Shown in pieces: positions 1 to 64,000 of a stretch of 64,000 bases of DNA. Each line of letters begins with the position of its first letter. The first letter of the stretch is position 1. The stretch is from an uncultured Paracoccaceae bacterium (lineage in GTDB: Bacteria > Pseudomonadota > Alphaproteobacteria > Rhodobacterales > Rhodobacteraceae). The notes beneath the pieces are model-generated. The model had not been told where the DNA came from. It worked only from the letters and a program-made list of their open reading frames with translations, and ran no database searches. The position numbers and the translations under genes were made by a program. The DNA lies in assembly GCA_947500055.1 (NCBI GenBank), contig CANMQO010000005.1, positions 62,001 to 126,000 of the forward strand. The letters run 5' to 3'.

Positions 1-122
1 CAGATGCCAATAACTGCTCAGCAATTCGCTTTTCGCAGGATGAAAATGGCCTGATGGCAGAATCCAACCAAGCCATCACTTCGCTCTTGCAAATCAGGGC
101 AGAGCAGAGAGATGATAGGCCC

Positions 123-365
123 ATGAAACGATTGATAATATTGATGACACTGGCTGCCTGTGGCGATGCGCCCATTGGCGGTTCCTGCAACCTTTCACAA
201 TTCGACGATCTGGTCGGACAAAACGTGGCGGTTCTGGCCCAACGCAGCGGCCCGAACTTTGTCATTATCGAAAACGGCGAGGCCTGGACGGGCACCAACG
301 GTAGTGGCGAGACCATCGTTTTTCTGGACGCGGACCGCAATATACTAAGTTTTGGCTGCGGATGA
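123..365 (+). CDS. Small lipoprotein, peptidase inhibitor I78-like
   Basis: The protein has 80 residues. It starts with MKRLIILMTLAAC, a short signal with the lipobox LAAC (Cys13), so it is probably a membrane-anchored periplasmic lipoprotein. The mature part (CNLSQFDDLVGQN near residue 20, terminal CG) matches the spaced Cys and the LIGQ-type motif of the I78 protease-inhibitor family and resembles the next gene product. It lacks the clear RVI-PG and DRIN motifs of that neighbour, so inhibitory activity is doubtful. The ATG at 123 is chosen because the signal begins there. The frame is open back to the window edge, so an upstream start or fusion cannot be excluded. The stop overlaps the ATG of the next gene (ATGA). 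Confidence 0.6.
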   Translation: MKRLIILMTLAACGDAPIGGSCNLSQFDDLVGQNVAVLAQRSGPNFVIIENGEAWTGTNGSGETIVFLDADRNILSFGCG

Positions 366-646
366 AGGGTGTGCGGGGTCTCATCCCTTTTTGCCTGGCA
401 GGCCTGATCACGGCATGCACAGCGACGGTTGCCCCTCCCGTTCCGCCGACATTGGAAGACACATGTAATGCCGGGCAATATGGGGACCTGATCGGACAGG
501 ACGCCACGGCGTTGGAGAAAGTGCTGATCCTGGGGCCTGTTCGCGTAATACGTCCGGGGGATGCGGTGACACAGGATTTCAGACCGAACCGGATCAACTT
601 CGGAATTGATGCGGAAAACCGGATCAGCGATATCTCTTGCGGGTGA
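362..646 (+). CDS. Lipoprotein, peptidase inhibitor I78 family
   Basis: This 94-residue protein has a signal peptide with lipobox LITAC (Cys19) and a Pro-rich linker. The domain (residues 34-94) carries the I78 hallmarks: CNAGQYGDLIGQD, VRVIRPGDAVTQDF, NRINFGID and a terminal SCG. Known I78 members are small inhibitors of serine proteases, and a periplasmic protective role is inferred here. It overlaps the preceding paralogue by 4 bp, so the two are probably co-translated and arose by tandem duplication. The assignment rests on motif recognition. Confidence 0.75.
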   Translation: MKGVRGLIPFCLAGLITACTATVAPPVPPTLEDTCNAGQYGDLIGQDATALEKVLILGPVRVIRPGDAVTQDFRPNRINFGIDAENRISDISCG

Positions 647-665
647 TCTGAGCCCATTCCAACCA

Positions 666-686
666 AAAATCTGCGCCGCAGATTTT
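666..686. terminator. Hairpin after the I78 pair, terminator-like
   Basis: A perfect 10-bp inverted repeat (AAAATCTGCG/CGCAGATTTT) with a one-base centre lies 19 bp after the stop of the second I78 gene. The T-rich end gives it terminator character on either strand. Similar AATCTG/CAGATT palindromes occur near 19.87 kb, so it may also be a dispersed element. Confidence 0.5.
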
Positions 687-727
687 GCCAATGTCACTTT
701 TCATGTCGAGTTTGGAAGGGCGAAAGT

Positions 728-774
728 CTCCGGTGTCACGAACTGGGTGGGGGCTATTGACCGCAACACCGGAG
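728..774. repeat. Inverted repeat in the 647-908 gap
   Basis: CTCCGGTGT (728-736) and ACACCGGAG (766-774) form a perfect 9-bp inverted repeat separated by 29 bases. It lies in the 260-bp gap between the I78 genes and the DUF2794 gene. I see no credible coding sequence in this gap. The repeat could be a leader structure or an operator. Confidence 0.35.
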
Positions 775-908
775 TAGCATTTCGCTATGCCGTTAATATC
801 GCGTTCACTTGTGTCCCGAGTGCGCAACACCAAAGGCGCACTGGTGGTGATTTTGCGGCATAACCAAGGCAGGCTTGATTTTCAACGGGATTGGGGTGAC
901 GCTGGGGT

Positions 909-1244
909 ATGAACGTTCATTCCTCCCCCACATTTCAGGCTCCGCCACAGGTTGCGTTTCATCGGACCGAACTTGGTGTGATTCTAGGTCTTTATGGCCG
1001 TATGGTCGCGGCGGGCGAATGGCGGGACTACGGGATTTCGAGTTTGCGCGACGTTGCTGTTTTTTCGGTATTCCGGCGAACAGCGGAAAACCCGCTTTAT
1101 CGCATTGAAAAACGGCCCAAGCTGCGGATGCGTCAGGGTCAATATGCGGTGATCGGGATGGATGGTCAGATCCTGAAGCGCGGCAATGAGCTGCGGCAGG
1201 TCTTGCGTGTGTTAGAGCGTAAGCTGATCAGAGCCGTCAAATAG
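909..1244 (+). CDS. DUF2794 family protein
   Basis: This 111-residue cytoplasmic protein has no signal or membrane segment. It shows the conserved core of DUF2794, an alphaproteobacterial family of unknown function: LGVILGLYGRMVAAGEWRDY, then VFSVFRR and YRIEKRP, ending in a basic LKRGNEL..VLRVLERK segment. Length is normal for the family. The ATG at 909 follows a GGGG stretch four bases upstream. It converges with the NlpC/P60 gene only 6 bp away. No function can be given. Confidence 0.85.
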   Translation: MNVHSSPTFQAPPQVAFHRTELGVILGLYGRMVAAGEWRDYGISSLRDVAVFSVFRRTAENPLYRIEKRPKLRMRQGQYAVIGMDGQILKRGNELRQVLRVLERKLIRAVK

Positions 1245-1250
1245 CCCCGG

Positions 1251-2066
1251 TCAAAGGCGTTTGCGCGCCAGTACGGGGCCATCGCCCTGTGCTTCGATCC
1301 GCAGGATGGCTTTTTCGACCGGTTCATATCGTGTCGCCATGTGATGGGCATTGGCGTGGATCAATGTTTCTTCGTCCACCATCATGCCAACATGTCCTTT
1401 CCAGAAAACAAGGTCGCCGCGGGCAAGTGGTCCCGTCAAATCGTCGCCAAGTGCGGCCTGCTGCATGTCGCTGTCGCCCGGGCAGGGTATGTCGCAAGCC
1501 CGCAGGCTGGCCGCGATCAATCCTGAACAGTCAATGCCGCGCGTGGAATCGCCGCCCCAAAGATAAGGGACACCGAAATGCAGCTGGGCCACAGTTGCGG
1601 GATCGCTGAAGGGTTTATTCAGCGGGCGCAGATGGCGTTTGGGAATGAAACCGACATTGGTTTCAAAAAATTTCCGCCTTTCGTCCACGACTGCCACCCG
1701 TGCGCCGAAAGGCAGGGCATTGCGCTCCCGGGATTTGAAATCCTCCTGAGTGTAGGCATGGGTCGCGAATGTCGCGACCCTGTGGCTTACGGCAATCGGT
1801 TCCGCCAGGCGGCTGGTTTCCAGATATCCGACATAGCCATCGGTTGTTTGCACAAAGGACCATCCAGCCTGGTCCTCGAACACCGTGACGTCAGAACCCA
1901 TCAGCAATTGTCTGTCCCGCGCGCCGCGGGGGGTGGCACAAAGATCACTAACCGGGCGGTCCAGTGTCATGGGCCAGCCCTCCAGATATTTTTCAGCCTC
2001 GACCTGCCCTGCCAGATGAATGGCGGCCACCCGCCCATTTGCCGGTGTCAGCCGCCGGTCGGTCAC
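1251..2066 (-). CDS. C40 family peptidase (NlpC/P60), SH3-like N-terminus
   Basis: The product (271 residues) is a predicted cell-wall peptide hydrolase of the NlpC/P60 family. The C-terminal catalytic domain shows Cys180 in IDCSGL, His225 in WKGHVGMM and His237 in LIHANA. The region before it (about 45-150) has the look of two bacterial SH3 repeats (GSDVTVFEDQAGWSFV..GYVGYL), usual in this architecture. No signal peptide is evident. The start is GTG at 2066 and overlaps the TGA of the M17 aminopeptidase gene (GTGA), so the two are translationally coupled. The pairing suggests peptide or muropeptide turnover. Confidence 0.9.
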   Translation of the reverse strand: MTDRRLTPANGRVAAIHLAGQVEAEKYLEGWPMTLDRPVSDLCATPRGARDRQLLMGSDVTVFEDQAGWSFVQTTDGYVGYLETSRLAEPIAVSHRVATFATHAYTQEDFKSRERNALPFGARVAVVDERRKFFETNVGFIPKRHLRPLNKPFSDPATVAQLHFGVPYLWGGDSTRGIDCSGLIAASLRACDIPCPGDSDMQQAALGDDLTGPLARGDLVFWKGHVGMMVDEETLIHANAHHMATRYEPVEKAILRIEAQGDGPVLARKRL

Positions 2067-3442
2067 AGGTTCAACAGTCTGGGAAGGGCTTCCAATATCG
2101 CGCGTGCTCCCATCCCGACCCCGCCTTTCGGTCGTGCCGGGGCAGCGCTAGGCTGCCAGCCATAGATGTCAAAATGCATATAGGGGCTTTCGATAAATCG
2201 GCGCAGGAAAAGTGCTGCGGTGATGGAACCGGCGAAACCACCCTTTGGCGCATTGTCAAGATCCGCAATGCCCGGTTCGATCATCGCTTCATATGGGGTG
2301 TGGAACGGCATACGCCAGACCGGGTCGGCCACCTTGCGGGCGGCTTGCGCAACCGCATCCGCATGATCATCATGATCGGTGTAGAATGGCGAAAGATCTG
2401 GCCCAACAGCAACCCGCGCGGCACCGGTCAGCGTGGCCATGGAAATCACCAGATCAGGTTCATCCTCGTCCGAAAGGGTCAGTGCATCAGCAAGGACCAA
2501 CCGGCCCTCGGCGTCCGTGTTATTGATCTCAACTGTCAGCCCCTTGCGCGATGTCAGAATGTCCTGCGGCCGGAATGCGTTGCCATCGATGCTGTTTTCA
2601 ACCGCCGGGATCAGCACTCGCAAGCGCAATGGCAAACCCAACCCCATGATCATATGCGCCAGCCCCAGCACCGTCGCGGCGCCGCCCATGTCCTTTTTCA
2701 TCAGCCCCATGGAACTGCCGGGCTTGATGTTCAGCCCGCCGGTATCAAAGCAGACGCCTTTGCCCACCAGCGTCAGTTGCGGCCCCTTGTCGCCCCAGCG
2801 CAGATCAAGAAGTCTTGGGGCCCGGGTTGAGGCGCGCCCAACCGTGTGGATCATCGGGAAATTGGAGGTCAGAAGGTCATCGCCCGTAATCACGTTTATC
2901 TCTGCTTCATGATCAGCGGCGAGGGCACGCGCGGCGCCCTCCAACTCGTCTGGGCCCATATCGGATGCCGGTGTGTTGATCAGGTCCCGGGTCAGCACCT
3001 CCCCTGCGGCGATGGTTTCAAGCCGCTGGGCATCCAATCCTTCGGGGGCCACCAGTTGTGCGCCCGGTTTTGCAGGTTTGCGGTATCTGTCGAATTTGTA
3101 GCCTGACAGTAACCATGCCAGCGCGGCCTCTTCCAGTGCTTGCCCGGCAAGGCCGCTTTCCAACTTATAGATGCCCCTGGGCAGTTTGGCGGCGGCGGAT
3201 GCGATATGAAAGCGGCCCCTTTCACGTTTTGCAGCAGAACCATAACCGATCAGGCCCATCGCGATTTCACCGGCGCCATCGGGGACGGTGACAACCTGTC
3301 CCAATGTGCCTTTGAAATCTTGCGATTTGGCCCAGGCCTGCGCCAGTTCAGGCAGTGTACCGAGCCGATCATCAAGATCATCTGCGTCAATCACATGGAG
3401 CGGAATTGCAGCGTCACTGGCTGCGGCAAAGGCGAGCGGCAT
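2063..3442 (-). CDS. Leucyl aminopeptidase family (M17) metallopeptidase
   Basis: This 459-residue cytosolic enzyme removes N-terminal amino acids from peptides. The family signature NTDAEGRL is at 308-315. The two-metal site residues are visible: Lys228 and Asp233 in VGKGVCFDTGG, Asp251 in KKDMGG, Asp310 and Glu312, with catalytic Arg314. The N-terminal half is the variable M17 domain. Length is slightly below the E. coli PepA size (about 500), as usual for this alphaproteobacterial subgroup. It is the first gene of a two-gene unit with the NlpC/P60 gene, overlapping by 4 bp. Confidence 0.93.
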   Translation of the reverse strand: MPLAFAAASDAAIPLHVIDADDLDDRLGTLPELAQAWAKSQDFKGTLGQVVTVPDGAGEIAMGLIGYGSAAKRERGRFHIASAAAKLPRGIYKLESGLAGQALEEAALAWLLSGYKFDRYRKPAKPGAQLVAPEGLDAQRLETIAAGEVLTRDLINTPASDMGPDELEGAARALAADHEAEINVITGDDLLTSNFPMIHTVGRASTRAPRLLDLRWGDKGPQLTLVGKGVCFDTGGLNIKPGSSMGLMKKDMGGAATVLGLAHMIMGLGLPLRLRVLIPAVENSIDGNAFRPQDILTSRKGLTVEINNTDAEGRLVLADALTLSDEDEPDLVISMATLTGAARVAVGPDLSPFYTDHDDHADAVAQAARKVADPVWRMPFHTPYEAMIEPGIADLDNAPKGGFAGSITAALFLRRFIESPYMHFDIYGWQPSAAPARPKGGVGMGARAILEALPRLLNL

Positions 3443-3505
3443 AGGGCGTCCTGTCAGGTTCTTGTTACCCGCCAGACTACCCGCTCGGCCCCTGCCCGCA
3501 AGGGT

Positions 3506-3922
3506 CTATAGTTCGCGGAAATTCCAAACCTCTGACACGGCGACATCGAAACCGCGTTCAAGTCGGGCCATGGTCGCCTCAAGCGCCACGCCATCGCCCT
3601 GTCGAAGACATTCTGCGACGTGTTGGGCGGAAACCGCCACTTCCGTCAGGCCGATCTGATCTGCGATACTCGCCACCCTGCAGGCGGGCTTCAGCATCTT
3701 GGCGAACGCGCTGCGGGCCATCTCGGTTTGAATCATATCCAGCCGCATGGCGATGTCCTCAAGCACGCGGCATACAACTTCTTCAGCTTCCACCGCGTCC
3801 TTCTGCGCAAAAAGGCGGTTCAGCGGGGCTGGGTCGAAATGCAGCTGATCGGGGCAGCGCAAGACGACGACATCATGATCGGGTTCTGCCACGAGGGGCT
3901 GGAGCGGTGTAATATTTGTCAT
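3506..3922 (-). CDS. Hypothetical protein
   Basis: This 138-residue soluble protein was not recognised. It is acidic in the first third (LFAQKDAVEAEEVVCRVLED) and appears wholly alpha-helical. It contains IADQIGLTEVAVSAQHVAECL, which could be a helix pair. There are no Cys-rich or catalytic motifs. It lies upstream of the aminopeptidase pair on the same strand, 63 bp away, and divergent from the carbonic anhydrase gene. The frame has GC-rich third positions, which supports coding. Confidence 0.6.
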   Translation of the reverse strand: MTNITPLQPLVAEPDHDVVVLRCPDQLHFDPAPLNRLFAQKDAVEAEEVVCRVLEDIAMRLDMIQTEMARSAFAKMLKPACRVASIADQIGLTEVAVSAQHVAECLRQGDGVALEATMARLERGFDVAVSEVWNFREL

Positions 3923-4035
3923 GTGGATGATTTAGGACATCAAAGTTCCCAGAAGGTTGAGACCGGCTGGAAAAATCTCTCGAAATCCGTGAAAATTCAA
4001 CGTAATTACAAGCAACATTTTTGGGGGCTTCTCAT

Positions 4036-4683
4036 ATGAAACACGCACGTCCACTGCCAAACTATCTTGTCACCCGCTACAAGGGCTGGAAGGCAACCAG
4101 CTATGCTGAGAATAAGGGTTGGTATCGACATCTGGCTGAAGATGGGCAGCATCCACGGGCGATGGTCATTTCCTGCTGTGATAGCCGCGTGCATGTGACC
4201 TCCATCTTTGGCGCCGATCAGGGCGAGTTCTTTATTCATCGCAATATCGCCAATCTGGTTCCGCCCCACAGCCCTGATGGAAATCACCATGGGACATCGG
4301 CGGCTGTTGAATATGCAGTGACTTCGCTCAAGGTCAGTCACTTGATCGTTCTGGGCCATTCAGGATGCGGCGGCGTCGAAGGATGTTACAACATGTGTTC
4401 CGGCCATGCCCCCGCGCTTGAGGAAAGTACAAGTTTTGTTGGGCGTTGGATGGATATCCTGCGCCCCGGGTTTGAGTTGTTGCCTGATGGTGACGAAGCG
4501 ACGCGCAAGCGCGCCCTGGAAAAGGCGTCTATTCTGATCTCGCTTGAAAACCTGATGGGCTTTCCATTCGTCAAGGAAGCCGTCGAAAACGATATGCTGA
4601 CGCTGCACGGGCTTTGGAACGATATTGGCGAGGGCGGGTTAGAGGTCTATGACCGCGATTCCGACGCATTTGTCGCCCTTTGA
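4036..4683 (+). CDS. Beta-class carbonic anhydrase
   Basis: The enzyme interconverts CO2 and bicarbonate. The 215-residue protein shows the beta-class zinc site: Cys47 with Asp49 and Arg51 in SCCDSRV, and His108/Cys111 in LGHSGCGG. Residues 67-75 (FIHRNIANL) are also typical. No signal peptide is present, so it is cytosolic. The ATG at 4036 with GGGG eight bases upstream is preferred to an in-frame TTG at 4021. It is monocistronic, divergent from the hypothetical gene, and ends at a strong hairpin. Confidence 0.93.
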   Translation: MKHARPLPNYLVTRYKGWKATSYAENKGWYRHLAEDGQHPRAMVISCCDSRVHVTSIFGADQGEFFIHRNIANLVPPHSPDGNHHGTSAAVEYAVTSLKVSHLIVLGHSGCGGVEGCYNMCSGHAPALEESTSFVGRWMDILRPGFELLPDGDEATRKRALEKASILISLENLMGFPFVKEAVENDMLTLHGLWNDIGEGGLEVYDRDSDAFVAL

Positions 4684-4690
4684 ATGCATG

Positions 4691-4719
4691 TATCAGGTGG
4701 GGATTGCACCCACCTGATA
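4691..4719. terminator. Hairpin between convergent genes
   Basis: TATCAGGTGGG (4691-4701) pairs perfectly with CCCACCTGATA (4709-4719) around a 7-base loop. It sits 10 bp after the carbonic anhydrase stop and 11 bp from the end of the convergent DUF4139 gene, so it probably ends transcription in both directions, although no long T-tract follows. Confidence 0.7.
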
Positions 4720-4729
4720 TCGTTGTCAG

Positions 4730-6388
4730 TTAACGCAGAACATATCCGCTGGGCCAGGTCAGTGTGTAATCCAGTGTAACCTCTTGCTTGGTCCCTGCTG
4801 AGACATCGAGTTCCCATTCCAGAATGCCGCGCTGTCCTTCGGGATCGCGGCTGGTCACATTTGGCTGGGCCGTGAATTCTACCTCCAGGTCATCCTGTTC
4901 GGAATAGGGGATCGCGTCGCGCAGCAACACTTTCCAGTCCTGACCGGTCAGGTTCTCGACTGTCATGACGGCGGCCTCTTTCAACTGATTGGCGCTGGAA
5001 AAGACGCCAACATCCCCTTCGCTTTTGCTCGGCGTGGCGCGGGTCAGTCGCAACCCGTCAAGCGGACCAAATCCCATCTTTGTATCGGCCCCTGCGGCCA
5101 GAAGGGGCAGGTGGTTGAACCCGATCATCGTACCATCGGCAAAGATCAAGGCCTGCCCCGGCAACAGGACTTCGCCGGTGACGTTGGTGAACTCTGCCAT
5201 CCGGTAGGCAATATCATCCCGGCGGGGTGCGGCCTCGGCCCAGACATCGGCATCCAGTTCCAGCGTGTCCAGCGGCAAGCGCAGATCATCAACGCCGTTG
5301 CGAATGTTGACGCGGCCCGGATAGGTGTAGGTCACAGTCGCGCCACTGAAATCGGCCTGAGCAACCACCACGGGCGCTTCCATGACTTCTGGCGCTAGTC
5401 CTGCGACGGAGCGGCTGATCATCTCGGTGTCGGCGGACATCATCACAACGTTGCGTTCCTTTTCTAACTCGTCTTCCGAGATAATCCGGCGAACCGGTGC
5501 CCAGACCCCGCTTGGTGCGATCTGCTCGCCCGGGCGCGCCGTGGACAGCACCAGCTTGACGTCCAGCCAGTCCTGTCCGGTTCCTTGGCTGACGACAACA
5601 GCTCTGTCGATATCGAGACCAGCCGCATCGCCGGTCGTCAACCGCATGTCATAGACGGGCGACCAGTTGGCATAACCTTCCAGCGTGTTCACATCGATTG
5701 TGACCTCGCCTGCCTCCGCGGCGTTGACGGTAAAGGTCAGGACCGACCCTTCTATCTCTGGTGCCATCAAGGCGGCGAGCGCCTTGCGTGCGTCGTCCAG
5801 TGCTTCGGCATCATCTTCGCGGGCACGGATCGCGGCCTGCGCCTCCTGCTCTGCGTTGAATGCCACCTGACGGACGGCCAATGTTTCTGTGCCAACCATC
5901 TGGGAAAGTGCCTGAATATCGGCAATCGCGCTTGCGGTGAGCGTTTCACCGGCACTTGCCTGCGACAGGCTTTGCAGGAACGCGATTTGCTCCTCGGCCG
6001 CTTGCACGCGCAGCCGGATTTGCGCGATATCAGCATCGCGTTCCCGCAACACGTCTTCCAGCCGTTCCACCTCGTCCTTGGCGGCTTGCACGGCGGGCGA
6101 TGTCTGGTCAGGTGTCACCGGCAACCGATCTTTGGCGAGGTTGACGGCCCCGATCTGAACGCCTTGCGGGGCGGACAGGCGCACGCCTTCTGTGGCCAAT
6201 GCCTGCGGCAGGCCGGGCACGACGATCTCGTGACTGCCTGCGGGCAGATCAAGTGTCACAAGACGGCTAACGGCGGCAAGGCCGGGATAAATCGTGACCG
6301 TATCAACCTTGGCCTCACCGGTGATCGTGTCGGCAAAGGCTGGCGCACAAAGTGCAAGCGTGCTGGCTGTCAGAAAAAGGCGAAGCAT
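4730..6388 (-). CDS. DUF4139/DUF4140 (MuiA-type) secreted protein
   Basis: The 552-residue protein begins with a clear signal peptide (MLRLFLTASTLALCAPAFA). Residues about 30-130 match the DUF4140 N-terminal beta domain (VTIYPGLAAVSRLVTLDLPAG). A coiled coil follows (about 100-200, VERLEDVLRERDADIAQIR). The remainder is the DUF4139 domain, containing GYANWSPVYDMRL and ending in TKQEVTLDYTLTWPSGY. Family members are called mucoidy inhibitor A, but the function is unknown. The ATG at 6388 has AGGAGA upstream, so the longer open frame to 6643 is discarded. It is probably periplasmic. Confidence 0.85.
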   Translation of the reverse strand: MLRLFLTASTLALCAPAFADTITGEAKVDTVTIYPGLAAVSRLVTLDLPAGSHEIVVPGLPQALATEGVRLSAPQGVQIGAVNLAKDRLPVTPDQTSPAVQAAKDEVERLEDVLRERDADIAQIRLRVQAAEEQIAFLQSLSQASAGETLTASAIADIQALSQMVGTETLAVRQVAFNAEQEAQAAIRAREDDAEALDDARKALAALMAPEIEGSVLTFTVNAAEAGEVTIDVNTLEGYANWSPVYDMRLTTGDAAGLDIDRAVVVSQGTGQDWLDVKLVLSTARPGEQIAPSGVWAPVRRIISEDELEKERNVVMMSADTEMISRSVAGLAPEVMEAPVVVAQADFSGATVTYTYPGRVNIRNGVDDLRLPLDTLELDADVWAEAAPRRDDIAYRMAEFTNVTGEVLLPGQALIFADGTMIGFNHLPLLAAGADTKMGFGPLDGLRLTRATPSKSEGDVGVFSSANQLKEAAVMTVENLTGQDWKVLLRDAIPYSEQDDLEVEFTAQPNVTSRDPEGQRGILEWELDVSAGTKQEVTLDYTLTWPSGYVLR

Positions 6389-6550
6389 AGGGTGTCTCCT
6401 GCTAATGTCGCATCGGTTGTATAGCTTTGACGCATGTCGACTGCCAATCCTTGGTGAAGAACCAAAATTTTTCAGGCGGTGGTGATTGTCGACTTCCGAC
6501 AGGGCAGCCAGTACACTGAAACCCATGATATTTAACCCAACGATAGCATC

Positions 6551-7129
6551 ATGACCCCGGAATTTCTGTCGGCCCTTGCTGATATCGCCTGGCCAGGTTT
6601 GTTTCTGGGTCTTGTATTTTACCTCAGACGAGAGTTGCGGCAACTTCTCGACTCAGGGGCGGAGTTCGCGTTCGAGTTCATGGGGAACAGCCTGACTGTG
6701 AAGCCCTCAAAGGCCATCACCGCTGGCGAAGACGCCATGGAAACCGAACAGGAATTGATTCTGGAAACAGGGGCAAAGGGTATCCCTGCGGATTATCTGT
6801 ACCTCAAACACACCTCATTCCTCAGGCAGGATCGCCAAGCGGAATTTCAGGCGCGCACCCAGCTTGAATTCCCCCATTACGATATCCGGGTGATCGTCGA
6901 TTCCTACTATAAAGGTGCGCTGGATCGGGTCGACCGGGTCGAATATTTCCTGCACGAATCCTATCCGGAACCAATCAGGGTACGTACCTCCAAAGAGGAC
7001 AAGTTCCTTCTAAAGGAGGTCGCCAACGGTGAATACGTGCTGCAGGCGCGTGTGTTTCTCAACGGTCAACGGCACCCCATCGTTTTGCAGCGTTACCTCA
7101 GCCTGTGGGAAACCGGGCCACGGATTTAG
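6551..7129 (+). CDS. Membrane-anchored pYEATS-domain protein
   Basis: This 192-residue protein has one N-terminal membrane helix (about 10-26) followed by a cytoplasmic helix and linker. The C-terminal 90 residues resemble the prokaryotic YEATS domain: VEYFLHESYP, then KFLLKEVANGEYVLQARV and a final beta strand with LQRYLSL. pYEATS domains are beta-sandwiches linked by comparative genomics to signalling and conflict systems. No effector domain or partner gene is seen here. It is divergent from the DUF4139 gene and followed by a strong terminator. Confidence 0.65.
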   Translation: MTPEFLSALADIAWPGLFLGLVFYLRRELRQLLDSGAEFAFEFMGNSLTVKPSKAITAGEDAMETEQELILETGAKGIPADYLYLKHTSFLRQDRQAEFQARTQLEFPHYDIRVIVDSYYKGALDRVDRVEYFLHESYPEPIRVRTSKEDKFLLKEVANGEYVLQARVFLNGQRHPIVLQRYLSLWETGPRI

Positions 7130-7145
7130 CAGTGCACCCGAATAA

Positions 7146-7170
7146 AAAAGGCGCCACAAGGGCGCCTTTT
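7146..7170. terminator. Bidirectional rho-independent terminator
   Basis: AAAAGGCGCC, loop ACAAG, GGCGCCTTTT. This gives a 6-bp GC stem extended by A/T pairs with T-tracts in both directions. It lies between the convergent pYEATS and asd genes and serves both. Confidence 0.92.
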
Positions 7171-7191
7171 GCTTCTTATATCTGCGGGGTT

Positions 7192-8214
7192 CTAACCCTT
7201 CTTCAGGCATTCCCGGCCCAGCAGTTCCGCAATCTGGACCGCGTTCAGCGCAGCACCCTTGCGCAGGTTGTCCGACACGCACCACAGGTTCAGCCCGTTA
7301 TCGATGGTGCTGTCCTGACGAATGCGGCTGATGAAGGTTGCAAAGTCACCGACACATTCGACCGGGGTGACATAACCACCATCCTCGCGCTTATCGATCA
7401 CCATCACACCGGGGGCCTCGCGCAGGATGTCACGGGCCTCGTCCTCGTCCAGGAATTCCTCGAACTCGATATTCACCGCCTCTGAATGGCCAACAAAAAC
7501 CGGCACGCGCACGCATGTTGCGGTGACCTTGATGGACGGATCGACGATTTTTTTCGTCTCCGCTACCATCTTCCATTCTTCTTTCGTCTCACCGCTATCC
7601 ATGAACTTGTCGATATGCGGGATCACGTTGAAGGCGATCTGTTTGGTGAACTGCTTTGGCGGCTTGTCGTCTGTGGGGTTATACATCGACTTGGTCTGGT
7701 CCCACAGTTCATCAATGCCGCCTTTACCGGCGCCAGACACGGACTGGTAGGTGCTGACAACAACCCGCTTGATCCGTGCGCGGTCGTGCAGAGGCTTGAG
7801 GGCGACAACCATCTGCGCTGTTGAACAGTTGGGGTTCGCGATGATGTTTTTCTTGGCATAGCCATGGATCGCGCTTGCGTTCACCTCAGGCACGATCAGC
7901 GGAACATCGGGGTCGTAGCGATATAGCGATGAATTATCGATGACGACACAACCGGCCTTTGCTGCCTTGGGGGCGTAAGTCTTTGTGGCCTCTGATCCGA
8001 CGGCAAACAGGGCGATATCCCAGCCGGTGAAATCAAACGTGTCCAGATCCTTGGTGGTCAGGGTTTTCTCGCCAAAGCTGACTTCGGTGCCCAGCGACTT
8101 ACGGCTGGCAAGTACGGCAATCTCGTCGATCGGGAAGGCCCGTTCGTCGAGGATATTCAGCATTTCGCGGCCCACATTTCCCGTGGCACCGACTACGGCG
8201 ATTCGATAGCCCAT
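7192..8214 (-). CDS. asd: Aspartate-semialdehyde dehydrogenase
   Basis: This NADPH enzyme reduces aspartyl phosphate to aspartate semialdehyde for lysine/diaminopimelate, threonine and methionine synthesis. The 340-residue protein shows the N-terminal nucleotide-binding motif VVGATGNVGREM (7-18), catalytic Cys130 in NPNCSTAQM and the SGAGKGGIDEL segment. The ATG at 8214 has AAGGAG upstream, so the longer frame to 8349 is rejected. dapA, which uses its product, lies 0.85 kb upstream on the same strand, but an oppositely oriented small gene separates them, so they are not one operon. Confidence 0.97.
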   Translation of the reverse strand: MGYRIAVVGATGNVGREMLNILDERAFPIDEIAVLASRKSLGTEVSFGEKTLTTKDLDTFDFTGWDIALFAVGSEATKTYAPKAAKAGCVVIDNSSLYRYDPDVPLIVPEVNASAIHGYAKKNIIANPNCSTAQMVVALKPLHDRARIKRVVVSTYQSVSGAGKGGIDELWDQTKSMYNPTDDKPPKQFTKQIAFNVIPHIDKFMDSGETKEEWKMVAETKKIVDPSIKVTATCVRVPVFVGHSEAVNIEFEEFLDEDEARDILREAPGVMVIDKREDGGYVTPVECVGDFATFISRIRQDSTIDNGLNLWCVSDNLRKGAALNAVQIAELLGRECLKKG

Positions 8215-8356
8215 TGGCTGGCTCCTTGGTTGCAAGTGGGGCCTATTAACCCGCGAAGCGGCAAAGCGAAAGGGGGGACGGCGACCACTGCCTGTCGCCT
8301 GATTTTTTCTGAGGCGACTGAATCGCGTGATACGCGGTGAGCGTGTCAAACCGTCA

Positions 8357-8389
8357 GTCAGCGATGCATCGGCAAAACGTCGGACACAT
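8357..8389. repeat. 11-bp phased repeat, copy 1
   Basis: Three consecutive 11-base units start GTC/ATC/GTC: GTCAGCGATGC, ATCGGCAAAAC, GTCGGACACAT. They match 29 of 33 bases of an array at 12204-12236. The copy lies in the 440-bp gap between asd and the small secreted-protein gene, otherwise an AT-rich likely promoter region without a credible gene. An 11-bp period places the units on one helix face, which would suit protein binding. Confidence 0.55.
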
Positions 8390-8654
8390 CTGTCGAAATT
8401 GCCCCGGTTCGGTCAGAACGCTGGCAAGACGGAACAGAATCTTAACGCCAAGCCTGTTACCCAATGCTGCACTAAAATATGCAACTTAACCGGGGATATG
8501 CGCGATTTCGCCAAAAAAGGCTTACCAAAGGTCAATTTATTGTCGAAGAGCCTACCATTTAGTCTACATTTGAGCATTTTTGCCTCAATAATGCCGCAAG
8601 TGGACATATATAGGGCTGCATGTAAACGGTTACAATTTGGTTATGAGGAAGAAG

Positions 8655-8918
8655 ATGAATACGCGATTTGGAATAGTTTCTGCGGTCTCCGCGGTGTTTT
8701 TCACAATTTGTCCGGCTGTCGCATCAGCCGATCAAATGGTTCTGACAACGCTGAGCAGCGGGCTGCAGTTGCAGGGGGAGTTTTTGGGTTTTGAAGGTCA
8801 TGCCTATGTGATCGAGATCAACGGCACGCGCATGCATGTGCCTGCGCCATTGGTCACGTGCGAGGGTGTTGATTGCCTCGATTTCCAGCCCACGGCAGCT
8901 GCGGATACAAACAGCTAA
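8655..8918 (+). CDS. Small secreted protein, probable stand-alone domain
   Basis: The 87-residue product has a signal peptide ending in AVASA and a mature part of about 65 residues: LTTLSSGLQLQGEFLGFEGH, YVIEINGTRMHV, then LVTCEGVDCLDF with two Cys. This resembles from memory the short N-terminal domain of Rhodobacterales periplasmic proteins that carry OmpA or substrate-binding domains, here standing alone. The ATG at 8655 with AGGA five bases upstream is preferred to earlier in-frame starts. It is followed by structured DNA and a strong terminator. Function unknown. Confidence 0.65.
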   Translation: MNTRFGIVSAVSAVFFTICPAVASADQMVLTTLSSGLQLQGEFLGFEGHAYVIEINGTRMHVPAPLVTCEGVDCLDFQPTAAADTNS

Positions 8919-8940
8919 GACTGTCTTGGTAATGGGGGCT

Positions 8941-9048
8941 GGGCGTTACGCGCCCGACGCCCGAAACTTGGGGCGCGATGTGAAAATATCGTAAATCGCG
9001 TTCTTGATCTCTGGGGCCCAAGCCGTGAAAACGGTTTGGGCCTTTTTT
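8941..9048 (+). terminator. GC-rich hairpins and strong rho-independent terminator
   Basis: A small hairpin GGGCG-ttacg-CGCCC (8941-8955) precedes a 12-bp stem (9015-9026 with 9031-9042, one G-U pair) capped by a GAAA tetraloop and followed by six T. Direction is plus-strand. It starts about 95 bp after the small secreted-protein gene, farther than usual, so the segment could form the 3' part of a stable small RNA. Confidence 0.85.
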
Positions 9049-9067
9049 GTCAGACGCATGAATTTGC

Positions 9068-9940
9068 TTAGTTCAGCAACCCGGCATGCACCATCGCGGT
9101 GCGGATCTTGTCCTTGGTGCTGTCCATCAGTCCAGTCAACGGGGACCGAACCTCCTCACTGCACAGGCCCAGAAGCGACATGCCATATTTCGCGCCGACA
9201 AGACCTGGCTCCGTAAACACTGCCTCGTGCAGTGGCATTAGCCGGTCAAGCTGTGTCAGCGCTCTCGCAAAGTCACCCGCTAGCGTGCTTTCCTGGAATT
9301 CGGCAATCAGCTTTGGCGCGATGTTGGCCGTCACCGAAATGCAGCCTTGCCCGCCATGGGCATTAAAGCCCAGGGCCGTGGCGTCTTCGCCCGACAACTG
9401 GATGAAGTCCGGCCCGCAGCGCATGCGTTGGGCAGGGACACGGGACAGATCGGCGGTGGCGTCTTTGACGCCGACGATCATCTCATGCTTGGCCAACTCC
9501 GCCATCGTGTCGGGTGTCATGTCGATGACAGACCGGGGTGGGATATTGTAGATTACGATCGGCAGGCCGCAATCGGCGGCTGCTGTGAAATGCGCGATCA
9601 GCCCACGTTGGGTGGGCTTGTTGTAATAGGGTGTCACAACAAGGGCGGCATCAGCCCCGGCGGCCTTCGCGGCCTGGACCAAACGCACGGTTTCAGCGGT
9701 GTTGTTGGACCCGGCCCCGGCAATTACCGGGATCCGCCCTGCCGCCTCGGTCACGACGGTTTCGACAACGAGATCATGTTCTTCATGGGTCAGGGTCGGG
9801 CTTTCCCCGGTTGTCCCAACTGGGACCAAGCCATGGCTGCCCTGTTCCACATGCCAGTTCACCAGTTTTTTCAGTGCGGCCACATCGACTTGGCCGTTCT
9901 CAAACGGCGTGACGAGGGCGGGGAGTGATCCCTTGAACAT
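9068..9940 (-). CDS. dapA: 4-hydroxy-tetrahydrodipicolinate synthase
   Basis: This enzyme condenses pyruvate with aspartate semialdehyde, the first committed step to diaminopimelate and lysine. The 290-residue protein is of typical length. It shows the substrate motif GTTGESPTL (42-50), Tyr131 in IYNIPPR and the Schiff-base Lys159 in IVGVKDAT. The ATG at 9940 has GAAGGAAG upstream. It is divergent from the lytic transglycosylase gene, which gives a loose link to cell-wall metabolism. Confidence 0.97.
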
Positions 9941-10091
9941 GGCACGCTTCCTTCTTGGTGATGGGCATTGAATCGCCCGGATAAAATCGCGCGGAACCTA
10001 GACTGCTTTCTGCCGATTGCCAAGTTTGTGAGTTGTCATTGCGGCGGGTGGCGTTAGGTTTCGTGAAAAGACATCCTGTCTGGTGAACCGC

Positions 10092-12101
10092 ATGCGCATC
10101 CTGACCCTTACCTTATTGGCCCTTGTCGCCAATTCGACAGCCTTTGCACAGGCGGTTGAGCCACGGGCCGTGGCCGCGGTGAAGGCGGCTGAGCAGGGCT
10201 GGGATGTTGCTGATGATCTGGCTCAGGGCACTGACCCCGTGACCCACGACGTCTTGACATGGATCAGGCTGCGTGAGGGCAAAGGGACGTTGGCTGAATA
10301 TTTGGATTTCTTTGCCAAGCGGCCCGATTGGCCAGGGTTGGATCGGCTACGCAAGGCAGGTGAGACGGAGATTCCAGGGGATGCAGAGCCTACTGATATA
10401 ATTGCGTTTTTCGCCAATACTGCGCCGCAAACCGGCGAGGGGGCCGTGCGGCTGGTACAGGCGCTGTCAGCGACAGGAGAGGATGAGGCTGCAACAGCCG
10501 CATTGCGCGGGGCATGGTTGTCGCTGCGCCTGACAGATGACGGTCATGACGCAATGGTTGAGGCCTTTCCGGAGGAACTGGCCTTGCTCCATCTGGCGCG
10601 CACCGATGCCTTGCTTTGGCGTTGGCTGACCACGGATGCTCGCCGCATGTTGCCCTTGCTTGCGCCTGATCAGCGCGCATTGGCTGAGGCGCGGATCGGC
10701 TATATCCGCAACGCGTCTGATCTGCCGAAACTGATTGCTGCCGTCCCCGCCGCGCTGCGCGGTGATCCGGGGCTGGCCTATGATCGCTACAGCTGGCTTG
10801 CTGGCAAGGGGAACCGGACCGAGGCGGTCAAGATTTTGGTGGAACGATCCACGAGCGGCGCTGCCTTGGGCGAGCCGTTCCGTTGGTCAGGCTGGCGGCG
10901 ATCCCTGGCGCGTTGGGAGATGCGCGAGGGCCGTGCCGATCAGGCCTATCTGCTGGCGTCGCGTCATTACCTGACGGATGGGTCTGCCTTTGCCGATCTG
11001 GAGTGGTTGTCGGGTTATATCGCATTGAAATATATGGGTGATCCGGTGCAGGCGCTGACCCATTTTCAGGCCGCTTTGCGCGAGGTGGAAACGCCGATTT
11101 CCGTGTCGCGCATGCAATACTGGATTGGCCGTGCGCATGAGGTGATGAACCAGCCTGATCTGGCCGCTGACGCCTTTACCGCCTCCGCCGAGCACCAAAC
11201 GGCATTCTATGGTCTGCTGGCCTCTGAAAAGCTGGGTCGCGCGCTTGATCCGGTTTGGGCGCAGGCACCGATTATCCGGCAAACCGATGTTTTTGCACAG
11301 GATTTGGCCAAAGCCGCTTTCCTGTTGTTGGCGGCGGGTGAGCGGGGCCATGCGGTCACTTTTTTTGCCGATTTGGGCGCCAGTTTAGAACCCGGCGCGC
11401 TGGCGCAGGTCGGGGCGGCGCTGGATGAGATGGACGAGCAGTATTACACGCTGCTGCTGGGCAAACGCGCCTTGCTGCGGGGTATCATGGTGCCGCAGAA
11501 TTACTTTCCCATCCATGATCTGGCGGCGATGGATTTGCCGGTGGACCCCGCACTTGCCCTATCCATTGCCCGCCGTGAAAGCGAGTTTAATATCGGGATT
11601 GGCAGCCCGGTTGGCGCGCTGGGTCTGATGCAGTTGATGCCTGCCACCGCCGAAGAGGTCGCAGGCATTTTAGAGCTGCCTTATCAACGGGTTAGATTGA
11701 CAAGCGATTGGGAATACAACGCCACGCTTGGGGCGAAATATCTGGCGATGCTGACCGAAGAGTTTGGCCCGACCCCGGTGATGATCGCGGCCGGATACAA
11801 TGCGGGGCCAAGCCGTCCGAAAATCTGGATGGATGAACGTGGCGACCCGCGCCTGCGCGAAATGGATGTGGTGGACTGGATCGAACATATCCCATTTCGC
11901 GAGACAAGGAATTACGTGATGCGGGTGACCGAAAGCCTGCCGATCTATCGCGCGCGGCTGTCCGGGCAAGCGGGACCTGTGGTGTTCACCCCGCTGTTGA
12001 TCGGGGAAAAGCCGCTGTTGCGCCCGCGTGCAAGACCGGTGCCCAAACCGCCTGAGGAAACCCCCGACGTTCGGCCGATTGCGCGGCCTGCGCGGGGCTG
12101 A
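10092..12101 (+). CDS. Soluble lytic murein transglycosylase (Slt family)
   Basis: This periplasmic enzyme cleaves peptidoglycan glycans to 1,6-anhydro ends. The 669-residue protein has a signal peptide (MRILTLTLLALVANSTAFAQ), a long helical U/L superhelical region (about 25-470) with TPR-like repeats, and a C-terminal SLT domain. Catalytic Glu496 lies in ARRESEFN, followed by GALGLMQLMPATA and AGYNAGPSR. The tail is Arg/Pro-rich. The ATG at 10092 is preferred because it begins the signal; a GTG at 10083 adds three residues. Confidence 0.93.
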   Translation: MRILTLTLLALVANSTAFAQAVEPRAVAAVKAAEQGWDVADDLAQGTDPVTHDVLTWIRLREGKGTLAEYLDFFAKRPDWPGLDRLRKAGETEIPGDAEPTDIIAFFANTAPQTGEGAVRLVQALSATGEDEAATAALRGAWLSLRLTDDGHDAMVEAFPEELALLHLARTDALLWRWLTTDARRMLPLLAPDQRALAEARIGYIRNASDLPKLIAAVPAALRGDPGLAYDRYSWLAGKGNRTEAVKILVERSTSGAALGEPFRWSGWRRSLARWEMREGRADQAYLLASRHYLTDGSAFADLEWLSGYIALKYMGDPVQALTHFQAALREVETPISVSRMQYWIGRAHEVMNQPDLAADAFTASAEHQTAFYGLLASEKLGRALDPVWAQAPIIRQTDVFAQDLAKAAFLLLAAGERGHAVTFFADLGASLEPGALAQVGAALDEMDEQYYTLLLGKRALLRGIMVPQNYFPIHDLAAMDLPVDPALALSIARRESEFNIGIGSPVGALGLMQLMPATAEEVAGILELPYQRVRLTSDWEYNATLGAKYLAMLTEEFGPTPVMIAAGYNAGPSRPKIWMDERGDPRLREMDVVDWIEHIPFRETRNYVMRVTESLPIYRARLSGQAGPVVFTPLLIGEKPLLRPRARPVPKPPEETPDVRPIARPARG

Positions 12102-12119
12102 ATCCGGGTGTTGCGCGGG

Positions 12120-12139
12120 ACCACCGTTCGGTGGTTTTT
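12120..12139 (+). terminator. Rho-independent terminator after slt gene
   Basis: ACCACC-gttc-GGTGGT is followed by five T, 19 bp after the transglycosylase stop. It is a compact stem with a tetraloop in the plus direction. Confidence 0.8.
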
Positions 12140-12192
12140 CCACCGGAAGCGCGAATCATAGGTTAACGCCTTATTTTGCTGATAATTCTGCT

Positions 12193-12236
12193 GTCGGCAA
12201 AGCGTCGGCGATGCGTCGGCAAAACGTCGGACCCCT
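12193..12236. repeat. 11-bp phased repeat, copy 2 (four units)
   Basis: Four contiguous 11-base units run GTCGGCAAAGC, GTCGGCGATGC, GTCGGCAAAAC, GTCGGACCCCT. They lie between the convergent ends of the transglycosylase and EamA genes. The last three units match copy 1 near 8.36 kb at 29 of 33 positions. A position between two gene ends makes a promoter role less likely than a structural or protein-binding one. Confidence 0.6.
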
Positions 12237-12254
12237 GCACCGATTTTGCCCGGA

Positions 12255-13124
12255 TTAATCGGGCGAACGTTGCGCGGTTCGCCACAGGGTGAACAGCCCC
12301 GCCCCCACGACAATACAAACCCCTATTGCCACATTGGGCCGCAGTGTTTCGCCCAGAAACAGGATGCCGATGGCGCTGGCAAAGACCAGTTGCAGATAGG
12401 CAAAGGGTTGCACGGCGCTGGCTTCTGCCACTTCATAACAGCGGATCAGCAGCCAGTGCCCCAATGCGCCGGTCACACATAGGCACGCCATCCAAACCCA
12501 GTCGGCCCCGCCCATCGGTTCCCAAAACCAGATGCCGACGATGGTCATGACGACGGCCCCGGTGGTCCCGGTCCAGAAGAACGAGGTGGCCGTTGTGTCC
12601 TTGCGCGCCGCATAGCGGGTCAGCAGCCCGTAAAGGGCAAACATCAGGGCCGCGATCAGGGGCACGATGGCGGCAGGGGCGAAGACCGTCGCCCCCGGTT
12701 GCAGGATCACCAGAACCCCGACAAAGCCGACGGCGATTGCGATGCGGCGGCGCCAGCCCACGGCTTCGCCCAGTATCGGGCCGGACAATGCGGCGATGAG
12801 CAGCGGGTAACTGGCAAAGATCGCGTGGCTTTCCACCAGCCCCAGCAGCACAAAGCCTGACACCATGATGCAGATTTCAACCGCCAGCAGCGTGCCGCGC
12901 GTGATTTGTAGGATTGGTTGGGTTGTGGCCGCTGCCGCCCGGATGGACCCCGATTGCCGGGTTGCTACGCTGATCACGAAAGCCGCAAAGAACCAGTACC
13001 GGATCATCACCACCATGATCACGTTGTAGTTCCCCGCCAGATGGCGCGAAATGCCATCCTGCACGGCGAACACAAATGTCGTTGCGATCATCAGCAGGAT
13101 GCCCAGTCGGGCGTTATTCTGCAT
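12255..13124 (-). CDS. EamA/DMT family transporter
   Basis: The 289-residue integral membrane protein has about ten hydrophobic helices in two EamA repeats (about 1-140 and 150-285), as in drug/metabolite exporters. Typical features are the N-terminal segment with Asp-Gly and SRH after the first helix, and the acidic GxxLGE-type motif (ILFLGETLRPN) near the second repeat end. Substrate unknown. Its start lies 11 bp inside the end of mnmD on the same strand, so the genes form an operon. Confidence 0.88.
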   Translation of the reverse strand: MQNNARLGILLMIATTFVFAVQDGISRHLAGNYNVIMVVMIRYWFFAAFVISVATRQSGSIRAAAATTQPILQITRGTLLAVEICIMVSGFVLLGLVESHAIFASYPLLIAALSGPILGEAVGWRRRIAIAVGFVGVLVILQPGATVFAPAAIVPLIAALMFALYGLLTRYAARKDTTATSFFWTGTTGAVVMTIVGIWFWEPMGGADWVWMACLCVTGALGHWLLIRCYEVAEASAVQPFAYLQLVFASAIGILFLGETLRPNVAIGVCIVVGAGLFTLWRTAQRSPD

Positions 13125-13794
13125 CTGTCAGAACCGCGCGGGTCATGTGCCGTTTACGCCCGTAGCCGGGGATGCGGCTGACGGTGAAACCGGCCTCGGC
13201 CAGGCTGCGCCTTATGTGGCCTGCGGCGCTGTAGGTTGCCGCGGTGCCGCCCGGTTTTGTGTGTTGCGCCACGGCTTGCAGCAAGCCGTTTTCCCACAGC
13301 TCGGGGTTCTTAGCGGGCGAAAACCCGTCGAGATACCACGCATCTGCCTTGCCATCCCATGCGGGCAGGGTCAGCCGCGCATCCCCGGTGATCACGTCCA
13401 GAATGAGGGTGTCGGTGAGGGTGACTGGCCCGATACCGGGTTTCCATTTGTCGAGCAGCGTCTTTGCGAAAGGGCCCAGTGTCGGGAAGTGTTTTAGCGC
13501 ATCGGCCATGTCGGGCAGGGCCATCGGATAAGCCTCAAACGAGGTAAAGCGCAGCGTGCCGGGTTGCCCGGCATCGGCCCAGGCGGCCCATGTCACCAGC
13601 AGGTTCAACCCGGTCCCAAACCCCAATTCGCCGATATGGAAATCACCCCCCAGCCGTGCGGGCAGGTCGTTGCCTGCCAGAAACACATGGGCCGTTTCGG
13701 CAAGCCCGTTTTCCAGCGAATAATAAGGATCGTCAAAGCGCGTGGCGATCGGCACGCCGCCCTTCCAATCGAGTTTTGCTGTCTGGTCTGCCAT
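13114..13794 (-). CDS. mnmD: tRNA mnm5s2U34 methyltransferase MnmD
   Basis: This SAM-dependent enzyme completes 5-methylaminomethyl-2-thiouridine at the tRNA wobble position. The 226-residue protein corresponds to the methyltransferase half of E. coli MnmC: FDDPYYSLENGLAETAHVFL, the SAM loop IGELGFGTGLNLL, WYLDGFSPAKNPELW, and PGGTAATYSAAGHIRRSL. The ATG at 13794 begins MADQTAKLDWK. The ORF can be extended much further upstream but lacks support there. The oxidase half is probably the divergent gene 49 bp away. Confidence 0.92.
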   Translation of the reverse strand: MADQTAKLDWKGGVPIATRFDDPYYSLENGLAETAHVFLAGNDLPARLGGDFHIGELGFGTGLNLLVTWAAWADAGQPGTLRFTSFEAYPMALPDMADALKHFPTLGPFAKTLLDKWKPGIGPVTLTDTLILDVITGDARLTLPAWDGKADAWYLDGFSPAKNPELWENGLLQAVAQHTKPGGTAATYSAAGHIRRSLAEAGFTVSRIPGYGRKRHMTRAVLTDAE

Positions 13795-13842
13795 GCGCTC
13801 ATGCCCTACATATCGCGCCATGTTTGGGCGGAAGGGCGCGGA

Positions 13843-14847
13843 ATGGCAACGGTTGATGTGACGGTCATGGGTGCGGGGGTTTTCGGCCTGTCGGTGGCCT
13901 ATGCCTGCGCCCGCCGGGGGGCTGGTGTGCGGGTGATTGATCCGGTTGGTGTGGCGTCCGGTGCCAGTGGTGGTCTCGTGGGTGCCTTGGCACCACATGT
14001 GCCGGAAAACTGGAATGCCAAGAAGGCGTTTCAGATTGACAGCCTGATCATGGCGGAAGGGTTCTGGGCCAGTGTGTCGGAATTGACCGGGATGCCGACG
14101 GGGTATCGCCGTTCCGGCCGTTTGCAGCCTTTGGCGGACGATCGCGCGGTGGAGCTGGCCCGCGCCCGTGCCGGGACGGCAGCGGAATTGTGGCAGGGCA
14201 AGGCGGTTTGGCAGGTGATCACCCCGCCAGATGCAGCATGGGTGCCCCCATCGCCCAGCGGGCTGGTCGTGCATGACACGTTATCCGCCCTGATCCATCC
14301 GCGGCGCGCCACCCGCGCCTTGGCCGCGGCGGTGCAGGCGCTGGGCGGGGAGGTGGTTGCGGACGGAGCACAGGACGGTGCCGTGGTCTGGGCCACCGGC
14401 TGGCAAGGGCTGGTAGAGCTGGGTGGTGCCGGGGTGAAGGGGCAGGCGGCGCTGCTGGATTATGACGCCAAGGGTGCGCCGCAACTGTTCGCTGATGCCC
14501 TGCATATCATTCCGCATGATGATGGAACGGTGGCGATTGGATCGACCTCCGAACGGGAATTTGATGATCCGACGGGTGTGGATGCGGGGTTGGATGATGT
14601 GTTGGCGCGGGCCATAGCGGCTTGTCCGTTTCTGGCGGATGCACCGGTGCTGGAACGCTGGGCCGGGGTGCGCCCGCGCAGCCGTAGCAGGGCGCCGGTG
14701 CTGGGTGCGCATCCGGGCCGCGCCGATCACTTTGTGGCCAATGGCGGTTTCAAGATCGGCTTTGGTATGGCCCCGAAAGCGGGGGAGGTGATGGCGGATC
14801 TGGTTCTGGAAGGGCGGGATACGATCCCGGATGATTTCAAGCCTTAG
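13843..14847 (+). CDS. FAD-dependent DAO-family oxidase, probable MnmC(o) partner
   Basis: The 334-residue protein has an N-terminal Rossmann FAD motif (VMGAGVFGLSVAYACARRGA, 8-27) and the DAO-family C-terminal signature near FVANGGFKIGFGMAPKAGEV. E. coli MnmC carries such a domain, which removes carboxymethyl from cmnm5U to give nm5U, the substrate of MnmD. Its position divergent to mnmD suggests the same role here, split from the methyltransferase. It could instead be a general D-amino-acid or glycine-type oxidase. The ATG at 13843 lies just upstream of the FAD motif. It overlaps the convergent next gene by 11 bp. Confidence 0.8.
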   Translation: MATVDVTVMGAGVFGLSVAYACARRGAGVRVIDPVGVASGASGGLVGALAPHVPENWNAKKAFQIDSLIMAEGFWASVSELTGMPTGYRRSGRLQPLADDRAVELARARAGTAAELWQGKAVWQVITPPDAAWVPPSPSGLVVHDTLSALIHPRRATRALAAAVQALGGEVVADGAQDGAVVWATGWQGLVELGGAGVKGQAALLDYDAKGAPQLFADALHIIPHDDGTVAIGSTSEREFDDPTGVDAGLDDVLARAIAACPFLADAPVLERWAGVRPRSRSRAPVLGAHPGRADHFVANGGFKIGFGMAPKAGEVMADLVLEGRDTIPDDFKP

Positions 14848-15508
14848 GGCCACGCCGCAGCTTGTCGCGAGATTTCTGATAAAGCCGCCGGTTCAATCCG
14901 ATGAACTGCCGGATCAACGGTGTCAGTACGCCCGCATTGCTTCCCAACAGGTAGATGTATCCTGACAATGCCCCGAGGGACGCCCCCACAGCGTCGATCA
15001 TCAGGTCGGTCATGGTGTCATTCAGGCCGGATTTTTGCATGTGCAGCCCGAACCAGTAATCCATCAGGAACTCAAACACCTCCCACAACGTGCCGATGGT
15101 CATTGCCACGCAGAAGGCGATAAAGGCGATGGCGGATGGGGGCGCGGCGAAGCGGTCCCCTTCGAACAGCATGAAGATGAACAGAAATCCGATCAGCCCG
15201 AAACCGATGGCCGATGTGCCGTGCAAGGCGATGTCCCACCACCAGACCCGTTCGTAGAAGTCAAAAACCTCGCCCATGAACAGGCTGGCAAACAGAAACA
15301 GGGTTGTTGCGACAACAAAGGGAACCGGCAGGTGGATATCGAACCGAGATGCCAGAAATGCCGGTGCGATGGCGAGGGTGAGCGTGGCAAGCGCCACGAA
15401 CCCAATCGGCCAGCGCCCCAGTGCCAATGCGGCCAACCCGATGAGCACAAGCAGCCCCCATAGCCCGATCACAACCGGGCTTTGCCCAAAGAGCCGTGAT
15501 CTTCCCAT
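14837..15508 (-). CDS. DUF2238/YjdF-like membrane protein
   Basis: The 223-residue protein has about six membrane helices. The loop between helices carries the conserved pattern seen in YjdF/DUF2238 proteins: FYERVWWWDIALHGTSAIGF, then GTLWEVFEFLMD and GLNDTMTDLMIDAVGASLGA. These acidic and His residues face the membrane interface in the family, but no activity is established. The C-terminal tail is basic (KSRDKLRRGPKA). It converges on the oxidase gene with an 11-bp overlap and diverges from the EEP hydrolase gene. Confidence 0.75.
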   Translation of the reverse strand: MGRSRLFGQSPVVIGLWGLLVLIGLAALALGRWPIGFVALATLTLAIAPAFLASRFDIHLPVPFVVATTLFLFASLFMGEVFDFYERVWWWDIALHGTSAIGFGLIGFLFIFMLFEGDRFAAPPSAIAFIAFCVAMTIGTLWEVFEFLMDYWFGLHMQKSGLNDTMTDLMIDAVGASLGALSGYIYLLGSNAGVLTPLIRQFIGLNRRLYQKSRDKLRRGPKA

Positions 15509-15555
15509 GTTGTCGCCCCTTCACATATTGCACTGGCAGCCCCATATTTTAGGGC

Positions 15556-16296
15556 ATGTCACTGCATGATAAAGGCCTTCGGGTTGCAAGTTACAATATC
15601 CGCAAGGCCAAGGGTCTGGACGGGCGGCGCGATCCGCTGCGTATCCTGAATGTCCTGAACGGGCTGGATGCGGATGTGATCGCCTTGCAGGAGGCTGATC
15701 TGCGTCTGGGTTCCCGCCCGTCGGCGCTGTGCCGCAGGCAGATCGCGGCTGAAACGGATTTTGACGTCGTGCCGGTGGCCAGCAATGATGTGAGCCTTGG
15801 CTGGCATGGCAATGCCGTTCTTGTCCGCAAGGGCATCGCCCATGGCGCGGTGACCCATATCGACCTGCCAGGGATGGAGCCGCGCGGTGCGGTCCGTGTT
15901 GACCTGCCGGGGTTCAGTCTGGTCGCCACACATCTGGGCCTGATGCGGAGGCACCGGACCGGGCAGTTGCGGGCCATTGCCCGAGCCGTGGAAGGTTGTG
16001 CGCAGGTGGTGATTGCCGGTGATTTCAACGAATGGTCGCCGCATAAGGGGATGGAATGTTTGCATGCCTTTGACGTGCATGCCCCCGGCCACAGTTTTCA
16101 CGCCGCCCGCCCGATCGCTGCGTTGGACCGGATCGCAGTATCGGCTGGTCTGTCGGTTGGCGATGCGGGCGTTGTACAGACAGGGCCCGCCAGACATGCA
16201 TCAGATCATTTGCCGATCTGGGCGGATATCAAATCAGGTGGCAGTCGCGATCATGCATTGTCGCCCATCCGGCCCCCGCACCCAGGCCTGCCCTGA
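15556..16296 (+). CDS. Endonuclease/exonuclease/phosphatase family hydrolase
   Basis: The 246-residue cytosolic protein belongs to the EEP (DNase I-like) metal-dependent hydrolases. Visible motifs in order are VASYNIRKAKG (metal Asn), VIALQEADL (catalytic Glu), THLGLMRRHR, VIAGDFNEWSPH (Asp/Asn) and ASDHLPIWADI (Asp-His). Substrates in the family range from DNA to phospholipids and cannot be told here. The last 63 bp overlap the end of the convergent dehydratase gene. The protein beyond residue 226 looks like unconserved read-through of that overlap. Confidence 0.85.
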   Translation: MSLHDKGLRVASYNIRKAKGLDGRRDPLRILNVLNGLDADVIALQEADLRLGSRPSALCRRQIAAETDFDVVPVASNDVSLGWHGNAVLVRKGIAHGAVTHIDLPGMEPRGAVRVDLPGFSLVATHLGLMRRHRTGQLRAIARAVEGCAQVVIAGDFNEWSPHKGMECLHAFDVHAPGHSFHAARPIAALDRIAVSAGLSVGDAGVVQTGPARHASDHLPIWADIKSGGSRDHALSPIRPPHPGLP

Positions 16297-17022
16297 TTTC
16301 CAACACAGCGTTGCCATCTCATGATGCATCAATGGTGCAGTGGCCCGGTATTCGAAACTGGTCAATGTTCCCAATTGCCGCGCGGCAAGATCCATCAGCA
16401 GATGGGCCAGCAGCGGCCCATGCACAACCAGCCCGTCATAGCCTTCGACCTGTCTGGCATAAGCCTCATCATAGTGGATGCGATGCCCGTTAAAGGTCAG
16501 CGCGGAATAGCGAAACAGGAGTGTGCTGTTGAATTGTACCCTTTCGCTGGTTTCCTCATCCGTCGCGGCCTGCGGGATCTCCGCCTGCGCGGCGTCCTCG
16601 CGGTAAACCAGTTCCTGATATTCGGTCAAGGCAAGCAGACCGCGCTGTTTGATGTCGTGCCGAAGCGTGACAAAACCCAACGGGCCGGACCGACCCTGTT
16701 TGCGCGTCACCGCCTCGACCGTGCTGGTCCGCTCAGCCTTGATCCCTGCAAGAAGCGGGCGATGGAATGTCAGTTTGCCCGCCGCCCACATGCGCCGGGG
16801 CAGGCCCAGATCGGGAATGAAACCGCCTGTGGCCGGGTGCCCGTCGCGCCCCAGCTTTTCGGGTGGCTGCGGATCCCAGAAATAGATCTGGTGATAGAAG
16901 GGCGGCATCGGATCGCCGGTTTGCAGGTCCGGGGCCTGGCCGAGCGTGGCCTGCAAGGCGCGGGCGCGCGCAATGTCAAACGGGTCGGTGATGGTCTGGG
17001 AACGGCTGTGAATATCGTGCAT
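16234..17022 (-). CDS. HTD2/mesaconyl-C4-CoA hydratase-like hot-dog dehydratase
   Basis: The 262-residue protein has the double hot-dog layout of the FAS1-like dehydratase/HTD2 family. The N-terminal half contains DPMPPFYHQIYFWDP and GGFIPDLGLPRRMWAAGKL. The C-terminal half contains FNSTLLFRYSALTFNGHRIH (hydratase motif with His) and EGYDGLVVHGPLLAHLL. Family members hydrate enoyl-CoA or acyl-ACP, for example mesaconyl-C4-CoA; the substrate here is not known. The ATG at 17022 is preferred to a TTG at 17028. No dicarboxylyl-CoA pathway genes adjoin it. Confidence 0.78.
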   Translation of the reverse strand: MHDIHSRSQTITDPFDIARARALQATLGQAPDLQTGDPMPPFYHQIYFWDPQPPEKLGRDGHPATGGFIPDLGLPRRMWAAGKLTFHRPLLAGIKAERTSTVEAVTRKQGRSGPLGFVTLRHDIKQRGLLALTEYQELVYREDAAQAEIPQAATDEETSERVQFNSTLLFRYSALTFNGHRIHYDEAYARQVEGYDGLVVHGPLLAHLLMDLAARQLGTLTSFEYRATAPLMHHEMATLCWKSGQAWVRGPDGRQCMIATAT

Positions 17023-17058
17023 GATCAAAGCCTAAGCGCAATGGATAAGGGTTTGCAA

Positions 17059-17454
17059 ATGCCGCAGCTGACAGGTCTGGACCATCTGGTTTTGACGGTT
17101 GCCGATATGGACCGGACCATTGCGTTTTATCGTGATGTGTTGGGGATGGCCGCAGAGGCGTTTCACACGGCGGATGGATCAACCCGCTGGGCGCTGAAAT
17201 TCGGGGTGCAGAAGATCAATTTGCACCCTGCCGCAGCGCCGTTTGCGCCCATGGCGGCGGTGCCCACGGCAGGTTCCGCCGATTTGTGCTTCCTGACGGC
17301 GACTCCGTTGGACGCATGGCAAACCCATCTGACCGTTTGTGACGTGCCGATTGAGGAGGGGCCCATTGCCCGGACCGGGGCCACCGGGCCGATCATGTCG
17401 ATTTACCTGCGTGATCCTGATGGGAACCTGATTGAGCTGGCTGTTCTGGTTTAG
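17059..17454 (+). CDS. VOC family (glyoxalase/dioxygenase fold) protein
   Basis: The 131-residue protein is a single vicinal-oxygen-chelate domain. It starts with LDHLVLTVADMDRTIAFYRD (metal His), a typical N-terminal strand-helix. The C-terminal strand SIYLRDPDGNLIELAV carries the metal Glu. It resembles the virulence-protein/fosfomycin-resistance-like subgroup, but the substrate cannot be told. ATG at 17059 with AAGG nine bases upstream is preferred; an in-frame ATG at 17041 adds six residues. Confidence 0.85.
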   Translation: MPQLTGLDHLVLTVADMDRTIAFYRDVLGMAAEAFHTADGSTRWALKFGVQKINLHPAAAPFAPMAAVPTAGSADLCFLTATPLDAWQTHLTVCDVPIEEGPIARTGATGPIMSIYLRDPDGNLIELAVLV

Positions 17455-17559
17455 GCCGATGTTCGCGCGGGCCGCGCTGCCCGGTCTATCGACCGGGCGG
17501 AACATCTGATGGCTGCCCCCAATCCGATGTCCATATATCGGCAACCAAGTCGCATTTAA

Positions 17560-18090
17560 CTAAGTCAGTGCCCGCAGGTCATCCATCAGCGTCGTCAGCA
17601 ACTTGACATACATCTCGCCCTGCAATTTTCCGTTTTCGTCAAATGCATTCCCGGAATTGGCGACAAGCACCTCTGGCCCCTGCAACAGGTTTGGCCGGAA
17701 GGCCATCATTGCCAGACGCAGCGAAAACTGCGCCCGCTCACCCCCGGCCCGACCTGCGGCAGCGGACATGATGGCGACGGGTTTGCCTTTCCATGGGCTG
17801 CCCTTGGTTCGGCTGACCCAGTCCAGCGCGTTTTTCAGGGCACCTGAAATTGCCTTGTTATATTCAGGGGTGGCAATGATCACCGCGTCGGCATCGGCGA
17901 TCTGGTCGGCGAGTTTTTGCACGATTGCCGGAATGCCCGATGCCTCCTCTATATCGCCATTATAGAGGGGCAGGTTGATGTCGCCTTCAACGAAGGTGTC
18001 GGCGCCGAAAATCTCTGCGGCGTTGCGCATCAGCATCGTGTTGGTTGATGCCTTGCGCAGCGAGCCGGAAATCCCAAGAAGTGTGGTCAT
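17560..18090 (-). CDS. NADPH-dependent FMN reductase
   Basis: The 176-residue flavodoxin-fold protein starts with LLGISGSLRKASTNTML, the FMN-phosphate loop. It continues with IIATPEYNKAISGALKNALD, the family signature for flavin binding, and MSAAAGRAGGERAQFSLR. ChrR/YieF-type members reduce quinones, chromate and azo compounds using NAD(P)H. It is divergent from the ThDP enzyme gene, with about 100 bp between the starts. AAGGACC precedes the ATG. Confidence 0.9.
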   Translation of the reverse strand: MTTLLGISGSLRKASTNTMLMRNAAEIFGADTFVEGDINLPLYNGDIEEASGIPAIVQKLADQIADADAVIIATPEYNKAISGALKNALDWVSRTKGSPWKGKPVAIMSAAAGRAGGERAQFSLRLAMMAFRPNLLQGPEVLVANSGNAFDENGKLQGEMYVKLLTTLMDDLRALT

Positions 18091-18194
18091 GATTGGTCCT
18101 TTTGTGCGTTTGCCTTACAGCTAACGTGATTGTCCGATTGCGCAACCCGTTGGTTTCGCACATGATCCCGAACAATTGCGCAGGGGAGGAAAAG

Positions 18195-19844
18195 ATGATC
18201 CGGCATGGCGGAAGAATACTGAGTGATCAACTGGTTAAGCTTGGTGTGCGGCGTGTGTTCTCGGTGCCGGGTGAAAGTTTCCTTGCGGCCCTTGACGGGC
18301 TTTATGACAGCGAGATTCAGAACGTGGTCTGCCGACAGGAGTGCGGCTCGGCGATGATGGCGGAAGCCTATGGCAAAATGACCGGCCAGCCCGGAGTGTG
18401 CTTTGTTACCCGTGGGCCGGGTGCCACCAATGCCAGTGCGGGTATTCACATTGCAATGCAGGACAGCACGCCGATGGTGATGTTTGTCGGCCAGATCGAT
18501 AACCGGCACACGGATCGCGAGACGTTTCAGGAAGTTGATTACCGGGCGGTGTTTGGTGGCTTGGCCAAATGGGTGGCGCAGGTTGATCACACCGATCGGC
18601 TGCCCGAATATATTGCCCGCGCGTTTCGTGTGGCGATGTCAGGGCGGCCGGGCCCGGTGGTGCTGGCCTTGCCGGAAAATATGCTGAGCGGGCAGGCGGA
18701 TGTGCCGGATCTGACCACCCCTGTCGTGTTGGACACAGTGGCGGCTGACGTTGCGCAGCCGATCCTGCACGCGCTGGCGCAGGCGCAAAAACCGCTGGTA
18801 GTGGTTGGTGGCCCGCATTGGAACCACAAGGCCCAGATGCATCTGCAGGCCTTTGCCGAGATACAGGATATCCCGGTGGTCGCAGGTTTCCGGCGGCAGG
18901 ATTACATGGATAATCATCATTCCCACTATGTGGGTGACCTGAATGTCGGAGTGAACCCAAAGCTGGCCGCCCGGTTGCAGGCATCCGACATGCTGATCCT
19001 GTTGGGCACCCGTTTTGGTGATATTGAAACACAGGGCTATACGCTGGTTGATCCTGCAAATCCGGGCAAGGTGATTGTGCATGTGCATGCTGACCCTGAC
19101 GAGTTGGGCCGTGTCTATGCGCCCGATATCGCGATTGCGGCAACTGCCCCTCGCGTGGTGCAACACCTTGCTTGTGCGGCACCAGCGGGCAACTGGGCCG
19201 ACTGGACATCGGAGGCGCGCGCCGATTACGAGGCCTGGATCGCCCCGCAGGAAAGCCCCGGTGACCTCAAACAGGAGCAGGTCATCAAGTGGCTGTCTGA
19301 CCATCTGCCTGATGATGCGATCCTGACAAATGGGGCTGGAAATTATGCGGCCTGGTTGCACCGTTACTTTGTTTACAAGGGGTACGGCACGCAGCTTGCC
19401 CCAACCTCTGGTTCCATGGGCTATGGGTTTCCGGCAGCGGTGTCAGCATCCATCGAACACCCTGACCGGACGGTCGTATGCCTGGCCGGCGATGGCTGTT
19501 TCCAGATGACCTGCAATGAGCTGTCAACGGCGGTACAGCACGGAGCAAAGCCGATCGTGGTGGTGATGAACAATGGCCGCTACGGCACCATCCGGATGCA
19601 TCAGGAAAAAACCTATCCGGGCCGGGTGTCAGGCACGGCACTGGCCAATCCCGATTTCGCGGCATTGGCGCGGGCCTATGGTGGGCATGGTGAGGTTGTG
19701 AATAAGACCGCGGATTTTGCGGCGGCCTTTGCCCGGGCGCAGGCCGCTGGCACCGTGGCGATTATCGAATGTCATGTGGATGAAGAGGCATTGGCAACCG
19801 GTGCCACATTGAGTGCGGTGCGTGACGCCGCGATGGCGCGGTAG
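18195..19844 (+). CDS. Thiamine diphosphate-dependent enzyme, acetolactate synthase-like
   Basis: The 549-residue protein has the three-domain ThDP layout: PYR domain with catalytic Glu27 in SVPGESF, central domain, and PP domain with the ThDP motif from GDG (432-434) to NN (459-460). It lacks the usual partner gene (ilvH) and is not next to ilv genes, so it is more likely a catabolic decarboxylase or lyase of the oxalyl-CoA/benzoylformate/glyoxylate type than biosynthetic IlvB. The ATG at 18195 follows GGGGAGGA, which fixes the start. The longer frame from 18093 is not needed. Confidence 0.85.
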   Translation: MIRHGGRILSDQLVKLGVRRVFSVPGESFLAALDGLYDSEIQNVVCRQECGSAMMAEAYGKMTGQPGVCFVTRGPGATNASAGIHIAMQDSTPMVMFVGQIDNRHTDRETFQEVDYRAVFGGLAKWVAQVDHTDRLPEYIARAFRVAMSGRPGPVVLALPENMLSGQADVPDLTTPVVLDTVAADVAQPILHALAQAQKPLVVVGGPHWNHKAQMHLQAFAEIQDIPVVAGFRRQDYMDNHHSHYVGDLNVGVNPKLAARLQASDMLILLGTRFGDIETQGYTLVDPANPGKVIVHVHADPDELGRVYAPDIAIAATAPRVVQHLACAAPAGNWADWTSEARADYEAWIAPQESPGDLKQEQVIKWLSDHLPDDAILTNGAGNYAAWLHRYFVYKGYGTQLAPTSGSMGYGFPAAVSASIEHPDRTVVCLAGDGCFQMTCNELSTAVQHGAKPIVVVMNNGRYGTIRMHQEKTYPGRVSGTALANPDFAALARAYGGHGEVVNKTADFAAAFARAQAAGTVAIIECHVDEEALATGATLSAVRDAAMAR

Positions 19845-19845
19845 C

Positions 19846-19888
19846 AATTTCTGACACAGAAATTGGGTCAGATTTTTTAAAAAATCTG
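19846..19888. terminator. Two tandem palindromes between convergent genes
   Basis: AATTTCTG-aca-CAGAAATT (19846-19864) is followed by a perfect 20-bp palindrome CAGATTTTTT/AAAAAATCTG (19869-19888), flanked by GGTCAG and CTGACC. It lies between the ends of the ThDP enzyme and bluB genes. It probably terminates both, and its sequence resembles other AATCTG-type palindromes in this window. Confidence 0.65.
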
Positions 19889-19898
19889 GGCGGCTGAC

Positions 19899-20522
19899 CT
19901 ATACCTCTTTCCACAGGGGCGACGTGCGCGCTTGCCAGTCGGCGCGTTCCAAGAGTGGTGTATCATCATCGAATGCAGCCTTGCCAAGGCAGAGATACCC
20001 GGTGAGTTTCCAGCTTTCGGGCGTTTCAAGAATGGTCCCAATCCCCTTTGGATCAAGGATGGATACCCAACCAAGCCCAAGGTTTTCTGCCCGTGCTGCC
20101 AACCAGAGCGTGTGGATCGCGGCGACGGTGGAGTAGCTGAGCATTTCCGGCATGCTCTGTCGGCCCAGTCCATGTCCGGCGGCGGGATCCTGTTCGGTGA
20201 ATACAGCCAGATGTACGGGGGCGTCGCGCAACCCGGCGAGTTTGAGTTGTTCATATGCGGCCCGCTTTTCATCACGGTAGATGTCCGCAGCCCGCGCATT
20301 TGCCGCCTCGAAATTTGCGATGACCGCTGCCCGCAGCGCCGGGGTTGACACCTGCAACACCCGCCACGGTCGGGCGTTGCCAACCGATGGGGAAAAGTCC
20401 ATCGCCTCGCGCAGCCGCGTCAGCGTCTCCGCCGGGATTGGATCGGGCAGGAAATGCCGCACGTCGCGCCGCCATTGCAGCACATCACGTAACGCGTTGC
20501 GGTGGGCTTGTGTCAGTTCCAT
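19899..20522 (-). CDS. bluB: 5,6-dimethylbenzimidazole synthase
   Basis: BluB cuts reduced FMN with oxygen to make dimethylbenzimidazole, the lower ligand of cobalamin. The 207-residue nitroreductase-fold protein shows WRRDVRHF at the start, PSVGNARPWRV, and the BluB-type segment LGLGWVSILDP..WKLTGYLCLG. A general nitroreductase is the alternative, but the C-terminal motif and nearby cob genes favour BluB. The ATG at 20522 overlaps the TGA of the preceding Lin0512 gene (TGATG), which decides the start over an upstream one at 20537. Confidence 0.88.
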   Translation of the reverse strand: MELTQAHRNALRDVLQWRRDVRHFLPDPIPAETLTRLREAMDFSPSVGNARPWRVLQVSTPALRAAVIANFEAANARAADIYRDEKRAAYEQLKLAGLRDAPVHLAVFTEQDPAAGHGLGRQSMPEMLSYSTVAAIHTLWLAARAENLGLGWVSILDPKGIGTILETPESWKLTGYLCLGKAAFDDDTPLLERADWQARTSPLWKEV

Positions 20523-20884
20523 CAGCCTGCCGACCATTTGCCCTTTTGCGATGGCAGGAATGCCTCTACCGCGGCGGTGGCCACTACGGCGGTATCGCCC
20601 GTTTCGGGGTTCGCAATGTTCAGCCCGCCCTTGACGGCTGTGACGGTTGCCCGTCCCCTTGGCAGCCCCGCCGTGAGCCTGTCGGCATCTATCTTGTTGG
20701 GCTCCTGCACCGCCACGGTGACCTGCACCCTCATGTCGTCATGCGGCAGATTGATGCTTTGAAAGATCGGAAGGGTGGAATGGCGGATCGCATCCTCGAT
20801 CGCGCGCCTCGCGGCCTTTTGGTAATCCATCCCATGCAGATCATTCCCCATGCCCATCTCGATGATCACGCGTTGCTCTGTCAT
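20522..20884 (-). CDS. Lin0512 family protein (second copy)
   Basis: This 120-residue soluble protein belongs to the small Lin0512 family of unknown function. The N-terminal motif VIIEMGMGNDLHGMDYQKAA and the middle VQVTVAVQEPNKID..LPRG and GGLNIANP are shared with the next gene upstream, so the two are tandem paralogues. The order is Lin0512-Lin0512-bluB with 4-bp and TGATG overlaps, so all three are translated together. This implies a task tied to lower-ligand or cobalamin metabolism. No catalytic residues can be named. Confidence 0.8.
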   Translation of the reverse strand: MTEQRVIIEMGMGNDLHGMDYQKAARRAIEDAIRHSTLPIFQSINLPHDDMRVQVTVAVQEPNKIDADRLTAGLPRGRATVTAVKGGLNIANPETGDTAVVATAAVEAFLPSQKGKWSAG

Positions 20885-21225
20885 ATCCGCTCCATCTCAA
20901 ACGCCACGTTGATCGCCACATTGGCGATGACCGTCGGGTTGCCGTCAGGGCGCGGAATATCCAGACCGCCATGCCCCACGGTGATGTTGACCTGCCCATA
21001 TGGAAAGATATCGGTCAGGACGTTGATATCGACCTGATCGGGCTGCTGCACGCCAATCTCGACATCGATCAGCATCGCCTGTTTTTCGAAGCCGAAGAGT
21101 TCGGCCATGTTGATCGAATTATGCCACAGCGCGTCCTGCAAGGCACGCCGGGCGGCCTGGGTATAGTCCTGTCGGCGCAGGCTGGTGCCCATGCCAAATT
21201 CGGTGAGGACGCGGTGTTTGGGCAT
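20881..21225 (-). CDS. Lin0512 family protein (first copy)
   Basis: The 114-residue protein starts at ATG 21225 with CGGAG upstream (MPKHRVLTEFGMGTSL). It is a paralogue of the following gene: both share EFGMG/EMGMG near the start, a paired ARRAxxDA helix, and a GGL(D/N)I segment after a Gly-rich strand. The two may form a hetero-oligomer, an inference from the duplication and coupling. The stop overlaps the next ATG by 4 bp (ATGA). Function unknown. Confidence 0.8.
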   Translation of the reverse strand: MPKHRVLTEFGMGTSLRRQDYTQAARRALQDALWHNSINMAELFGFEKQAMLIDVEIGVQQPDQVDINVLTDIFPYGQVNITVGHGGLDIPRPDGNPTVIANVAINVAFEMERI

Positions 21226-21285
21226 GGGTTGGCTCCGGTGTGGTTGTTGGTTCAGGGTGTCACGGTTTGCCACCAAGGCAAACAA

Positions 21286-21948
21286 TCATGCTGTGCTCTT
21301 GTCAAAGCGCCGCGCCTTGTTGTTCCAGATCAGCCCGGTCCGCCGTGCCACGATCTTGAAAGAATCATTCAGCCCCAGGGCATTGGCCCAACGCCCCAGT
21401 GATCGCACAGGGATGGCGTGGATGTCGCCGAACCCATCGACCAACACGCATTCATAACCCGCATCGCGGTATCCAAAGACAAGGTTATGTGGCTTGAGAT
21501 CGCCGGCCCTGATGCCGAGTTGGTAGAAACGTTCGACCAGGTCATTCAGCTTGTCCAGATCATCATCCGAGAAGGTTCCTCGTTTCATCTTTTGCTTGAG
21601 GGTTTCACCGACACCGCCGTTTTCCCCCGCCACCCGTTCCGCGACGCAAGCCAACCCCAGATTGGTCTGCGCCAGTCCGAACATATGTGTGATCGGCAAG
21701 CGCAGCTTTGGGTCGTTATGGTTTAGATGAATGCGAATGTATTCATCATATTCCTTGCGGATCAGCCGCAGCCTGACCCCCGGCATCAGCTGCGTTGTGA
21801 TATCGCGGAAGGTGAACCGTTTGCCCTGATCCTCTTGCGGGCGCATGATCTTGAGCAGTTTACCCGGGTCGTTGGGATGCAGATAGATATGCCGCTCTAC
21901 ACCGCTGGCGATGTAGTGACTGTCATCAAGTTGCAGGGATTCGGCCAT
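21286..21948 (-). CDS. YrbL-like (PhoP network) kinase-fold protein
   Basis: The 220-residue protein matches the YrbL family, distant protein-kinase-like proteins. Seen are HIYLHPNDPGKLLKIM (nucleotide-binding Lys in a beta strand), GDLKPHNLVFG (kinase catalytic-loop pattern with Asp and Asn) and VLVDGFGD (DFG-like). The role of YrbL is not settled; it is PhoP-regulated in enterobacteria. The ATG at 21948 is chosen over a TTG at 21960. It lies between cobO and the Lin0512-bluB unit on the same strand, 60 bp upstream of the latter. Confidence 0.8.
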   Translation of the reverse strand: MAESLQLDDSHYIASGVERHIYLHPNDPGKLLKIMRPQEDQGKRFTFRDITTQLMPGVRLRLIRKEYDEYIRIHLNHNDPKLRLPITHMFGLAQTNLGLACVAERVAGENGGVGETLKQKMKRGTFSDDDLDKLNDLVERFYQLGIRAGDLKPHNLVFGYRDAGYECVLVDGFGDIHAIPVRSLGRWANALGLNDSFKIVARRTGLIWNNKARRFDKSTA

Positions 21949-21975
21949 GCCGGTGATCAATCGCCTCGTCTGTCC

Positions 21976-22599
21976 CTAATATTCCACCCCGATCTGGGCT
22001 TTGATGCCGGACCGGAAAGGGTGTTTGATCAGCTCCATCTCGGTCACCAGATCGGCAGCTTCGATCAGATCGTCATGGGCGTTGCGCCCGGTCAGAACCA
22101 CATGGGTCATCTCGGGTTTGTGGGTTTTCAGGAAATCGACAACCTCTGCCGCGCTGACATAATCATAGCGGATGGCGATATTGATCTCGTCCAGCAGCAC
22201 CATGTGGTTGGTTTCATCCAGGATCAGTTCCTTGGCCTTGGCCCAGGCGGCCTGTGCCATTTCGGTGTCACGGGATTTGTCCTGGGTTTCCCAGGTGAAC
22301 CCTTCGCCCATGGTATGGAAGGCGCAGATGTCGCTGAACTTTGACAGGATCAGGTCCCGCTCCCCGGTGGACATGCCCCCTTTTATGAACTGCACAACCG
22401 CACATTTCATGTCATGGGCAATGCATCGAAAGATCATTCCGAAGGCCGCCGAGGATTTGCCCTTGCCCTTGCCGGTATGGATGATGACCAGACCCTTCTT
22501 GTCTGTCTTGGTTGCCATGATCTTGTCACGGGCGGCTTTCTTCTTTGCCATTTTCATGGCGTGGCGGTCATCACCGCTTGGCGTAGTCTCGTCGGTCAT
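21976..22599 (-). CDS. cobO: Cob(I)yrinic acid a,c-diamide adenosyltransferase
   Basis: CobO transfers the 5'-deoxyadenosyl group of ATP to reduced corrinoid cobalt. The 207-residue protein has a Lys-rich N-terminus, the family P-loop HTGKGKGKSSAAFG (41-54), VVQFIKGG, WAKAKELI and LLDEINIAI..VVLTGRNA, all typical of CobO/BtuR. ATG at 22599 with AAGGGAG upstream. It follows the DUF925 gene with a 47-bp gap on the same strand and precedes the YrbL gene. Confidence 0.96.
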   Translation of the reverse strand: MTDETTPSGDDRHAMKMAKKKAARDKIMATKTDKKGLVIIHTGKGKGKSSAAFGMIFRCIAHDMKCAVVQFIKGGMSTGERDLILSKFSDICAFHTMGEGFTWETQDKSRDTEMAQAAWAKAKELILDETNHMVLLDEINIAIRYDYVSAAEVVDFLKTHKPEMTHVVLTGRNAHDDLIEAADLVTEMELIKHPFRSGIKAQIGVEY

Positions 22600-22646
22600 T
22601 GGAATGCTCCCTTTGCGTTTGAGCGTATCTGGTGGTCGGGCAGGGT

Positions 22647-23249
22647 TCAATCTGGCCAGGGGACAAATGTCAGTTCCGGCCAGAGCGCCATCTGCCGTTT
22701 GCCCTTGGCCAGATGCGTTGCCCTGTTGTCGCGGATTATGTGCGGTGTCAGTCGAAAGCTGAAGATGTCATCGAGCCCGAAGGGGGCGTAGATATCAAAG
22801 CTGTCATTGGCATTCAGCCGCATGCCAACGGCGTGCGTCTTGCAGGCGAAATTGTCGATCCCATCGGTTGCCTTGGTCAGCGGGTCATAGTCCTGACCGA
22901 AATGATCCTTGTACCACAGATGCACGCGCGCCTGATTGCGGATTTCGACGGGAACCGGGCTGTCAAAATGGCTGGCGGCCCGATTGATCACCCGGTCTTC
23001 ACTGCCATAGCTGGTGTCGGGGTCGAAATAGAACAGGTCGATATCCTTCACCCCGAACAGATCCGGTTTGCCGGTCAGATGGTTCCAGACCTGATTGTAA
23101 ATCGCGCCCGAGACGATCCACCAATCGGGCAGGTCCAGATCACGCGCCTGTGCAAAGACCTGCATCAGCGGGGCGCATGCCCGGATGATGTCGCGGAGTG
23201 CCGCCCGTTGATCTGTGTCATTGGCATCTGCAAATCGCAGGTGCTGCAT
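22647..23249 (-). CDS. DUF925 nucleotidyltransferase-family protein
   Basis: The 200-residue protein shows the DUF925 (NTP_transf_6) core: DWWIVSGAIYNQVWN, then GVKDIDLFYFD with the DxD-type metal Asp pair, PVEIRNQARVHLWY, and the C-terminal DIYAPFGLDDIF. It looks like a minimal nucleotidyltransferase. Substrate unknown. The start at 23249 has AAGGAAAA upstream. It sits between cobN and cobO, which suggests but does not prove a link to cobalamin synthesis. Confidence 0.85.
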   Translation of the reverse strand: MQHLRFADANDTDQRAALRDIIRACAPLMQVFAQARDLDLPDWWIVSGAIYNQVWNHLTGKPDLFGVKDIDLFYFDPDTSYGSEDRVINRAASHFDSPVPVEIRNQARVHLWYKDHFGQDYDPLTKATDGIDNFACKTHAVGMRLNANDSFDIYAPFGLDDIFSFRLTPHIIRDNRATHLAKGKRQMALWPELTFVPWPD

Positions 23250-23433
23250 GTGGTTTTCCTTCTGGCGACTTTCGTTGGCGTGATTGGTTCGGGGGAATCT
23301 CTGCCCAGCTTTCCCCCTGCATTCTTCTGCCCGTTTCGTTCTAGATTGCGGCATGCGTGTCCCGCATGGAGCCTGATGTCAGATGATGAAGTATTGTTGC
23401 GGTGCCCTGTTTGTTTTGTATTTGGGTGTGGCT

Positions 23434-26400
23434 TTATTGGCCACCGGCATCTGACATCAGCCCTGCGATCCTGGCCCGCGCCGAGTTTGACCGCGGTTGC
23501 CAGAGATTGCGGTCAATCGCCTCCTGTAGCCTTTGCGCAATTTCCCTGAGTGCGGGGGCATTGGCGTCCGCGATAAAGTCGCGGGTTTCGTCATCTTTGA
23601 TGAACGCCTCTTCGACCAGGTCGAAATGATGATTGCGCACCGCCCCGGTCGTGGCCGCAAAGGCAAAAAGGTAGTCGACCGTGGCTGCGATTTCGAATGC
23701 GCCCTTGTAGCCATGCCGTTTGACCCCGTCGATCCATTTGGGGTTCACAACGCGGGACCGGACCACCCGCCCGATTTCATCGTCCAGCGTGCGGATCACC
23801 GGCCGTTCGGGCCGTGAATGGTCGTTGTGATAGATCGGCCTGTCTTGCCCTTGCAGGGTGCTGATCGCCGCTGCTGCCCCGCCTTCGAACTGGTAGTAGT
23901 CATCGCTGTCGAGGATATCATGTTCCCGGTTGTCCTGATTTTGCACGATGGCTTCGGTCTGGGACAGGCGCTGTTCCATGGCCTTGCGGGCCTTGCGCCC
24001 TTGGGTGCCTGACCCATAGGCGTAGCTGCCCCATTCCAGATAGGCTTCAGCGAAATCGGATTTGTCGGACCAGACCCGTTCGTCGATCAGGGCTTGAAGG
24101 CCGGCCCCGTAAGCGCCGGGTTTGGAGCCGAAGACGCGGGATGGGTCTTCGCTTTGTTTGGTGCGCGCGGCAGCGGGGTTGAGATCTGCCGGTTCATCGA
24201 GGGACTGAACGGCGCGGGCCGCAGAGTCGACCAGCGCGATCAGCTGCGGGAAGGCGTCGCGGAAGAAGCCGGAGATGCGTAATGTGACATCGACGCGGGG
24301 ACGGCCCAGGATGGATTGTGGCAGGATGTCAAAACCAGTGACGCGCCGGTTGGCGCTGTCCCATGTGGGTTTGACCCCCATAAGCGCCAGCGCCTGGGCG
24401 ATGTCGTCACCCCCGGTGCGCATATTGGCGGTGCCCCATGCGGTGATCAGCATTGTGCGCGGCCAGTCGCCATGGTCCTGCAGGTGTTTTTCAATGAGCA
24501 GGTTTGCGGATTTCCATCCCAATGCCCAGGCGGTTGGGGTGGGGACGGCCCGGCTGTCGACGCTGTAGAAATTGCGCCCGGTGGGCAACACGTCCATCCG
24601 CCCGCGTGTGGGTGCGCCGGACGGGCCCGGGTTGACGAAGTGCCCTGACAGGGCGCTGAGAAGACCCGCCCCCTCGGCACCGCCGCAGGCTTTGATCGTG
24701 GGCAGAATGTTTTTGGTTATTTCATCAAGGACGGCCTGTGACGCTCGTGGGCTGAAGCCCACATCGCCCCACCCGCCGTCCCGCAGCGCGTGTTGGCAAA
24801 GGTTCTCAAGACGCTCGACCGTGTCGCCATTGCTACGCCATGTAGTGTCGTCCGCCAGCACCTCGGGTTTTTCGGGCGCGGGCGCGGCCATGTCGCAATC
24901 CAGCGGATCGATGCCGAGTTGCAGGTCGCTGGCCAGCGCCCGCAGCAGCGATGCGTTTTGCCCTTTTCCGTCTCCGCGTGGGACACGGGCCAATGCGATG
25001 GCCAGATCCCGTTCCTGCTGTCCTTTGGGGCATTGTCCGAAGATATGCAGCCCGTCGCGGATTTGCGCCTCTTTCAATTCGCATAAATAAGCGTCGAGCT
25101 TGCCCAGATCGGCCTCATTGTCGCCGGTGAAGCCTGCATCCTTGGCGAGGCCCGTGACATCGGACAGGGACAGGATTTCCCGGCGCAGATGTTCGATGCG
25201 GCGCGGATCGACCCCGGCGGCCTCGTAATATTCATCGACCAGTGCTTCGAGATCGCGCAGAGGGCCGTAGCTTTCCGCGCGGGTTAATGGCGGCGTCAGG
25301 TGATCGATGATCACGGCACTTGTGCGCCGTTTGGCTTGCGTGCCTTCGCCCGGGTCGTTCACGATAAAAGGATAGATATGCGGAGTGGGGCCGAAAACCG
25401 CCTCTGGCCAGCAGGTTTCCGACAGGGCCACAGCCTTGCCCGGCAGCCATTCGAGATTGCCGTGTTTGCCCATATGTACGATCGCATCCGCCCCCCAATG
25501 GTGCCGCAGCCAGAAATAGAAGGCCAGGTAGTTATGGGGCGGGACGAGGTCGGGGGAATGATATGTGTCGGTCGGGTCGATATTGTAGCCACGCGCGGGT
25601 TGCAGCCCGACCACGGCATTGCCGAAACGGTGGATGCTGAGGGCAAAACCTGCGCCAGATGACGGGGTGGATGCCTCCGGCGGGAGTATTTTTGGCAAAA
25701 TGATAAAGGGGTCATCTTCGGGTTGGCCCCAGCGCGAGGTGATCTGTTCCTTGATGTCCCAGGGCAATGCGTCGAAATGTTGTTTGTAGATGTCGAGGGG
25801 CAGGAATTCGCCGCCCTCCTTTTCTGCCCGGTCCGTCAGCCAGTTAGTGGGACCGTCCATGATCTGTTGCATCAACGCGGCGCTGTCCTTTGGAGGGGTA
25901 ACGCTGTAGCCTTCGGATTGCAGCAGGTTCAGGACGTGGACGGTGGCGGCGGGCGTGTCGAGCCCGACCCCATTGGCGAGCCGCCCGTCCTTGTTGGGGT
26001 AGTTGGCGAGGATCAGAGCAGTTTTCTTGTCCCTTGGCGCGATCTGCCGCAACCTGGTCCAGTTCTTTGTCAACTGGCTGACGAAATCGATCCGGTCGCC
26101 GCGCGCCTGATAGGTGGCGATGGGGCATTCGGTCGCGTCGTCAAAGAACGCCTCGCCTTTAAAGCTGACGGCCCGCGAGAGAATTCGCCCGTCGACCTCA
26201 GGCAGGGCGACGTTCATGGCGATGTCACGCGCGGTCAGTCCATGCAACCCTTCGGCCCAGGTGGATTCGGCGGCGCCGGAGAGGATGACTTGGAAGATCG
26301 GTGCCTTATTGGCCAAGAGCGGGTTTTCAGGGCTGTCATCGCCGTCATGTGGCGAGCCGACAGCGAAGGCGGTGCAGTTCAGGATGACATCTGGCGATGC

Positions 26401-27165
26401 TGTATCGAACAGGGATTTCAGGGTTGCCGTGCTGACCGGGTCTTTCAGGCTGGCCACGAAGATCGGCAACGGGTTGAGGCCTGCGCGTGACAGGCTGCGC
26501 GTCAACCGGTTGATCGGGTTCAGACCGCCCCCCTGAACAAGGGCCCGGTAGAAGATGATGGGCACGATGGGCGCCCCATCGGTCCATGATGCCTGTGCTG
26601 CTGCCAGATCGGCAATGCCTGCGCCGGGCCAATAGACCCCGGCCCGTAGCAGCGGGGCCGGTGCGGCGGGTTTTGCACCACCATCCAGCATGGATTTGGC
26701 GTAGGTCAGCAGGTTGGTGCTGTTTTGTGGTCCGCCTTCGACAAGATAGGACCAGAGCGTGTCGTAATCCTGTGCGCTGACAGTTGATAGCCCGCGCAAT
26801 TCCGGGTCGGGTTTGTCATCGCCGGGCAGGGCGGCGAAAGGGATGCCCGCCCCGTGCAGCCGTGCAGCATATTGTGTCAGCCCGTATTTCCAGTAGCCCG
26901 CGCCGCCGAGGATGCGCGCAATGACCAACCGCGATTTGGTGGCGCAATTATCCAGATGCAGATCCACCGACATCGGGTGCGTCAGATGCATCATGTTGGC
27001 CAGCCGCAGGGTCGGCGGTTCTGCCATTTCCGCCCGTGCGTCCGAGAGGGCGGCCAGTTCGGTATCAGCGGCCGAGATGATCACCACATCGGCCGGGGTC
27101 TGGCCCAGATCAACCGGTTCGGTGCCGTCGCTGATGGCCCCGGGAGTGGCGGCAAGCAGATGCAT
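23434..27165 (-). CDS. cobN: Cobaltochelatase subunit CobN
   Basis: CobN is the large subunit of the ATP-dependent cobaltochelatase (with CobS and CobT) that inserts Co2+ into hydrogenobyrinic acid a,c-diamide. The 1243-residue protein has family-typical length. It has the CobN/magnesium-chelatase BchH core, with IHRFGNAVVGLQPARGYNID, IVHMGKHGNLEWLPGK and YPFIVNDPGEGTQAKRR. An unusual stretch, IILPKILPPEASTPS, is encoded by a copy of a dispersed DNA repeat (25673-25707). cobS and cobT are not in the window. The downstream end faces the DUF925 and cobO genes. Confidence 0.97.
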   Translation of the reverse strand: MHLLAATPGAISDGTEPVDLGQTPADVVIISAADTELAALSDARAEMAEPPTLRLANMMHLTHPMSVDLHLDNCATKSRLVIARILGGAGYWKYGLTQYAARLHGAGIPFAALPGDDKPDPELRGLSTVSAQDYDTLWSYLVEGGPQNSTNLLTYAKSMLDGGAKPAAPAPLLRAGVYWPGAGIADLAAAQASWTDGAPIVPIIFYRALVQGGGLNPINRLTRSLSRAGLNPLPIFVASLKDPVSTATLKSLFDTASPDVILNCTAFAVGSPHDGDDSPENPLLANKAPIFQVILSGAAESTWAEGLHGLTARDIAMNVALPEVDGRILSRAVSFKGEAFFDDATECPIATYQARGDRIDFVSQLTKNWTRLRQIAPRDKKTALILANYPNKDGRLANGVGLDTPAATVHVLNLLQSEGYSVTPPKDSAALMQQIMDGPTNWLTDRAEKEGGEFLPLDIYKQHFDALPWDIKEQITSRWGQPEDDPFIILPKILPPEASTPSSGAGFALSIHRFGNAVVGLQPARGYNIDPTDTYHSPDLVPPHNYLAFYFWLRHHWGADAIVHMGKHGNLEWLPGKAVALSETCWPEAVFGPTPHIYPFIVNDPGEGTQAKRRTSAVIIDHLTPPLTRAESYGPLRDLEALVDEYYEAAGVDPRRIEHLRREILSLSDVTGLAKDAGFTGDNEADLGKLDAYLCELKEAQIRDGLHIFGQCPKGQQERDLAIALARVPRGDGKGQNASLLRALASDLQLGIDPLDCDMAAPAPEKPEVLADDTTWRSNGDTVERLENLCQHALRDGGWGDVGFSPRASQAVLDEITKNILPTIKACGGAEGAGLLSALSGHFVNPGPSGAPTRGRMDVLPTGRNFYSVDSRAVPTPTAWALGWKSANLLIEKHLQDHGDWPRTMLITAWGTANMRTGGDDIAQALALMGVKPTWDSANRRVTGFDILPQSILGRPRVDVTLRISGFFRDAFPQLIALVDSAARAVQSLDEPADLNPAAARTKQSEDPSRVFGSKPGAYGAGLQALIDERVWSDKSDFAEAYLEWGSYAYGSGTQGRKARKAMEQRLSQTEAIVQNQDNREHDILDSDDYYQFEGGAAAAISTLQGQDRPIYHNDHSRPERPVIRTLDDEIGRVVRSRVVNPKWIDGVKRHGYKGAFEIAATVDYLFAFAATTGAVRNHHFDLVEEAFIKDDETRDFIADANAPALREIAQRLQEAIDRNLWQPRSNSARARIAGLMSDAGGQ
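25673..25707 (-). repeat. Dispersed ~34-bp repeat inside cobN
   Basis: GCCTCCGGCGGGAGTATTTT begins this element, which continues TGGCAAAATGATAA. The same element with about three differences occurs at 30711-30744 in non-coding DNA. Inside cobN it is read in frame on the minus strand as IILPKILPPEA, directly before the conserved IHRFG block, so it extends a loop without breaking the gene. Confidence 0.8.
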
Positions 27166-27213
27166 GTCAGGCAGAGGTCCCGGATCGGCGTCCGGGACGG
27201 CATTGGGTGCGGA

Positions 27214-27663
27214 TCACAGGGGTTTCTCCATGAAGACCGAGCGGGTGGCATCCATGTATTGCCCGAAGGCTTCGCAGGTTTTGTAGCCATTGCGCACATA
27301 GAGTTTCAGCGCGGCGACCAGCGCATCGCCGGTTTCGAGCCTGATGACGGGCAGTTGTTCCTCGCGCGCCTGATCCTCGATCTGGCGCAGGATCGCGTCG
27401 GCCACGCCTTTGCCCCGTGCCTCCTCGGCGACGAACATCGACTTGATTTCACCGTAGTCGTCAAAGATTTTCAGGGCACCTGTGCCGATGATGCTTTCGC
27501 CTTCGCGGGCGGTGAAGAAATGCACCTCCGGGACTGCCAGTTCGTCGAAATTGAGAAAGAAATTCTCCTCTGGCGGGAAGAGCGATCGCATCAGCGCATG
27601 GCTTTGTTCCAGCAAGGCCGTAGCGCCGGGGTGATGCGGGCTGTTGCGTTCGACGATAATCAT
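27214..27663 (-). CDS. GNAT family N-acetyltransferase
   Basis: The 149-residue protein has the acetyl-CoA binding motif A (IKSMFVAEEARGKGVADAIL, with RGKG) and a C-terminal LYVRNGYKTCEAFG, typical of GNATs. The start overlaps the cobW stop (ATGA), so it is co-translated with cobW, and cobN begins 48 bp after its end. Substrate unknown; the context may be incidental. Confidence 0.88.
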   Translation of the reverse strand: MIIVERNSPHHPGATALLEQSHALMRSLFPPEENFFLNFDELAVPEVHFFTAREGESIIGTGALKIFDDYGEIKSMFVAEEARGKGVADAILRQIEDQAREEQLPVIRLETGDALVAALKLYVRNGYKTCEAFGQYMDATRSVFMEKPL

Positions 27664-28733
27664 GCCTGCAAAGCGGTTGTGATCGCGGCGTGGTCGAGAC
27701 CGGCCTCACCAATCACAACCAACCGTGTTTCGCGGGGCGCGTCGCCGAAAGGCTGATCGAAATATGTATCCACGCGCGGGCCGACCGCCTGTAGGGTCAG
27801 GCGCATGGGCTTGCCATTGACTGCCACGAAACCCTTGAGGCGCAGGATGTTGTGGGCCCGGATTGTGTCGGCCACCTGTTCGGCGAAAGCATTGGCGTCG
27901 CTGATTTCGCCGCGTGTCACGATGAAGCTTTCAAACTCATCATGGCCATGTGCGTGTTCATGATCATGATCATGATCATGATCGTCTTCGTCATCATCAT
28001 GGTGATGATGGTGATGGATTTCATGGCGGTTTTCCAGATCGCCCTCGGCCCCGATCCCCTGACCCAGCAGAACATCCACAGGCAGCGCGCCCATGGCGGT
28101 TTTGACGACCTGTACCCCGTCGCGGGATTCGGATTTCAGGCGGGTGGTCAGCGCGCCTGCCTCTTCTTCGCTCAGCAGGTCGGTTTTATTGACCACGATC
28201 ATATCGGCGCAGGCAACCTGATCCTCGAACAGTTCGGACAGCGGCGTTTCGTGGTCGAGATTTTCATCCTGTGCCCGCTGTGCGTCCACGGCGGCGACAT
28301 TATGGGCAAACTGGCCGTCATGTACGGCCCGCCCATCGACAACGGTGACCACACCATCGACGGTGACCTTTGTGGAGATGCCGGGCCAGTTGAAGGCCCG
28401 CACCAAGGGTTGCGGCAGGGCGAGACCGGAGGTTTCGATCACGATATGGTCGGGCTTGTCGTCGCGGGCCAGCAATTGCTCCATCGTTGGGATGAAATCA
28501 TCAGCGACGGTGCAGCAGATGCAGCCGTTGGACAACTCAACGATGTCGTCTTCGGTGCAGGTTTCCTCGCCGCAGCCTTTGAGGATATCACCATCTACCC
28601 CGAGGTCGCCGAATTCATTGATGATCAGGGCGATTTTCTTGCCTTCGGCATTTTGCAGCATGTGGCGGATGAGTGTCGTTTTACCGGCACCCAGAAAGCC
28701 GGTGACAACGGTGGCAGGGATTTTGGCGGGCAT
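27660..28733 (-). CDS. cobW: CobW, cobalamin-locus metal-handling GTPase
   Basis: The 357-residue G3E-family GTPase has Walker A GFLGAGKTT (12-20), the metal-binding CxCC motif at Cys71-Cys74 in NGCICCTV, and the NKTD guanine motif near 182. A long His/Asp tract (about 237-265) probably binds metal; family work indicates cobalt loading of the chelatase. The C-terminal CobW domain ends in the usual VVIGEAGLDHAAI. The ATG at 28733 is preferred to a TTG at 28745. It heads the cobW-GNAT-cobN unit. Confidence 0.95.
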   Translation of the reverse strand: MPAKIPATVVTGFLGAGKTTLIRHMLQNAEGKKIALIINEFGDLGVDGDILKGCGEETCTEDDIVELSNGCICCTVADDFIPTMEQLLARDDKPDHIVIETSGLALPQPLVRAFNWPGISTKVTVDGVVTVVDGRAVHDGQFAHNVAAVDAQRAQDENLDHETPLSELFEDQVACADMIVVNKTDLLSEEEAGALTTRLKSESRDGVQVVKTAMGALPVDVLLGQGIGAEGDLENRHEIHHHHHHDDDEDDHDHDHDHEHAHGHDEFESFIVTRGEISDANAFAEQVADTIRAHNILRLKGFVAVNGKPMRLTLQAVGPRVDTYFDQPFGDAPRETRLVVIGEAGLDHAAITTALQA

Positions 28734-28768
28734 TTCAGTTTCCAATCATCTGGGCTATGGCAGGCGCC

Positions 28769-29077
28769 ATGAGCAAACGTTTGTTGATCTGTAGCACATG
28801 CGCGGGGCCGGGGCAGGCTCTGGCTGATGTGCTGTGTCTGGACGGTTGGGAGGTGCAGATGCATCCCTGCCTGTCGGTCTGTGATGCACCGGTGGCATTG
28901 GCCGCCCAAAGCGATGGCGGGGCGACATATGTTTTTGCCGGGCTGACAGAGGCGGATGCGGCGGATGTGGTCGCATTCACCAGAGAATATGATGCAGCGC
29001 AGGCAGGCTGGATCGCGGACGCACGGCCATTGGGCCGATTGCGGTTCTGCCTTAAGACGCGGGTGCCTGCGCTGTAG
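28769..29077 (+). CDS. DUF1636 family protein, cobalamin-associated (copy 1)
   Basis: The 102-residue protein begins MSKRLLICSTCAGPGQ and has a second Cys pair in HPCLSVCDAPVALA, the layout of thioredoxin-like [2Fe-2S] ferredoxins and of DUF1636. Function unknown; the family is often found in cobalamin loci. It is divergent from cobW, with starts 35 bp apart, so the two may share a control region. An in-frame ATG at 28757 is possible. A second DUF1636 gene is at 39.5 kb. Confidence 0.78.
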   Translation: MSKRLLICSTCAGPGQALADVLCLDGWEVQMHPCLSVCDAPVALAAQSDGGATYVFAGLTEADAADVVAFTREYDAAQAGWIADARPLGRLRFCLKTRVPAL

Positions 29078-29078
29078 G

Positions 29079-29522
29079 TCATGGGGCTGTGACCTCGGCC
29101 GCGAGCGGACCTTCGGTGCCCCTATATCCTTCGTGGCTGTTGGCATTCAGTGTCACCCGGATCACATCACCGGGCTCTACCATTTCCAGATGGGCGTAAG
29201 GCGCATAGATGCGCCGAACTTTTTCGCCGTTCACATAGACATGGGCGTGGCCTTCGCCGGGGACAGCGGGGCCATTGACGGCTTCGGGGGCGAAACGAAA
29301 CCCGGTGGCGTCGATCGTTAGGTTCACCCCGGACGCATCCGGGCTTAACGTCAGATCAAGGGTTGGCGCGGGACCGTCCCAGGCCAGCATGGCGCTGTGA
29401 TCATGGCCTGTATCGCTGTGGCCTGCATGGTCATGACTGGACGGGCCCATGCCGCCCGCGCCGATGAAGCCGCCAGCGGCACCAAAGGCCAGACCGATGA
29501 CAAACAATAGGAGGGCACGCAT
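29079..29522 (-). CDS. His-rich periplasmic protein in the cbtBA operon
   Basis: The 147-residue protein has an N-terminal signal/anchor (MRALLLFVIGLAFGAAGGFI), a His-rich stretch (SSHDHAGHSDTGHDHSAM) and a beta-sandwich-like domain with GHAHVYVNGEKVRRIYAPYAH and VTLNANSHEGY. Such His-rich periplasmic domains resemble copper-handling and cupredoxin-like proteins. It begins 4 bp after the cbtA stop with GGAGGTG before the ATG, so it is a third member of the riboswitch-controlled operon. A role as cobalt-binding partner of CbtAB is inferred. Confidence 0.75.
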   Translation of the reverse strand: MRALLLFVIGLAFGAAGGFIGAGGMGPSSHDHAGHSDTGHDHSAMLAWDGPAPTLDLTLSPDASGVNLTIDATGFRFAPEAVNGPAVPGEGHAHVYVNGEKVRRIYAPYAHLEMVEPGDVIRVTLNANSHEGYRGTEGPLAAEVTAP

Positions 29523-29526
29523 GTGC

Positions 29527-30207
29527 TTACACCTCCGACAGTTTTGACGTCCAGACAGCGCCCAGCAAGCAGCCAAGGGCAGCCCAGATAGCGCAGGTCG
29601 TGCCCAGGGTCTTGGCCGCAAAATCCGCTGCCATTTCGGGTGGGGCGGGTCCGGCATAGGTGTCAGGCGTCGGTGCGCCGATCACATGGGGGGCTGCCAG
29701 CAGGATGATGGCGATGCCCCACATGGTCCAGTTCCTGCCAAAGGCGATGAACCACAGGCCAAGGCCGGTGGCACCTGCCGTGGCGAACCACCAGATCTGA
29801 CGGGGTGCAACCTCTGCCGCGTTCAGACCCGGCATGTCGGGTGGCAAACCAAAGGCCGGGGCCAGTTGGAAGGTCAGAAAGCCGCAAAACCCCCAGATCA
29901 GGCCGGTCCGGGCGGTGATCACATGCCCCTGCTGTTCTGCCAGCACCATTCCCGCGAGCAGGATCAGGGCGTAGCCTGTATAGACCAGGGCTGCGAAAAT
30001 GACGTTCAGGGCCTGCCGGGTGATATCAAAATCGCCACGGGGCACTGATGACGTGGTTGGATCGGCGCCGAAATGGATCAGGGCGCCGGTCTCGAATAGT
30101 TCGGAATGCAGCAGGATCGGCTGCACAAATACATATTGCAACAGCGCGGCCACAAGGCCCGCGCCGAAGCCAGCGATCAACGCGCTGACGGCCAGTCTGG
30201 CAAACAT
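29527..30207 (-). CDS. cbtA: CbtA family predicted cobalt transporter subunit
   Basis: The 226-residue membrane protein has about six helices, starting LAVSALIAGFGAGLVAALL. The CbtA hallmark PAFGLPPDMPG followed by ARQ-like RQIWWFATAGATGLGLW is clear. CbtA proteins were predicted as cobalt transporters because their genes sit behind cobalamin riboswitches, as here. It begins 3 bp after the stop of cbtB. Confidence 0.9.
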   Translation of the reverse strand: MFARLAVSALIAGFGAGLVAALLQYVFVQPILLHSELFETGALIHFGADPTTSSVPRGDFDITRQALNVIFAALVYTGYALILLAGMVLAEQQGHVITARTGLIWGFCGFLTFQLAPAFGLPPDMPGLNAAEVAPRQIWWFATAGATGLGLWFIAFGRNWTMWGIAIILLAAPHVIGAPTPDTYAGPAPPEMAADFAAKTLGTTCAIWAALGCLLGAVWTSKLSEV

Positions 30208-30210
30208 GGC

Positions 30211-30381
30211 TTAGTGGCAGGGAAAACCGGTTGCGTGACGCACATCATGTGCAGCGTCATGCAAGGTTGCAGCCTGAACGTGGCCTGCCAGTGTCACCAG
30301 CCCAAGGCCAAGAACGGCGGCGGCGATGAGGGACAGAACAGTTGTATTGGCTTGTGACTTTGTCAGCGTTTGGGTCGACAT
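30211..30381 (-). CDS. cbtB: CbtB family predicted cobalt transporter subunit
   Basis: This 56-residue gene is short and easily missed. The product has one membrane helix (about 15-32) and a His-containing tail HDAAHDVRHATGFPCH, the CbtB pattern. AAGGAG lies before the ATG at 30381. It is the first gene after the cobalamin riboswitch, followed by cbtA with a 3-bp gap. Confidence 0.92.
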   Translation of the reverse strand: MSTQTLTKSQANTTVLSLIAAAVLGLGLVTLAGHVQAATLHDAAHDVRHATGFPCH

Positions 30382-30432
30382 GTTGATCTCCTTTATCCGT
30401 CACACCCGACGGAGTTGGGTTACGTTCATGCG

Positions 30433-30620
30433 CGGCTGGTCTCCTGGCTTGCGGGTCGCGGCGCTTTGCGGCCTTCCCGGGCGAACCCAGTGGCGTTGTC
30501 GCAAAGCACTCACCGCATACAGTCGCGGGGGCGGCTGTGGCATGAGGCCCCCGAATTGGATCGGCCCTTCCACATTCCCATTTGATCCCCTGGCGCTTGG
30601 CGTCGTGCGGGGAACCGTGC
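30433..30620 (-). promoter_or_regulatory. Cobalamin riboswitch upstream of cbtB
   Basis: Read on the minus strand, the segment contains in order GGGAATGTGG, GCCCCCGCGACTGT (30532-30519), GCCACTGGG (30494-30486), GGGAAGGCC (30478-30470) and the B12 box AGCCAGGAGACC (30449-30438). These are the conserved blocks of the cobalamin aptamer with normal spacing. About 50 bases separate it from the cbtB start, so repression of cbtB-cbtA and the third gene by cobalamin at the level of translation or transcription is expected. Confidence 0.95.
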
Positions 30621-30710
30621 AGGCCAAGTTGTGCGCTTTTCTGAGCCGGGCCGTCAAGGTGGAATGCGACTTTTTGCGGTGCCACGGCGGCGGGATTGCA
30701 GAGATTTTGA

Positions 30711-30744
30711 GCCTCCGGCGGGAGTATTTTGGGCAAAATGATGA
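30711..30744 (+). repeat. Dispersed ~34-bp repeat, intergenic copy
   Basis: The element GCCTCCGGCGGGAGTATTTT, continued by GGGCAAAATGATGA, matches the copy in cobN at about 31 of 34 positions. It lies between the riboswitch and smc, in DNA that otherwise carries only the two promoters. CTCC-ggc-GGGAG followed by T's gives it weak terminator character. Confidence 0.75.
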
Positions 30745-30869
30745 GGCTGCCCGCAATATCTTGTGGATAAGTGGCATGAATTGGCCTTATCTAGTTGGCT
30801 TTCGTTGACTCAGGTGCCCTTGCGGGGACAGGATTTGTCAACTTGAGGGAATCAAGAGCAGGTAAGCAC

Positions 30870-33800
30870 GTGCGTTTCAGCAAACTTCGACTGAATGGCT
30901 TCAAGAGCTTTGTGGATCCAACCGATCTGATCATCGCGGATGGTCTGACCGGTGTTGTGGGTCCGAATGGCTGTGGCAAGTCCAATCTGTTGGAAGCCCT
31001 GCGCTGGGTCATGGGTGAAAACCGCCATAAGGCGATGCGTGGCGGCAGCATGGAAGATGTGATCTTTGCCGGTGCCTCCACCCGGCCGGCACGCAATTTC
31101 GCCGAAGTGTCCCTGATCATTGATAATGGCGAACGGCTTGCGCCCGCTGCCTTCAACGACAATGATAACCTCGAGATTATTCGCCGGATCACCCGCGATG
31201 CCGGATCGGCTTATAAAGTCGGTGCGAAGGATGTGCGTGCCCGCGATGTGCAGATGCTGTTCGCCGATGCCTCCACCGGGGCGCATTCACCAGCATTGGT
31301 CCGGCAGGGCCAGATTTCGGAGCTGATCAACGCCAAGCCCAAGGCCCGCCGCCGTATTCTTGAAGAAGCGGCTGGCATTTCCGGCCTGTATCAGCGCCGC
31401 CATGAGGCCGAGCTGAAGTTGAAGGGCGCCGAGACGAACCTGACCCGCGTTGATGATGTGATTGAGCAATTGGCGTCGCAACTGGGGCAATTGGCCCGGC
31501 AAGCCCGGCAAGCCGCCCGATATCGCGAGATCGGGGAGAAGCTGCGCAAAGCCGAAGGCATGTTGCTGTTTCGGCGCTGGAAAGAGGCTGATGAGGCCCT
31601 GATGGCCGCGTCCGAGCAGTTGCGGGAACGGACAACCGCTGCTGCGCAGGCTGAAAAAGCGGCGCGCGAGGCGGCGAAGGGTCGCCAAGTGGCGGAGGAT
31701 GCCTTGCCCGCCTTGCGCGAAGAGGAGGCGATTGCTGCCGCCGTCCTGCAGCGCCTGCAGGTCCAGCGCGACACGCTGCAAGATCAAGAGGAACGCGCGC
31801 TTTCGATGATCGAAACCCTGCGTGCTCGGATCGATCAGCTGGGCCGCGATATGGAACGCGAAAGCGGGCTGAACAAGGATGCCGGTGAGACGATCGAGCG
31901 TTTGGAATGGGAAGCCCGCGAGATTGCAAAGGCGGGCGAAGGTCATGACAAACGGCTGGAAGAGGCGCAGGTTGCCGCCCGCGAGGCCGCAGGCGTGTTG
32001 CAACAGCGCGAGGCGGATTCCGCACAATTAACCGAGGATGTCGCCCGGCTGGCGGCCCGCCATCAATCCGCGCAGCGCTTGCTGGAAGACAACCGCACCA
32101 CACTGGAAAAGAACGAGAATGAGGCTGCCCGTGCCAAGGCTGCCATGGCGGAGGCGGAGATGGCCCTGACCAAGGCGGAGGCGGATTTTGCGGCTGCCGG
32201 AGAAGCCGAAAAGCTGGCCGTTGCGGCGGCTGAGGCGGCTGATAACGCGCTGGTGGCGGCAGAGGCCGCCCGCGCCGAAACCCAAGGTCGCGAAAGCGAT
32301 GCGCGCGGGTTGCGGTCCGAAGCCGAGGGCGAGGCGAATGCCTTGCGCGCCGAGGTTGCCGCGCTGGCCAAGCTGGTGGAGCGTGACACGGCAGAGGGTG
32401 GACAGGTTCTTGATTTGCTGCGTGTGCAGGGCGGCTATGAAAAGGCGCTGGGTGCTGCTTTGGCTGATGATCTGCGTGCCCCGGCCGTGGACGCAGATGC
32501 GGCCTCCGGCTGGGCCTTGCTGCCCGGCTATGCCGCGCCGCAAACCTTGCCCGAAGGTGTTGCCGCGCTAACGAATTACGTGACCGTGCCAGAGGTCTTG
32601 GCCCGCCGCATGTCACAGGTGGGTCTGGTGGGGCAGGCCGACGGCCCCCGATTGCAGGCCGATCTGAAACCGGGTCAACGGCTCGTTTCCGTCGAGGGTG
32701 ATTTGTGGCGTTGGGACGGGTTCCGCGCGGGTGCGGAGGATGCGCCGTCTGCCGCTGCCTTGCGTTTGCAGCAGTTGAACCGGTTGACCGAATTGAAGCG
32801 CGATCTGGAAGAGGCATCCGCAACGGCGATGGGGGCGGCACAGGCCCATGAGGCGCTGACGTTGATGTTGAAAGAACAGACCGAGGCAGATCATGCCGCC
32901 CGCAATGCCCGCCGCGATGCGGATCGCGCGGTTGCGGATGCGAACCGCGCTGCCAGCCGGGCGGAGGCCGATCGCAACCTGAGCCAGGGCAAGTTGGAGA
33001 GCCTTGGGTTGGCGCTGAAACGCCATGAAGAAGAGGCGATGAATGCCCGCAAAGCCTTGACAGAGGCCGAAAAGGCCGCGGCGGATTTGGGCGATCTGGA
33101 CGCTGCACGGGCATCCGTTGAAGATGTGAAAATGACCGTGGAGGCCGCACGGATCACGATGATGTCGCGCCGGTCCGCCCATGATGAGGTCCGCCGTGAG
33201 GGTGAGCAGCGTCTCAAGCGGTCGCAGGAGATTACCAAGGAGATATCCGGCTGGAAGCACCGGTTGGAGACCGCCAATAAACGTACTGCGGAATTGGCCG
33301 AGCGTAAGGCGGCGAGCGAAGTGGAACTGACAGAGGCCACCGCCGCCCCGGATGAAATTGCCGCCAAGCGTGCTGAACTGGCTGACGCGATTGACGAGGC
33401 CGAGACGAGGCGCAAGGCGTCAGCCGATAAGCTGGCGGAGGCTGAGACCGTGTTGCGGGATGCGGGCCATGTTGAGCGCGATTCCGAGCGCCTGGCATCG
33501 GAGGCCCGTGAGGCGCGCGCCCGGTCAGAGGCGCGAGCCGATGCCGCGCGCGAAACCGTCGCCTATGCCGCCGAACGGATTATGGAAGCCCAAGAGGTCA
33601 CCCCGGAAAAGCTGCTGGACAGTCTTGAGACGGATCTGGATCAAATGCCCGCGTCAGATGTGGTTGAAGGGCAGGTCAACGCCTTGAAACGTCAGCGCGA
33701 CAGTCTGGGGGCTGTGAACCTGCGCGCCGAGGAAGACGCCAAGGAAGTGCAGGTTGAGCATGACGCGCTGGTGGGTGAAAAGGCCGATCTGGAAGCGGCG

Positions 33801-34325
33801 ATTGCCGCCCTGCGGTCGGGCATTGCGAGCCTGAACAAGGAAGGGCGCGAGCGCCTTTTGACAGCCTTTGAGCAGGTGAATGACAATTTTGGTCTTTTGT
33901 TCACCCATCTCTTTGGCGGTGGCGAGGCCAAGCTGGTGCTGGTGGAATCCGATGATCCGCTGGAGGCGGGGCTTGAGATCATGTGCCAGCCGCCGGGCAA
34001 GAAGCTCAGCACGTTGTCGCTGCTCTCTGGCGGGGAGCAGACCCTGACCGCGCTGGCGCTGATCTTTGCGGTGTTCCTGGCGAACCCAGCGCCGATTTGT
34101 GTGCTCGACGAGGTCGACGCGCCTTTGGACGATGCCAATGTGACCCGGTTCTGCGACCTGCTGGATGAGATGACGCGGCGCACCGAAACCCGGTTCCTGA
34201 TCATCACGCACCACGCTGTCACCATGAGCCGGATGGACCGTCTGTTTGGTGTGACGATGGGCGAGCAGGGTGTGTCACAGCTTGTCTCGGTCGATCTGAA
34301 AAAGGCCGAAGCGATGGTTGCCTAA
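30870..34325 (+). CDS. smc: Chromosome segregation protein SMC
   Basis: SMC is the ATPase of the bacterial condensin (with ScpA and ScpB). The 1151-residue protein has Walker A GPNGCGKSN (31-39), long coiled coils (about 170-500 and 640-1000) around a hinge (about 510-630), and the C-terminal signature LSLLSGGEQTL with Walker B ICVLDEVDAPLDD. The start is GTG at 30870, giving the usual N-terminus MRFSKLRLNGFKSF, with GCAGG upstream; the longer frame from 30795 is rejected. It is unrelated to the cobalamin genes around it. Confidence 0.97.
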   Translation: MRFSKLRLNGFKSFVDPTDLIIADGLTGVVGPNGCGKSNLLEALRWVMGENRHKAMRGGSMEDVIFAGASTRPARNFAEVSLIIDNGERLAPAAFNDNDNLEIIRRITRDAGSAYKVGAKDVRARDVQMLFADASTGAHSPALVRQGQISELINAKPKARRRILEEAAGISGLYQRRHEAELKLKGAETNLTRVDDVIEQLASQLGQLARQARQAARYREIGEKLRKAEGMLLFRRWKEADEALMAASEQLRERTTAAAQAEKAAREAAKGRQVAEDALPALREEEAIAAAVLQRLQVQRDTLQDQEERALSMIETLRARIDQLGRDMERESGLNKDAGETIERLEWEAREIAKAGEGHDKRLEEAQVAAREAAGVLQQREADSAQLTEDVARLAARHQSAQRLLEDNRTTLEKNENEAARAKAAMAEAEMALTKAEADFAAAGEAEKLAVAAAEAADNALVAAEAARAETQGRESDARGLRSEAEGEANALRAEVAALAKLVERDTAEGGQVLDLLRVQGGYEKALGAALADDLRAPAVDADAASGWALLPGYAAPQTLPEGVAALTNYVTVPEVLARRMSQVGLVGQADGPRLQADLKPGQRLVSVEGDLWRWDGFRAGAEDAPSAAALRLQQLNRLTELKRDLEEASATAMGAAQAHEALTLMLKEQTEADHAARNARRDADRAVADANRAASRAEADRNLSQGKLESLGLALKRHEEEAMNARKALTEAEKAAADLGDLDAARASVEDVKMTVEAARITMMSRRSAHDEVRREGEQRLKRSQEITKEISGWKHRLETANKRTAELAERKAASEVELTEATAAPDEIAAKRAELADAIDEAETRRKASADKLAEAETVLRDAGHVERDSERLASEAREARARSEARADAARETVAYAAERIMEAQEVTPEKLLDSLETDLDQMPASDVVEGQVNALKRQRDSLGAVNLRAEEDAKEVQVEHDALVGEKADLEAAIAALRSGIASLNKEGRERLLTAFEQVNDNFGLLFTHLFGGGEAKLVLVESDDPLEAGLEIMCQPPGKKLSTLSLLSGGEQTLTALALIFAVFLANPAPICVLDEVDAPLDDANVTRFCDLLDEMTRRTETRFLIITHHAVTMSRMDRLFGVTMGEQGVSQLVSVDLKKAEAMVA

Positions 34326-34331
34326 CCTTTG

Positions 34332-34376
34332 GTTGCGTGATGCAACGTAAAGCTGTGTGTTGGTTCACACTGAACC
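34332..34376. repeat. Two small hairpins after smc
   Basis: GTTGC-gtgat-GCAAC (34332-34346) and GGTTCA-cac-TGAACC (34362-34376) follow the smc stop within 50 bp. No T-tract follows, so termination is possible but not clear; the second could be an operator for the lipoprotein gene. Confidence 0.35.
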
Positions 34377-34443
34377 GGCGCGGCGATTTTCCTATCCTGA
34401 CCCTGCAGCAATTTCCGCTGCATGTTTTGGTTAGGATAGTGAA

Positions 34444-35334
34444 ATGCGTTATTTTGTACTTGTATTGAGTGTGTTGACCGCGTCGGCGGGTTGCGGCGGT
34501 GGAGGGTCAGAATCTGATGCACCCGATGCGCCGGCTGAAATTGTATTCCGGGAAGTCGAAGCGACGACGCTGTCGGATGGTGGTGTTCTGAGCCTTAGGG
34601 TTTCGTCGCCTGACCTGAGAGGGCTGGCGTTGCGCCAGGAAGATGGTAGTGGCGGCTTGTTTTCCAACATGAACGCCGATAGCAGCCGCGATGTTGAAGG
34701 GTTTCGATATTTTGCGACCACATTTCGCGGTGTTGCGCAGAGCCACGCATTCGAACAACGCCGCGACGAAGGGCATGTCGAGATCGTCGCGGTTCAGGAC
34801 CCAAGGCTTATCGCGTTTGGGCCATATGTGCCGGGTGCGAATATCCATTCTGAAGGTGGGACAGTGCCAACCAGCGGCAGCGCCAATTACACTGGTGACT
34901 ATATCGGCTTTCTGGCCCGGGGTGCCTCCACATCGGAGCATGGGCTGACGGAAAGCCAGATCACCGGTGATGTGCGGCTGGAGGCTGACTTTGCGGGTGC
35001 CACCCTGGGTGGGGAGATTACCAACCGGCAGAGGTTTCTTTCGCTTGATGGCAGCAGGGCCAGCTATGATCTGGAGGATTTGACCCTGGCGGAGGTGGAT
35101 ATCGTTGGTGGTGCCACTGATGGCTTTGGGACGACCGAGGGCGGCAAGCTGTCGACGAACCGCGCGGTGCCGGAGGCTGGTGATCTTTCCGGGAACTGGC
35201 AGGCAGCATTCGGCGGCGAGGAGGCCGGTGTCGTCTTTGGTTCGGTTGAGGTGGATCACGACTATCAGCAAGGCACTGGGCAGATCACCCATGACTATGT
35301 CGAGCTGGGCGTGTTTGTCGCTGAAAGACCCTGA
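34444..35334 (+). CDS. Lipoprotein, transferrin-binding-protein-like beta-barrel
   Basis: The 296-residue protein has a short signal and a Cys followed by Gly (SAGCGGGGSESD), a lipoprotein-type tether with a flexible linker. The C-terminal half (about 120-296) resembles the TbpB/Slam-substrate barrel: GGTVPTSGSANYTGDYIGFL, a Leu-Asp-Gly repeat region, and a final strand (HDYVELGVFVAERP). In Rhodobacterales such proteins are annotated as transferrin-binding protein-like. No tonB receptor or Slam gene adjoins it. Cell-surface or periplasmic location is likely. Confidence 0.65.
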   Translation: MRYFVLVLSVLTASAGCGGGGSESDAPDAPAEIVFREVEATTLSDGGVLSLRVSSPDLRGLALRQEDGSGGLFSNMNADSSRDVEGFRYFATTFRGVAQSHAFEQRRDEGHVEIVAVQDPRLIAFGPYVPGANIHSEGGTVPTSGSANYTGDYIGFLARGASTSEHGLTESQITGDVRLEADFAGATLGGEITNRQRFLSLDGSRASYDLEDLTLAEVDIVGGATDGFGTTEGGKLSTNRAVPEAGDLSGNWQAAFGGEEAGVVFGSVEVDHDYQQGTGQITHDYVELGVFVAERP

Positions 35335-35356
35335 TCGATCTGACCGCGTCATCTTT

Positions 35357-35404
35357 GATGGTGGGCGTCGCTATTGCTGTCGCAATGCGCCCCGCCCGCC
35401 ATCC
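35357..35404. repeat. Hairpin element with CCCGCCATCCC core (copy A)
   Basis: GATGGTGGGCG (35357-35367) pairs with CGCCCGCCATC (35393-35403) over 11 bp with one G-U, and an inner arm ATTGC-tgtc-GCAAT lies between. The same architecture occurs at 48731-48786. It follows the lipoprotein gene within the 190-bp gap before the next gene. Confidence 0.7.
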
Positions 35405-35526
35405 CGATCCGCAGCCTGTCTGGAAGGGATGTGCCATCCGCGCAACGTCTGACGCGCATGCGTAAATGATCGGAACCGATCCTGCGCCTTGTATGTTAAA
35501 GTGTTACGGTTCAATAACGTAGTGCC

Positions 35527-35928
35527 ATGAGTGAAAAGTTTGACAATCTGACCGGGCGTTGGACTGGTCGGTATGACTATCCAAACGATGCGGACGCCGT
35601 GCCTTTTGAGGTCCTCTTGGATGAGCAGGAGGGTATTCTGTCGGGTGATATCACCGAACCGAACACATTTCGCCGCGATATGGGTGCGCATCTTGCCGCG
35701 ACATTGATCGGCGATCGTTCGGGCTTTGACGTGTCATTCCGCAAGACCTATGGCGGTTTTGATCACGGTGACGACCTGATTTACGAAGGCGCGCTGAACG
35801 GCGCCCTCACCCGGATTGACGGGGTGTGGCGGTTTCCAAGCGAACCGGACTGGCGTGGCCGGTTCATGATGGTGCGTGCTGTGGAGCTGCGTGCCAAGCG
35901 CGCCGTGGCTGATGAGGTGCCGTTCTGA
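35527..35928 (+). CDS. Hypothetical protein, probable small beta-barrel
   Basis: The 133-residue protein has no signal peptide. Alternating short strands (NLTGRWTGRYDYP, FEVLLDEQEGILSGDITEP, VWRFPSEPDWRGRFMMVRA) suggest a lipocalin-like barrel. I do not recognise the family. The ATG at 35527 is not preceded by a strong ribosome site. It ends at a copy of the hairpin element, which begins on the stop codon. Confidence 0.65.
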   Translation: MSEKFDNLTGRWTGRYDYPNDADAVPFEVLLDEQEGILSGDITEPNTFRRDMGAHLAATLIGDRSGFDVSFRKTYGGFDHGDDLIYEGALNGALTRIDGVWRFPSEPDWRGRFMMVRAVELRAKRAVADEVPF

Positions 35929-35953
35929 TCTGGCTGGGCGACGCCCGCCATCC
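35926..35953. repeat. Hairpin element (copy C, short form)
   Basis: GATCTGGCTGGGCG and ACGCCCGCCATCCC meet with almost no inner arm: GGGCG pairs with CGCCC around one base. The left flank GATCTGGCTGGG equals that of the copy at 48731. It fills the space between the convergent hypothetical and MltB-type genes. Confidence 0.6.
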
Positions 35954-35955
35954 CA

Positions 35956-37119
35956 TCAGAGCCGGTTGAGCAGTTCCGCCGTCGGCCATGCGTCCGCCGG
36001 TAGCCCTAGGCGTATCTGCTCTGCCTGCACCGCATCGCGGGTCTTGGCCCCCAGAATACCGTCGATGCCCCCAACATCATGCCCCCGCGCCGTCAGTTTC
36101 TGTTGCAGTTGTTGCATTTGTTCGCCGCTGAGTGCAGCACTGGGATTGCCTGCATTGTAGATCGCTGCCCCCTCAAGCCGCGTGCCGAAATAGGCAGCGG
36201 TGGTGACGTAGACGAAGCTTTTGTTCCAGTCGAAATAGACATCGAAATTTGGGTAAGCCAGAAAGGCCGGCCCGTTGCGCCCCATTGGCAGCAGCACAGC
36301 CGCCGGCAGGTTGCCCGGCCCCAGATCACCGGCCCGTGCCCGCACCCCGCGCGCTGCCCAGTCACTGACGCTGGCCTTGTTGTTCAATCCGGTCAGCGAC
36401 CAGTCCAGATCGTCGGGCACGGTGATCTCTTGCAGCCAGGGTTCATTTGCCCGCCATCCCAGCGATGACAGCACATTGGCCCCGGTCATCAGCGCGTCGG
36501 CGGCAGAATCCTTGAGGTTCACCACCCCGTCGCCATCCCCGTCCAACCCTTTTTCGACAATCTCACGCGGGAGTTTCTGCAATTGCCCGATCTCGCCGGC
36601 CCAGGCGCCCGTTGTCGTGGCAGGGTTCATGCCGCCGCGCCGGTACAGTTCGATTGCGGCAACCAGTTGCGGCCGAAAGAGTTCGGGCCTGCGGCAATCA
36701 TGCGCAAGTGTCAGCAACGCATTGCGGGTGTTGAAACTGCCTTGCACCTGTCCGTAATCCGTCTCGAACGCCCAGAAGGCCAGAAGTACACCGCGCGGGA
36801 TGCCAAAGCGGCGCTCGATTTCGTCGAAAGTGCTGTCATGGCGTTGCCCGTAGATCCGCCCGTTATCGATCCGGTTCTGGCTGATCAATGCCCGTGAGAA
36901 GCTAAGAAAATCCTTTTGAAACACCCCTTGTGCCCGGTCCGCGCGGATGACCGCAGGATCGATCTGTGCGCCCTGAAAGAAGCTGTCGGCGGTGCTGGCA
37001 GGGATGCCCATGGCCGTGGCTTCCGCCTTCACCCCGTCGATGAATCCGCCCACATCGCCGCCGCAAGTTTGCGCCTGTGCTGTGCTGGCAAGAAGGCTGA
37101 GGATAAGTGCGATGCGCAT
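35956..37119 (-). CDS. Lytic murein transglycosylase (MltB type) with PG-binding domain
   Basis: The 387-residue protein has a signal peptide (MRIALILSLLASTAQAQ), a catalytic SLT-2/MltB domain (about 20-315) with catalytic Glu119 in LAFWAFETDYG, and GEIGQLQKLPREI in place of the more usual GAMGQFQFMPS motif. A C-terminal peptidoglycan-binding-1 domain (about 325-385, GIDGILGAKTRDAVQAEQ) follows. DGDGDGVVNLKDSAADAL is typical of this family. It is periplasmic and is not the same family as the Slt at 10 kb. Confidence 0.92.
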   Translation of the reverse strand: MRIALILSLLASTAQAQTCGGDVGGFIDGVKAEATAMGIPASTADSFFQGAQIDPAVIRADRAQGVFQKDFLSFSRALISQNRIDNGRIYGQRHDSTFDEIERRFGIPRGVLLAFWAFETDYGQVQGSFNTRNALLTLAHDCRRPELFRPQLVAAIELYRRGGMNPATTTGAWAGEIGQLQKLPREIVEKGLDGDGDGVVNLKDSAADALMTGANVLSSLGWRANEPWLQEITVPDDLDWSLTGLNNKASVSDWAARGVRARAGDLGPGNLPAAVLLPMGRNGPAFLAYPNFDVYFDWNKSFVYVTTAAYFGTRLEGAAIYNAGNPSAALSGEQMQQLQQKLTARGHDVGGIDGILGAKTRDAVQAEQIRLGLPADAWPTAELLNRL

Positions 37120-37236
37120 TGGGAACTCCTGATTGGTGTTTCGCGCAAGCTATCAGCCCCGCCCCGGGGTGCAAGACTGGCCATTGCCGGGATCGGTGGG
37201 TACAAGCCGGGGCGGACAATTTGAGTGGAGAGACCC

Positions 37237-37635
37237 ATGGCACGACGCGGCGCGGGCGGTACCGATGGTGGGACTGGCAGTTTTCTGATTGGTTTGGCGA
37301 TGATGATTGGTGGCGGTTATCTGCTGCTGAACAGCATTGTTGTGCGTCCGAATTTTGGTTTCGGCAGTGTTGCCTTTCGTATGGGTGGTTTGCCGGTGAC
37401 CAGTGGGATGATCCTGATCCCGTTTATGTTCGGCGTTGGCCTGATCTTCTATAATTCCCGCAACTGGATTGGCTGGATACTGGCCGCAGGATCGCTACTG
37501 GCGCTGGTTTTTGGTGTCATTGCCAATATGACGCTGGAACTGAACCGGATGAGTGCGTTTGACCTGATTGTCATTCTGGTGCTGCTGGTCGGTGGTCTGG
37601 GACTGTTTTTGCGGGCCTTGCGCAGTTCAAGTTAG
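37237..37635 (+). CDS. Small four-helix membrane protein
   Basis: The 132-residue protein has a Gly-rich N-terminus (MARRGAGGTDGGTGSF) and four hydrophobic segments, around residues 17-36, 50-72, 79-100 and 110-128. NSRNWIGWIL lies between helices two and three. I recognise no family or active residues. ATG at 37237 follows GGAGAG; the GTG at 37225 is less likely. It overlaps the end of cobD by 9 bp on the opposite strand. Confidence 0.7.
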   Translation: MARRGAGGTDGGTGSFLIGLAMMIGGGYLLLNSIVVRPNFGFGSVAFRMGGLPVTSGMILIPFMFGVGLIFYNSRNWIGWILAAGSLLALVFGVIANMTLELNRMSAFDLIVILVLLVGGLGLFLRALRSSS

Positions 37636-38526
37636 CAATGCGGCAACAAGGGCCAGACAAAGCGCCGCCCCCCAGGTTTTCCATAAGATGCTGACGCTTT
37701 GGTCGACGTGATCCGCCGTCAGGTCGTGTTCGCCGCCGCCGTTCACAAACGGGTAGGCGCGCATTTCCCCATCATAGCTGCGCGGCCCGCTGAGTGCGAT
37801 GTTGAGCCCATGGGCCATCGCCGCCTCTGGCCAGCCTGCATTGGGGGACCGGTGCAGCGGCGCGTCGCGCAGGACGCCGCTGGGGTTCGGTCGGTCGCTG
37901 ACCAGCCAGATCAGCAGCGCCGTCAGCCTTGCCGGGATCAGGTTCAGCAGGTCATCAAGCCGGGCTGCGCCCCAGCCGAATTCCTGATGTCTTGGTGTGC
38001 GGTAGCCGATCATACTGTCGGCGGTATTGACGATCTTGTAGATCAACAGACCCGGCAATCCCGCAATAGCGAACCAGAAGGCGGGCGCGATCACCCCGTC
38101 TGAGAGGTTTTCTGCGGCGCTTTCGATGGCCCCACGTGCCACGGCTGCGCTGCCCATGTCGCTTGTGTCCCGCCCGACGATCATTGCTACAGCGCGTCGC
38201 CCATCCCCCAGCGACAGCCGCAGCGCATCACCGACCGTCTGCACATGTTGCACCAATGATTTCTGGGCCAGCAACATGGCGAGGATGATCACGTCGATGA
38301 TTTGCCCCGGCAGGGTTTGCAAGAGCCACCCCAATGTGCCTGCAGCGACACAGCATGCAAGGATGGTCAATATCCCCATCAATCGCCGGTTCCTGCCTTT
38401 GTTGAATCTGCGGTCGCACCAGCCGATCAGTTGGCCCATGAGCACAGCGGGATGTGTGAACCGCGACCATAGCCAGCGCGGCTCCCCCAAGAGCGCGTCA
38501 AGCAGCATGCCGAGGAACAGGGTCAC
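37627..38526 (-). CDS. cobD: Adenosylcobinamide-phosphate synthase CobD/CbiB
   Basis: This membrane enzyme joins aminopropanol (phosphate) to adenosylcobyric acid. The 299-residue protein shows the CobD/CbiB core: LDALLGEPRWLWSRFTHPAV, GRDTSDM, SAAENLSDGVIAPAFWF, YKIVNTADSMIGYR and the EFGWGAARLDDLLNLIPAR motif, with several helices. The start is GTG at 38526, overlapping the cobC stop (GTGA). The operon order is DUF1636-cobC-cobD. Confidence 0.95.
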   Translation of the reverse strand: MTLFLGMLLDALLGEPRWLWSRFTHPAVLMGQLIGWCDRRFNKGRNRRLMGILTILACCVAAGTLGWLLQTLPGQIIDVIILAMLLAQKSLVQHVQTVGDALRLSLGDGRRAVAMIVGRDTSDMGSAAVARGAIESAAENLSDGVIAPAFWFAIAGLPGLLIYKIVNTADSMIGYRTPRHQEFGWGAARLDDLLNLIPARLTALLIWLVSDRPNPSGVLRDAPLHRSPNAGWPEAAMAHGLNIALSGPRSYDGEMRAYPFVNGGGEHDLTADHVDQSVSILWKTWGAALCLALVAALLT

Positions 38527-39458
38527 AGAGCTGCTTCCAGTTTGGCCCAGCGGTTTTCGGCGGGCAGGCCAAGGCGTAGCCAGTCAGCCGCATAGGGAAA
38601 GATCCGTGACCAGATGTGGTGGCGGGCCAACTGGTCCTGCGCGGCGGCGGCATCCTTCACCTTATACAGTCGAAAAAGCGGGGTGCCGCCCAGCGGTTCC
38701 GCCCCCTTTGCGGTCAAGAGCTGGTCCATCCGGGCGGCATCGGTGATCAGCCTTGCGCGGGTTTCATCGGCCCAGTGCGGATCGGCCAATGCTTCTGCCC
38801 CGGTCATCAGCGCGGGGCCCGAGATTTGCCATGGCCCCAGCAGATCGGTCAGCCGTTCGATTATCGCCGGATCGCCGATGGCAAAGCCAAGCCGCAGCCC
38901 GGCAAGCCCCCAGAATTTTCCAAAACTCTTCAGCACCACCGTGCCAGGGCGACTGGCCAAATGGATCAGTGAGCGTTCGGGGCTGATATCGCAAAAGCTT
39001 TCATCGATGATGGTGTAGGGGGTGGTCAGTTCATCCGCCTGCCACAGGCGGCCATCGGGGTTATTGGGGTGGACAGCAACCAAAACGTGGCTTGGGTCTT
39101 GACCCAAGGACCAGCCCGCCGCCCGAAATGCCGCCCCGTGCTCATTATAAGTGGGGCCGGGGATGCACAGATCGCCTTGTGGGATCGTGTGCGGCAAGGC
39201 CGCGATAATGGCCGAGGCACCGGTGGCCCCGATGATTGCCGCACCATCCGGCACCTGCCAGAAACTGCGGGCCAGATCGTATAGCCGTGTGAAGGCGGCC
39301 TTATCGGGCAGGGCGGTCCAGCTGTCGGCGGGCATCTGCGGCAGGGGGTAGGGCATTGGATTTATCCCGGTGGATAAGTCAAGCCAGTCGGCCCGCTGCC
39401 CGCCATATGTCGCAATCGCGGCATCAAGCCCGCCGCCATGGTCGCGCACGGATTTCAT
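38523..39458 (-). CDS. cobC: Threonine-phosphate decarboxylase CobC
   Basis: This PLP enzyme makes aminopropanol phosphate for the cobalamin side chain. The 311-residue fold-type I aminotransferase shows LDLSTGINPMPYPLP, the PLP-phosphate and Lys region KSFGKFWGLAGLRLGFAIG (Lys of SFGK) and HPNNPDGRL. ATG at 39458 overlaps the stop of the DUF1636 gene (ATGA), and its own stop overlaps cobD, so the three are co-translated. The longer frame to 39518 is not used. Confidence 0.92.
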   Translation of the reverse strand: MKSVRDHGGGLDAAIATYGGQRADWLDLSTGINPMPYPLPQMPADSWTALPDKAAFTRLYDLARSFWQVPDGAAIIGATGASAIIAALPHTIPQGDLCIPGPTYNEHGAAFRAAGWSLGQDPSHVLVAVHPNNPDGRLWQADELTTPYTIIDESFCDISPERSLIHLASRPGTVVLKSFGKFWGLAGLRLGFAIGDPAIIERLTDLLGPWQISGPALMTGAEALADPHWADETRARLITDAARMDQLLTAKGAEPLGGTPLFRLYKVKDAAAAQDQLARHHIWSRIFPYAADWLRLGLPAENRWAKLEAAL

Positions 39459-39829
39459 TCGTCGTCTGGCAGTGGCGGGTGGCGGGTCACGAAATGCCCC
39501 TTGATTGCTTGCGGCCAATCCCGATAGGGTACTTGCCCGGTATCGCTGTCGGCATGGGCCATTGCATAGGCCACGATACCCGACGCCGCATCGCTATCGG
39601 GTTCAAATGCACCAATGGTGTAGTTCAGTTTGCCCGCAGCTTGTATCGCTACATTGCACGCACCTTTGCAGCCCATCAGGCAAGAGACCCGCCGGGTGCG
39701 CACATTGGACAGACCGGCGGCGGCGGCTTCGATCAGGTCGGCGAGTTTCTCGCCATCAGTGGAGGTCATATCGCCTGATTCCCAGCCATCCCTTTTGCAG
39801 GTGTCGCAGGTGGTGATCCAAGTGGTCAT
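39455..39829 (-). CDS. DUF1636 family protein, cobalamin-associated (copy 2)
   Basis: The 124-residue protein has a Cys pair at the N-terminus (ITTCDTCKRDGW) and another in SCLMGCKGACNVAI, consistent with a [2Fe-2S] thioredoxin-like ferredoxin. It heads the cobC-cobD unit with a 4-bp overlap. Together with copy 1 near cobW it supports a link of DUF1636 to cobalamin metabolism. Its redox partner, if any, is unknown. Confidence 0.85.
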   Translation of the reverse strand: MTTWITTCDTCKRDGWESGDMTSTDGEKLADLIEAAAAGLSNVRTRRVSCLMGCKGACNVAIQAAGKLNYTIGAFEPDSDAASGIVAYAMAHADSDTGQVPYRDWPQAIKGHFVTRHPPLPDDE

Positions 39830-39867
39830 TTGTGTCGCGCCTTATTCTTGTCGCCGCATATCAAGCG

Positions 39868-39883
39868 GATTCCTGCCGGAATC
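39868..39883. repeat. Small hairpin upstream of DUF1636
   Basis: GATTCC-tgcc-GGAATC is a perfect 6-bp stem with a 4-base loop, 39 bp upstream of the DUF1636 start and within the region shared with the receiver-gene promoter. It may be an operator. Confidence 0.3.
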
Positions 39884-39932
39884 ACAAGCATTGGCGTTGA
39901 TGACTATCTTTTGAGACAGGGAGACGCCGGTG

Positions 39933-39947
39933 TTAACCATTCGTTAG
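39933..39947 (+). promoter_or_regulatory. CtrA-like box (TTAACCAT ... TTAG)
   Basis: TTAACCATTCGTTAG contains the alphaproteobacterial CtrA half-site TTAACCAT and a near-complete TTAA-N7-TTAA pattern. It lies about 85 bp upstream of the degenerate receiver gene. The site and the divergent gene pair suggest cell-cycle or motility-type control by CtrA. Confidence 0.55.
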
Positions 39948-40031
39948 TAATTTGGGCAGACTTGTGGAGTAAGAGTTTATTTACCGCCTGTTCACCTTAG
40001 GTTAATATAGGTGAATGCAATCGGAGAGAGC

Positions 40032-40421
40032 ATGCGCGTCCTGATCGTTCAGAGTAATCAACATCTCGGCCAGCTTTGGAAGCGGCATCTTGAGAGGTTG
40101 GAAGCTGTCGTTGATCACGTCCAGACTGGCGATGCCGCGTTGGAACTGATCGAGACAGAAGCGCTCGATGTTATTGTGCTTGATCTGGTGCTGTCCGAGG
40201 GCAGCGCGTTGGCGGTTGCCGATTTCGCACAGTTCCGTCAGCCCCACGCCAATGTGGTTTTTGTGACCGACACGACCTTCTTTTCGGATGGATCGATCTT
40301 TCATCACAGCGCGAATGCCCGCGCCTTTATCGAAACCGCGACCCCGCCCGATGACCTGGCCGCGATTGTCGAACATTACGGAACCCCTAGCCCCGCCCGT
40401 GTGGTGCATCCCACGCAATAG
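40032..40421 (+). CDS. Stand-alone receiver-like protein with degenerate pocket
   Basis: The 129-residue protein has a CheY-like outline: MRVLIVQSNQHLGQLW, then VIVLDLVLSEGS with a possible phospho-accepting Asp51. The acidic pair usual at the pocket (DD/ED) is replaced by Gln-Ser-Asn (7-9), and the Lys of the final TKP motif is missing (TATPPDD). It is therefore probably a pseudo-receiver acting by binding. ATG at 40032 with GGAGAGAG upstream. A CtrA-like box lies upstream, and the end overlaps the convergent GST gene by 35 bp. Confidence 0.75.
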   Translation: MRVLIVQSNQHLGQLWKRHLERLEAVVDHVQTGDAALELIETEALDVIVLDLVLSEGSALAVADFAQFRQPHANVVFVTDTTFFSDGSIFHHSANARAFIETATPPDDLAAIVEHYGTPSPARVVHPTQ

Positions 40422-41361
40422 CCGGGTTGATTGGCACAATCCGGTGCGGATTGATGCTGTCATGGCTGTAATGGTAATGCCGCACGATGTGGTCAAAGTT
40501 CACCGTTTCGGCCACGCCTTCCCATTGGTATAGTTCGCGGGTGAACCCCATCAGGTTGGGGTAGTCCATGATCCGTTTGCGGTTACATTTGAAATGCAGG
40601 TGGTAGACCATGTCGAACCGGATCAGGGTTGTCCAAAGTCGCCAATCCGCTTCGGTTATCTGGTCGCCCATCAGGTAACGGTTCTTACCCAACCGGTCTT
40701 CCAACCAGTCCAGCGTGTCAAAAAGCGGGTGCACCGCCTTTTCATAGGCCTCCTGCGTTGTGGCAAAGCCGGATTTATAGACCCCGTTATTCAGGGTGTC
40801 ATAGATCCGGTCATTCACCGGGGCGATGGCATCGCGCAGCTCTTCCGGCCAGTAGTCATCGGTATTTTCGGTCACGCCGTTGAACGCGCTGTTGAACATG
40901 CGGATGATTTCAGACGATTCGTTGGATACAATCGTTTCGCGTTGCTTGTCCCACAGGATCGGCACGGTCACCCTGCCTGACATCTGCGGTTCGGCCTTCA
41001 GATAGATGTCGCGCGCAAAGGGCATATCATAAAGCGTGTCACCGGTGGCGCCCTTGTCGTCTTTTTCAAACGTCCAGCCGTCCGACAGCATGTCGGGATG
41101 TACGGCGGATATGCTGATGTGATCGCTCAGCTCCTTTAGCTGGCGAAAAACCAGCGTGCGATGCGCCCATGGGCATGCGTAAGAGACATAAAGGTGGTAG
41201 CGCCCGCTCTCCGCTTTGAAACCCGCCTCGCCCGATGGTCCGGCAGACCCATCCGCCGTGATCCAGTTTCGGAATTTGGCGTTGGTGCGTTTGAACACCC
41301 CGCCGGTGGATTTGGTGTCATACCAGACGTCATGCCAGACGCCGTCAACGAGTTGGCCCAT
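40387..41361 (-). CDS. yqjG: Glutathionyl-hydroquinone reductase (Xi-class GST)
   Basis: The enzyme removes glutathione from glutathionyl-hydroquinones. The 324-residue protein has the Xi-GST N-terminus, catalytic Cys63 in YACPWAHRT, the VPILWD..IVSNESSEIIRM strand-helix, and C-terminal HYHYSHDSINPHRIVP. Length matches YqjG/EcmA-type enzymes. ATG at 41361 with CAGGAG upstream. Converges with the receiver gene. Confidence 0.93.
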   Translation of the reverse strand: MGQLVDGVWHDVWYDTKSTGGVFKRTNAKFRNWITADGSAGPSGEAGFKAESGRYHLYVSYACPWAHRTLVFRQLKELSDHISISAVHPDMLSDGWTFEKDDKGATGDTLYDMPFARDIYLKAEPQMSGRVTVPILWDKQRETIVSNESSEIIRMFNSAFNGVTENTDDYWPEELRDAIAPVNDRIYDTLNNGVYKSGFATTQEAYEKAVHPLFDTLDWLEDRLGKNRYLMGDQITEADWRLWTTLIRFDMVYHLHFKCNRKRIMDYPNLMGFTRELYQWEGVAETVNFDHIVRHYHYSHDSINPHRIVPINPAIAWDAPHGRG

Positions 41362-41475
41362 TGGGTTTGCTCCTGTGTTTCGCTTGTACCCCACCTAGCC
41401 CGGGAGCGAAAATGAACAAAGTGCCAAGAAGGCGCAGCATTGGTGCAATTTTGCACATGACCGTGCGGGCGTAGG

Positions 41476-41835
41476 TCAGGCTTGATCTTTTTGATCGCAC
41501 CACGCCTTGACGATGCCGGTCAGTTCATCCCGCTTGTTTTCCAGATCCTGCAGGTCCGCGACCTTGAAACTACGTGCCTCTTTCCCGTCGCCTTGCAGGT
41601 TTGGGAATGTGCCCGTGATTTCGGCGCCTTTATGAAACATGAGCGAGGCGTGTTTCCTGGACTTGGGAAAGAAACTGGCGATGTTGCCTTTGTAGATAAA
41701 GGTGGGCGCCTGCCATTTGATCGCCTCGGTCACCCGATCATCTGCGTCAAGGATGGCCTCACGCATTGCCGCGACCACCGGTTTCATGGGGTTGTCGTAA
41801 GCATCCAGCCACGCGTCCACATCTGGGTTCTTCAT
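41476..41835 (-). CDS. DUF1801 domain protein
   Basis: The 119-residue protein matches DUF1801 (YdhG-like): VAAMREAILDADDRVTEAIKW followed by PTFIYKGNIASFFPKSRKHASLMFHKG. The family, thought related to bacterial toxin-antidote-like or heat-stress proteins, has no firm function. AAGGATAG precedes the ATG. It follows the NTF2-like gene with a 6-bp gap, so the two form a unit. Confidence 0.82.
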   Translation of the reverse strand: MKNPDVDAWLDAYDNPMKPVVAAMREAILDADDRVTEAIKWQAPTFIYKGNIASFFPKSRKHASLMFHKGAEITGTFPNLQGDGKEARSFKVADLQDLENKRDELTGIVKAWCDQKDQA

Positions 41836-41841
41836 GATGAT

Positions 41842-42204
41842 CTATCCTTGGTCGAGTGTTGTTTTGAGCGACGCAATCTTGCCGTCCGCCAGTTCGAACA
41901 CATTCGTGCCGCTGCCTTGCCCGCCGGGGATGGCCTGCGAGATGCAGGTCCAGCCAACGGTGATGGTGTTTTCCTTGAGCGTCACGTTGCTTAGCGTGAT
42001 GACCGCATCGTCAAACGCATCGCTGCGGCTGTCGTTAAAGGCTTTGATGATCGCCGCCCGTCCCTTATGTGGCGCGGTTTGCCCCGAGAAGGGTTCGGTA
42101 TATTCCGCGTCCTCTGCGAAAAGCTCGCGCAGAAGTTCCAGCCCCGACGGCCCGGCCTGCATGGCCAGAAAGAAATTGGTGATGTTGAGTGGCATGTGGT
42201 TCAT
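41842..42204 (-). CDS. NTF2-like (SnoaL-type) protein
   Basis: The 120-residue protein has the alpha+beta cone fold signs of NTF2-like proteins: FFLAMQAGPSGLELLRELFAEDAEYTEP, then RAAIIKAFNDS and a final strand pair ending FELADGKIASLKTTLDQ. Ligand or reaction unknown. It is the first gene of a pair with DUF1801 and divergent from a LuxR-type gene 15 bp away, so all three may be co-regulated. GGGAAGG precedes the ATG. Confidence 0.8.
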   Translation of the reverse strand: MNHMPLNITNFFLAMQAGPSGLELLRELFAEDAEYTEPFSGQTAPHKGRAAIIKAFNDSRSDAFDDAVITLSNVTLKENTITVGWTCISQAIPGGQGSGTNVFELADGKIASLKTTLDQG

Positions 42205-42219
42205 GCTAGCCTTCCCTTC

Positions 42220-42624
42220 ATGTCAGTTGATAAACAGACCCTTGCCAGTTTGACGGCGGTGTTGCGCGACCTGCATGGCGGCGAACAGCGACCGATCCCG
42301 GCATCGGTCATTGCAGAGCTTGCGACGCTGACCCGAACCGGTCGCAGCGTGCATATCGACATAGCCGCAAGCGCCCAGATCGGTGCCCCGCTGGTGACTT
42401 TGGTTGATCCACCCGATACCGTCCATCTGTTGGCAGCGCTGACCAACCGGCAAAGGCAGGTGGCCGCATTGATCATCGATGGGGCGACGAACCGCCAGAT
42501 TGCCGCTGATCTTGGAATTTCGGTGGCCACTGTCAAAGATCACGTCCATGCAATTCTGGTCCGGTTAAATCTGTCGTCGCGGGTGGCCCTGATTGCAGCC
42601 GCCCACGCGATGCCCAAGTCATAG
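42220..42624 (+). CDS. LuxR-type HTH transcriptional regulator
   Basis: The 134-residue protein has a C-terminal LuxR/GerE HTH (about 70-130): LTNRQRQVAALIIDG, ATNRQIAADLGISVATVKDH and LSSRVALIAAAH. The N-terminal 65 residues are not a recognisable receiver or PAS domain; ligand sensing is possible. The ATG at 42220 lies 15 bp from the divergent NTF2 start, so autoregulation and control of the NTF2-DUF1801 pair are likely. The longer frame from 42067 overlaps the neighbour and is rejected. Confidence 0.82.
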   Translation: MSVDKQTLASLTAVLRDLHGGEQRPIPASVIAELATLTRTGRSVHIDIAASAQIGAPLVTLVDPPDTVHLLAALTNRQRQVAALIIDGATNRQIAADLGISVATVKDHVHAILVRLNLSSRVALIAAAHAMPKS

Positions 42625-42645
42625 CCCCCCGTCTGATGCGTCACA

Positions 42646-42663
42646 ATCCATCCAAGGATGGAT
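42646..42663. terminator. Hairpin after the LuxR-type gene
   Basis: ATCCATCC-aa-GGATGGAT lies 21 bp after the stop. It is a symmetric 8-bp stem, probably a terminator or dispersed palindrome, without T-tract. The gap to 42883 (258 bp) shows no further gene. Confidence 0.4.
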
Positions 42664-42828
42664 ATCGGCCCGCGCTGGACGGGCGTTGACACTGAAAGGT
42701 CGTTTATCGGTTTGCCCCGGCGGGGTCTGCGCATTATACGACACAGCAGACGAAGCCCTTGTGGCCAGAACGGTTGGAGATGTGACGGTCGACCCAGTAG
42801 GGGACCAAATCATCACGTCGTCAAAACG

Positions 42829-42846
42829 CGGGAGCTGCCCCTCCCG
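42829..42846. promoter_or_regulatory. Hairpin in leader of the cbiX operon
   Basis: CGGGAG-ctgccc-CTCCCG forms a 6-bp GC stem 36 bp before the start of the 69-residue protein gene. I searched this 258-bp gap for the cobalamin riboswitch blocks and do not see them, so this hairpin is only a possible leader structure. Confidence 0.3.
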
Positions 42847-42882
42847 GGTCTCTGGTCGTGAATTGATACGAAAGGACCCGAT

Positions 42883-43092
42883 ATGCGCGTTTTGCTTTCA
42901 TTGATGCTGGTTTTTACAGGCTCTGCCGCGATGGCCCATCCCGGTCACTGGGCGGATCTTGCCGGCCACGATCATTGGGTTGCGGGCGCTGCAATTGGTC
43001 TGGCCGGGTTGGCTGCCATCTGGGGCGCGCTGAAGGGCAAGAAGGCCGAAGAGGAAGCGCCGGAAGAAGAGCTGGAAGAGGAAGCGGCATGA
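42883..43092 (+). CDS. Small membrane protein coupled to cbiX
   Basis: The 69-residue protein has a signal-like helix (MRVLLSLMLVFTGSAAMA), His in HPGHWADLAGHDHW, a second helix (VAGAAIGLAGLAAIWGAL) and an acidic Lys/Glu tail (KKAEEEAPEEELEEEAA). AAAGGACC precedes the ATG. Its stop overlaps the cbiX start (ATGA). His and acidic residues suggest metal contact, but no family function is known. It is probably a small accessory membrane protein for the adjoining chelatase. Confidence 0.65.
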   Translation: MRVLLSLMLVFTGSAAMAHPGHWADLAGHDHWVAGAAIGLAGLAAIWGALKGKKAEEEAPEEELEEEAA

Positions 43093-44291
43093 AAACGGGT
43101 GTGATGATCTGCGGCCATGGTTCGCGCAGCCAGTCGGCGGTGGATGAATTTGCGGTGCTGGCTGAAAAACTGCCCGCCTATCTGCCTGATGACTGGATGA
43201 CCGATTATGGCTATCTGGAATTTGCCAATCCGGTGATCCGCGATGGTTTGGATAAATTGCGCGAGGCCGGGTGCGAACGCATCCTGGCGGTTCCGGGGAT
43301 GCTGTTTGCCGCGATGCATGCCAAGAATGATATTCCTACTGTGCTGAATAGCTATGCGGCCAAACATGGCATGCAGGTTTCTTATGGGCGAGAATTGGGT
43401 GTCGATCCCAAGATGATCGCCGCTGCTGCGGGTCGGGTGCAAGAAGCGGTCGCGCGTGCCAATGCGGAACTGGGCGATGTGCCGCTGGTGGAAACCTGTC
43501 TGGTGGTGATTGGTCGTGGCGCATCTGATCCAGATGCCAATGGCAATGTGTCCAAGATCGCCCGGATGCTGCAGGAGGGTGTGGGTTTTGGCTGGTGCGA
43601 GGTCGGCTATTCCGGGGTCACCTTCCCGCTGGTTGAGCCCTGCCTGCAACATGTGGCGATGCTGCCTTACAAGCGGGTCATCGTTTTCCCGTATTTCCTG
43701 TTTTCGGGCATTCTGATTGACCGGATTTACGGGTTCACCGATCAGGTAGCGGCCGAACATCCCGGTATTCAGTTTGTGAAGGCGGACTATCTGGGGGACC
43801 ACCCACAGGTGCTGGAAACCTTTGCCGAGCGCATCATGGAACAGGATAGCGACACGCCGCCACCGAATTGCGGGATTTGCGGATATCGCAGCCAGGTTCT
43901 GGCGCTGGAGGATGGCGGGCATCACCATATCAGCGTGGACGCCCGTGACCATCCGGCCTTTGGCGCGGTCCCCCCGCCCACATGCGTATTGTGCAAGTAC
44001 CGTGTGCAGGTTGTCGGGTTCGAGGCCGAGGTCGGTGCGGTGCAGGAAAGCCATCACCACCATGTGGAAGGCCAGGGGGCAAACGCCCCGGGTTCGAATG
44101 TGGTGGATTGCAAGCTTTGTGATGCGTTCTGCACAGGTATGTGCCGGTTGGAGGCGCAGCACGATCATCACCACCACCATCACCATCACCATGATCACGA
44201 CCATGATCATCATCACCACCATCACCATGCGGTTTATCCCCATGCCGATCATCCGCATGGGCCGGAGAGCGCACGAAAGGGCAAGATGTGA
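43089..44291 (+). CDS. cbiX: Sirohydrochlorin cobaltochelatase CbiX, with Cys/His-rich tail
   Basis: CbiX inserts Co2+ into sirohydrochlorin. The 400-residue protein is long: two chelatase-type halves (1-~110, 125-250) with His10 in ICGHGSRSQ, then a tail rich in Cys (Cys261/264, 299/302, 341/344/348/352 in CxxC-type patterns) and a His/Asp tract (about 358-380). The tail resembles CbiX long forms with an Fe-S site. Co-occurrence with aerobic CobN in one region is unusual: it would insert cobalt at an early step. It may instead store or deliver cobalt. It begins the cbiX-cobH-cobL-cobI-cobJ-cobM run. Confidence 0.9.
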   Translation: MKTGVMICGHGSRSQSAVDEFAVLAEKLPAYLPDDWMTDYGYLEFANPVIRDGLDKLREAGCERILAVPGMLFAAMHAKNDIPTVLNSYAAKHGMQVSYGRELGVDPKMIAAAAGRVQEAVARANAELGDVPLVETCLVVIGRGASDPDANGNVSKIARMLQEGVGFGWCEVGYSGVTFPLVEPCLQHVAMLPYKRVIVFPYFLFSGILIDRIYGFTDQVAAEHPGIQFVKADYLGDHPQVLETFAERIMEQDSDTPPPNCGICGYRSQVLALEDGGHHHISVDARDHPAFGAVPPPTCVLCKYRVQVVGFEAEVGAVQESHHHHVEGQGANAPGSNVVDCKLCDAFCTGMCRLEAQHDHHHHHHHHHDHDHDHHHHHHHAVYPHADHPHGPESARKGKM

Positions 44292-44350
44292 GGGTGTCAA
44301 ACTTTCACAGAAAGTTTGCATGCAATTTTTCTGTGAAAAATTGGACACCC
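44292..44350. repeat. 59-base near-perfect hairpin between cbiX and cobH
   Basis: GGGTGTC (44292-44298) pairs with GACACCC-type bases to 44350, and the core TTTCACAGAAA pairs with TTTCTGTGAAA around the palindrome TTGCATGCAA, with about 27 pairs and few mismatches. It directly follows the cbiX stop and precedes cobH by 22 bases, so in the mRNA it could act in processing, partial termination or translation of cobH. Confidence 0.7.
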
Positions 44351-44372
44351 GGCATTGGGCGAGGGACATATC

Positions 44373-45008
44373 GTGCGACCATATGAACAAGATCCAAAGG
44401 CGATCTATGCGCAGAGCTTTGCAACTGTGCGTGATGAGGCGCGGCTGGATCGGTTTCCAGATGTGATGCATCCGTTGATGACAAGACTGATCCATTCCTG
44501 CGGCATGGTTGAAATCGCCGACCGCCTGGCGTTTTCAAGCGATGCCGTGACGGCGGGTCATGCCGCTTTGGCAGGTGGTGCCCCCGTCTTATGTGATTGT
44601 GAAATGGTTGGTGCGGGGATCATTCGCCGTTATCTGCCTGCCGATAATGATGTGGTGGTCACCCTGAACGATCCAGCGGTGCCTGCCCATGCTGCCGCCA
44701 TTGGCAACACACGTTCGGCAGCTGCGGTCGATTTGTGGCGCGACCGGATTGAAGGGGCGGTGGTGGCAATTGGGAATGCGCCGACGGCCTTGTTTCACCT
44801 GCTGGAGCTATTGGACCAGGGCTGGCCGAAACCTGCGGTGATCCTTGGTTTTCCGGTGGGCTTTGTTGGCGCCGCTGAAAGCAAGGCGGAATTGGCGGAA
44901 CGCCCCCGTGGCTGCGCATTTGTCGCCCTGCGCGGGCGGCGCGGCGGGTCGGCCATGGCGTCGGCTGCGGTGAATGCCCTGGCTGCGGGGCTGCCCGAAG
45001 ATGTCTGA
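44373..45008 (+). CDS. cobH: Precorrin-8X methylmutase
   Basis: CobH moves the C11 methyl of precorrin-8x to C12, giving hydrogenobyrinic acid. The 211-residue protein shows the CobH core: RPYEQDPKAIYAQSFATVRDE, then RLIHSCGMVEIADRLAF with the catalytic His, VLCDCEMVGAGI, and the C-terminal FPVGFVGAAESKAEL. The start GTG at 44373 with GAGGG eight bases upstream is preferred to a TTG at 44355. The stop overlaps the cobL start. Confidence 0.95.
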   Translation: MRPYEQDPKAIYAQSFATVRDEARLDRFPDVMHPLMTRLIHSCGMVEIADRLAFSSDAVTAGHAALAGGAPVLCDCEMVGAGIIRRYLPADNDVVVTLNDPAVPAHAAAIGNTRSAAAVDLWRDRIEGAVVAIGNAPTALFHLLELLDQGWPKPAVILGFPVGFVGAAESKAELAERPRGCAFVALRGRRGGSAMASAAVNALAAGLPEDV

Positions 45009-46203
45009 CCCCTGGTTGCATATTGTTGGCATCGGCGAGGATGGCATGGACGGCCTTGTCCCGGCCACCCGCGCGGTGGTCGAGGCAGCGGAGGTCATCA
45101 TCGGTGGCGACCGTCATCATCAGTTGGCCGATAATCTGACCGCCCGGCGTATGGCCTGGCCGCATCCGTTTGATGCCCTGATCGACACGATTGATGGTCT
45201 GCGCGGACGCCGCGTTGTTGTCCTGGCCACCGGCGATCCTTTGTGGTTTTCCGTTGGTGCCCGCATTGGCCGGTCGATTGACCCTGCCGAGATTACCTAT
45301 CACCCGCAATTGTCTGCCTTTCAGTTGGCGGCGGCCCGCATGGGCTGGTCCTTGCCGGATGTCGAAACGCTGACGGTGCATGGCCGCCCGGTGGAGCAGA
45401 TGATTGCCTTCATTCAGCCAGACGTGCGTTTGCTGGTTTTGACGACGGGCGAAGAGACACCGGGGCAGATTGCCCGGTTTCTGACCGCCCGAGGTTTTGG
45501 CGGCTCGCGCATGACCGTGCTGGCGGCGATGGGGGGCAAGGACGAGGCCCGTTTTGATGGTGTCGCCGAACGTTGGGACCATGTGGTGCCAGCATTCAAC
45601 ACGCTGGCGGTGGAATGTATCGCCGCCCCCGATGCCGCCCTGTTGCCGCGTGTGCCGGGATTGGCCGATGATTTGTTTCAGTCCGACGGGACCATGACCA
45701 AACAGGAAGTCCGCGCCGCCACCGTTGCCAAGCTGATGCCGATGCGCGGGGCGCTTTTGTGGGATATTGGTTGCGGCTGTGGGTCTGTTGCGATCGAGTG
45801 GATGCGCGCCGCCCGTTATGCCCGTGCCGTGGGGATCGAGCCGCGTGCCGACAGGCGTGCGATGGCGGCGGCGAATGCGCTGGCCTTGGGGGTGCCGAAA
45901 CTGGCCTTGATTGATGGCGAGGTGCCCCGCGCCCTGGAAGGTTTGGACCCCCCCGACGCTATTTTTATTGGTGGCGGCCTGAGCCGCGAGACCTTTGAAG
46001 CGGCATGGGCTGCGTTGCGCCCGCTGGGCCGGATGGTGGCCAACGCAGTGACATTGGAGAGTGAAGCGGAACTGACGGCCCTGCATAAGGCCCATGGCGG
46101 TGATCTGGTGAAATTGTCGGTGCATCGTGCCGAACCGATCGGTCGCTTGACCGGTTGGCGACCGCTGATGCCGGTGACGCAGTGGAGCCTGGTGAAGCGA
46201 TGA
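45001..46203 (+). CDS. cobL: Precorrin-6Y C5,15-methyltransferase (decarboxylating), CbiE-CbiT fusion
   Basis: The 400-residue enzyme methylates C5 and C15 of precorrin-6B and decarboxylates the C12 acetate. The N-terminal CbiE-type domain (1-~200) has LHIVGIGEDGMDGLVPATR and the SAM-loop region VVVLATGDPLWFS. The C-terminal CbiT-type domain (~225-400) has LLWDIGCGCGSVAIEWMRA and IFIGGGLS. Start ATG 45001 overlaps the cobH stop by 8 bp; its own stop overlaps cobI (ATGA). Confidence 0.95.
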   Translation: MSDPWLHIVGIGEDGMDGLVPATRAVVEAAEVIIGGDRHHQLADNLTARRMAWPHPFDALIDTIDGLRGRRVVVLATGDPLWFSVGARIGRSIDPAEITYHPQLSAFQLAAARMGWSLPDVETLTVHGRPVEQMIAFIQPDVRLLVLTTGEETPGQIARFLTARGFGGSRMTVLAAMGGKDEARFDGVAERWDHVVPAFNTLAVECIAAPDAALLPRVPGLADDLFQSDGTMTKQEVRAATVAKLMPMRGALLWDIGCGCGSVAIEWMRAARYARAVGIEPRADRRAMAAANALALGVPKLALIDGEVPRALEGLDPPDAIFIGGGLSRETFEAAWAALRPLGRMVANAVTLESEAELTALHKAHGGDLVKLSVHRAEPIGRLTGWRPLMPVTQWSLVKR

Positions 46204-46946
46204 CGCGAGACGCTCGTGGCGATGCCACATCGCCCCTCCCGCCATCCCGTGGCACGCTTTACGGTGTCGGTGTCGGGCCGGGAGCGCCGGATCTGATCAC
46301 CTTGCGCGCCGCCCGTTTGATCGAAGCGGCGCCGGTTGTGGCCTATCCTACACTGGCGGGTGCCGCGAGTTTTGCCCGCGCCATTGCCGCAGATCTGATT
46401 GCACCGGATGCGGTTGAGATTGCGATGGATGTGCCGATGAGTGTCGACCGCGCCCCGGCGCAGGCGGCTTATGATCATGGTGCCGCGCAGATTGCGGCCC
46501 ATCTGGATGATGGTTCGGATGTGGTATGCCTGTGTGAGGGCGATCCGTTCTTTTATGGCTCGTTCATGTATCTTTTTGCCCGACTTTCAGATCGGTATCA
46601 GGTCGAGGTCGTGCCCGGCGTGACCTCTGTCACGGCTTGTGCGGCGCGTGCCCGCATGCCGCTTGCCGCCCGCAATGAACGGCTGACCGTGTTGCCGGGA
46701 CCCCTGCCTGAGGACGAGCTGCGCGCGCGTATCGAAGGGGCCGAGAGCGTTGTTATCATGAAAGTTGGCCGCCATTTGCCGAAGATCAGGGCGGTGATTG
46801 ACGGTTTGGGCCTGACGGCCACGGCGGTTTATGTGGAGCGGGCCACGCTGGAGGCCGAGGTGGTGTTGCCTTTGGCTGACGCCCCGCAGAAGGCCCCGTA
46901 TTTTTCAATGATCTTGCTGACGAAAGGGGCCGATCCATGGCTTTGA
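46200..46946 (+). CDS. cobI: Precorrin-2 C20-methyltransferase
   Basis: CobI methylates C20 of precorrin-2. The 248-residue protein shows the tetrapyrrole methylase core: LYGVGVGPGAPDLITLRAAR (about 20-39), VVCLCEGDPFFYGSFMYLF, VEVVPGVTSVTACAAR and VYVERATLEAEVV. The first about 18 residues (MTRDARGDATSPLPPSRGT) are not conserved and are encoded by a copy of the hairpin element (46211-46249). The true start could therefore be downstream. Overlaps cobJ by 10 bp. Confidence 0.94.
   Translation: MTRDARGDATSPLPPSRGTLYGVGVGPGAPDLITLRAARLIEAAPVVAYPTLAGAASFARAIAADLIAPDAVEIAMDVPMSVDRAPAQAAYDHGAAQIAAHLDDGSDVVCLCEGDPFFYGSFMYLFARLSDRYQVEVVPGVTSVTACAARARMPLAARNERLTVLPGPLPEDELRARIEGAESVVIMKVGRHLPKIRAVIDGLGLTATAVYVERATLEAEVVLPLADAPQKAPYFSMILLTKGADPWL
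46211..46249. repeat. Hairpin element (copy D) within 5' end of cobI
   Basis: GGCGATG-cca-CATCGCC (46218-46234) is followed by CTCCCGCCATCCCG, sharing the core CCCGCCATCCC with copies A-C. The sequence is coding for the extra N-terminal residues of CobI. Confidence 0.5.
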
Positions 46947-48745
46947 AACCTGTTGTTCTGGCCTTGTCCCGATCGGGCGAGGCTGTGGCCCATCGTGTGG
47001 CGGCCTGCCTTGGTGCGCAGGTCCATGGTCGTGAAGGCCGTGTTGATCAGGCGGATGCTTTTTTTCCTGATGCGTTGGACCGTACCCGCGATTTGTTTGC
47101 CGCTGGTGTGCCTGTGATCGGGGTCTGTGCCTCGGGTATCCTGATCCGTGCCGTGGCCCCATTGCTTGCCGATAAGCTGGTGGAACCACCCGTGATCTCG
47201 GTTTCGGATGATGGGGCGGTTGTTGTGCCGCTTTTGGGTGGGCATCGTGGTGCGAACCGTTTGGCGGCTGACATCTCGCAGGCTTTGGGTGCGGTTGCGG
47301 CGGTAACAACGGCGGGCGATGTGGCGCTGGGCGTGGCGTTGGATGCGCCGCCTGCTGGCTGGCGCCTGGTCAACCGGTCCGACGCCAAGGGTGCTATGGC
47401 GGCACTGTTGTCAGGCGGTGGTGCACAGGTACAGGGTGACGCCGATTGGCTGGTGGACCTGCCGGAAGGTGATGCGGTGCGCCTGTCATGTACAATGGAC
47501 CGGCTGGATGATCTTGGCCCCGCACATCTGCAATTTTCCCCGCAGTGTTTGACCCTTGGTGTGGGCTGTGCCCGTGATTGCGACCCGGCAGAACTGGCGA
47601 CACTGGTGGATGACGTATTGGCCGAGGCTGGCGTTGCACCGGAGGCGGTGCATTCGGTCAACACGATTACATTGAAGGGCGATGAGCCCGCGATCATTGA
47701 TCTTGCCGTCCGTCTGGACGCCCCTTTGCGCCTGTTCGAGGCCGCGGTGCTGGATGCAGAGACCCCGCGGCTGGCGAACCCGTCAGATGTGGTTTTTGCC
47801 GAGGTCGGCACACATGGGGTGGCGGAAGCATCCGCATTGGCGCAAGCCGGGCCCGCTGGACGGTTTCTGGTAGAAAAGCGCAAGACGGCAAATGCCACAT
47901 GTGCGCTGGTCATTGCACCCGATCCGCTGGTGGAGTTGCGTGGCCGTGCGCGTGGCCGGTTATCTGTCGTGGGGATTGGTCCGGGGCAGGCGGCTTGGCG
48001 CACACCGGAGGTATCAAAACTGGTCGCCCAGGCCGATGAGCTGGTGGGCTATGGTCTATATATTGACCTACTGGGACCATTGGCCCTTGGCAAGGAACGG
48101 TCGGATTTTCCGTTGGGTGGGGAAGAGGACCGGTGCCGCTATGCGCTGGAGCAGGCGGGCAAGGGCAAAAATGTCGCCCTGGTCTGTTCGGGCGATGCCG
48201 GGATTTATGCCATGGGTGCATTGGTGTTTGAATTGCTGGATCGTGGCCCGGACCAGATGGGTGTTTCCGCTGCGGCGCGCCGGGTCGAGGTGGTGTGTTC
48301 GCCGGGTGTGAGTGCCTTGCAGGGGGCGGCGGCCCGGGCAGGTGCGCCGTTGGGGCATGACTTCTGTGCGATTTCGCTATCCGATTTGCTGACCCCGCGC
48401 GAGGATATCGTGAAGCGGTTGAAGGCAGCGGCAGAAGGCGATTTTGTGATTGCCTTTTACAATCCCGTGTCGATGCGGCGACGGACATTGCTGGCCGAGG
48501 CCCGCGAGATTCTGCTGCGACACCGTCCCGGGGCGACACCGGTGATGCTGGCATCGTCATTGGGCCGGCCCGAGGAGCATGTCCGTTATCGCCGTCTGGA
48601 TGAGCTGGAAGTGGATGAGGTGGATATGCTGACGGTGGTTCTGGTGGGTTCGTCCCATTCGCGGTTGGCGCAATTGGGTGAAGGGCCGCGTATGTTCACG
48701 CCGCGTGGTTATGCCCGCAAGATTGATGGAGATCTGGCTGGGTGA
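46937..48745 (+). CDS. cobJ: CbiG-CobJ fusion (cobalt-precorrin-5A hydrolase / precorrin-3B C17-methyltransferase)
   Basis: The 602-residue protein joins two domains. Residues 1-~330 match CbiG: GVPVIGVCASGILIRAVAPLL, PVISVSDDGAVVVPLLGGHRG and the C-terminal CbiG part LGVGCARDCDPAELA, with VNTITLKGDE. Residues ~335-590 match CobJ: RLSVVGIGPGQAAWRTPE, VGYGLYIDLLG, CSGDAGIYAMG, SALQGAAARAGAPLGHDF and FYNPVSMRRR. CobJ contracts the ring at C17. CbiG deacylates a cobalt-precorrin in the anaerobic route, so its use with aerobic enzymes is notable. The last codons come from hairpin copy B. Confidence 0.93.
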   Translation: MALKPVVLALSRSGEAVAHRVAACLGAQVHGREGRVDQADAFFPDALDRTRDLFAAGVPVIGVCASGILIRAVAPLLADKLVEPPVISVSDDGAVVVPLLGGHRGANRLAADISQALGAVAAVTTAGDVALGVALDAPPAGWRLVNRSDAKGAMAALLSGGGAQVQGDADWLVDLPEGDAVRLSCTMDRLDDLGPAHLQFSPQCLTLGVGCARDCDPAELATLVDDVLAEAGVAPEAVHSVNTITLKGDEPAIIDLAVRLDAPLRLFEAAVLDAETPRLANPSDVVFAEVGTHGVAEASALAQAGPAGRFLVEKRKTANATCALVIAPDPLVELRGRARGRLSVVGIGPGQAAWRTPEVSKLVAQADELVGYGLYIDLLGPLALGKERSDFPLGGEEDRCRYALEQAGKGKNVALVCSGDAGIYAMGALVFELLDRGPDQMGVSAAARRVEVVCSPGVSALQGAAARAGAPLGHDFCAISLSDLLTPREDIVKRLKAAAEGDFVIAFYNPVSMRRRTLLAEAREILLRHRPGATPVMLASSLGRPEEHVRYRRLDELEVDEVDMLTVVLVGSSHSRLAQLGEGPRMFTPRGYARKIDGDLAG

Positions 48746-48786
48746 CGCTGTTTCGCTTGCGCGAAATGCGCCCCACCCGCCATCCC
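48731..48786. repeat. Hairpin element (copy B) at cobJ end
   Basis: GGGTG (48740-48744) pairs with CACCC (48774-48778), with GGC/GCC outside and an inner arm TTTCGC-ttgc-GCGAAA. The base changes against copy A keep pairing (compensatory). It encodes the last codons of cobJ (DLAG and stop) and runs to near the cobM ribosome site. Confidence 0.75.
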
Positions 48787-48798
48787 GGAGGAGTTTAG

Positions 48799-49566
48799 AT
48801 GACGGTTTACTTTATTGGCGCGGGTCCGGGTGATCCTGAATTGCTGACCCTGAAGGCGGCGCGCATGATCGGGCAATGCCCTGTATGCCTTTATGCGGGA
48901 TCTCTGGTGCCTGCGGAGGTTGTCGCCTGTGCACCGGAAGGCGCAGTGGTGATGGACACCGCCCCGATGACATTGGATGAGACCCATGGCGTGATCATGG
49001 ATGCCCATGCCAAGGGGCAGGATGTGGCCCGGGTGCATTCAGGTGATCCGTCGCTATACGGTGCGATTGCCGAGCAGATCCGCCGGTTGAAAGCCGATGG
49101 GATCGACTATCAGATCATCCCCGGTGTGCCTGCCTATGCCGCAGCAGCAGCGGCACTGGGCACAGAATTGACCGTACCGGAAGTTGCCCAGTCGATCATC
49201 CTGACCCGGATGTCGATGAAATCGACCGGCATGCCCGAAGGTGAGACGCTGGAAAACTTCGCCCGTACCGGGGCCACATTGGCCATTCATCTGGGAGTGC
49301 GCGCCTTGCGCGAGATCGAGCGACAGCTGACCCCGTATTACGGGGCGGCGTGTCCGACGGCGGTCATCTACCGCGTGGGCTGGCCCGACCAGATGATCAT
49401 TCGCGGGACGCTGACGGATGTGCGCGAGAAGGTCCGCGCGGCCAAAATCACCCGAACTGCGCTGATTCTTGTCGGACCCGCGCTGGCCGATTCGCACGGA
49501 TTTCCCGATTCCGCGCTCTATGATGCCGCCCGCCCGCATGTGTTGCGGCCGCGTGTGAAGGCCTGA
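48799..49566 (+). CDS. cobM: Precorrin-4 C11-methyltransferase
   Basis: CobM methylates C11 of precorrin-4. The 255-residue protein has the core VYFIGAGPGDPELLTLKAAR, LYAGSLVPAEVVA, VARVHSGDPSLYGAIAEQ, IIPGVPAYAAAAAALGTEL and LTRMSMKSTGMPEGE. GGAGGAG precedes the ATG. It is the last gene of the operon; the next gene is 88 bp away and may be read on. Confidence 0.97.
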   Translation: MTVYFIGAGPGDPELLTLKAARMIGQCPVCLYAGSLVPAEVVACAPEGAVVMDTAPMTLDETHGVIMDAHAKGQDVARVHSGDPSLYGAIAEQIRRLKADGIDYQIIPGVPAYAAAAAALGTELTVPEVAQSIILTRMSMKSTGMPEGETLENFARTGATLAIHLGVRALREIERQLTPYYGAACPTAVIYRVGWPDQMIIRGTLTDVREKVRAAKITRTALILVGPALADSHGFPDSALYDAARPHVLRPRVKA

Positions 49567-49654
49567 TTCCAAGGTTTTTCGCATCGCGACGGATATTGTT
49601 ACTTGAATTTTACCTTCATCAGGGCAGACTTGGCCATGTCTGGAGGGGACTGGT

Positions 49655-50002
49655 ATGTATACGTTTTTGCCTGAGGCAGTGCGTCAGGGGTTACAGGAAG
49701 CGCGCAAAGCAGCGCTGCAACGAAAAGATCGCCTATGCGTTCATGATGGTGATGAGGTGCATCGCATTCGCCGGTTATGGGATGGCGGCTTTGCGCTTGA
49801 TCTGGAAGGGTCAGAGCGGTTGCGAGGCCATGTTGATATCTATGACGGGCCGAAACATCTGTATCAGTGCCTCGTGGTATCTTCCATTGATGAGGACCAT
49901 GAACGAGTCTTTGAATTCAAGTGGTTGACGGCAGTTGCGGATCGCCCAGCGGCCGATTTTGTGCGCCCTGAATTTGTGCCCGCGGGTTTGCTGGAGCGCT
50001 AG
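49655..50002 (+). CDS. Conserved hypothetical protein after cobM
   Basis: The 115-residue cytosolic protein has a basic first quarter (RQGLQEARKAALQRKDRLCV) and conserved-looking HRIRRLWDGGFALDLE, then LRGHVDIYDGPKHLYQCLVV and VFEFKWLTAVADRPAADF. I recall similar small proteins beside cobM in related Rhodobacterales, but no function is known. A small beta-barrel such as PilZ is conceivable. GGAGGGG precedes the ATG. Confidence 0.75.
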   Translation: MYTFLPEAVRQGLQEARKAALQRKDRLCVHDGDEVHRIRRLWDGGFALDLEGSERLRGHVDIYDGPKHLYQCLVVSSIDEDHERVFEFKWLTAVADRPAADFVRPEFVPAGLLER

Positions 50003-50397
50003 GGCCCCTTCCTGGGTGTCCCCTTAGGGACCCTGGAGCGATGCGGGATGTTTCAGGTATTTCGTCAAACGCCCCAGCTGATACGTGCGCCTGATCTTGA
50101 GGCCTGTCCATGGTCACGACACGGCGCGGAGTTTCAGGAAATGAAAGAACAGCGCGTGCCGCTAATGCCGACACGCGCTGTTCCCTTTTGGAAGGATCGT
50201 CAGAAAGTTGAGAAGCCAACGACGCCGGTAAAAAATAACCTGCTATAAAAAAGGGACTCTGCTCAGGTGTTGCTCCTGAAAGACGCCGTTGACTTACCAA
50301 CCAACGTTGGTGCCCCTGTTGTGCACCTTGACTGTGAAAGCAGCGTGAAAACTGACCCCGCGGAAACGTTAAAAAACCATGAATTTCACAATTTTTC
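50003..50397. other. 395-bp non-coding stretch
   Basis: It contains a possible hairpin after the stop (GGGT-g-TCCC-ctta-GGGACCC at about 50014-50034), a long terminator-like hairpin at 50147-50183, an AT-rich part (50229-50255) and a 12-bp palindrome ACCAACGTTGGT at 50300. No credible gene is seen. The AT-rich part could hold a promoter. The leftmost 20 bp of the SARP-type gene end follow. Confidence 0.4.
50147..50190 (+). terminator. Long-stem terminator-like hairpin
   Basis: GAACAGCGCGTG (50147-50158) and CACGCGCTGTTC (50172-50183) form a perfect 12-bp stem with a 13-base loop, followed by CCTTTTGG. It may end a transcript from the cob operon or a small RNA. Confidence 0.65.
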
Positions 50398-51966
50398 CTA
50401 AAAAAGGCCCGATTTTGTGACTTCGAGCAGCCCTGACGTCCGCAAAGTGGCGACCGGGTAGGCATCACTTGCCATCAGTTTCAGCGAGAAATCCGGTTCC
50501 AGCAGCTGCAATCGTTGTAATGCATCCGCAGTTGCAGGTTCATTCCCGCGCCGAAATTCAAGGGCTGCAATAAACCGCAATGCGGGGCGATAGTTGGGGG
50601 AGTACCCATGCGCCATGTTTGAAAAGCGCAAAGCTTGGTCCAGGCGCTGCGCGCGCACAGCCGTTACCGCGCAGCGCATCAACCAGGTCGCTGGACTGAG
50701 GGCTGTAATCGGTCCCGCCCGGGCCTTGATCGCTTCTTGAAAGGCACGTTCATCGTCGCCTGCTTCGGTCAGAGCCGATGATAGACTATATCGTGACAGC
50801 GGGTTATTTGCGTCGGCCCGTTCGGCTTGCTGCGCCAGATCAAGGGCAAGGTCGACGTTTCGATTGCGGCAGGCAATCATGGACGCAACGGACAGGGCGA
50901 CGGCATTTTGCGGGTCGAGTTCCATTGCGCGCGTTGCGAACCCGGTCGCTTCTGCAAGTGTCTCAAGCGGGTCGTCCGCAAATCGTTCCAGCAACATTGT
51001 GTTCCGGATGTACGCTCTTAGTGCCAGCCTTATCGCGTCATCCTTATCGCTGTCATTCCTGTCCAGCAGAAACTCTGCCTTCATCAGCCGGTCATGTGAA
51101 AAACTGAAAACATCGCGTAAGGACAGAATGTTGTCGTAGGGATCATCGGCAGGTTTGCCCCAGCCCGCGTTCAGTATCGCAAGGGTCAACGCCCCTGACA
51201 GGGCATCAAACTGAGGTGCCAAATTGTCCAATGATCCTGTGACCGAGCGGTTCCAGATTTGTTGTTGGGTCCCACAGCGTGTGACTGTGAATTGCAGGCT
51301 GGCACGTTGGCGATTGCCGACAGCCTGACACGACAATTTCAAGGCATGTGGGTGATCGCCGACGATGGGGTTATCTTCAAAAACATGTGCCGGTACAAAG
51401 TTCCCGGCGCGTTCGGCCCCGTCACGGAGTATCATGTCGGCCAGCGCCGATGCATCAGTGTCGCCAGGCAGGGTTTTTGCGATTATCAGGGCAAGATGCG
51501 GTGGCTGTGCCTGTAATGTTGACGGCGCTTCGTTGTTGCGCCATTTGGCCGCGAAATATTGACGTTGTTCGCGTATCCAATCCTCAAATTCGGGATCGCG
51601 TATATCAAGGTCTTCGGCGAACTCGACCAGATCGGGATTGACGTGTGCGGGATCCGGGTCCAGCGCAACGCCGACTTGTTCGGGATCCAGCGCTGCCCAT
51701 CCTGAACCGGACAACACGGTATCCCGATACCGTCCAAAACTGCGCCTGATTTCAGTAAGTGCCTGTCTGAGGCTCGCGGCGCCTTGTTCGCCGCCTCGTT
51801 GGCTCCAAAGTTTGTCCTGTAGCTTGGCCCTGCTTGCACGCAGATGATGCGAGGTTCCCAATAATGCCAGCACCCCACGGCTTTTCATACTGGGAGGGGT
51901 GAGGTCCTGCAGGTTGGGTCCTGCCACGGTCACCGGACCAGCGAGATGGAGCGTGATTTTCTTCAT
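50398..51966 (-). CDS. SARP-like transcription regulator with TPR region
   Basis: The 522-residue protein has an N-terminal winged-helix domain (about 1-95) of the OmpR/SARP type: PPSMKSRGVLALLGTSHHLRASRAKLQDKLWSQRG, then SLRQALTEIRRSF. A middle part (about 150-260, LALIIAKTLPGD..LKLSCQAVG) resembles the CadC/adenylate-cyclase-linked type of regulator. The C-terminal 230 residues are TPR-like helices (AMELDPQNAVALSVAS, ADANNPLSRYSLSSALTEAG). It is divergent from the PAP2 operon, with 143 bp between, and is the natural candidate to control it. Confidence 0.78.
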   Translation of the reverse strand: MKKITLHLAGPVTVAGPNLQDLTPPSMKSRGVLALLGTSHHLRASRAKLQDKLWSQRGGEQGAASLRQALTEIRRSFGRYRDTVLSGSGWAALDPEQVGVALDPDPAHVNPDLVEFAEDLDIRDPEFEDWIREQRQYFAAKWRNNEAPSTLQAQPPHLALIIAKTLPGDTDASALADMILRDGAERAGNFVPAHVFEDNPIVGDHPHALKLSCQAVGNRQRASLQFTVTRCGTQQQIWNRSVTGSLDNLAPQFDALSGALTLAILNAGWGKPADDPYDNILSLRDVFSFSHDRLMKAEFLLDRNDSDKDDAIRLALRAYIRNTMLLERFADDPLETLAEATGFATRAMELDPQNAVALSVASMIACRNRNVDLALDLAQQAERADANNPLSRYSLSSALTEAGDDERAFQEAIKARAGPITALSPATWLMRCAVTAVRAQRLDQALRFSNMAHGYSPNYRPALRFIAALEFRRGNEPATADALQRLQLLEPDFSLKLMASDAYPVATLRTSGLLEVTKSGLF

Positions 51967-52109
51967 GGCTTTCCGGTTGTCACTGCTTGCCTGTCATTCC
52001 TTCAGGAATAAACATTTGCATCAACAGACACACCGAACCTACACTTCTTTTCGTATTGGGCGTCATTTGTCCAATTATTGTACGATAAGTCTATTTGAGG
52101 AGAACACAT

Positions 52110-53258
52110 TTGTCTTTTTTAAATGCAGAAAACGCTGAAAATGCAGAGAATGCCGAAAACGCTGAAAATGCGGAGAATGCCGAGCGCAGAGGCAGTTCGC
52201 ATGCCGGTGGTCGTGCCTCGCCGTTATTGTCAACCGCCCTGGCGCGTGCCCGCGACAGTATTGTGGGTGCGGAGGTTGTTACCGGGGTGTTGGATGGCCC
52301 AATTACGCCGCTTGACCCGGCTGTCCGGTTTTCACGTCTGTCCCCGTCCCATCGCGCCGCCGCCATCAGCCTGGAGCTGTTGAGCGATCTGGCCTATTCG
52401 CCAGCGGAACTGGCGCCCACAAGTTCGACGGTTCTTGTACGGTCGGCGGTCGCAACGGTGGATGGCGACGTGCAGGCGACATTTTCGCCGCTGGTTACGC
52501 TGAACCGCCCGTCAGATACTGATTTTGAACGTGATCTGGCCTTGGTCGCCAATTATGCGGATTTGCGTGGTGACCGGCTGGCCGAGGTGCATACCCAACT
52601 GACCGATGTCCTGTCGTTCTTTGGCTCCATCGTCTATTTGCAGCCGCAGCGCACGAAATGGTTGCTGACATTGCTGAACACTGGTCTGGACCTTGCCACC
52701 GTTGTGGCGCAGCAGATGAAGCTGGCCCTAGGATGTCCGCGACCCATCGCATTTTCCCAGCAGTTGCAGCCGATGATCCAGACCCCGGATCACGGCACTT
52801 TCCCCAGCGGGCATGCCACGCAGGCCTTCATGGTCGCCACGTTACTGAGCGAGCTGGCTGCCGGACCAGGTGGTGCCGCAGTCAAACCGGAAAGCCAGCT
52901 TTATCGCATGGCGTCGCGCATTGCGATTAACCGGACCGTGGCTGGTGTGCATTTCCCGTCTGACAGTGCGGCGGGTGCGATTTTGGGTATCACGCTGGGG
53001 CAATATCTGGTGGCCCGCGCCCGTGCTGGCGCGCAAACCGCGACCCCGCGTACATTCCATGGTGACCGCTATCATGACGATGGCGACCCACGTGATTTCC
53101 ACTTCGAGGAGTTGAACAAGCTGCTTGCCTCCGCTGAAAATGCGCCCGCCGATCAAGCGATGGCGAAGAATGGCGACCCGATCAATGTGCAGCCCGCACC
53201 ATTGCTGGGTTGGCTGTGGGAAAGGGCTGAAGAGGAGTGGGGGCAGAGATGGAATTGA
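52110..53258 (+). CDS. Soluble PAP2/vanadium-haloperoxidase-fold enzyme with N-terminal NAE repeat
   Basis: The 382-residue protein shows the full PAP2 superfamily site: Lys204 and Arg211-Pro212 in KLALGCPRP, PSGH at 232-235 in FPSGHAT, and Arg275, His281, Asp285 in NRTVAGVHFPSD. There are no clear membrane helices and no signal peptide, so it is more like soluble acid phosphatases or vanadium haloperoxidases. Residues 5-25 are seven Asn-Ala-Glu triplets. TTG at 52110, with GAGGAG upstream, is the likely start. First of three overlapping genes. Confidence 0.82.
   Translation: MSFLNAENAENAENAENAENAENAERRGSSHAGGRASPLLSTALARARDSIVGAEVVTGVLDGPITPLDPAVRFSRLSPSHRAAAISLELLSDLAYSPAELAPTSSTVLVRSAVATVDGDVQATFSPLVTLNRPSDTDFERDLALVANYADLRGDRLAEVHTQLTDVLSFFGSIVYLQPQRTKWLLTLLNTGLDLATVVAQQMKLALGCPRPIAFSQQLQPMIQTPDHGTFPSGHATQAFMVATLLSELAAGPGGAAVKPESQLYRMASRIAINRTVAGVHFPSDSAAGAILGITLGQYLVARARAGAQTATPRTFHGDRYHDDGDPRDFHFEELNKLLASAENAPADQAMAKNGDPINVQPAPLLGWLWERAEEEWGQRWN
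52122..52184 (+). repeat. 9-bp coding tandem repeat (7 Asn-Ala-Glu units)
   Basis: Seven 9-base units encode Asn-Ala-Glu. The units also form a higher 27-base order (AACGCTGAA, AATGCRGAG, AATGCCGAR repeated twice after AATGCAGAA), indicating a recent duplication. It is likely to change in copy number between strains. Confidence 0.85.
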
Positions 53259-53440
53259 ATTGGATAAAGCCCGACGAGACCGAAGCCCCGACATTTAAGA
53301 ATGATTCTTCCCCTTACGCCCATTTCTGGCTCGACCAGCATGAGCCGGTGCAGAATGTCAAAAGGCGGAGCGTGGTTGAGGTGGCTCAATCGCTGAACGA
53401 AGGCGTTGAGGATTTGATAAGAAGGGCGTTTGAAAAATGA
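53249..53440 (+). CDS. 63-residue protein between PAP2 and subtilase genes
   Basis: The protein (MELNWIKPDETEAPTFKND at its start) has no signal or membrane helix. It contains SPYAHFWLDQHEPVQNVKRR and a helical end (VVEVAQSLNEGVEDLIRRAFEK). It is not recognised. Its start overlaps the PAP2 gene by 10 bp, and its stop overlaps the subtilase start (ATGA), so it is translated with both. It might be a chaperone, inhibitor or substrate for the protease. Confidence 0.75.
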   Translation: MELNWIKPDETEAPTFKNDSSPYAHFWLDQHEPVQNVKRRSVVEVAQSLNEGVEDLIRRAFEK

Positions 53441-55236
53441 TAGCCCTTGAAACACTGAGTACGTTTTCCGGCCTTTTGCAGAACATCGGGAATTTTGCCC
53501 AGCCTGACACGATCCGGCCGGACATGGGACCTTATGACGAAGCTTTGGAGGAAGATCCAGGCACGCAGTTTCTATCTGCCGGGGCGATACCGCCGGACCC
53601 GGCGCGGGCGGCGGTCATTGGGATCATTGATGATGCAGTTCCTTTTGCCAATCAAAGGCTTACGGTTGATGGTTTGCACAGCCGTGTCGCCGCGATCTGG
53701 TTGCAGGACGGTGCTGTGACCAAGGCTGTGAATCAGGCTGTCGGTGCCGATCTGCCCCATGGGACAGAGCTGCGCGGTGCCCAGATTTCCGACATGCTAA
53801 AGGATCTTGCTGCGGGCGATCTGTCGGACGAGGACGCGATTTATCGCAAGGCCGGCGTGATCGATTTTTCACGCGGTTCGGTCCAAAGCGCCGCATTCTT
53901 TGGTAATCACGGGGCGGCTGTGGCTGACCTTGCTGCGGGTTTTCCCCCGTCTGATCCGGATGCCCGCAATTTTCCAGTTATGGCTGTTAGTCTGCCGCCA
54001 GAGGTGACCCGCGATACGTTGGGCACATTTGCGCCGGTCTATATCCTGACCGCGATCTTGTATCTGGTGCAGCGCACCCGCCGATTGTGTCGATGGCTTG
54101 AGCAGGTGCGCGGTGATGGCGTGGCTGTCCGTCTGCCGCTGATCATCAATATCAGCTATGGGATTCTGGCCGGTGCCAAGGATGGCAGCAGTCTGGTTGA
54201 GCGGTTTCAGGATGCGGTGACCCAAGCGGGCGCAACCGATATCGGCCCGGTGCATTTCGTGTTGCCGATGGGCAATCACCGACAGTCCCAAACCCATGCC
54301 GCCCTTGATACTGCCAAGGGTGATCACGTGGTCTGGGAGGCAAAACCTGACGACGCGACCCCGAGCTTTATCGAGTTCTGGGGGCCATGGCGTGACGATC
54401 CCGAGCCACCGGGCCAGTGCATGCAGCTATCCATTGCCCGGCATTCTGACGCGATGCCTGCAACCACTGGTTTCCAAAGCCATGGTGGATTTGAAAAGTT
54501 GCAGAATGGTGATGCCCCGGTCGCCCGCGCATATCTGCAGTACCGCGCCACCAATGGTGGTGGCCGGGAGGTGATCACGCTTGCGATGTATCCGACGGTG
54601 CCGGCCCAACCGGGCAGTCCCTATATACAGCCCGGTTGTTACCGCATGTCGGTTTCTTTGGGGGTGGATGCCGTGGTGGATGCCTATATCCAGCGCGACG
54701 ATTCCATTCGCCGGTTTCGTTCCGGTGGACGGCAATCGAAGTTCCGCGATCCGCGTTACCAGACCCATGATGCCGCAGGTCGCGTTCTGGCGAATGATGA
54801 CCCCGCAGCGCAGGCCGCTGTCATGCGCGAAGGGACTGTGAATGCTTTTGCCGGCGGCTCGCATCAGCTTAGGGTGGGGGGGACATTCGGTGATGAGGAT
54901 AGTGATGAGGCCGAGGTCGAAAGGGAAGTTGTACCCTATTCCGGCTTGGGCACTGATGGTCCTGCACGCGCTGTGACGGGTGATACCACAGCCCCGGCGG
55001 ATCGCAGCCGGATCAGGCCGGGTATTGTGGCCATGGGATCGCTGTCCGGCAGTCGACAGGCGGTATCGGGCACGAGTATGTCATCCCCGCAGGTGACACG
55101 GGCGCTCGCTATAAAGTTGGCCAGCGGTATTCCTATTCCACCGGTCACCCCCGCAAACATCGCGGCGATTTTGCAGGACGCACCGGTCGCGCGTACGGCC
55201 GGGCCGCAAAATACGCGGATCATCAAGAAGTTCTGA
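53437..55236 (+). CDS. Subtilisin-like (S8) serine protease without signal peptide
   Basis: The 599-residue protein has a recognisable but divergent subtilase triad: Asp65 in GIIDDAVPFAN, His158 in GNHGAAVADLAAG, and Ser547 in SGTSMSSPQVTRA, with the oxyanion Asn280 in PMGNH. Between His and Ser lies a long region (about 290-500), including an insert domain likely to shape substrate choice. No signal peptide is seen, so it is probably cytoplasmic or exported by another route. It is the third gene of the PAP2 operon and ends 16 bp from the convergent RpiR gene. Confidence 0.85.
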   Translation: MIALETLSTFSGLLQNIGNFAQPDTIRPDMGPYDEALEEDPGTQFLSAGAIPPDPARAAVIGIIDDAVPFANQRLTVDGLHSRVAAIWLQDGAVTKAVNQAVGADLPHGTELRGAQISDMLKDLAAGDLSDEDAIYRKAGVIDFSRGSVQSAAFFGNHGAAVADLAAGFPPSDPDARNFPVMAVSLPPEVTRDTLGTFAPVYILTAILYLVQRTRRLCRWLEQVRGDGVAVRLPLIINISYGILAGAKDGSSLVERFQDAVTQAGATDIGPVHFVLPMGNHRQSQTHAALDTAKGDHVVWEAKPDDATPSFIEFWGPWRDDPEPPGQCMQLSIARHSDAMPATTGFQSHGGFEKLQNGDAPVARAYLQYRATNGGGREVITLAMYPTVPAQPGSPYIQPGCYRMSVSLGVDAVVDAYIQRDDSIRRFRSGGRQSKFRDPRYQTHDAAGRVLANDDPAAQAAVMREGTVNAFAGGSHQLRVGGTFGDEDSDEAEVEREVVPYSGLGTDGPARAVTGDTTAPADRSRIRPGIVAMGSLSGSRQAVSGTSMSSPQVTRALAIKLASGIPIPPVTPANIAAILQDAPVARTAGPQNTRIIKKF

Positions 55237-55252
55237 TTCGTTTCGCGTCGGT

Positions 55253-56125
55253 TCAGGTAAACTTCCGGAAGAGCTTGGTTTGGTCGAACATGCCTTCAAG
55301 CTCTTCCATCCGGTCCTTGGTGGTGTCCCAATTCAGGTTCTGGACAGATGAAATCATCGTCTCGACCAGCAACAGTGTTGTTGCCACCGAATCCCAGGCA
55401 GAGGGTACGACGATCCGCCCGCTGAGGCTGATATCGGCGATTTGGTGCACTGGCGATCGCCACTGATCGGTGAAGAGGATGATTCTGGCCCCTTGCGCTT
55501 TCGCCATCTGGGCCAGCCGCAATGTGTTGTTTTCATAGCGCCGCATGTCGAAGATCACAAAGACGTCGCTATCCCTGGTATCCAGCAGGTAATGCGGCCA
55601 TGCGTTCGAGGTGGATTGAATATGGGTCACGTTGGGCCGGATCACCTGCATGTGCAGAAACAGGTATTCGGCCAATGTGTGTGTGATACGCCCGCCGACA
55701 ATGCAAAGCCTGCGGTCGCGGTCGGCGACCAGTGCGCAAGCGGCATCAAATGCATCAGGGTCGATCTGGGCCAATGTGTGCCGGATGTTATCGATCACCG
55801 CATCGGTGAACCGGTTGAGCATATGGCCCGATGGTGCCCCTTCGGCCCATGTGTCATGTTTGGCGATCGGGTTTTTGACCTTGGCTTTCAGTTCTTCGCG
55901 TAAAGCGGCCTGAAATTCCGGGTAACCTTTGAACCCCAGCTTTTGCACCATACGCGCAACTGTAGGGACCGAGACGCTGGCATCCTTGGCCAGGGCGGTT
56001 AGCGGACCCAGACCGGAGGCTGGGTAATTTTCCAGAATCGAATGGGCCAATTGCCGCTCTGCGCGGGTCAGCGCGTCCAGTTTTTGCTGGATCCGGTCTG
56101 CAATCGTCAGGGTCGCATCGTTCAT
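55253..56125 (-). CDS. RpiR/MurR family transcriptional regulator
   Basis: The 290-residue protein has an N-terminal RpiR HTH (about 1-80, LAKDASVSVPTVARMVQKLGFKGYPEF) and a C-terminal SIS phosphosugar-type domain (about 130-270, LCIVGGRITHTLAEYL). SIS domains usually bind a sugar phosphate, but members in amino-acid and amine operons are also known. AAGGATATG precedes the ATG. It is divergent from the following catabolic operon and likely controls it. Confidence 0.9.
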   Translation of the reverse strand: MNDATLTIADRIQQKLDALTRAERQLAHSILENYPASGLGPLTALAKDASVSVPTVARMVQKLGFKGYPEFQAALREELKAKVKNPIAKHDTWAEGAPSGHMLNRFTDAVIDNIRHTLAQIDPDAFDAACALVADRDRRLCIVGGRITHTLAEYLFLHMQVIRPNVTHIQSTSNAWPHYLLDTRDSDVFVIFDMRRYENNTLRLAQMAKAQGARIILFTDQWRSPVHQIADISLSGRIVVPSAWDSVATTLLLVETMISSVQNLNWDTTKDRMEELEGMFDQTKLFRKFT

Positions 56126-56242
56126 GGCGCATATCCTTTTGATGGAAAATATAACATATCTTCGTTCGTTGTGATATTTTTTTCAGAAATTTGTTGACAG
56201 AATCCGTTTTCGGCAAGCAGTTTGGTTTGGCAAGGGGGATGG

Positions 56243-57010
56243 ATGACGCAATTGCATGATCAAGTTGTTGAGGTGATCAATCCGGCTGGCCGGTCGTCGG
56301 TTGTGCTGGTTTGTGAACATGCGTCAGCCTTCATTCCCGCAGAATTTGATCACCTTGGCCTGCCGGAGGCTGATCGCCAATCGCATGTGGTCTGGGATCC
56401 GGGCGCGCTGGCTGTGGCCACCCGCATGTCACAAAGGTTCGATGCGCAGCTGGTCGCAGGCACTGTTTCCCGGCTGGTTTATGACTGTAACCGGCCCCCC
56501 GATGCCCCTGATGCAATGCCAGCGCAAAGCGAACAGATCACGGTTCCGGGGAATGCCGGGTTGTCGCAAGCTGATCGTGATGCGCGGGTTGCCAAATATT
56601 ACATGCCGTTCCGGGATGTGTTGACCGCGCGGATCGCACAGGCAGAATCCCCCGTCATTGTGACCATTCACAGCTTCACACCGGTCTATCACGGCCAGTC
56701 CAGAACGGTTGAGATTGGCATTTTGCATGACAGTGACGCCCGGCTTGCTGATGCGATGCTGGATTGCGCGAAGCAACACACATCCATGAATGTCGAGCGT
56801 AATCAGCCTTATGGTCCTGCCGATGGGGTCACCTACACGTTGAAAGAGCACGGTATGTCCGGTGGACATCTGAATGTCATGCTGGAGATCCGCAATGACC
56901 TGATCGCGACGCACGCGGCTCAGAGAGCCATGGCTGACATCCTGGTGGATTGGGTTGCGGACGCCTTTGCCCGGACCGGCAAAAAGGGGGATGTGGCGTG
57001 CACGGCATGA
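56243..57010 (+). CDS. N-formylglutamate amidohydrolase family protein
   Basis: The 255-residue protein shows the family pattern of a zinc-dependent amidohydrolase: VLVCEHASAFIPAEF, then RLVYDCNRPPDAPDAMP, YYMPFRDVL, VTIHSFTPVYHG and GILHDSDARLADAMLD. Family members hydrolyse N-formylglutamate to glutamate. No histidine-degradation genes adjoin it, so the natural substrate may be another N-acyl or gamma-glutamyl compound. ATG at 56243 follows AAGGGGG. First gene of the operon after the divergent RpiR gene. Confidence 0.88.
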   Translation: MTQLHDQVVEVINPAGRSSVVLVCEHASAFIPAEFDHLGLPEADRQSHVVWDPGALAVATRMSQRFDAQLVAGTVSRLVYDCNRPPDAPDAMPAQSEQITVPGNAGLSQADRDARVAKYYMPFRDVLTARIAQAESPVIVTIHSFTPVYHGQSRTVEIGILHDSDARLADAMLDCAKQHTSMNVERNQPYGPADGVTYTLKEHGMSGGHLNVMLEIRNDLIATHAAQRAMADILVDWVADAFARTGKKGDVACTA

Positions 57011-57567
57011 TGCAGGGTTATATCCGCGCGGTTGACGCCATTAATTACCGGGTTGGCCGGGTGATGATGTATGGCATCTTTGTTCTGATGGGGATCTTGC
57101 TGTGGTCCTCGATCAGCAAGACCTTTTTCCTGCCTTCCCTTTGGACGCTGGAAATGGCCCAGTTCGTGATGGTGGGGTACTACATTCTTGGCGGTCCATA
57201 TGCGGTTCAGATGGGATCACATGTGCGGATGGATCTGCTTTATGGTGGCTGGTCGATACGCCGAAAAGCGTGGTTCGATCTGGTGACTGTGCTGTTCCTG
57301 ATGTTCTATCTGTCGGTGCTGCTATACGGGGCTGTTGCATCGACCGCCTATGCGCTGGGCTATTTTGGCAGCGCGCCTTTCAGCTTCTTCGGTGATCTGA
57401 TCACGGGAGCAGAGGAGATCGGTCGCATGGAGCGGTCATCCTCGGCCTGGCGGCCCTATATGTGGCCGATCAAGACGGTGATGATTGTCGGATTGTTCCT
57501 GATGTTGCTGCAATGCCTGTCTGAGTTATTCAAGGACGTGCTGCGTCTGAAAGGTGTGTCCGCCTGA
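56998..57567 (+). CDS. TRAP transporter small permease subunit
   Basis: The 189-residue protein has four membrane helices, as usual for DctQ-type subunits: FVLMGILLWSSISK, then MAQFVMVGYYILGGPYAV with the conserved GSHVRMDLLY (DctQ motif), VLFLMFYLSVLLYGAV and the last helix near 155-178. GTG at 56998 with AAGGGGG upstream is favoured; ATGs at 57007 and 57010 are alternatives. Overlaps the amidohydrolase gene end and is coupled to the large permease (TGATG). Confidence 0.9.
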   Translation: MHGMMQGYIRAVDAINYRVGRVMMYGIFVLMGILLWSSISKTFFLPSLWTLEMAQFVMVGYYILGGPYAVQMGSHVRMDLLYGGWSIRRKAWFDLVTVLFLMFYLSVLLYGAVASTAYALGYFGSAPFSFFGDLITGAEEIGRMERSSSAWRPYMWPIKTVMIVGLFLMLLQCLSELFKDVLRLKGVSA

Positions 57568-58892
57568 TGCCGTATGAGATGATTGCCACGTTGATGTTTT
57601 CCACCATGATGCTGATGCTGTTGACCGGCCAGCGGGTGTTTGGGGCGATTGGATTTGTTGCGGTGATCGCGGCGCTGCTGCTTTGGGGTGATCGTGGCGG
57701 GTATGATATCGGTTTTTCAGCGGCGATGAAGCTGATGAACTGGTATCCGCTGCTGACCCTGCCGATGTTCATTTTCATGGGCTACGTGCTGTCGGAATCA
57801 AAGATTGCCGACGATCTTTACCGTATGTTCCATGTCTGGATGGGCGGGCTGCGCGGCGGTCTGGCCATTGGTACCATTGGCCTGATGGTGCTGATTTCAG
57901 CGATGAACGGGCTGAGCGTCGCGGGCATGGCAATTGGTGCGACGATTGCCCTGCCTGAACTGCTCAAGCGGGGATATGACAAACGGATGGTGACGGGGGT
58001 TATCCAGGCGGGATCATCGCTTGGCATTCTTGTGCCGCCCTCTGTTGTGCTGGTTCTTTATGCGATGATTGCCCGGCAACCGGTGGGCCAGTTATGGCTG
58101 GCAGGTGTCATTCCCGGGCTGATGATGGCGGCGATGTTTGTGGCCTATATCGCCATTCGCTGCAGGTTGAACCCTGATCTGGGCCCGGTTCTGAGCGCGG
58201 ATGAACGCGATATGCCACGCGCCGAAAAGCTGCGACTTTTACGGGCGGGGCTGCTACCGCTGATCATCTTTGCGGTGATGATGGTGCCCTTTGTGAATGG
58301 CTGGACGTCGCTTGTGGAAAGCTCTGCCATTGGTGCATTGGCGGCCTTTGCCGCGGCCATCATCAAGGGGCGGATGAACCGGGAAGTCTTTGAAAATTCG
58401 GTGCGCAACACGCTGGGGATCACATGTATGTTCATGTGGATCATCCTTGCCGCCCTTGCCTTTGGCGCGGTGTTTGACGGGCTGGGCGCGGTGAAGGCGA
58501 TCGAGAACCTGTTCACCGACCGGCTGAACCTGTCGCCATGGCTGATCCTGATACTGATGCAGCTGAGCTTTATCCTGATGGGGACGTTTCTGGACGACAC
58601 CGCCATGCTGGTGATTGTCGCCCCGCTATATGTCCCGTTGGTGGGTGCGCTGGGCTTTGACCTGATCTGGTACGGGATCCTTTACACGATCACGACGCAA
58701 ATCGCCTATATGACACCGCCCTTCGGCTATAACCTGTTCCTGATGCGCGCGATGGCCCCGCCCGAGATTGGTTTGCGCGACATCTATGCCTCGATCACGC
58801 CTTTTGTGCTGGTCATGGTGCTGGCGCTCAGTCTGGTGATGATTTTCCCCGGACTGGCCACATGGCTGCCCGACTATGTTTACGCAAAATGA
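57567..58892 (+). CDS. TRAP transporter large permease subunit
   Basis: The 441-residue integral protein has about 12 helices. Typical motifs are LPMFIFMGYVLSES, GGLAIGTIGLMVLISAMNGLSVAGMA, LGILVPPSVVLVLYAMI and the C-terminal half repeat with LILMQLSFILMGTFLDDTAMLVI. It forms the sodium-driven channel with the small subunit; the substrate is set by the binding protein. TGATG overlap with the small-permease gene. Confidence 0.95.
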   Translation: MPYEMIATLMFSTMMLMLLTGQRVFGAIGFVAVIAALLLWGDRGGYDIGFSAAMKLMNWYPLLTLPMFIFMGYVLSESKIADDLYRMFHVWMGGLRGGLAIGTIGLMVLISAMNGLSVAGMAIGATIALPELLKRGYDKRMVTGVIQAGSSLGILVPPSVVLVLYAMIARQPVGQLWLAGVIPGLMMAAMFVAYIAIRCRLNPDLGPVLSADERDMPRAEKLRLLRAGLLPLIIFAVMMVPFVNGWTSLVESSAIGALAAFAAAIIKGRMNREVFENSVRNTLGITCMFMWIILAALAFGAVFDGLGAVKAIENLFTDRLNLSPWLILILMQLSFILMGTFLDDTAMLVIVAPLYVPLVGALGFDLIWYGILYTITTQIAYMTPPFGYNLFLMRAMAPPEIGLRDIYASITPFVLVMVLALSLVMIFPGLATWLPDYVYAK

Positions 58893-58941
58893 AAAATGAG
58901 ACCGGGCCTAACCCGGCATAACCCAACAAGGAGAAGACGCT

Positions 58942-59973
58942 ATGACAACAAGACGTAAGTTTATTCAGGGGGCCGCGGTTGCCGCCCCGGCGACACTGGC
59001 CGCACCTGCACTTGCCCAAGGCACAATCCAATGGCGGATGCAGACCTATGCCGGTGCTGCACTTGCCGCCGAGGTGATTGACCCGGCAATCAAGATGTTC
59101 AACCAGATCGCGGGCGACCGGATGCAGATTGAACTGTTTTATGCCGACCAGTTGGTGCCAACAGGCGAACTGTTTCAGGCATTGCAGCGCGGCACCATTG
59201 ACGCGGTACAATCCGATGATGACAGCATGGCATCGCCTACCGATGTGACGGTGTTTGGTGGCTATTTCCCGTTTGGATCCCGCTACTCACTGGATGTGCC
59301 GGTGCTGTTCAATCAATATGGCCTGAACGAAATCTGGGCCGAGGAATATGCCGCCGTTGGTGTCAAACATATCAGTGCCGGCGCGTGGGATCCCTGCCAT
59401 TTTGCCACAAAGGATCCGATCCGCAGTCTTGAGGATATGAAAGGCAAGCGCATCTTTACCTTCCCCACCGCTGGCCGCTTCCTGTCGCAATTCGGGGTCG
59501 TACCGGTGAACCTGCCCTGGGAAGATATCGAGGTTGCGGTGCAAACCGGCGAGTTGGACGGGATTGCCTGGTCGGGCATTACCGAGGACTACACCGTCGG
59601 CTGGGCGGATGTGACCAACTACTTCCTGACCAATAACATCTCGGGTGCATGGATCGGTCATTTCTTTGCCAATATGGAGCGTTGGAACGAACTGCCAGAG
59701 GACCTGCAGATGTTGTTCCAGGTCTGCTGTGAGCAGTCCCACTATTACCGCCAGCACTGGTATTGGGGCGGCGAAGCCAATTTGCGGGTCAATGGCACCA
59801 AGATGGAATTGACCACCATCCCGGATGAGGAATGGGCCACCGTAGAAGCCGCCGGGCGCGAGTTCTGGGAAGAAATCGCCGCAGAGTCCGACACCAAGCG
59901 GAAGGTGGTTGACATCTTCAAGCAGTATAACGCCGATATGGAACGGGCAGGACGGCCTTACCGTTATACCTGA
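58942..59973 (+). CDS. TRAP transporter solute-binding protein (DctP family)
   Basis: The 343-residue protein has a twin-arginine-type start (MTTRRKFIQGAAVAAPATL, with TRRKF) and mature end near APALAQ, so it is probably exported by Tat. The mature part is the DctP family periplasmic binding fold: TYAGAALAAEVIDPAIKMFN, GELDGIAWSGITEDYTVGW and FPTAGRFLSQFGVVPVNLPW. The family binds mostly carboxylates through Arg. Substrate unknown. AAGGAG precedes the ATG. Confidence 0.94.
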   Translation: MTTRRKFIQGAAVAAPATLAAPALAQGTIQWRMQTYAGAALAAEVIDPAIKMFNQIAGDRMQIELFYADQLVPTGELFQALQRGTIDAVQSDDDSMASPTDVTVFGGYFPFGSRYSLDVPVLFNQYGLNEIWAEEYAAVGVKHISAGAWDPCHFATKDPIRSLEDMKGKRIFTFPTAGRFLSQFGVVPVNLPWEDIEVAVQTGELDGIAWSGITEDYTVGWADVTNYFLTNNISGAWIGHFFANMERWNELPEDLQMLFQVCCEQSHYYRQHWYWGGEANLRVNGTKMELTTIPDEEWATVEAAGREFWEEIAAESDTKRKVVDIFKQYNADMERAGRPYRYT

Positions 59974-59979
59974 CCCTGT

Positions 59980-60039
59980 CCCGGGCTTGACCCGGGACCT
60001 CCACCAGAACCAACGTAGAGGCCCCGGGTCAAGCCCGGG
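59980..60039. repeat. Inverted repeat between binding protein and ligase genes
   Basis: CCCGGGCTTGACCCGGG (59980-59996) and CCCGGGTCAAGCCCGGG (60023-60039) are perfect inverse copies of 17 bp, 26 bases apart. It is a common type of palindromic element in Alphaproteobacteria. In the operon transcript it would form a strong hairpin, raising the level of the upstream TRAP genes relative to downstream ones. Confidence 0.8.
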
Positions 60040-60065
60040 GCACCTTTCCGACAGAGGATAGTTTC

Positions 60066-61430
60066 ATGCCCGGCAATCTGACTTTCGACGACCTGAAATC
60101 CCGCGTTGAAGACGGGTCAATCGACACGGTCCTGACCTGTTTCGTCGATATGCAGGGCCGGTTGATGGGCAAACGGTTTCACGCGGTGAATTTTGTCCAA
60201 TCATCATTCAAGGAAACTCATTGCTGTAACTATCTGCTGGCCACTGATCTGGAGATGGCGACGCCCGATGGCTATGCCTCGACCAGTTGGGAAAAGGGTT
60301 ACGGCGATTACGTGATGGCCCCGGACCTAACCACGATCCGCCTGACCCCGTGGTTGGAAGGCACGGCGATGGTGCTGTGCGATATCCTTGATCATCACAC
60401 CCACGCCCCGGTTCCCCACGACCCCCGCGCCATCCTGAAAAAGCAGATCGCCCGGCTGGAGGCATTGGGTCTTGATGCGATGATGGCCACCGAGTTGGAG
60501 TTCTTTCTGTTCGAGAAAAGCTTTGATGAGATCCGCAAGGACGGCTTTCGCGATCTGGCCCCGATCAGCGGCTATAACGAAGATTACCACATCCTGCAGA
60601 CCACCAAGGAAGAGGGCGTCATGCGCCCCATCCGCAACCACCTGTTTGCTGCCGGCTTGCCGATTGAGAATACGAAGGGCGAGGCAGAGACCGGGCAGGA
60701 AGAGCTGAACATCCGCTATGCGCCCGCCCTTGATTGCGCCGATCACCACACGATTGCCAAAAACGCGGTCAAGGAAATCGCCTGGGCCCATGGACGCGCC
60801 GCAACCTTCCTGCCCAAGTGGCATCACGACAAGGTTGGCAGTTCGTCCCATGTCCATCAGTCGCTTTGGAAGGACGGGGAGCCTGTATTTTATGATGCGG
60901 ATGCTGATCTGGGCATGTCGGAGCTGATGAAGAACTACATGGCCGGGCTGATCGCCTATGCCCCTGACTACACGTTTTTCCTCGCCCCCTATGTCAACAG
61001 CTATAAACGCTTTTCCAAGGGCACCTTTGCCCCGACCAAGACCGTCTGGTCGGTCGATAACCGCACTGCCGGTTTCCGCCTGTGTGGTGACGGCACCAAA
61101 GGCGTGCGTGTCGAATGCCGCATCGGTGGGTCCGACCTCAACCCCTATCTGGCGCAGGCGGCGATGCTGGCCGCCGGGATCAAGGGGATCGAGGACAAGA
61201 TGGAGCTTGCCCCGCCGACCCGAGGCGACGTGTACGAGGATGCCAAGGCGGCAGATATTCCCCAGACCCTGCGCGCCGCGACCGAGACCTTGCGCAATTC
61301 GACATTCCTGCGTGCTGCAATGGGCGACGATGTGATTGACCATTACACACGATGCGCAGAATGGGAGCAGGAAGAGTTTGATCGCGTCGTCACCGATTGG
61401 GAAATCGCACGCGGATTTGAAAGGGCCTAA
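60066..61430 (+). CDS. Glutamine synthetase family protein (gamma-glutamyl-amine ligase-like)
   Basis: The 454-residue protein has the GS fold: N-terminal VDMQGRLMGKRFHAVNF, ATELEFFLFEKSFDE (metal Glu), SSHVHQSLWKDG, and AATETLRNSTFLRAAMG. It is shorter and more divergent than housekeeping GlnA, and lies in a catabolic operon, so it probably ligates glutamate to an amine (as PuuA, IpuC or ethanolamine ligase do). Which amine cannot be told. It follows the inverted repeat; the aldehyde dehydrogenase begins 3 bp after its stop. Confidence 0.9.
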   Translation: MPGNLTFDDLKSRVEDGSIDTVLTCFVDMQGRLMGKRFHAVNFVQSSFKETHCCNYLLATDLEMATPDGYASTSWEKGYGDYVMAPDLTTIRLTPWLEGTAMVLCDILDHHTHAPVPHDPRAILKKQIARLEALGLDAMMATELEFFLFEKSFDEIRKDGFRDLAPISGYNEDYHILQTTKEEGVMRPIRNHLFAAGLPIENTKGEAETGQEELNIRYAPALDCADHHTIAKNAVKEIAWAHGRAATFLPKWHHDKVGSSSHVHQSLWKDGEPVFYDADADLGMSELMKNYMAGLIAYAPDYTFFLAPYVNSYKRFSKGTFAPTKTVWSVDNRTAGFRLCGDGTKGVRVECRIGGSDLNPYLAQAAMLAAGIKGIEDKMELAPPTRGDVYEDAKAADIPQTLRAATETLRNSTFLRAAMGDDVIDHYTRCAEWEQEEFDRVVTDWEIARGFERA

Positions 61431-61433
61431 GAC

Positions 61434-62801
61434 ATGATTACCTGTACCTCGCCGATCGACGGATCGGTTTATGCCGAAAGGCCTGTGCTGACGGCGTCAG
61501 AGGCGCAAGACGCCGTTGCCCGCGCCAAGGCCGCGCAGGCCGATTGGGCGGCGTGTCCGCTGGCCGAGCGGATCGCGCTTGTCATGGATGGTGTCGCCAA
61601 GGTTGGGGCGAAGAACGATCAGATCGTGCCCGAACTGGCGTGGCAAATGGGCCGCCCTGTCCGCTATGGTGGCGAATTTGGCGGCTTTAACGAACGTGCC
61701 ACATATATGGCTGACATCGCCAAGGACGCGCTGGCCGATATTGTGATCGAAGATAGCGATGCCTTTCGCCGGGTGATCAAGCGGGTGCCACATGGTGTCG
61801 TACTGGTCGTGGCCCCCTGGAACTATCCTTACATGACGGCCATCAACACCGTCGCCCCGGCCCTGATTGCGGGTAATACGGTGGTGCTGAAACATGCCAG
61901 CCAGACCCCCTTGGTCGGCGAACGTATGGTGCAGGCCTTTCATGCTGCCGGTGTGCCTTCGGACGTGTTTCAGAATGTGTTTCTGGATCATCAGACGACG
62001 TCTGACCTGATCACTGCGAAATCCTTTGGCTTCGTGAATTTCACCGGTTCCGTCGGGGGCGGTCAGGCGATTGAACGTGCCGCGGCGGGCACATTCACCG
62101 GTATCGGGCTGGAACTTGGCGGCAAGGATCCCGGCTATGTCTGTGATGACGCTGATCTGGATGCGGCTGTTGATACGCTGATTGACGGTGCGATGTTCAA
62201 CGCGGGGCAGTGTTGCTGCGGGATTGAGCGTATCTATGTTGCCGAGCAACATTTTGATGCCTTCGTGGAGAAGGCGGTAGCCATTGTGAACGGCTACAAG
62301 TTGGGCGACCCGCTCGACCCTGAAACGACACTGGGGCCGATGTCGCATAAACGCTTTGCCGCTGAGGTACGGACGCAGATAGAGGAGGCGGTCGCCGAAG
62401 GCGCAACCGCGCATATCGCGACCTTTGCCGAGGATGATGGCGGCGCCTATCTGACCCCGCAAATCCTGACCAACGTGACCCACGACATGCGGGTGATGCG
62501 TGATGAAAGCTTTGGCCCTGTTGTCGGCATCATGCCGGTCAAGGATGATGCGGAGGCGATTAAGCTGATGAATGACAGCCATTTCGGGCTGACTGCGTCG
62601 GTCTGGACGAAAGACGCCGCGCGTGCTGAGGCCATCGCAGATCAGATCGAAACCGGCACCGTGTTCATGAACCGCGCCGACTACCTCGATCCCGGCCTGT
62701 GCTGGACGGGCTGCAAAGACACCGGGCGCGGTGGTGGTCTGTCCCTGATCGGCTATCACAACCTGACCCGTCCCAAATCCTACCATCTGAAGAAGGCTTA
62801 G
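61434..62801 (+). CDS. Aldehyde dehydrogenase family protein
   Basis: The 455-residue NAD(P)-dependent dehydrogenase shows Glu227 in GLELGGKDPGY, catalytic Cys261 in NAGQCCCGIERIYV and the C-terminal FGLTASVWTKD..RADYLDPGLCWTGCKDTGRG. Its substrate class cannot be told; a gamma-glutamyl amino aldehyde fits the operon, with the alcohol dehydrogenase immediately downstream (3-bp gap). Slightly shorter than usual (about 480). Confidence 0.93.
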   Translation: MITCTSPIDGSVYAERPVLTASEAQDAVARAKAAQADWAACPLAERIALVMDGVAKVGAKNDQIVPELAWQMGRPVRYGGEFGGFNERATYMADIAKDALADIVIEDSDAFRRVIKRVPHGVVLVVAPWNYPYMTAINTVAPALIAGNTVVLKHASQTPLVGERMVQAFHAAGVPSDVFQNVFLDHQTTSDLITAKSFGFVNFTGSVGGGQAIERAAAGTFTGIGLELGGKDPGYVCDDADLDAAVDTLIDGAMFNAGQCCCGIERIYVAEQHFDAFVEKAVAIVNGYKLGDPLDPETTLGPMSHKRFAAEVRTQIEEAVAEGATAHIATFAEDDGGAYLTPQILTNVTHDMRVMRDESFGPVVGIMPVKDDAEAIKLMNDSHFGLTASVWTKDAARAEAIADQIETGTVFMNRADYLDPGLCWTGCKDTGRGGGLSLIGYHNLTRPKSYHLKKA

Positions 62802-62804
62802 AAG

Positions 62805-63950
62805 ATGTCACCGACTGCCAACTGGTCATACCCCACATCAATCCGCTTTGGCGCGGGGCGGATCGCAGAGATTGCCGATGCCTGTGCCGCCGCAGGGATC
62901 ACAAAACCATTGCTGATCACGGATCGCGGCCTCGCGGATATGGACATCACAACCCGCACACTGGACCTGCTGGAAGCTGCCGGGTTGGGTCGCGCCATCT
63001 TTGCGGATGTGGACCCGAACCCCAATGAAAAGAACGCCGCTGCTGGCGTGCAAGCCTTCAATGAAGGCGGGCATGATGGGGTTGTCGCCTTTGGCGGTGG
63101 GTCGGGTCTTGATCTGGGTAAGCTGGTGGCATTTTTGGCGGGCCAAACACGCCCGCTTTGGGATTTTGAGGATATCGGCGATTGGTGGACCCGCGCGGAT
63201 GCGGATGCCATTGCCCCCATCGTGGCGGTGCCCACGACAGCCGGAACCGGATCAGAGGTCGGGCGCGCCTCTGTCATCACCAATTCGGAAACGGCAGAGA
63301 AAAAGATTATCTTTCACCCCAAATTCCTGCCGAGCGTGGTGATCTGCGACCCCGAACTGACTGTTGGGATGCCCAAATTCATTACCGCAGGCACCGGCCT
63401 TGATGCCTTTGCCCATTGTGTGGAGGCTTACAGCTCCCCGCATTATCACCCGATGAGCCAGGGCATGGCGCTGGAAGGGATGCGGTTGGTCAAGGAATAC
63501 CTGCCCCGCGCCTATGCGGATGGAACCGATATCGAAGCGCGGGCGCATATGATGTCGGCCGCCGCGATGGGGGCCACGGCGTTCCAAAAAGGGCTTGGCG
63601 CCATTCATGCGCTGTCACACCCGGTTGGGGCGATTTATCATACGCATCACGGCACGACGAATGCGGTGTTCATGCCAGCGGTGCTGCAATTCAATAAATC
63701 AGCGATTGCGGACAGGTTTGATGCAGCTGCGGCCTATCTGGGGATTGAGGGTGGATTTGACGGGTTCTGCAGTTTTGTGGATGATTTCAACGCGTCCTTC
63801 GCCATTCCCAAAACGCTGGCTTGCCTTGGCATAGAGAGCCCCGATATCGACCGGATCGTCGCCGGTGCGTTGATTGACCCCAGCACCGGCGGCAACCCGA
63901 TCGAGATGACTGCTGAGAACACCAGGGCGCTGTTGCAACAGGTACTCTGA
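62805..63950 (+). CDS. Iron-containing alcohol dehydrogenase
   Basis: The 381-residue protein belongs to the group III (Fe-ADH) family: the GGGSGLDLGK nucleotide loop, GTGSEVGRASVITN, GTGLDAFAHCVEAYSSPHYHP and HALSHPVGAIYHTHHG with the metal-binding Asp/His residues. It would oxidise an alcohol to the aldehyde handled by the preceding gene. It is the last complete gene; the operon may end here or go on beyond the window. The remaining 50 bp show no supported feature. Confidence 0.94.
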   Translation: MSPTANWSYPTSIRFGAGRIAEIADACAAAGITKPLLITDRGLADMDITTRTLDLLEAAGLGRAIFADVDPNPNEKNAAAGVQAFNEGGHDGVVAFGGGSGLDLGKLVAFLAGQTRPLWDFEDIGDWWTRADADAIAPIVAVPTTAGTGSEVGRASVITNSETAEKKIIFHPKFLPSVVICDPELTVGMPKFITAGTGLDAFAHCVEAYSSPHYHPMSQGMALEGMRLVKEYLPRAYADGTDIEARAHMMSAAAMGATAFQKGLGAIHALSHPVGAIYHTHHGTTNAVFMPAVLQFNKSAIADRFDAAAAYLGIEGGFDGFCSFVDDFNASFAIPKTLACLGIESPDIDRIVAGALIDPSTGGNPIEMTAENTRALLQQVL

Positions 63951-64000
63951 CGCCCCCATCAACGGAACGTGTGTTGCGCGGTAGATTGACCTATGGTCAT

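Follow-up and report, generated by a model that had tools for sequence, protein, structure and literature searches.

A regulator-PAP2-S8 protease module in which the repeat tail of the enzyme is a possible ligand of the regulator's TPR groove

In the window, the whole 64,000-nucleotide stretch that was analysed, a TPR regulator (REG), a soluble PAP2 enzyme and an S8 protease are coded side by side, and the three form a near-obligate conserved module. The PAP2 N-terminus is a tandem array of one short peptide, and the kind of repeat unit is associated with the C-terminal half of REG. We propose, with a probability of roughly 0.55, a signalling class with an evolving code, in which an enzyme would bear a di- to pentapeptide barcode that the cognate regulator recognises in its TPR groove. 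Barcode and groove would evolve jointly to yield many orthogonal switches, and a Csp-like protease would reset or fire them.

All four genes described at the locus by a sequence-only reading were found: REG on the minus strand and PAP2, a 63-residue ORF and S8 on the plus strand. Their tight coupling was also confirmed, with overlaps of 10 bp between PAP2 and the 63-residue ORF and 4 bp between that ORF and S8. The divergent REG/PAP2 promoter region (51967..52109, from alignment with relatives) is alike in the two close relatives aligned and little conserved in two others, and alignment beyond close relatives gave nothing useful. The start of PAP2 (52110..53258, plus strand) is likely the TTG at 52110 rather than the ORF start at 52095, because a Shine-Dalgarno-like GAGGAG lies at 52097..52102 and the relative L101 has an ATG at the same place; PAP2 residues are numbered here from 52095.

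REG (50398..51966, minus strand, 522 residues) comprises a winged-helix-like output domain (residues 1-95, 51682..51966), a middle region that we take to be TolB-like, and TPR motifs (residues 326-490, 50497..50991) with registers at 355, 389, 426 and 460, in which motif position 9 corresponds to M363, S397 and V434. The label "SARP-type" given to it earlier is too loose. SARP regulators consist of an OmpR-type winged helix followed by a BTAD domain, and BTAD gave no match in the window REG or in its relatives L031, L033, L034 and L046, so SARP membership was rejected. The NCBI product name of the L031 homologue is "SARP family". Among these four relatives, only L033 matches Trans_reg_C (E = 4e-14, plus TPRs), and L034 combines a nucleotidyl cyclase domain with TPRs. 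CadC/HilA-type regulators also have a winged helix, and the HilA C-terminus is likewise of TPR type; L033 scores 67 bits with CadC and 60 bits with HilA/EilA, below the respective cut-offs of 400 and 589, and unlike these regulators the REG modules have other partners, the tail and cyclase variants.

With PAP2 alone as the query, REG is present in 80 of 80 and S8 in 79 of 80 loci listed, the single S8 being absent because the contig end cuts the locus. The module is complete in two further samples (60/60 and 54/54) and in all eight annotated plasmid loci. From one listing of matching places, 60 regions were taken and weak matches left out; a search confirmed 438 loci beyond those analysed here. 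Co-occurrence is thus far above chance, recurring in nearly all loci examined, and the scattering that would have spoken against a functional set was not found: the genes stay together across orders. The three remain linked, with an order and orientation that vary between genomes. The 63-residue protein (53249..53440, plus strand), with its loosely conserved end (LxxLIxRAF), does not belong to this general set; by reading, similar ORFs occur in 23 of the 123 loci listed, all within the window's own Paracoccus/Litoreibacter-like clade, and it is a clade-specific accessory. Haem-peroxidase-like ORFs, judged from two scanned members, make up one cluster of neighbours, and 15 of its 16 cases lie no more than 400 bp from the module.

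The hosts are Alpha- and Betaproteobacteria, and the distribution is patchy (9 of the 22 genomes in the genus and 112 of the 390 in the order, as well as plasmids), with at most three modules found per genome, mostly with different units. This pattern would suit a stress or anti-phage unit with S8 or PAP2 as effector and REG and the tail as sensor, a possible, though tentative, reading that is compatible with binding of the tail by the groove. Defence systems do include protease-activated nuclease pairs, such as Hachiman/AVAST nuclease-protease and canu, in which the protease is coded with the enzyme (parts of PMC12799240). These pairs use trypsin- or caspase-type proteases and nucleases and carry no tail code, whereas the module has S8 and PAP2. 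Against a defence role, PADLOC models matched none of the four locus proteins, and a search of a phage collection found no relative of S8, so that a phage link was dropped.

PAP2 matches PF01569 (E = 8.5e-15) and has both the fold of the PAP2 superfamily (AF2 model, pLDDT 88.5) and its catalytic motifs, K-x6-RP, PSGH and R-x5-H-x3-D, aligned at 52719..52964 on the plus strand. The six motif residues (K209, R216, H240, R280, H286 and D290) are invariant in 60 aligned sequences, which bears out the full active site noted before. Among solved structures, class A acid phosphatases come closest (7f17, E = 6.7e-6), and the vanadium haloperoxidase 4usz also matches the fold (E = 2.3e-3). The PAP2 fold family takes in vanadium haloperoxidases, whose hallmark is halide oxidation with vanadate and whose sequence motif is common to phosphatases. 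PAP2 shares a soluble fold and the full motif with both groups; unlike them it has a repeat tail, an extra N-terminal part, a C-terminal Trp (W375) conserved in at least 90% of the alignment and no apparent signal peptide. The earlier claim of a PAP2 protein free of membrane helices and a signal-less protease stands as an appearance: by eye and by the nearest soluble structures, neither protein has an apparent signal peptide or membrane helix.

The S8 protease (53437..55236, plus strand, 599 residues) matches PF00082 exactly at the cut-off (E = 1.3e-4). The catalytic triad (Asp65, His158 and Ser547) reported earlier is complete within a subtilase fold and, with Asn280, invariant in 54 aligned sequences, the window included. 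The best structural match is the Csp structure 4i0w (E = 1.7e-21, TM 0.53/0.66), and it spans a beta-rich insertion. Such an insertion before the catalytic Ser is shared with the Csp subtilases (CspB/A/C), and an N-terminal extension is likewise found in the S8 relatives; Csp proteases have a jellyroll insertion and a retained prodomain (parts of PMC3567191). The S8 protease differs from the Csp subtilases in its partners, in hosts that are not spore formers and in sequence (16% identity), and the scores against the Csp model NF040809 (15.3 bits for the window S8, 35.2 bits for L034) are far below the cut-off of 1250.

The array at the PAP2 N-terminus is homogeneous, one short peptide being repeated 3-20 times; in the window it is (NAE)7 (52122..52184, plus strand). 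The sequence-only reading had overlooked both the array and the link of the PAP2 tail to the TPR half of REG. Arrays are present in 147 of 148 modules (L045 dropped for its low score; L171 counted, with a score inflated by masked bases and seven WVA copies visible; L097 degenerate), in 59 of 60, and in 53 of 54 after removal of six duplicates of training loci. At least 91 different units, from di- to pentapeptides and mostly tripeptides, occur in 191 non-redundant modules, a set that leaves out the masked L171, 14 identical bodies, and L098 and L230, whose arrays fall short of the threshold. Similar arrays are found in 0 of 151 S8 and 1 of 153 REG proteins. (NAE)3 is coded only once in the genome assembly, in the PAP2 array, and a scan of 24,208 ORFs in the loci, omitting those that overlap PAP2, gave 50 arrays (some with masked bases), none with the module's own unit; tags on other locus genes were therefore rejected.

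In 18 disjoint ortholog pairs covering 400 array codons, 182 synonymous and no nonsynonymous differences are observed where 65 amino-acid changes are expected, a comparison that is fairer than counts within arrays and requires equal unit and length. Inside the arrays, synonymous and nonsynonymous differences number 1747 and 34, the masked bases of L171 accounting for 21 of the latter, and these counts lean to homogeneity because run-finding penalises mismatches. Adjacent copies have equal codons in 27.7% of cases versus 42.6% expected (L045, L097, L098, L171 and the duplicates L099, L100, L138, L142, L167 and L177 dropped). Array homogeneity is thus maintained by selection at the protein level, and DNA slippage alone was dropped as the origin of the arrays because of the synonymous divergence and the avoidance of equal adjacent codons.

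Module pairs with the same unit share approximately 8% more identity in REG residues 151-325 and 326-490 (median permutation p < 1/60), and permutation by region reveals no such gain in S8 or in the REG winged helix. In divergent modules the effect is +7.7 (p = 0.02) and +8.0 (p = 0.01) in the TolB-like/TPR half and -1.4 in the winged helix; there the winged-helix end of REG adjoins the array yet shows no association, so physical linkage was rejected as the cause. The TPR effect shrinks in co-directional modules (+4.1, p = 0.04), where the TolB-like effect falls short of significance (+2.4, p = 0.18) and PAP2 regions reach the level of the TPR region (+4.9 and +3.9); in divergent modules PAP2 residues 36-140 lean the same way (+4.5, p = 0.07). 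Because PAP2 regions also show the effect, shared ancestry may explain part of the signal.

Concave TPR positions are the most variable and contact ligands (parts of PMC1261162). Positions 2, 5, 9, 12 and 13 exceed the others in linkage to the unit (position-set p = 0.0005), this set having been chosen after the top-scoring columns had been seen; it omits positions 33 and 34 of the published list, both of which score low (0.28 and 0.18). Hold-out support is modest (p = 0.039): column 434 ranks second of 498, column 363 ranks 64th, and column 397 shows nothing (z = -0.5). Autocorrelation of the column scores gave no lead at lag 34 (r = 0.13). Two residue rules, noted beforehand, were scored only in modules with S461, F401 and period 3 (19 of 53 in the hold-out). 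R1, omitting units whose third residue is neither aromatic nor A/V/I/L (TAM), holds in 16 of 18 new modules (8/8 and 8/10), and R2, omitting ambiguous small-residue units, in 18 of 19 (13/14 and 5/5). Among independent pairs from training and hold-out, R2 gives 9.1 the same way, 0 opposite and 2.9 with no difference (median p = 0.004); for R1 the independent pairs number 3.6, 0 and 3.4, respectively (p = 0.125). REG R367 stands opposite an acidic unit, as noted post hoc. Exceptions to the residue patterns include SGW with T434, the acidic units HEG, KEG, GWE and GYD without R367, and NAD (L289) without R367. In these alignments, the unit is associated with the C-terminal half of REG, and the linked columns are enriched at the predicted ligand-facing TPR positions.

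From the linkage of the unit to TPR groove columns, we infer that the groove probably binds the PAP2 tail as a specific ligand, each module having its own lock and key. REG, PAP2 and S8 would form a three-component switch, probably cytoplasmic. With many identical copies, the groove could bind in any register, or one tail could gather several REG molecules. With a probability of perhaps one third, tail binding would also link PAP2 to REG and control the REG output, which, depending on the module, is a DNA-binding domain or a nucleotidyl cyclase. As a weaker suggestion by analogy, S8 may switch the REG-PAP2 complex: perhaps held inactive by its own N-terminal region, it would respond to a signal by cleaving either REG or the tail, altering the REG output and releasing PAP2 to act on a phosphate substrate (or on halide, with vanadate). 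These putative S8 and PAP2 roles are drawn from what is known of the two protein families.

In RNPP quorum sensing, a small exported propeptide gene adjoins the receptor gene, and RNPP/Rap-Phr receptor-peptide pairs vary together. Reading of a short peptide by a TPR groove, as in Rap receptors (parts of PMC3601965), is proposed likewise for REG. Unlike RNPP/Rap-Phr, the module has its peptide as a reiterated tail fused to the enzyme, with no exported propeptide seen (the peptide is the PAP2 N-terminus, and its unit is absent from the scanned ORFs), and REG has another DNA-binding domain or a cyclase and resides in Proteobacteria. A pheromone, in which S8 frees tail peptides, perhaps between cells, for sensing by the REG TPRs and unit diversity is pherotype diversity, is unlikely: a TPR regulator, a protease and a hypervariable short peptide linked to the TPR half do co-occur, but the peptide belongs to an intact enzyme with no apparent signal peptide, the unit is unassociated with any S8 region, and the neighbour gene clusters showed no export or import gene that regularly accompanies the module.

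That the array is a recognition substrate of S8, its diversity tracking protease specificity, is improbable. An intact protease and the repeat are coded side by side, but the same-unit effect is negative in all S8 regions (+0.2 for the whole protein) and the top S8 columns are weaker than those of REG; S8 was rejected as tail reader. We also give little credence to a neutral low-complexity linker born of replication slippage, with the TPR association as residual phylogeny. Tandem arrays easily arise, related modules have the same units, PAP2 regions show some effect, and the NSF copy number differs between Phaeobacter species (5, 6 and 7 copies on five plasmids); the codon comparisons, the near-confinement of arrays to PAP2, the peak of association in a single half of REG, which divergent modules show too, and the appearance of R2 in independent pairs argue against it. 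The earlier suggestion of a haloperoxidase or phosphatase plus protease maturing a modified peptide is very improbable, since the haloperoxidase fold match and the neighbouring haem-peroxidase-like ORFs are countered by the closer acid phosphatase structures, and no genes for a precursor or its biosynthesis were recognised in the largest clusters of neighbouring genes.

As the earlier reading had supposed, no named system with this set was found in open-access papers, and no description of the module was found in open-access full text (subscription papers and outside preprints lie beyond this scope); the parts of PMC12419801 and PMC12799240 examined do not describe it. The module is widespread, and the joint change of tail and groove suggests a lock-and-key signalling system for which that literature gave no description. 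How whole arrays can be exchanged although their copies remain synonymously diverged is an evolutionary puzzle. The units, at least 91, and their co-varying TPR grooves would constitute a natural library in which the peptide choice of TPRs is directly testable, and which could yield orthogonal peptide-receptor pairs.

The regulator with TPR motifs (REG), the soluble PAP2-fold enzyme (PAP2) and the subtilase (S8) at positions 50398-55236 of the window constitute a near-obligate module. The four genes proposed by the sequence-only reading were all recovered at their places; as it had described, three of them overlap by 10 and 4 bp and the regulator gene runs divergently. PAP2 matches PF01569 (E=8.5e-15), S8 matches PF00082 right at the cut-off (E=1.3e-4), and in the domain scan REG gives only weak hits to TPR models and none to BTAD; a PADLOC search of the four proteins gave no hit. 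The start codon of PAP2 is very likely TTG 52110, seven bases past GAGGAG, and ATG occupies the equivalent site in the related locus L101. Judged by their translations, cobalamin biosynthesis genes lie upstream (46937-49566), and genes for a regulator of the RpiR type and for a TRAP transporter lie downstream (55253-58892).

Within the family, 68 of 295 genomes, the source genome counted, contain relatives of S8, as do 36 plasmid records, including those of Rhizobium, Bosea, Caballeronia and Paraburkholderia; none was found among phage records. The PAP2 profile matched 112/390 genomes of the order, 7/385 drawn from the class and 15/398 from the phylum, counts that include the family itself. 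REG, PAP2 and S8 occur together in the 8 plasmid neighbourhoods opened first (8/8), in 4 further Phaeobacter plasmid neighbourhoods, and in 67 of 69 loci comprising the window, 8 plasmids and 60 regions picked by S8. The exceptions are L074, with S8 only, and L045, with remnants in one ORF that fuses pieces of all three genes and adjoins RTX-like sequence; REG is split in L064 and L098 and truncated by the contig end in L054. A contig scan with the PAP2 alignment alone yielded 518 confirmed loci; of the 80 that were examined, all contain REG and 79 contain S8, the remaining locus being truncated by its contig end; REG and S8 of L115 and S8 of L169 are in pieces. The module was also found in 60 of 60 more loci of the order, remote ones included, where S8 of L230 is fragmented and REG of L222 is in two pieces, and in 54 of 54 non-duplicates from a later batch of 60 regions. 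The grouping of these genes in the sequence-only reading is borne out across genomes for REG, PAP2 and S8. Their order and orientation vary between loci, which argues that the linkage is maintained by selection or joint transfer and not as a single inherited operon.

Other genes recur beside some modules. A cluster of haem-peroxidase-like ORFs (e.g. L051:5592-7169 and L219:2035-3750), possibly an accessory enzyme, lies within 400 bp in 15 of 16 cases, and two scanned members are An_peroxidase. A family of ~480-aa proteins (L076:8995-10494 and relatives) lies within 400 bp in 16 of 19 cases, and one scanned member has no match in Pfam or NCBIfam. An RTX-type cluster (L317:2023-4161 and relatives) was observed at 20 loci, 9 within 400 bp, and one scanned member is a serralysin-like metalloprotease.

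The N-terminus of PAP2 consists of a few residues followed by a short unit repeated in tandem, which is NAE x7 in the window and NAH, NSF, GGV, GWT, HEG, GQ, GGGGA and others elsewhere. With a score of 6 or more as the criterion, arrays are carried by 147/148, 59/60 and 53/54 PAP2 proteins in three successive sets; in the second set PAP2 of L230, with HAK twice only, falls below the threshold. Among 191 non-redundant modules, 91 units were counted (rotations once), with 3 to 20 copies per array. The period is 3 in 175 modules, 4 in 10, 2 in 4, and 5 and 6 in one module each, the array of period 6 being degenerate. Similar arrays were detected in 0/151 S8 ORFs and 1/153 REG ORFs, none of 24,208 other ORFs scanned in the loci bears the unit of its own module, and the (NAE)3 coding pattern occurs in the source genome only at the module. 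The AF2 model of the window tail has pLDDT under 50 at residues 1-34, that is, no confident structure. L073 contains two complete modules with facing S8 ends and the units GS and SAY.

Successive copies of a unit are encoded by differing synonymous codons. Over 400 array codons in 18 ortholog pairs, all disjoint and with equal unit and array length (body identity 65-97%), 182 synonymous vs 0 nonsynonymous differences were counted, where the rate of the body predicts 65 amino-acid differences. Neighbouring copies use an equal codon in 902/3252 comparisons (27.7%) vs 1386 (42.6%) predicted from codon usage, sharing is below prediction in 121/139 arrays, and 50/1078 neighbouring copies are identical in DNA vs 100 (sd 10) simulated. 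Despite this homogeneity, whole units are replaced over evolution: the unit is common to 9/9 pairs above 95% body identity, 7/30 at 65-70% and 35/2090 at 40-45%. TGV, AGV and SGV arrays all occur in one genus, on proteins whose bodies are 67-74% identical, with a lone AGV inside one TGV array, and five Phaeobacter plasmids from three species carry 5, 6 or 7 copies of NSF. L304, L305 and L307, from three genomes, each have one PQT inside a PQG array at a similar distance from the end, which looks like an inherited exception to homogeneity.

The unit is associated with REG. Across 605 module pairs, a shared unit adds 6.75% identity in REG and 0.2% in S8 beyond the prediction from the PAP2 body. 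In disjoint pairs the gain is 8.0 in REG 151-325, which is provisionally labelled TolB-like from sequence patterns that gave no library hit, and 7.8 in the TPR part (326-490), with a median permutation p of less than 1/60; it is 0.1 to 3.8 in PAP2 regions (p 0.03 for residues 35-140), and none was found in the winged helix, the linker or any S8 region. In divergent modules the gains are +7.7 for 151-325 (p 0.02), +8.0 for 326-490 (p 0.01), -1.4 for the winged helix and +4.5 for PAP2 36-140 (p 0.07); an artefact of physical linkage is unlikely because the winged-helix end is the one closest to the array. The test is less clear in co-directional modules, where the gain is +4.1 for the TPR part (p 0.04) and +2.4 for the TolB-like part (p 0.18) and PAP2 regions score equally high (+4.9 and +3.9).

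The training columns are headed by V434 and S397, with M363 sixth, and these three are position 9 in consecutive TPR motifs (registers 355, 389, 426, 460). The groove set 2, 5, 9, 12, 13, chosen after the top columns were seen, outscores other positions (position-set p 0.0005), and remains higher in pairs that include one or two modules retrieved later (p 0.039), where V434 ranks second and M363 64th among 498 columns and S397 fails. A published TPR analysis lists 2, 5, 9, 12, 13, 33 and 34 as most variable and 2, 5, 6, 9, 12, 13 as ligand contacts (PMC1261162); positions 33 and 34 score low in REG.

Two residue rules for modules with S461, F401 and period 3 were set down before new loci were fetched, and unit phasing was coded after the new units, and before their groove residues, were seen. 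R1 pairs aromatic units with a small residue at 434 (training 25/26, hold-out 8/8) and aliphatic units with Thr (38/49, 8/10); R2 pairs Gly at unit position 1 with Phe363 (45/50, 13/14) and other units with its absence (28/29, 5/5). Hold-out Fisher tests give p 0.001 and 0.0005, respectively, uncorrected for phylogeny and with relatives of training modules included. In a FastTree phylogeny built from S8 and the PAP2 body (102 training and hold-out modules, 49 or more unit changes), 12 independent pairs bear on R2, of which 9.1 are in step and 0 opposed (median p 0.004), and 7 bear on R1, of which 3.6 are in step and 0 opposed (p 0.125). Post hoc, R367 accompanies acidic NAE and NAD (L101) in the window clade and HAE in L319, other residues accompany NAQ, NAH and NAK, and HGE occurs with R397 vs QHG with Q397; R367 is absent despite acidic units from L289 (NAD) and with HEG, KEG, GWE and GYD. 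N363, W393 and Y401 of REG are common, with exceptions, to many modules with 2- or 4-residue units (e.g. GS, GGNA, GGGQ, GGAT, GGGF), and the groove register may therefore go with the unit period. The association of the unit with REG and its groove positions suggests, at a probability of roughly 0.6, that the TPR groove of REG binds the PAP2 tail, with a separate key in every module.

The PAP2 model (pLDDT 88.5) most closely resembles class A acid phosphatases, which are soluble (7f17, E=6.7e-6); vanadium iodoperoxidase is a more distant match. The S8 model (pLDDT 88.6) matches clostridial CspB, CspA and CspC (E=1.7e-21 to 4.3e-15; next chain 1.6e-3). CspB contains a jellyroll insertion, and its prodomain remains bound, blocking the site (PMC3567191). 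S8 may analogously be a protease that is site-specific and kept under tight restraint. In the four relatives of REG that were scanned, a winged helix precedes the TPR part in L033 and a nucleotidyl cyclase in L034, and therefore the output domain seems exchangeable, with the TPR half kept.

Among modules read from 18 genomes, two or three from each, units differ in 23/24 within-genome pairs, L264/L265 being the only equal pair; this is compatible with insulation, but the rarity of equal units predicts the same. The PAP2 tail would sit in the REG TPR groove, every module having its own tail key for its own groove, and on a signal S8 might break or trim the contact between them.
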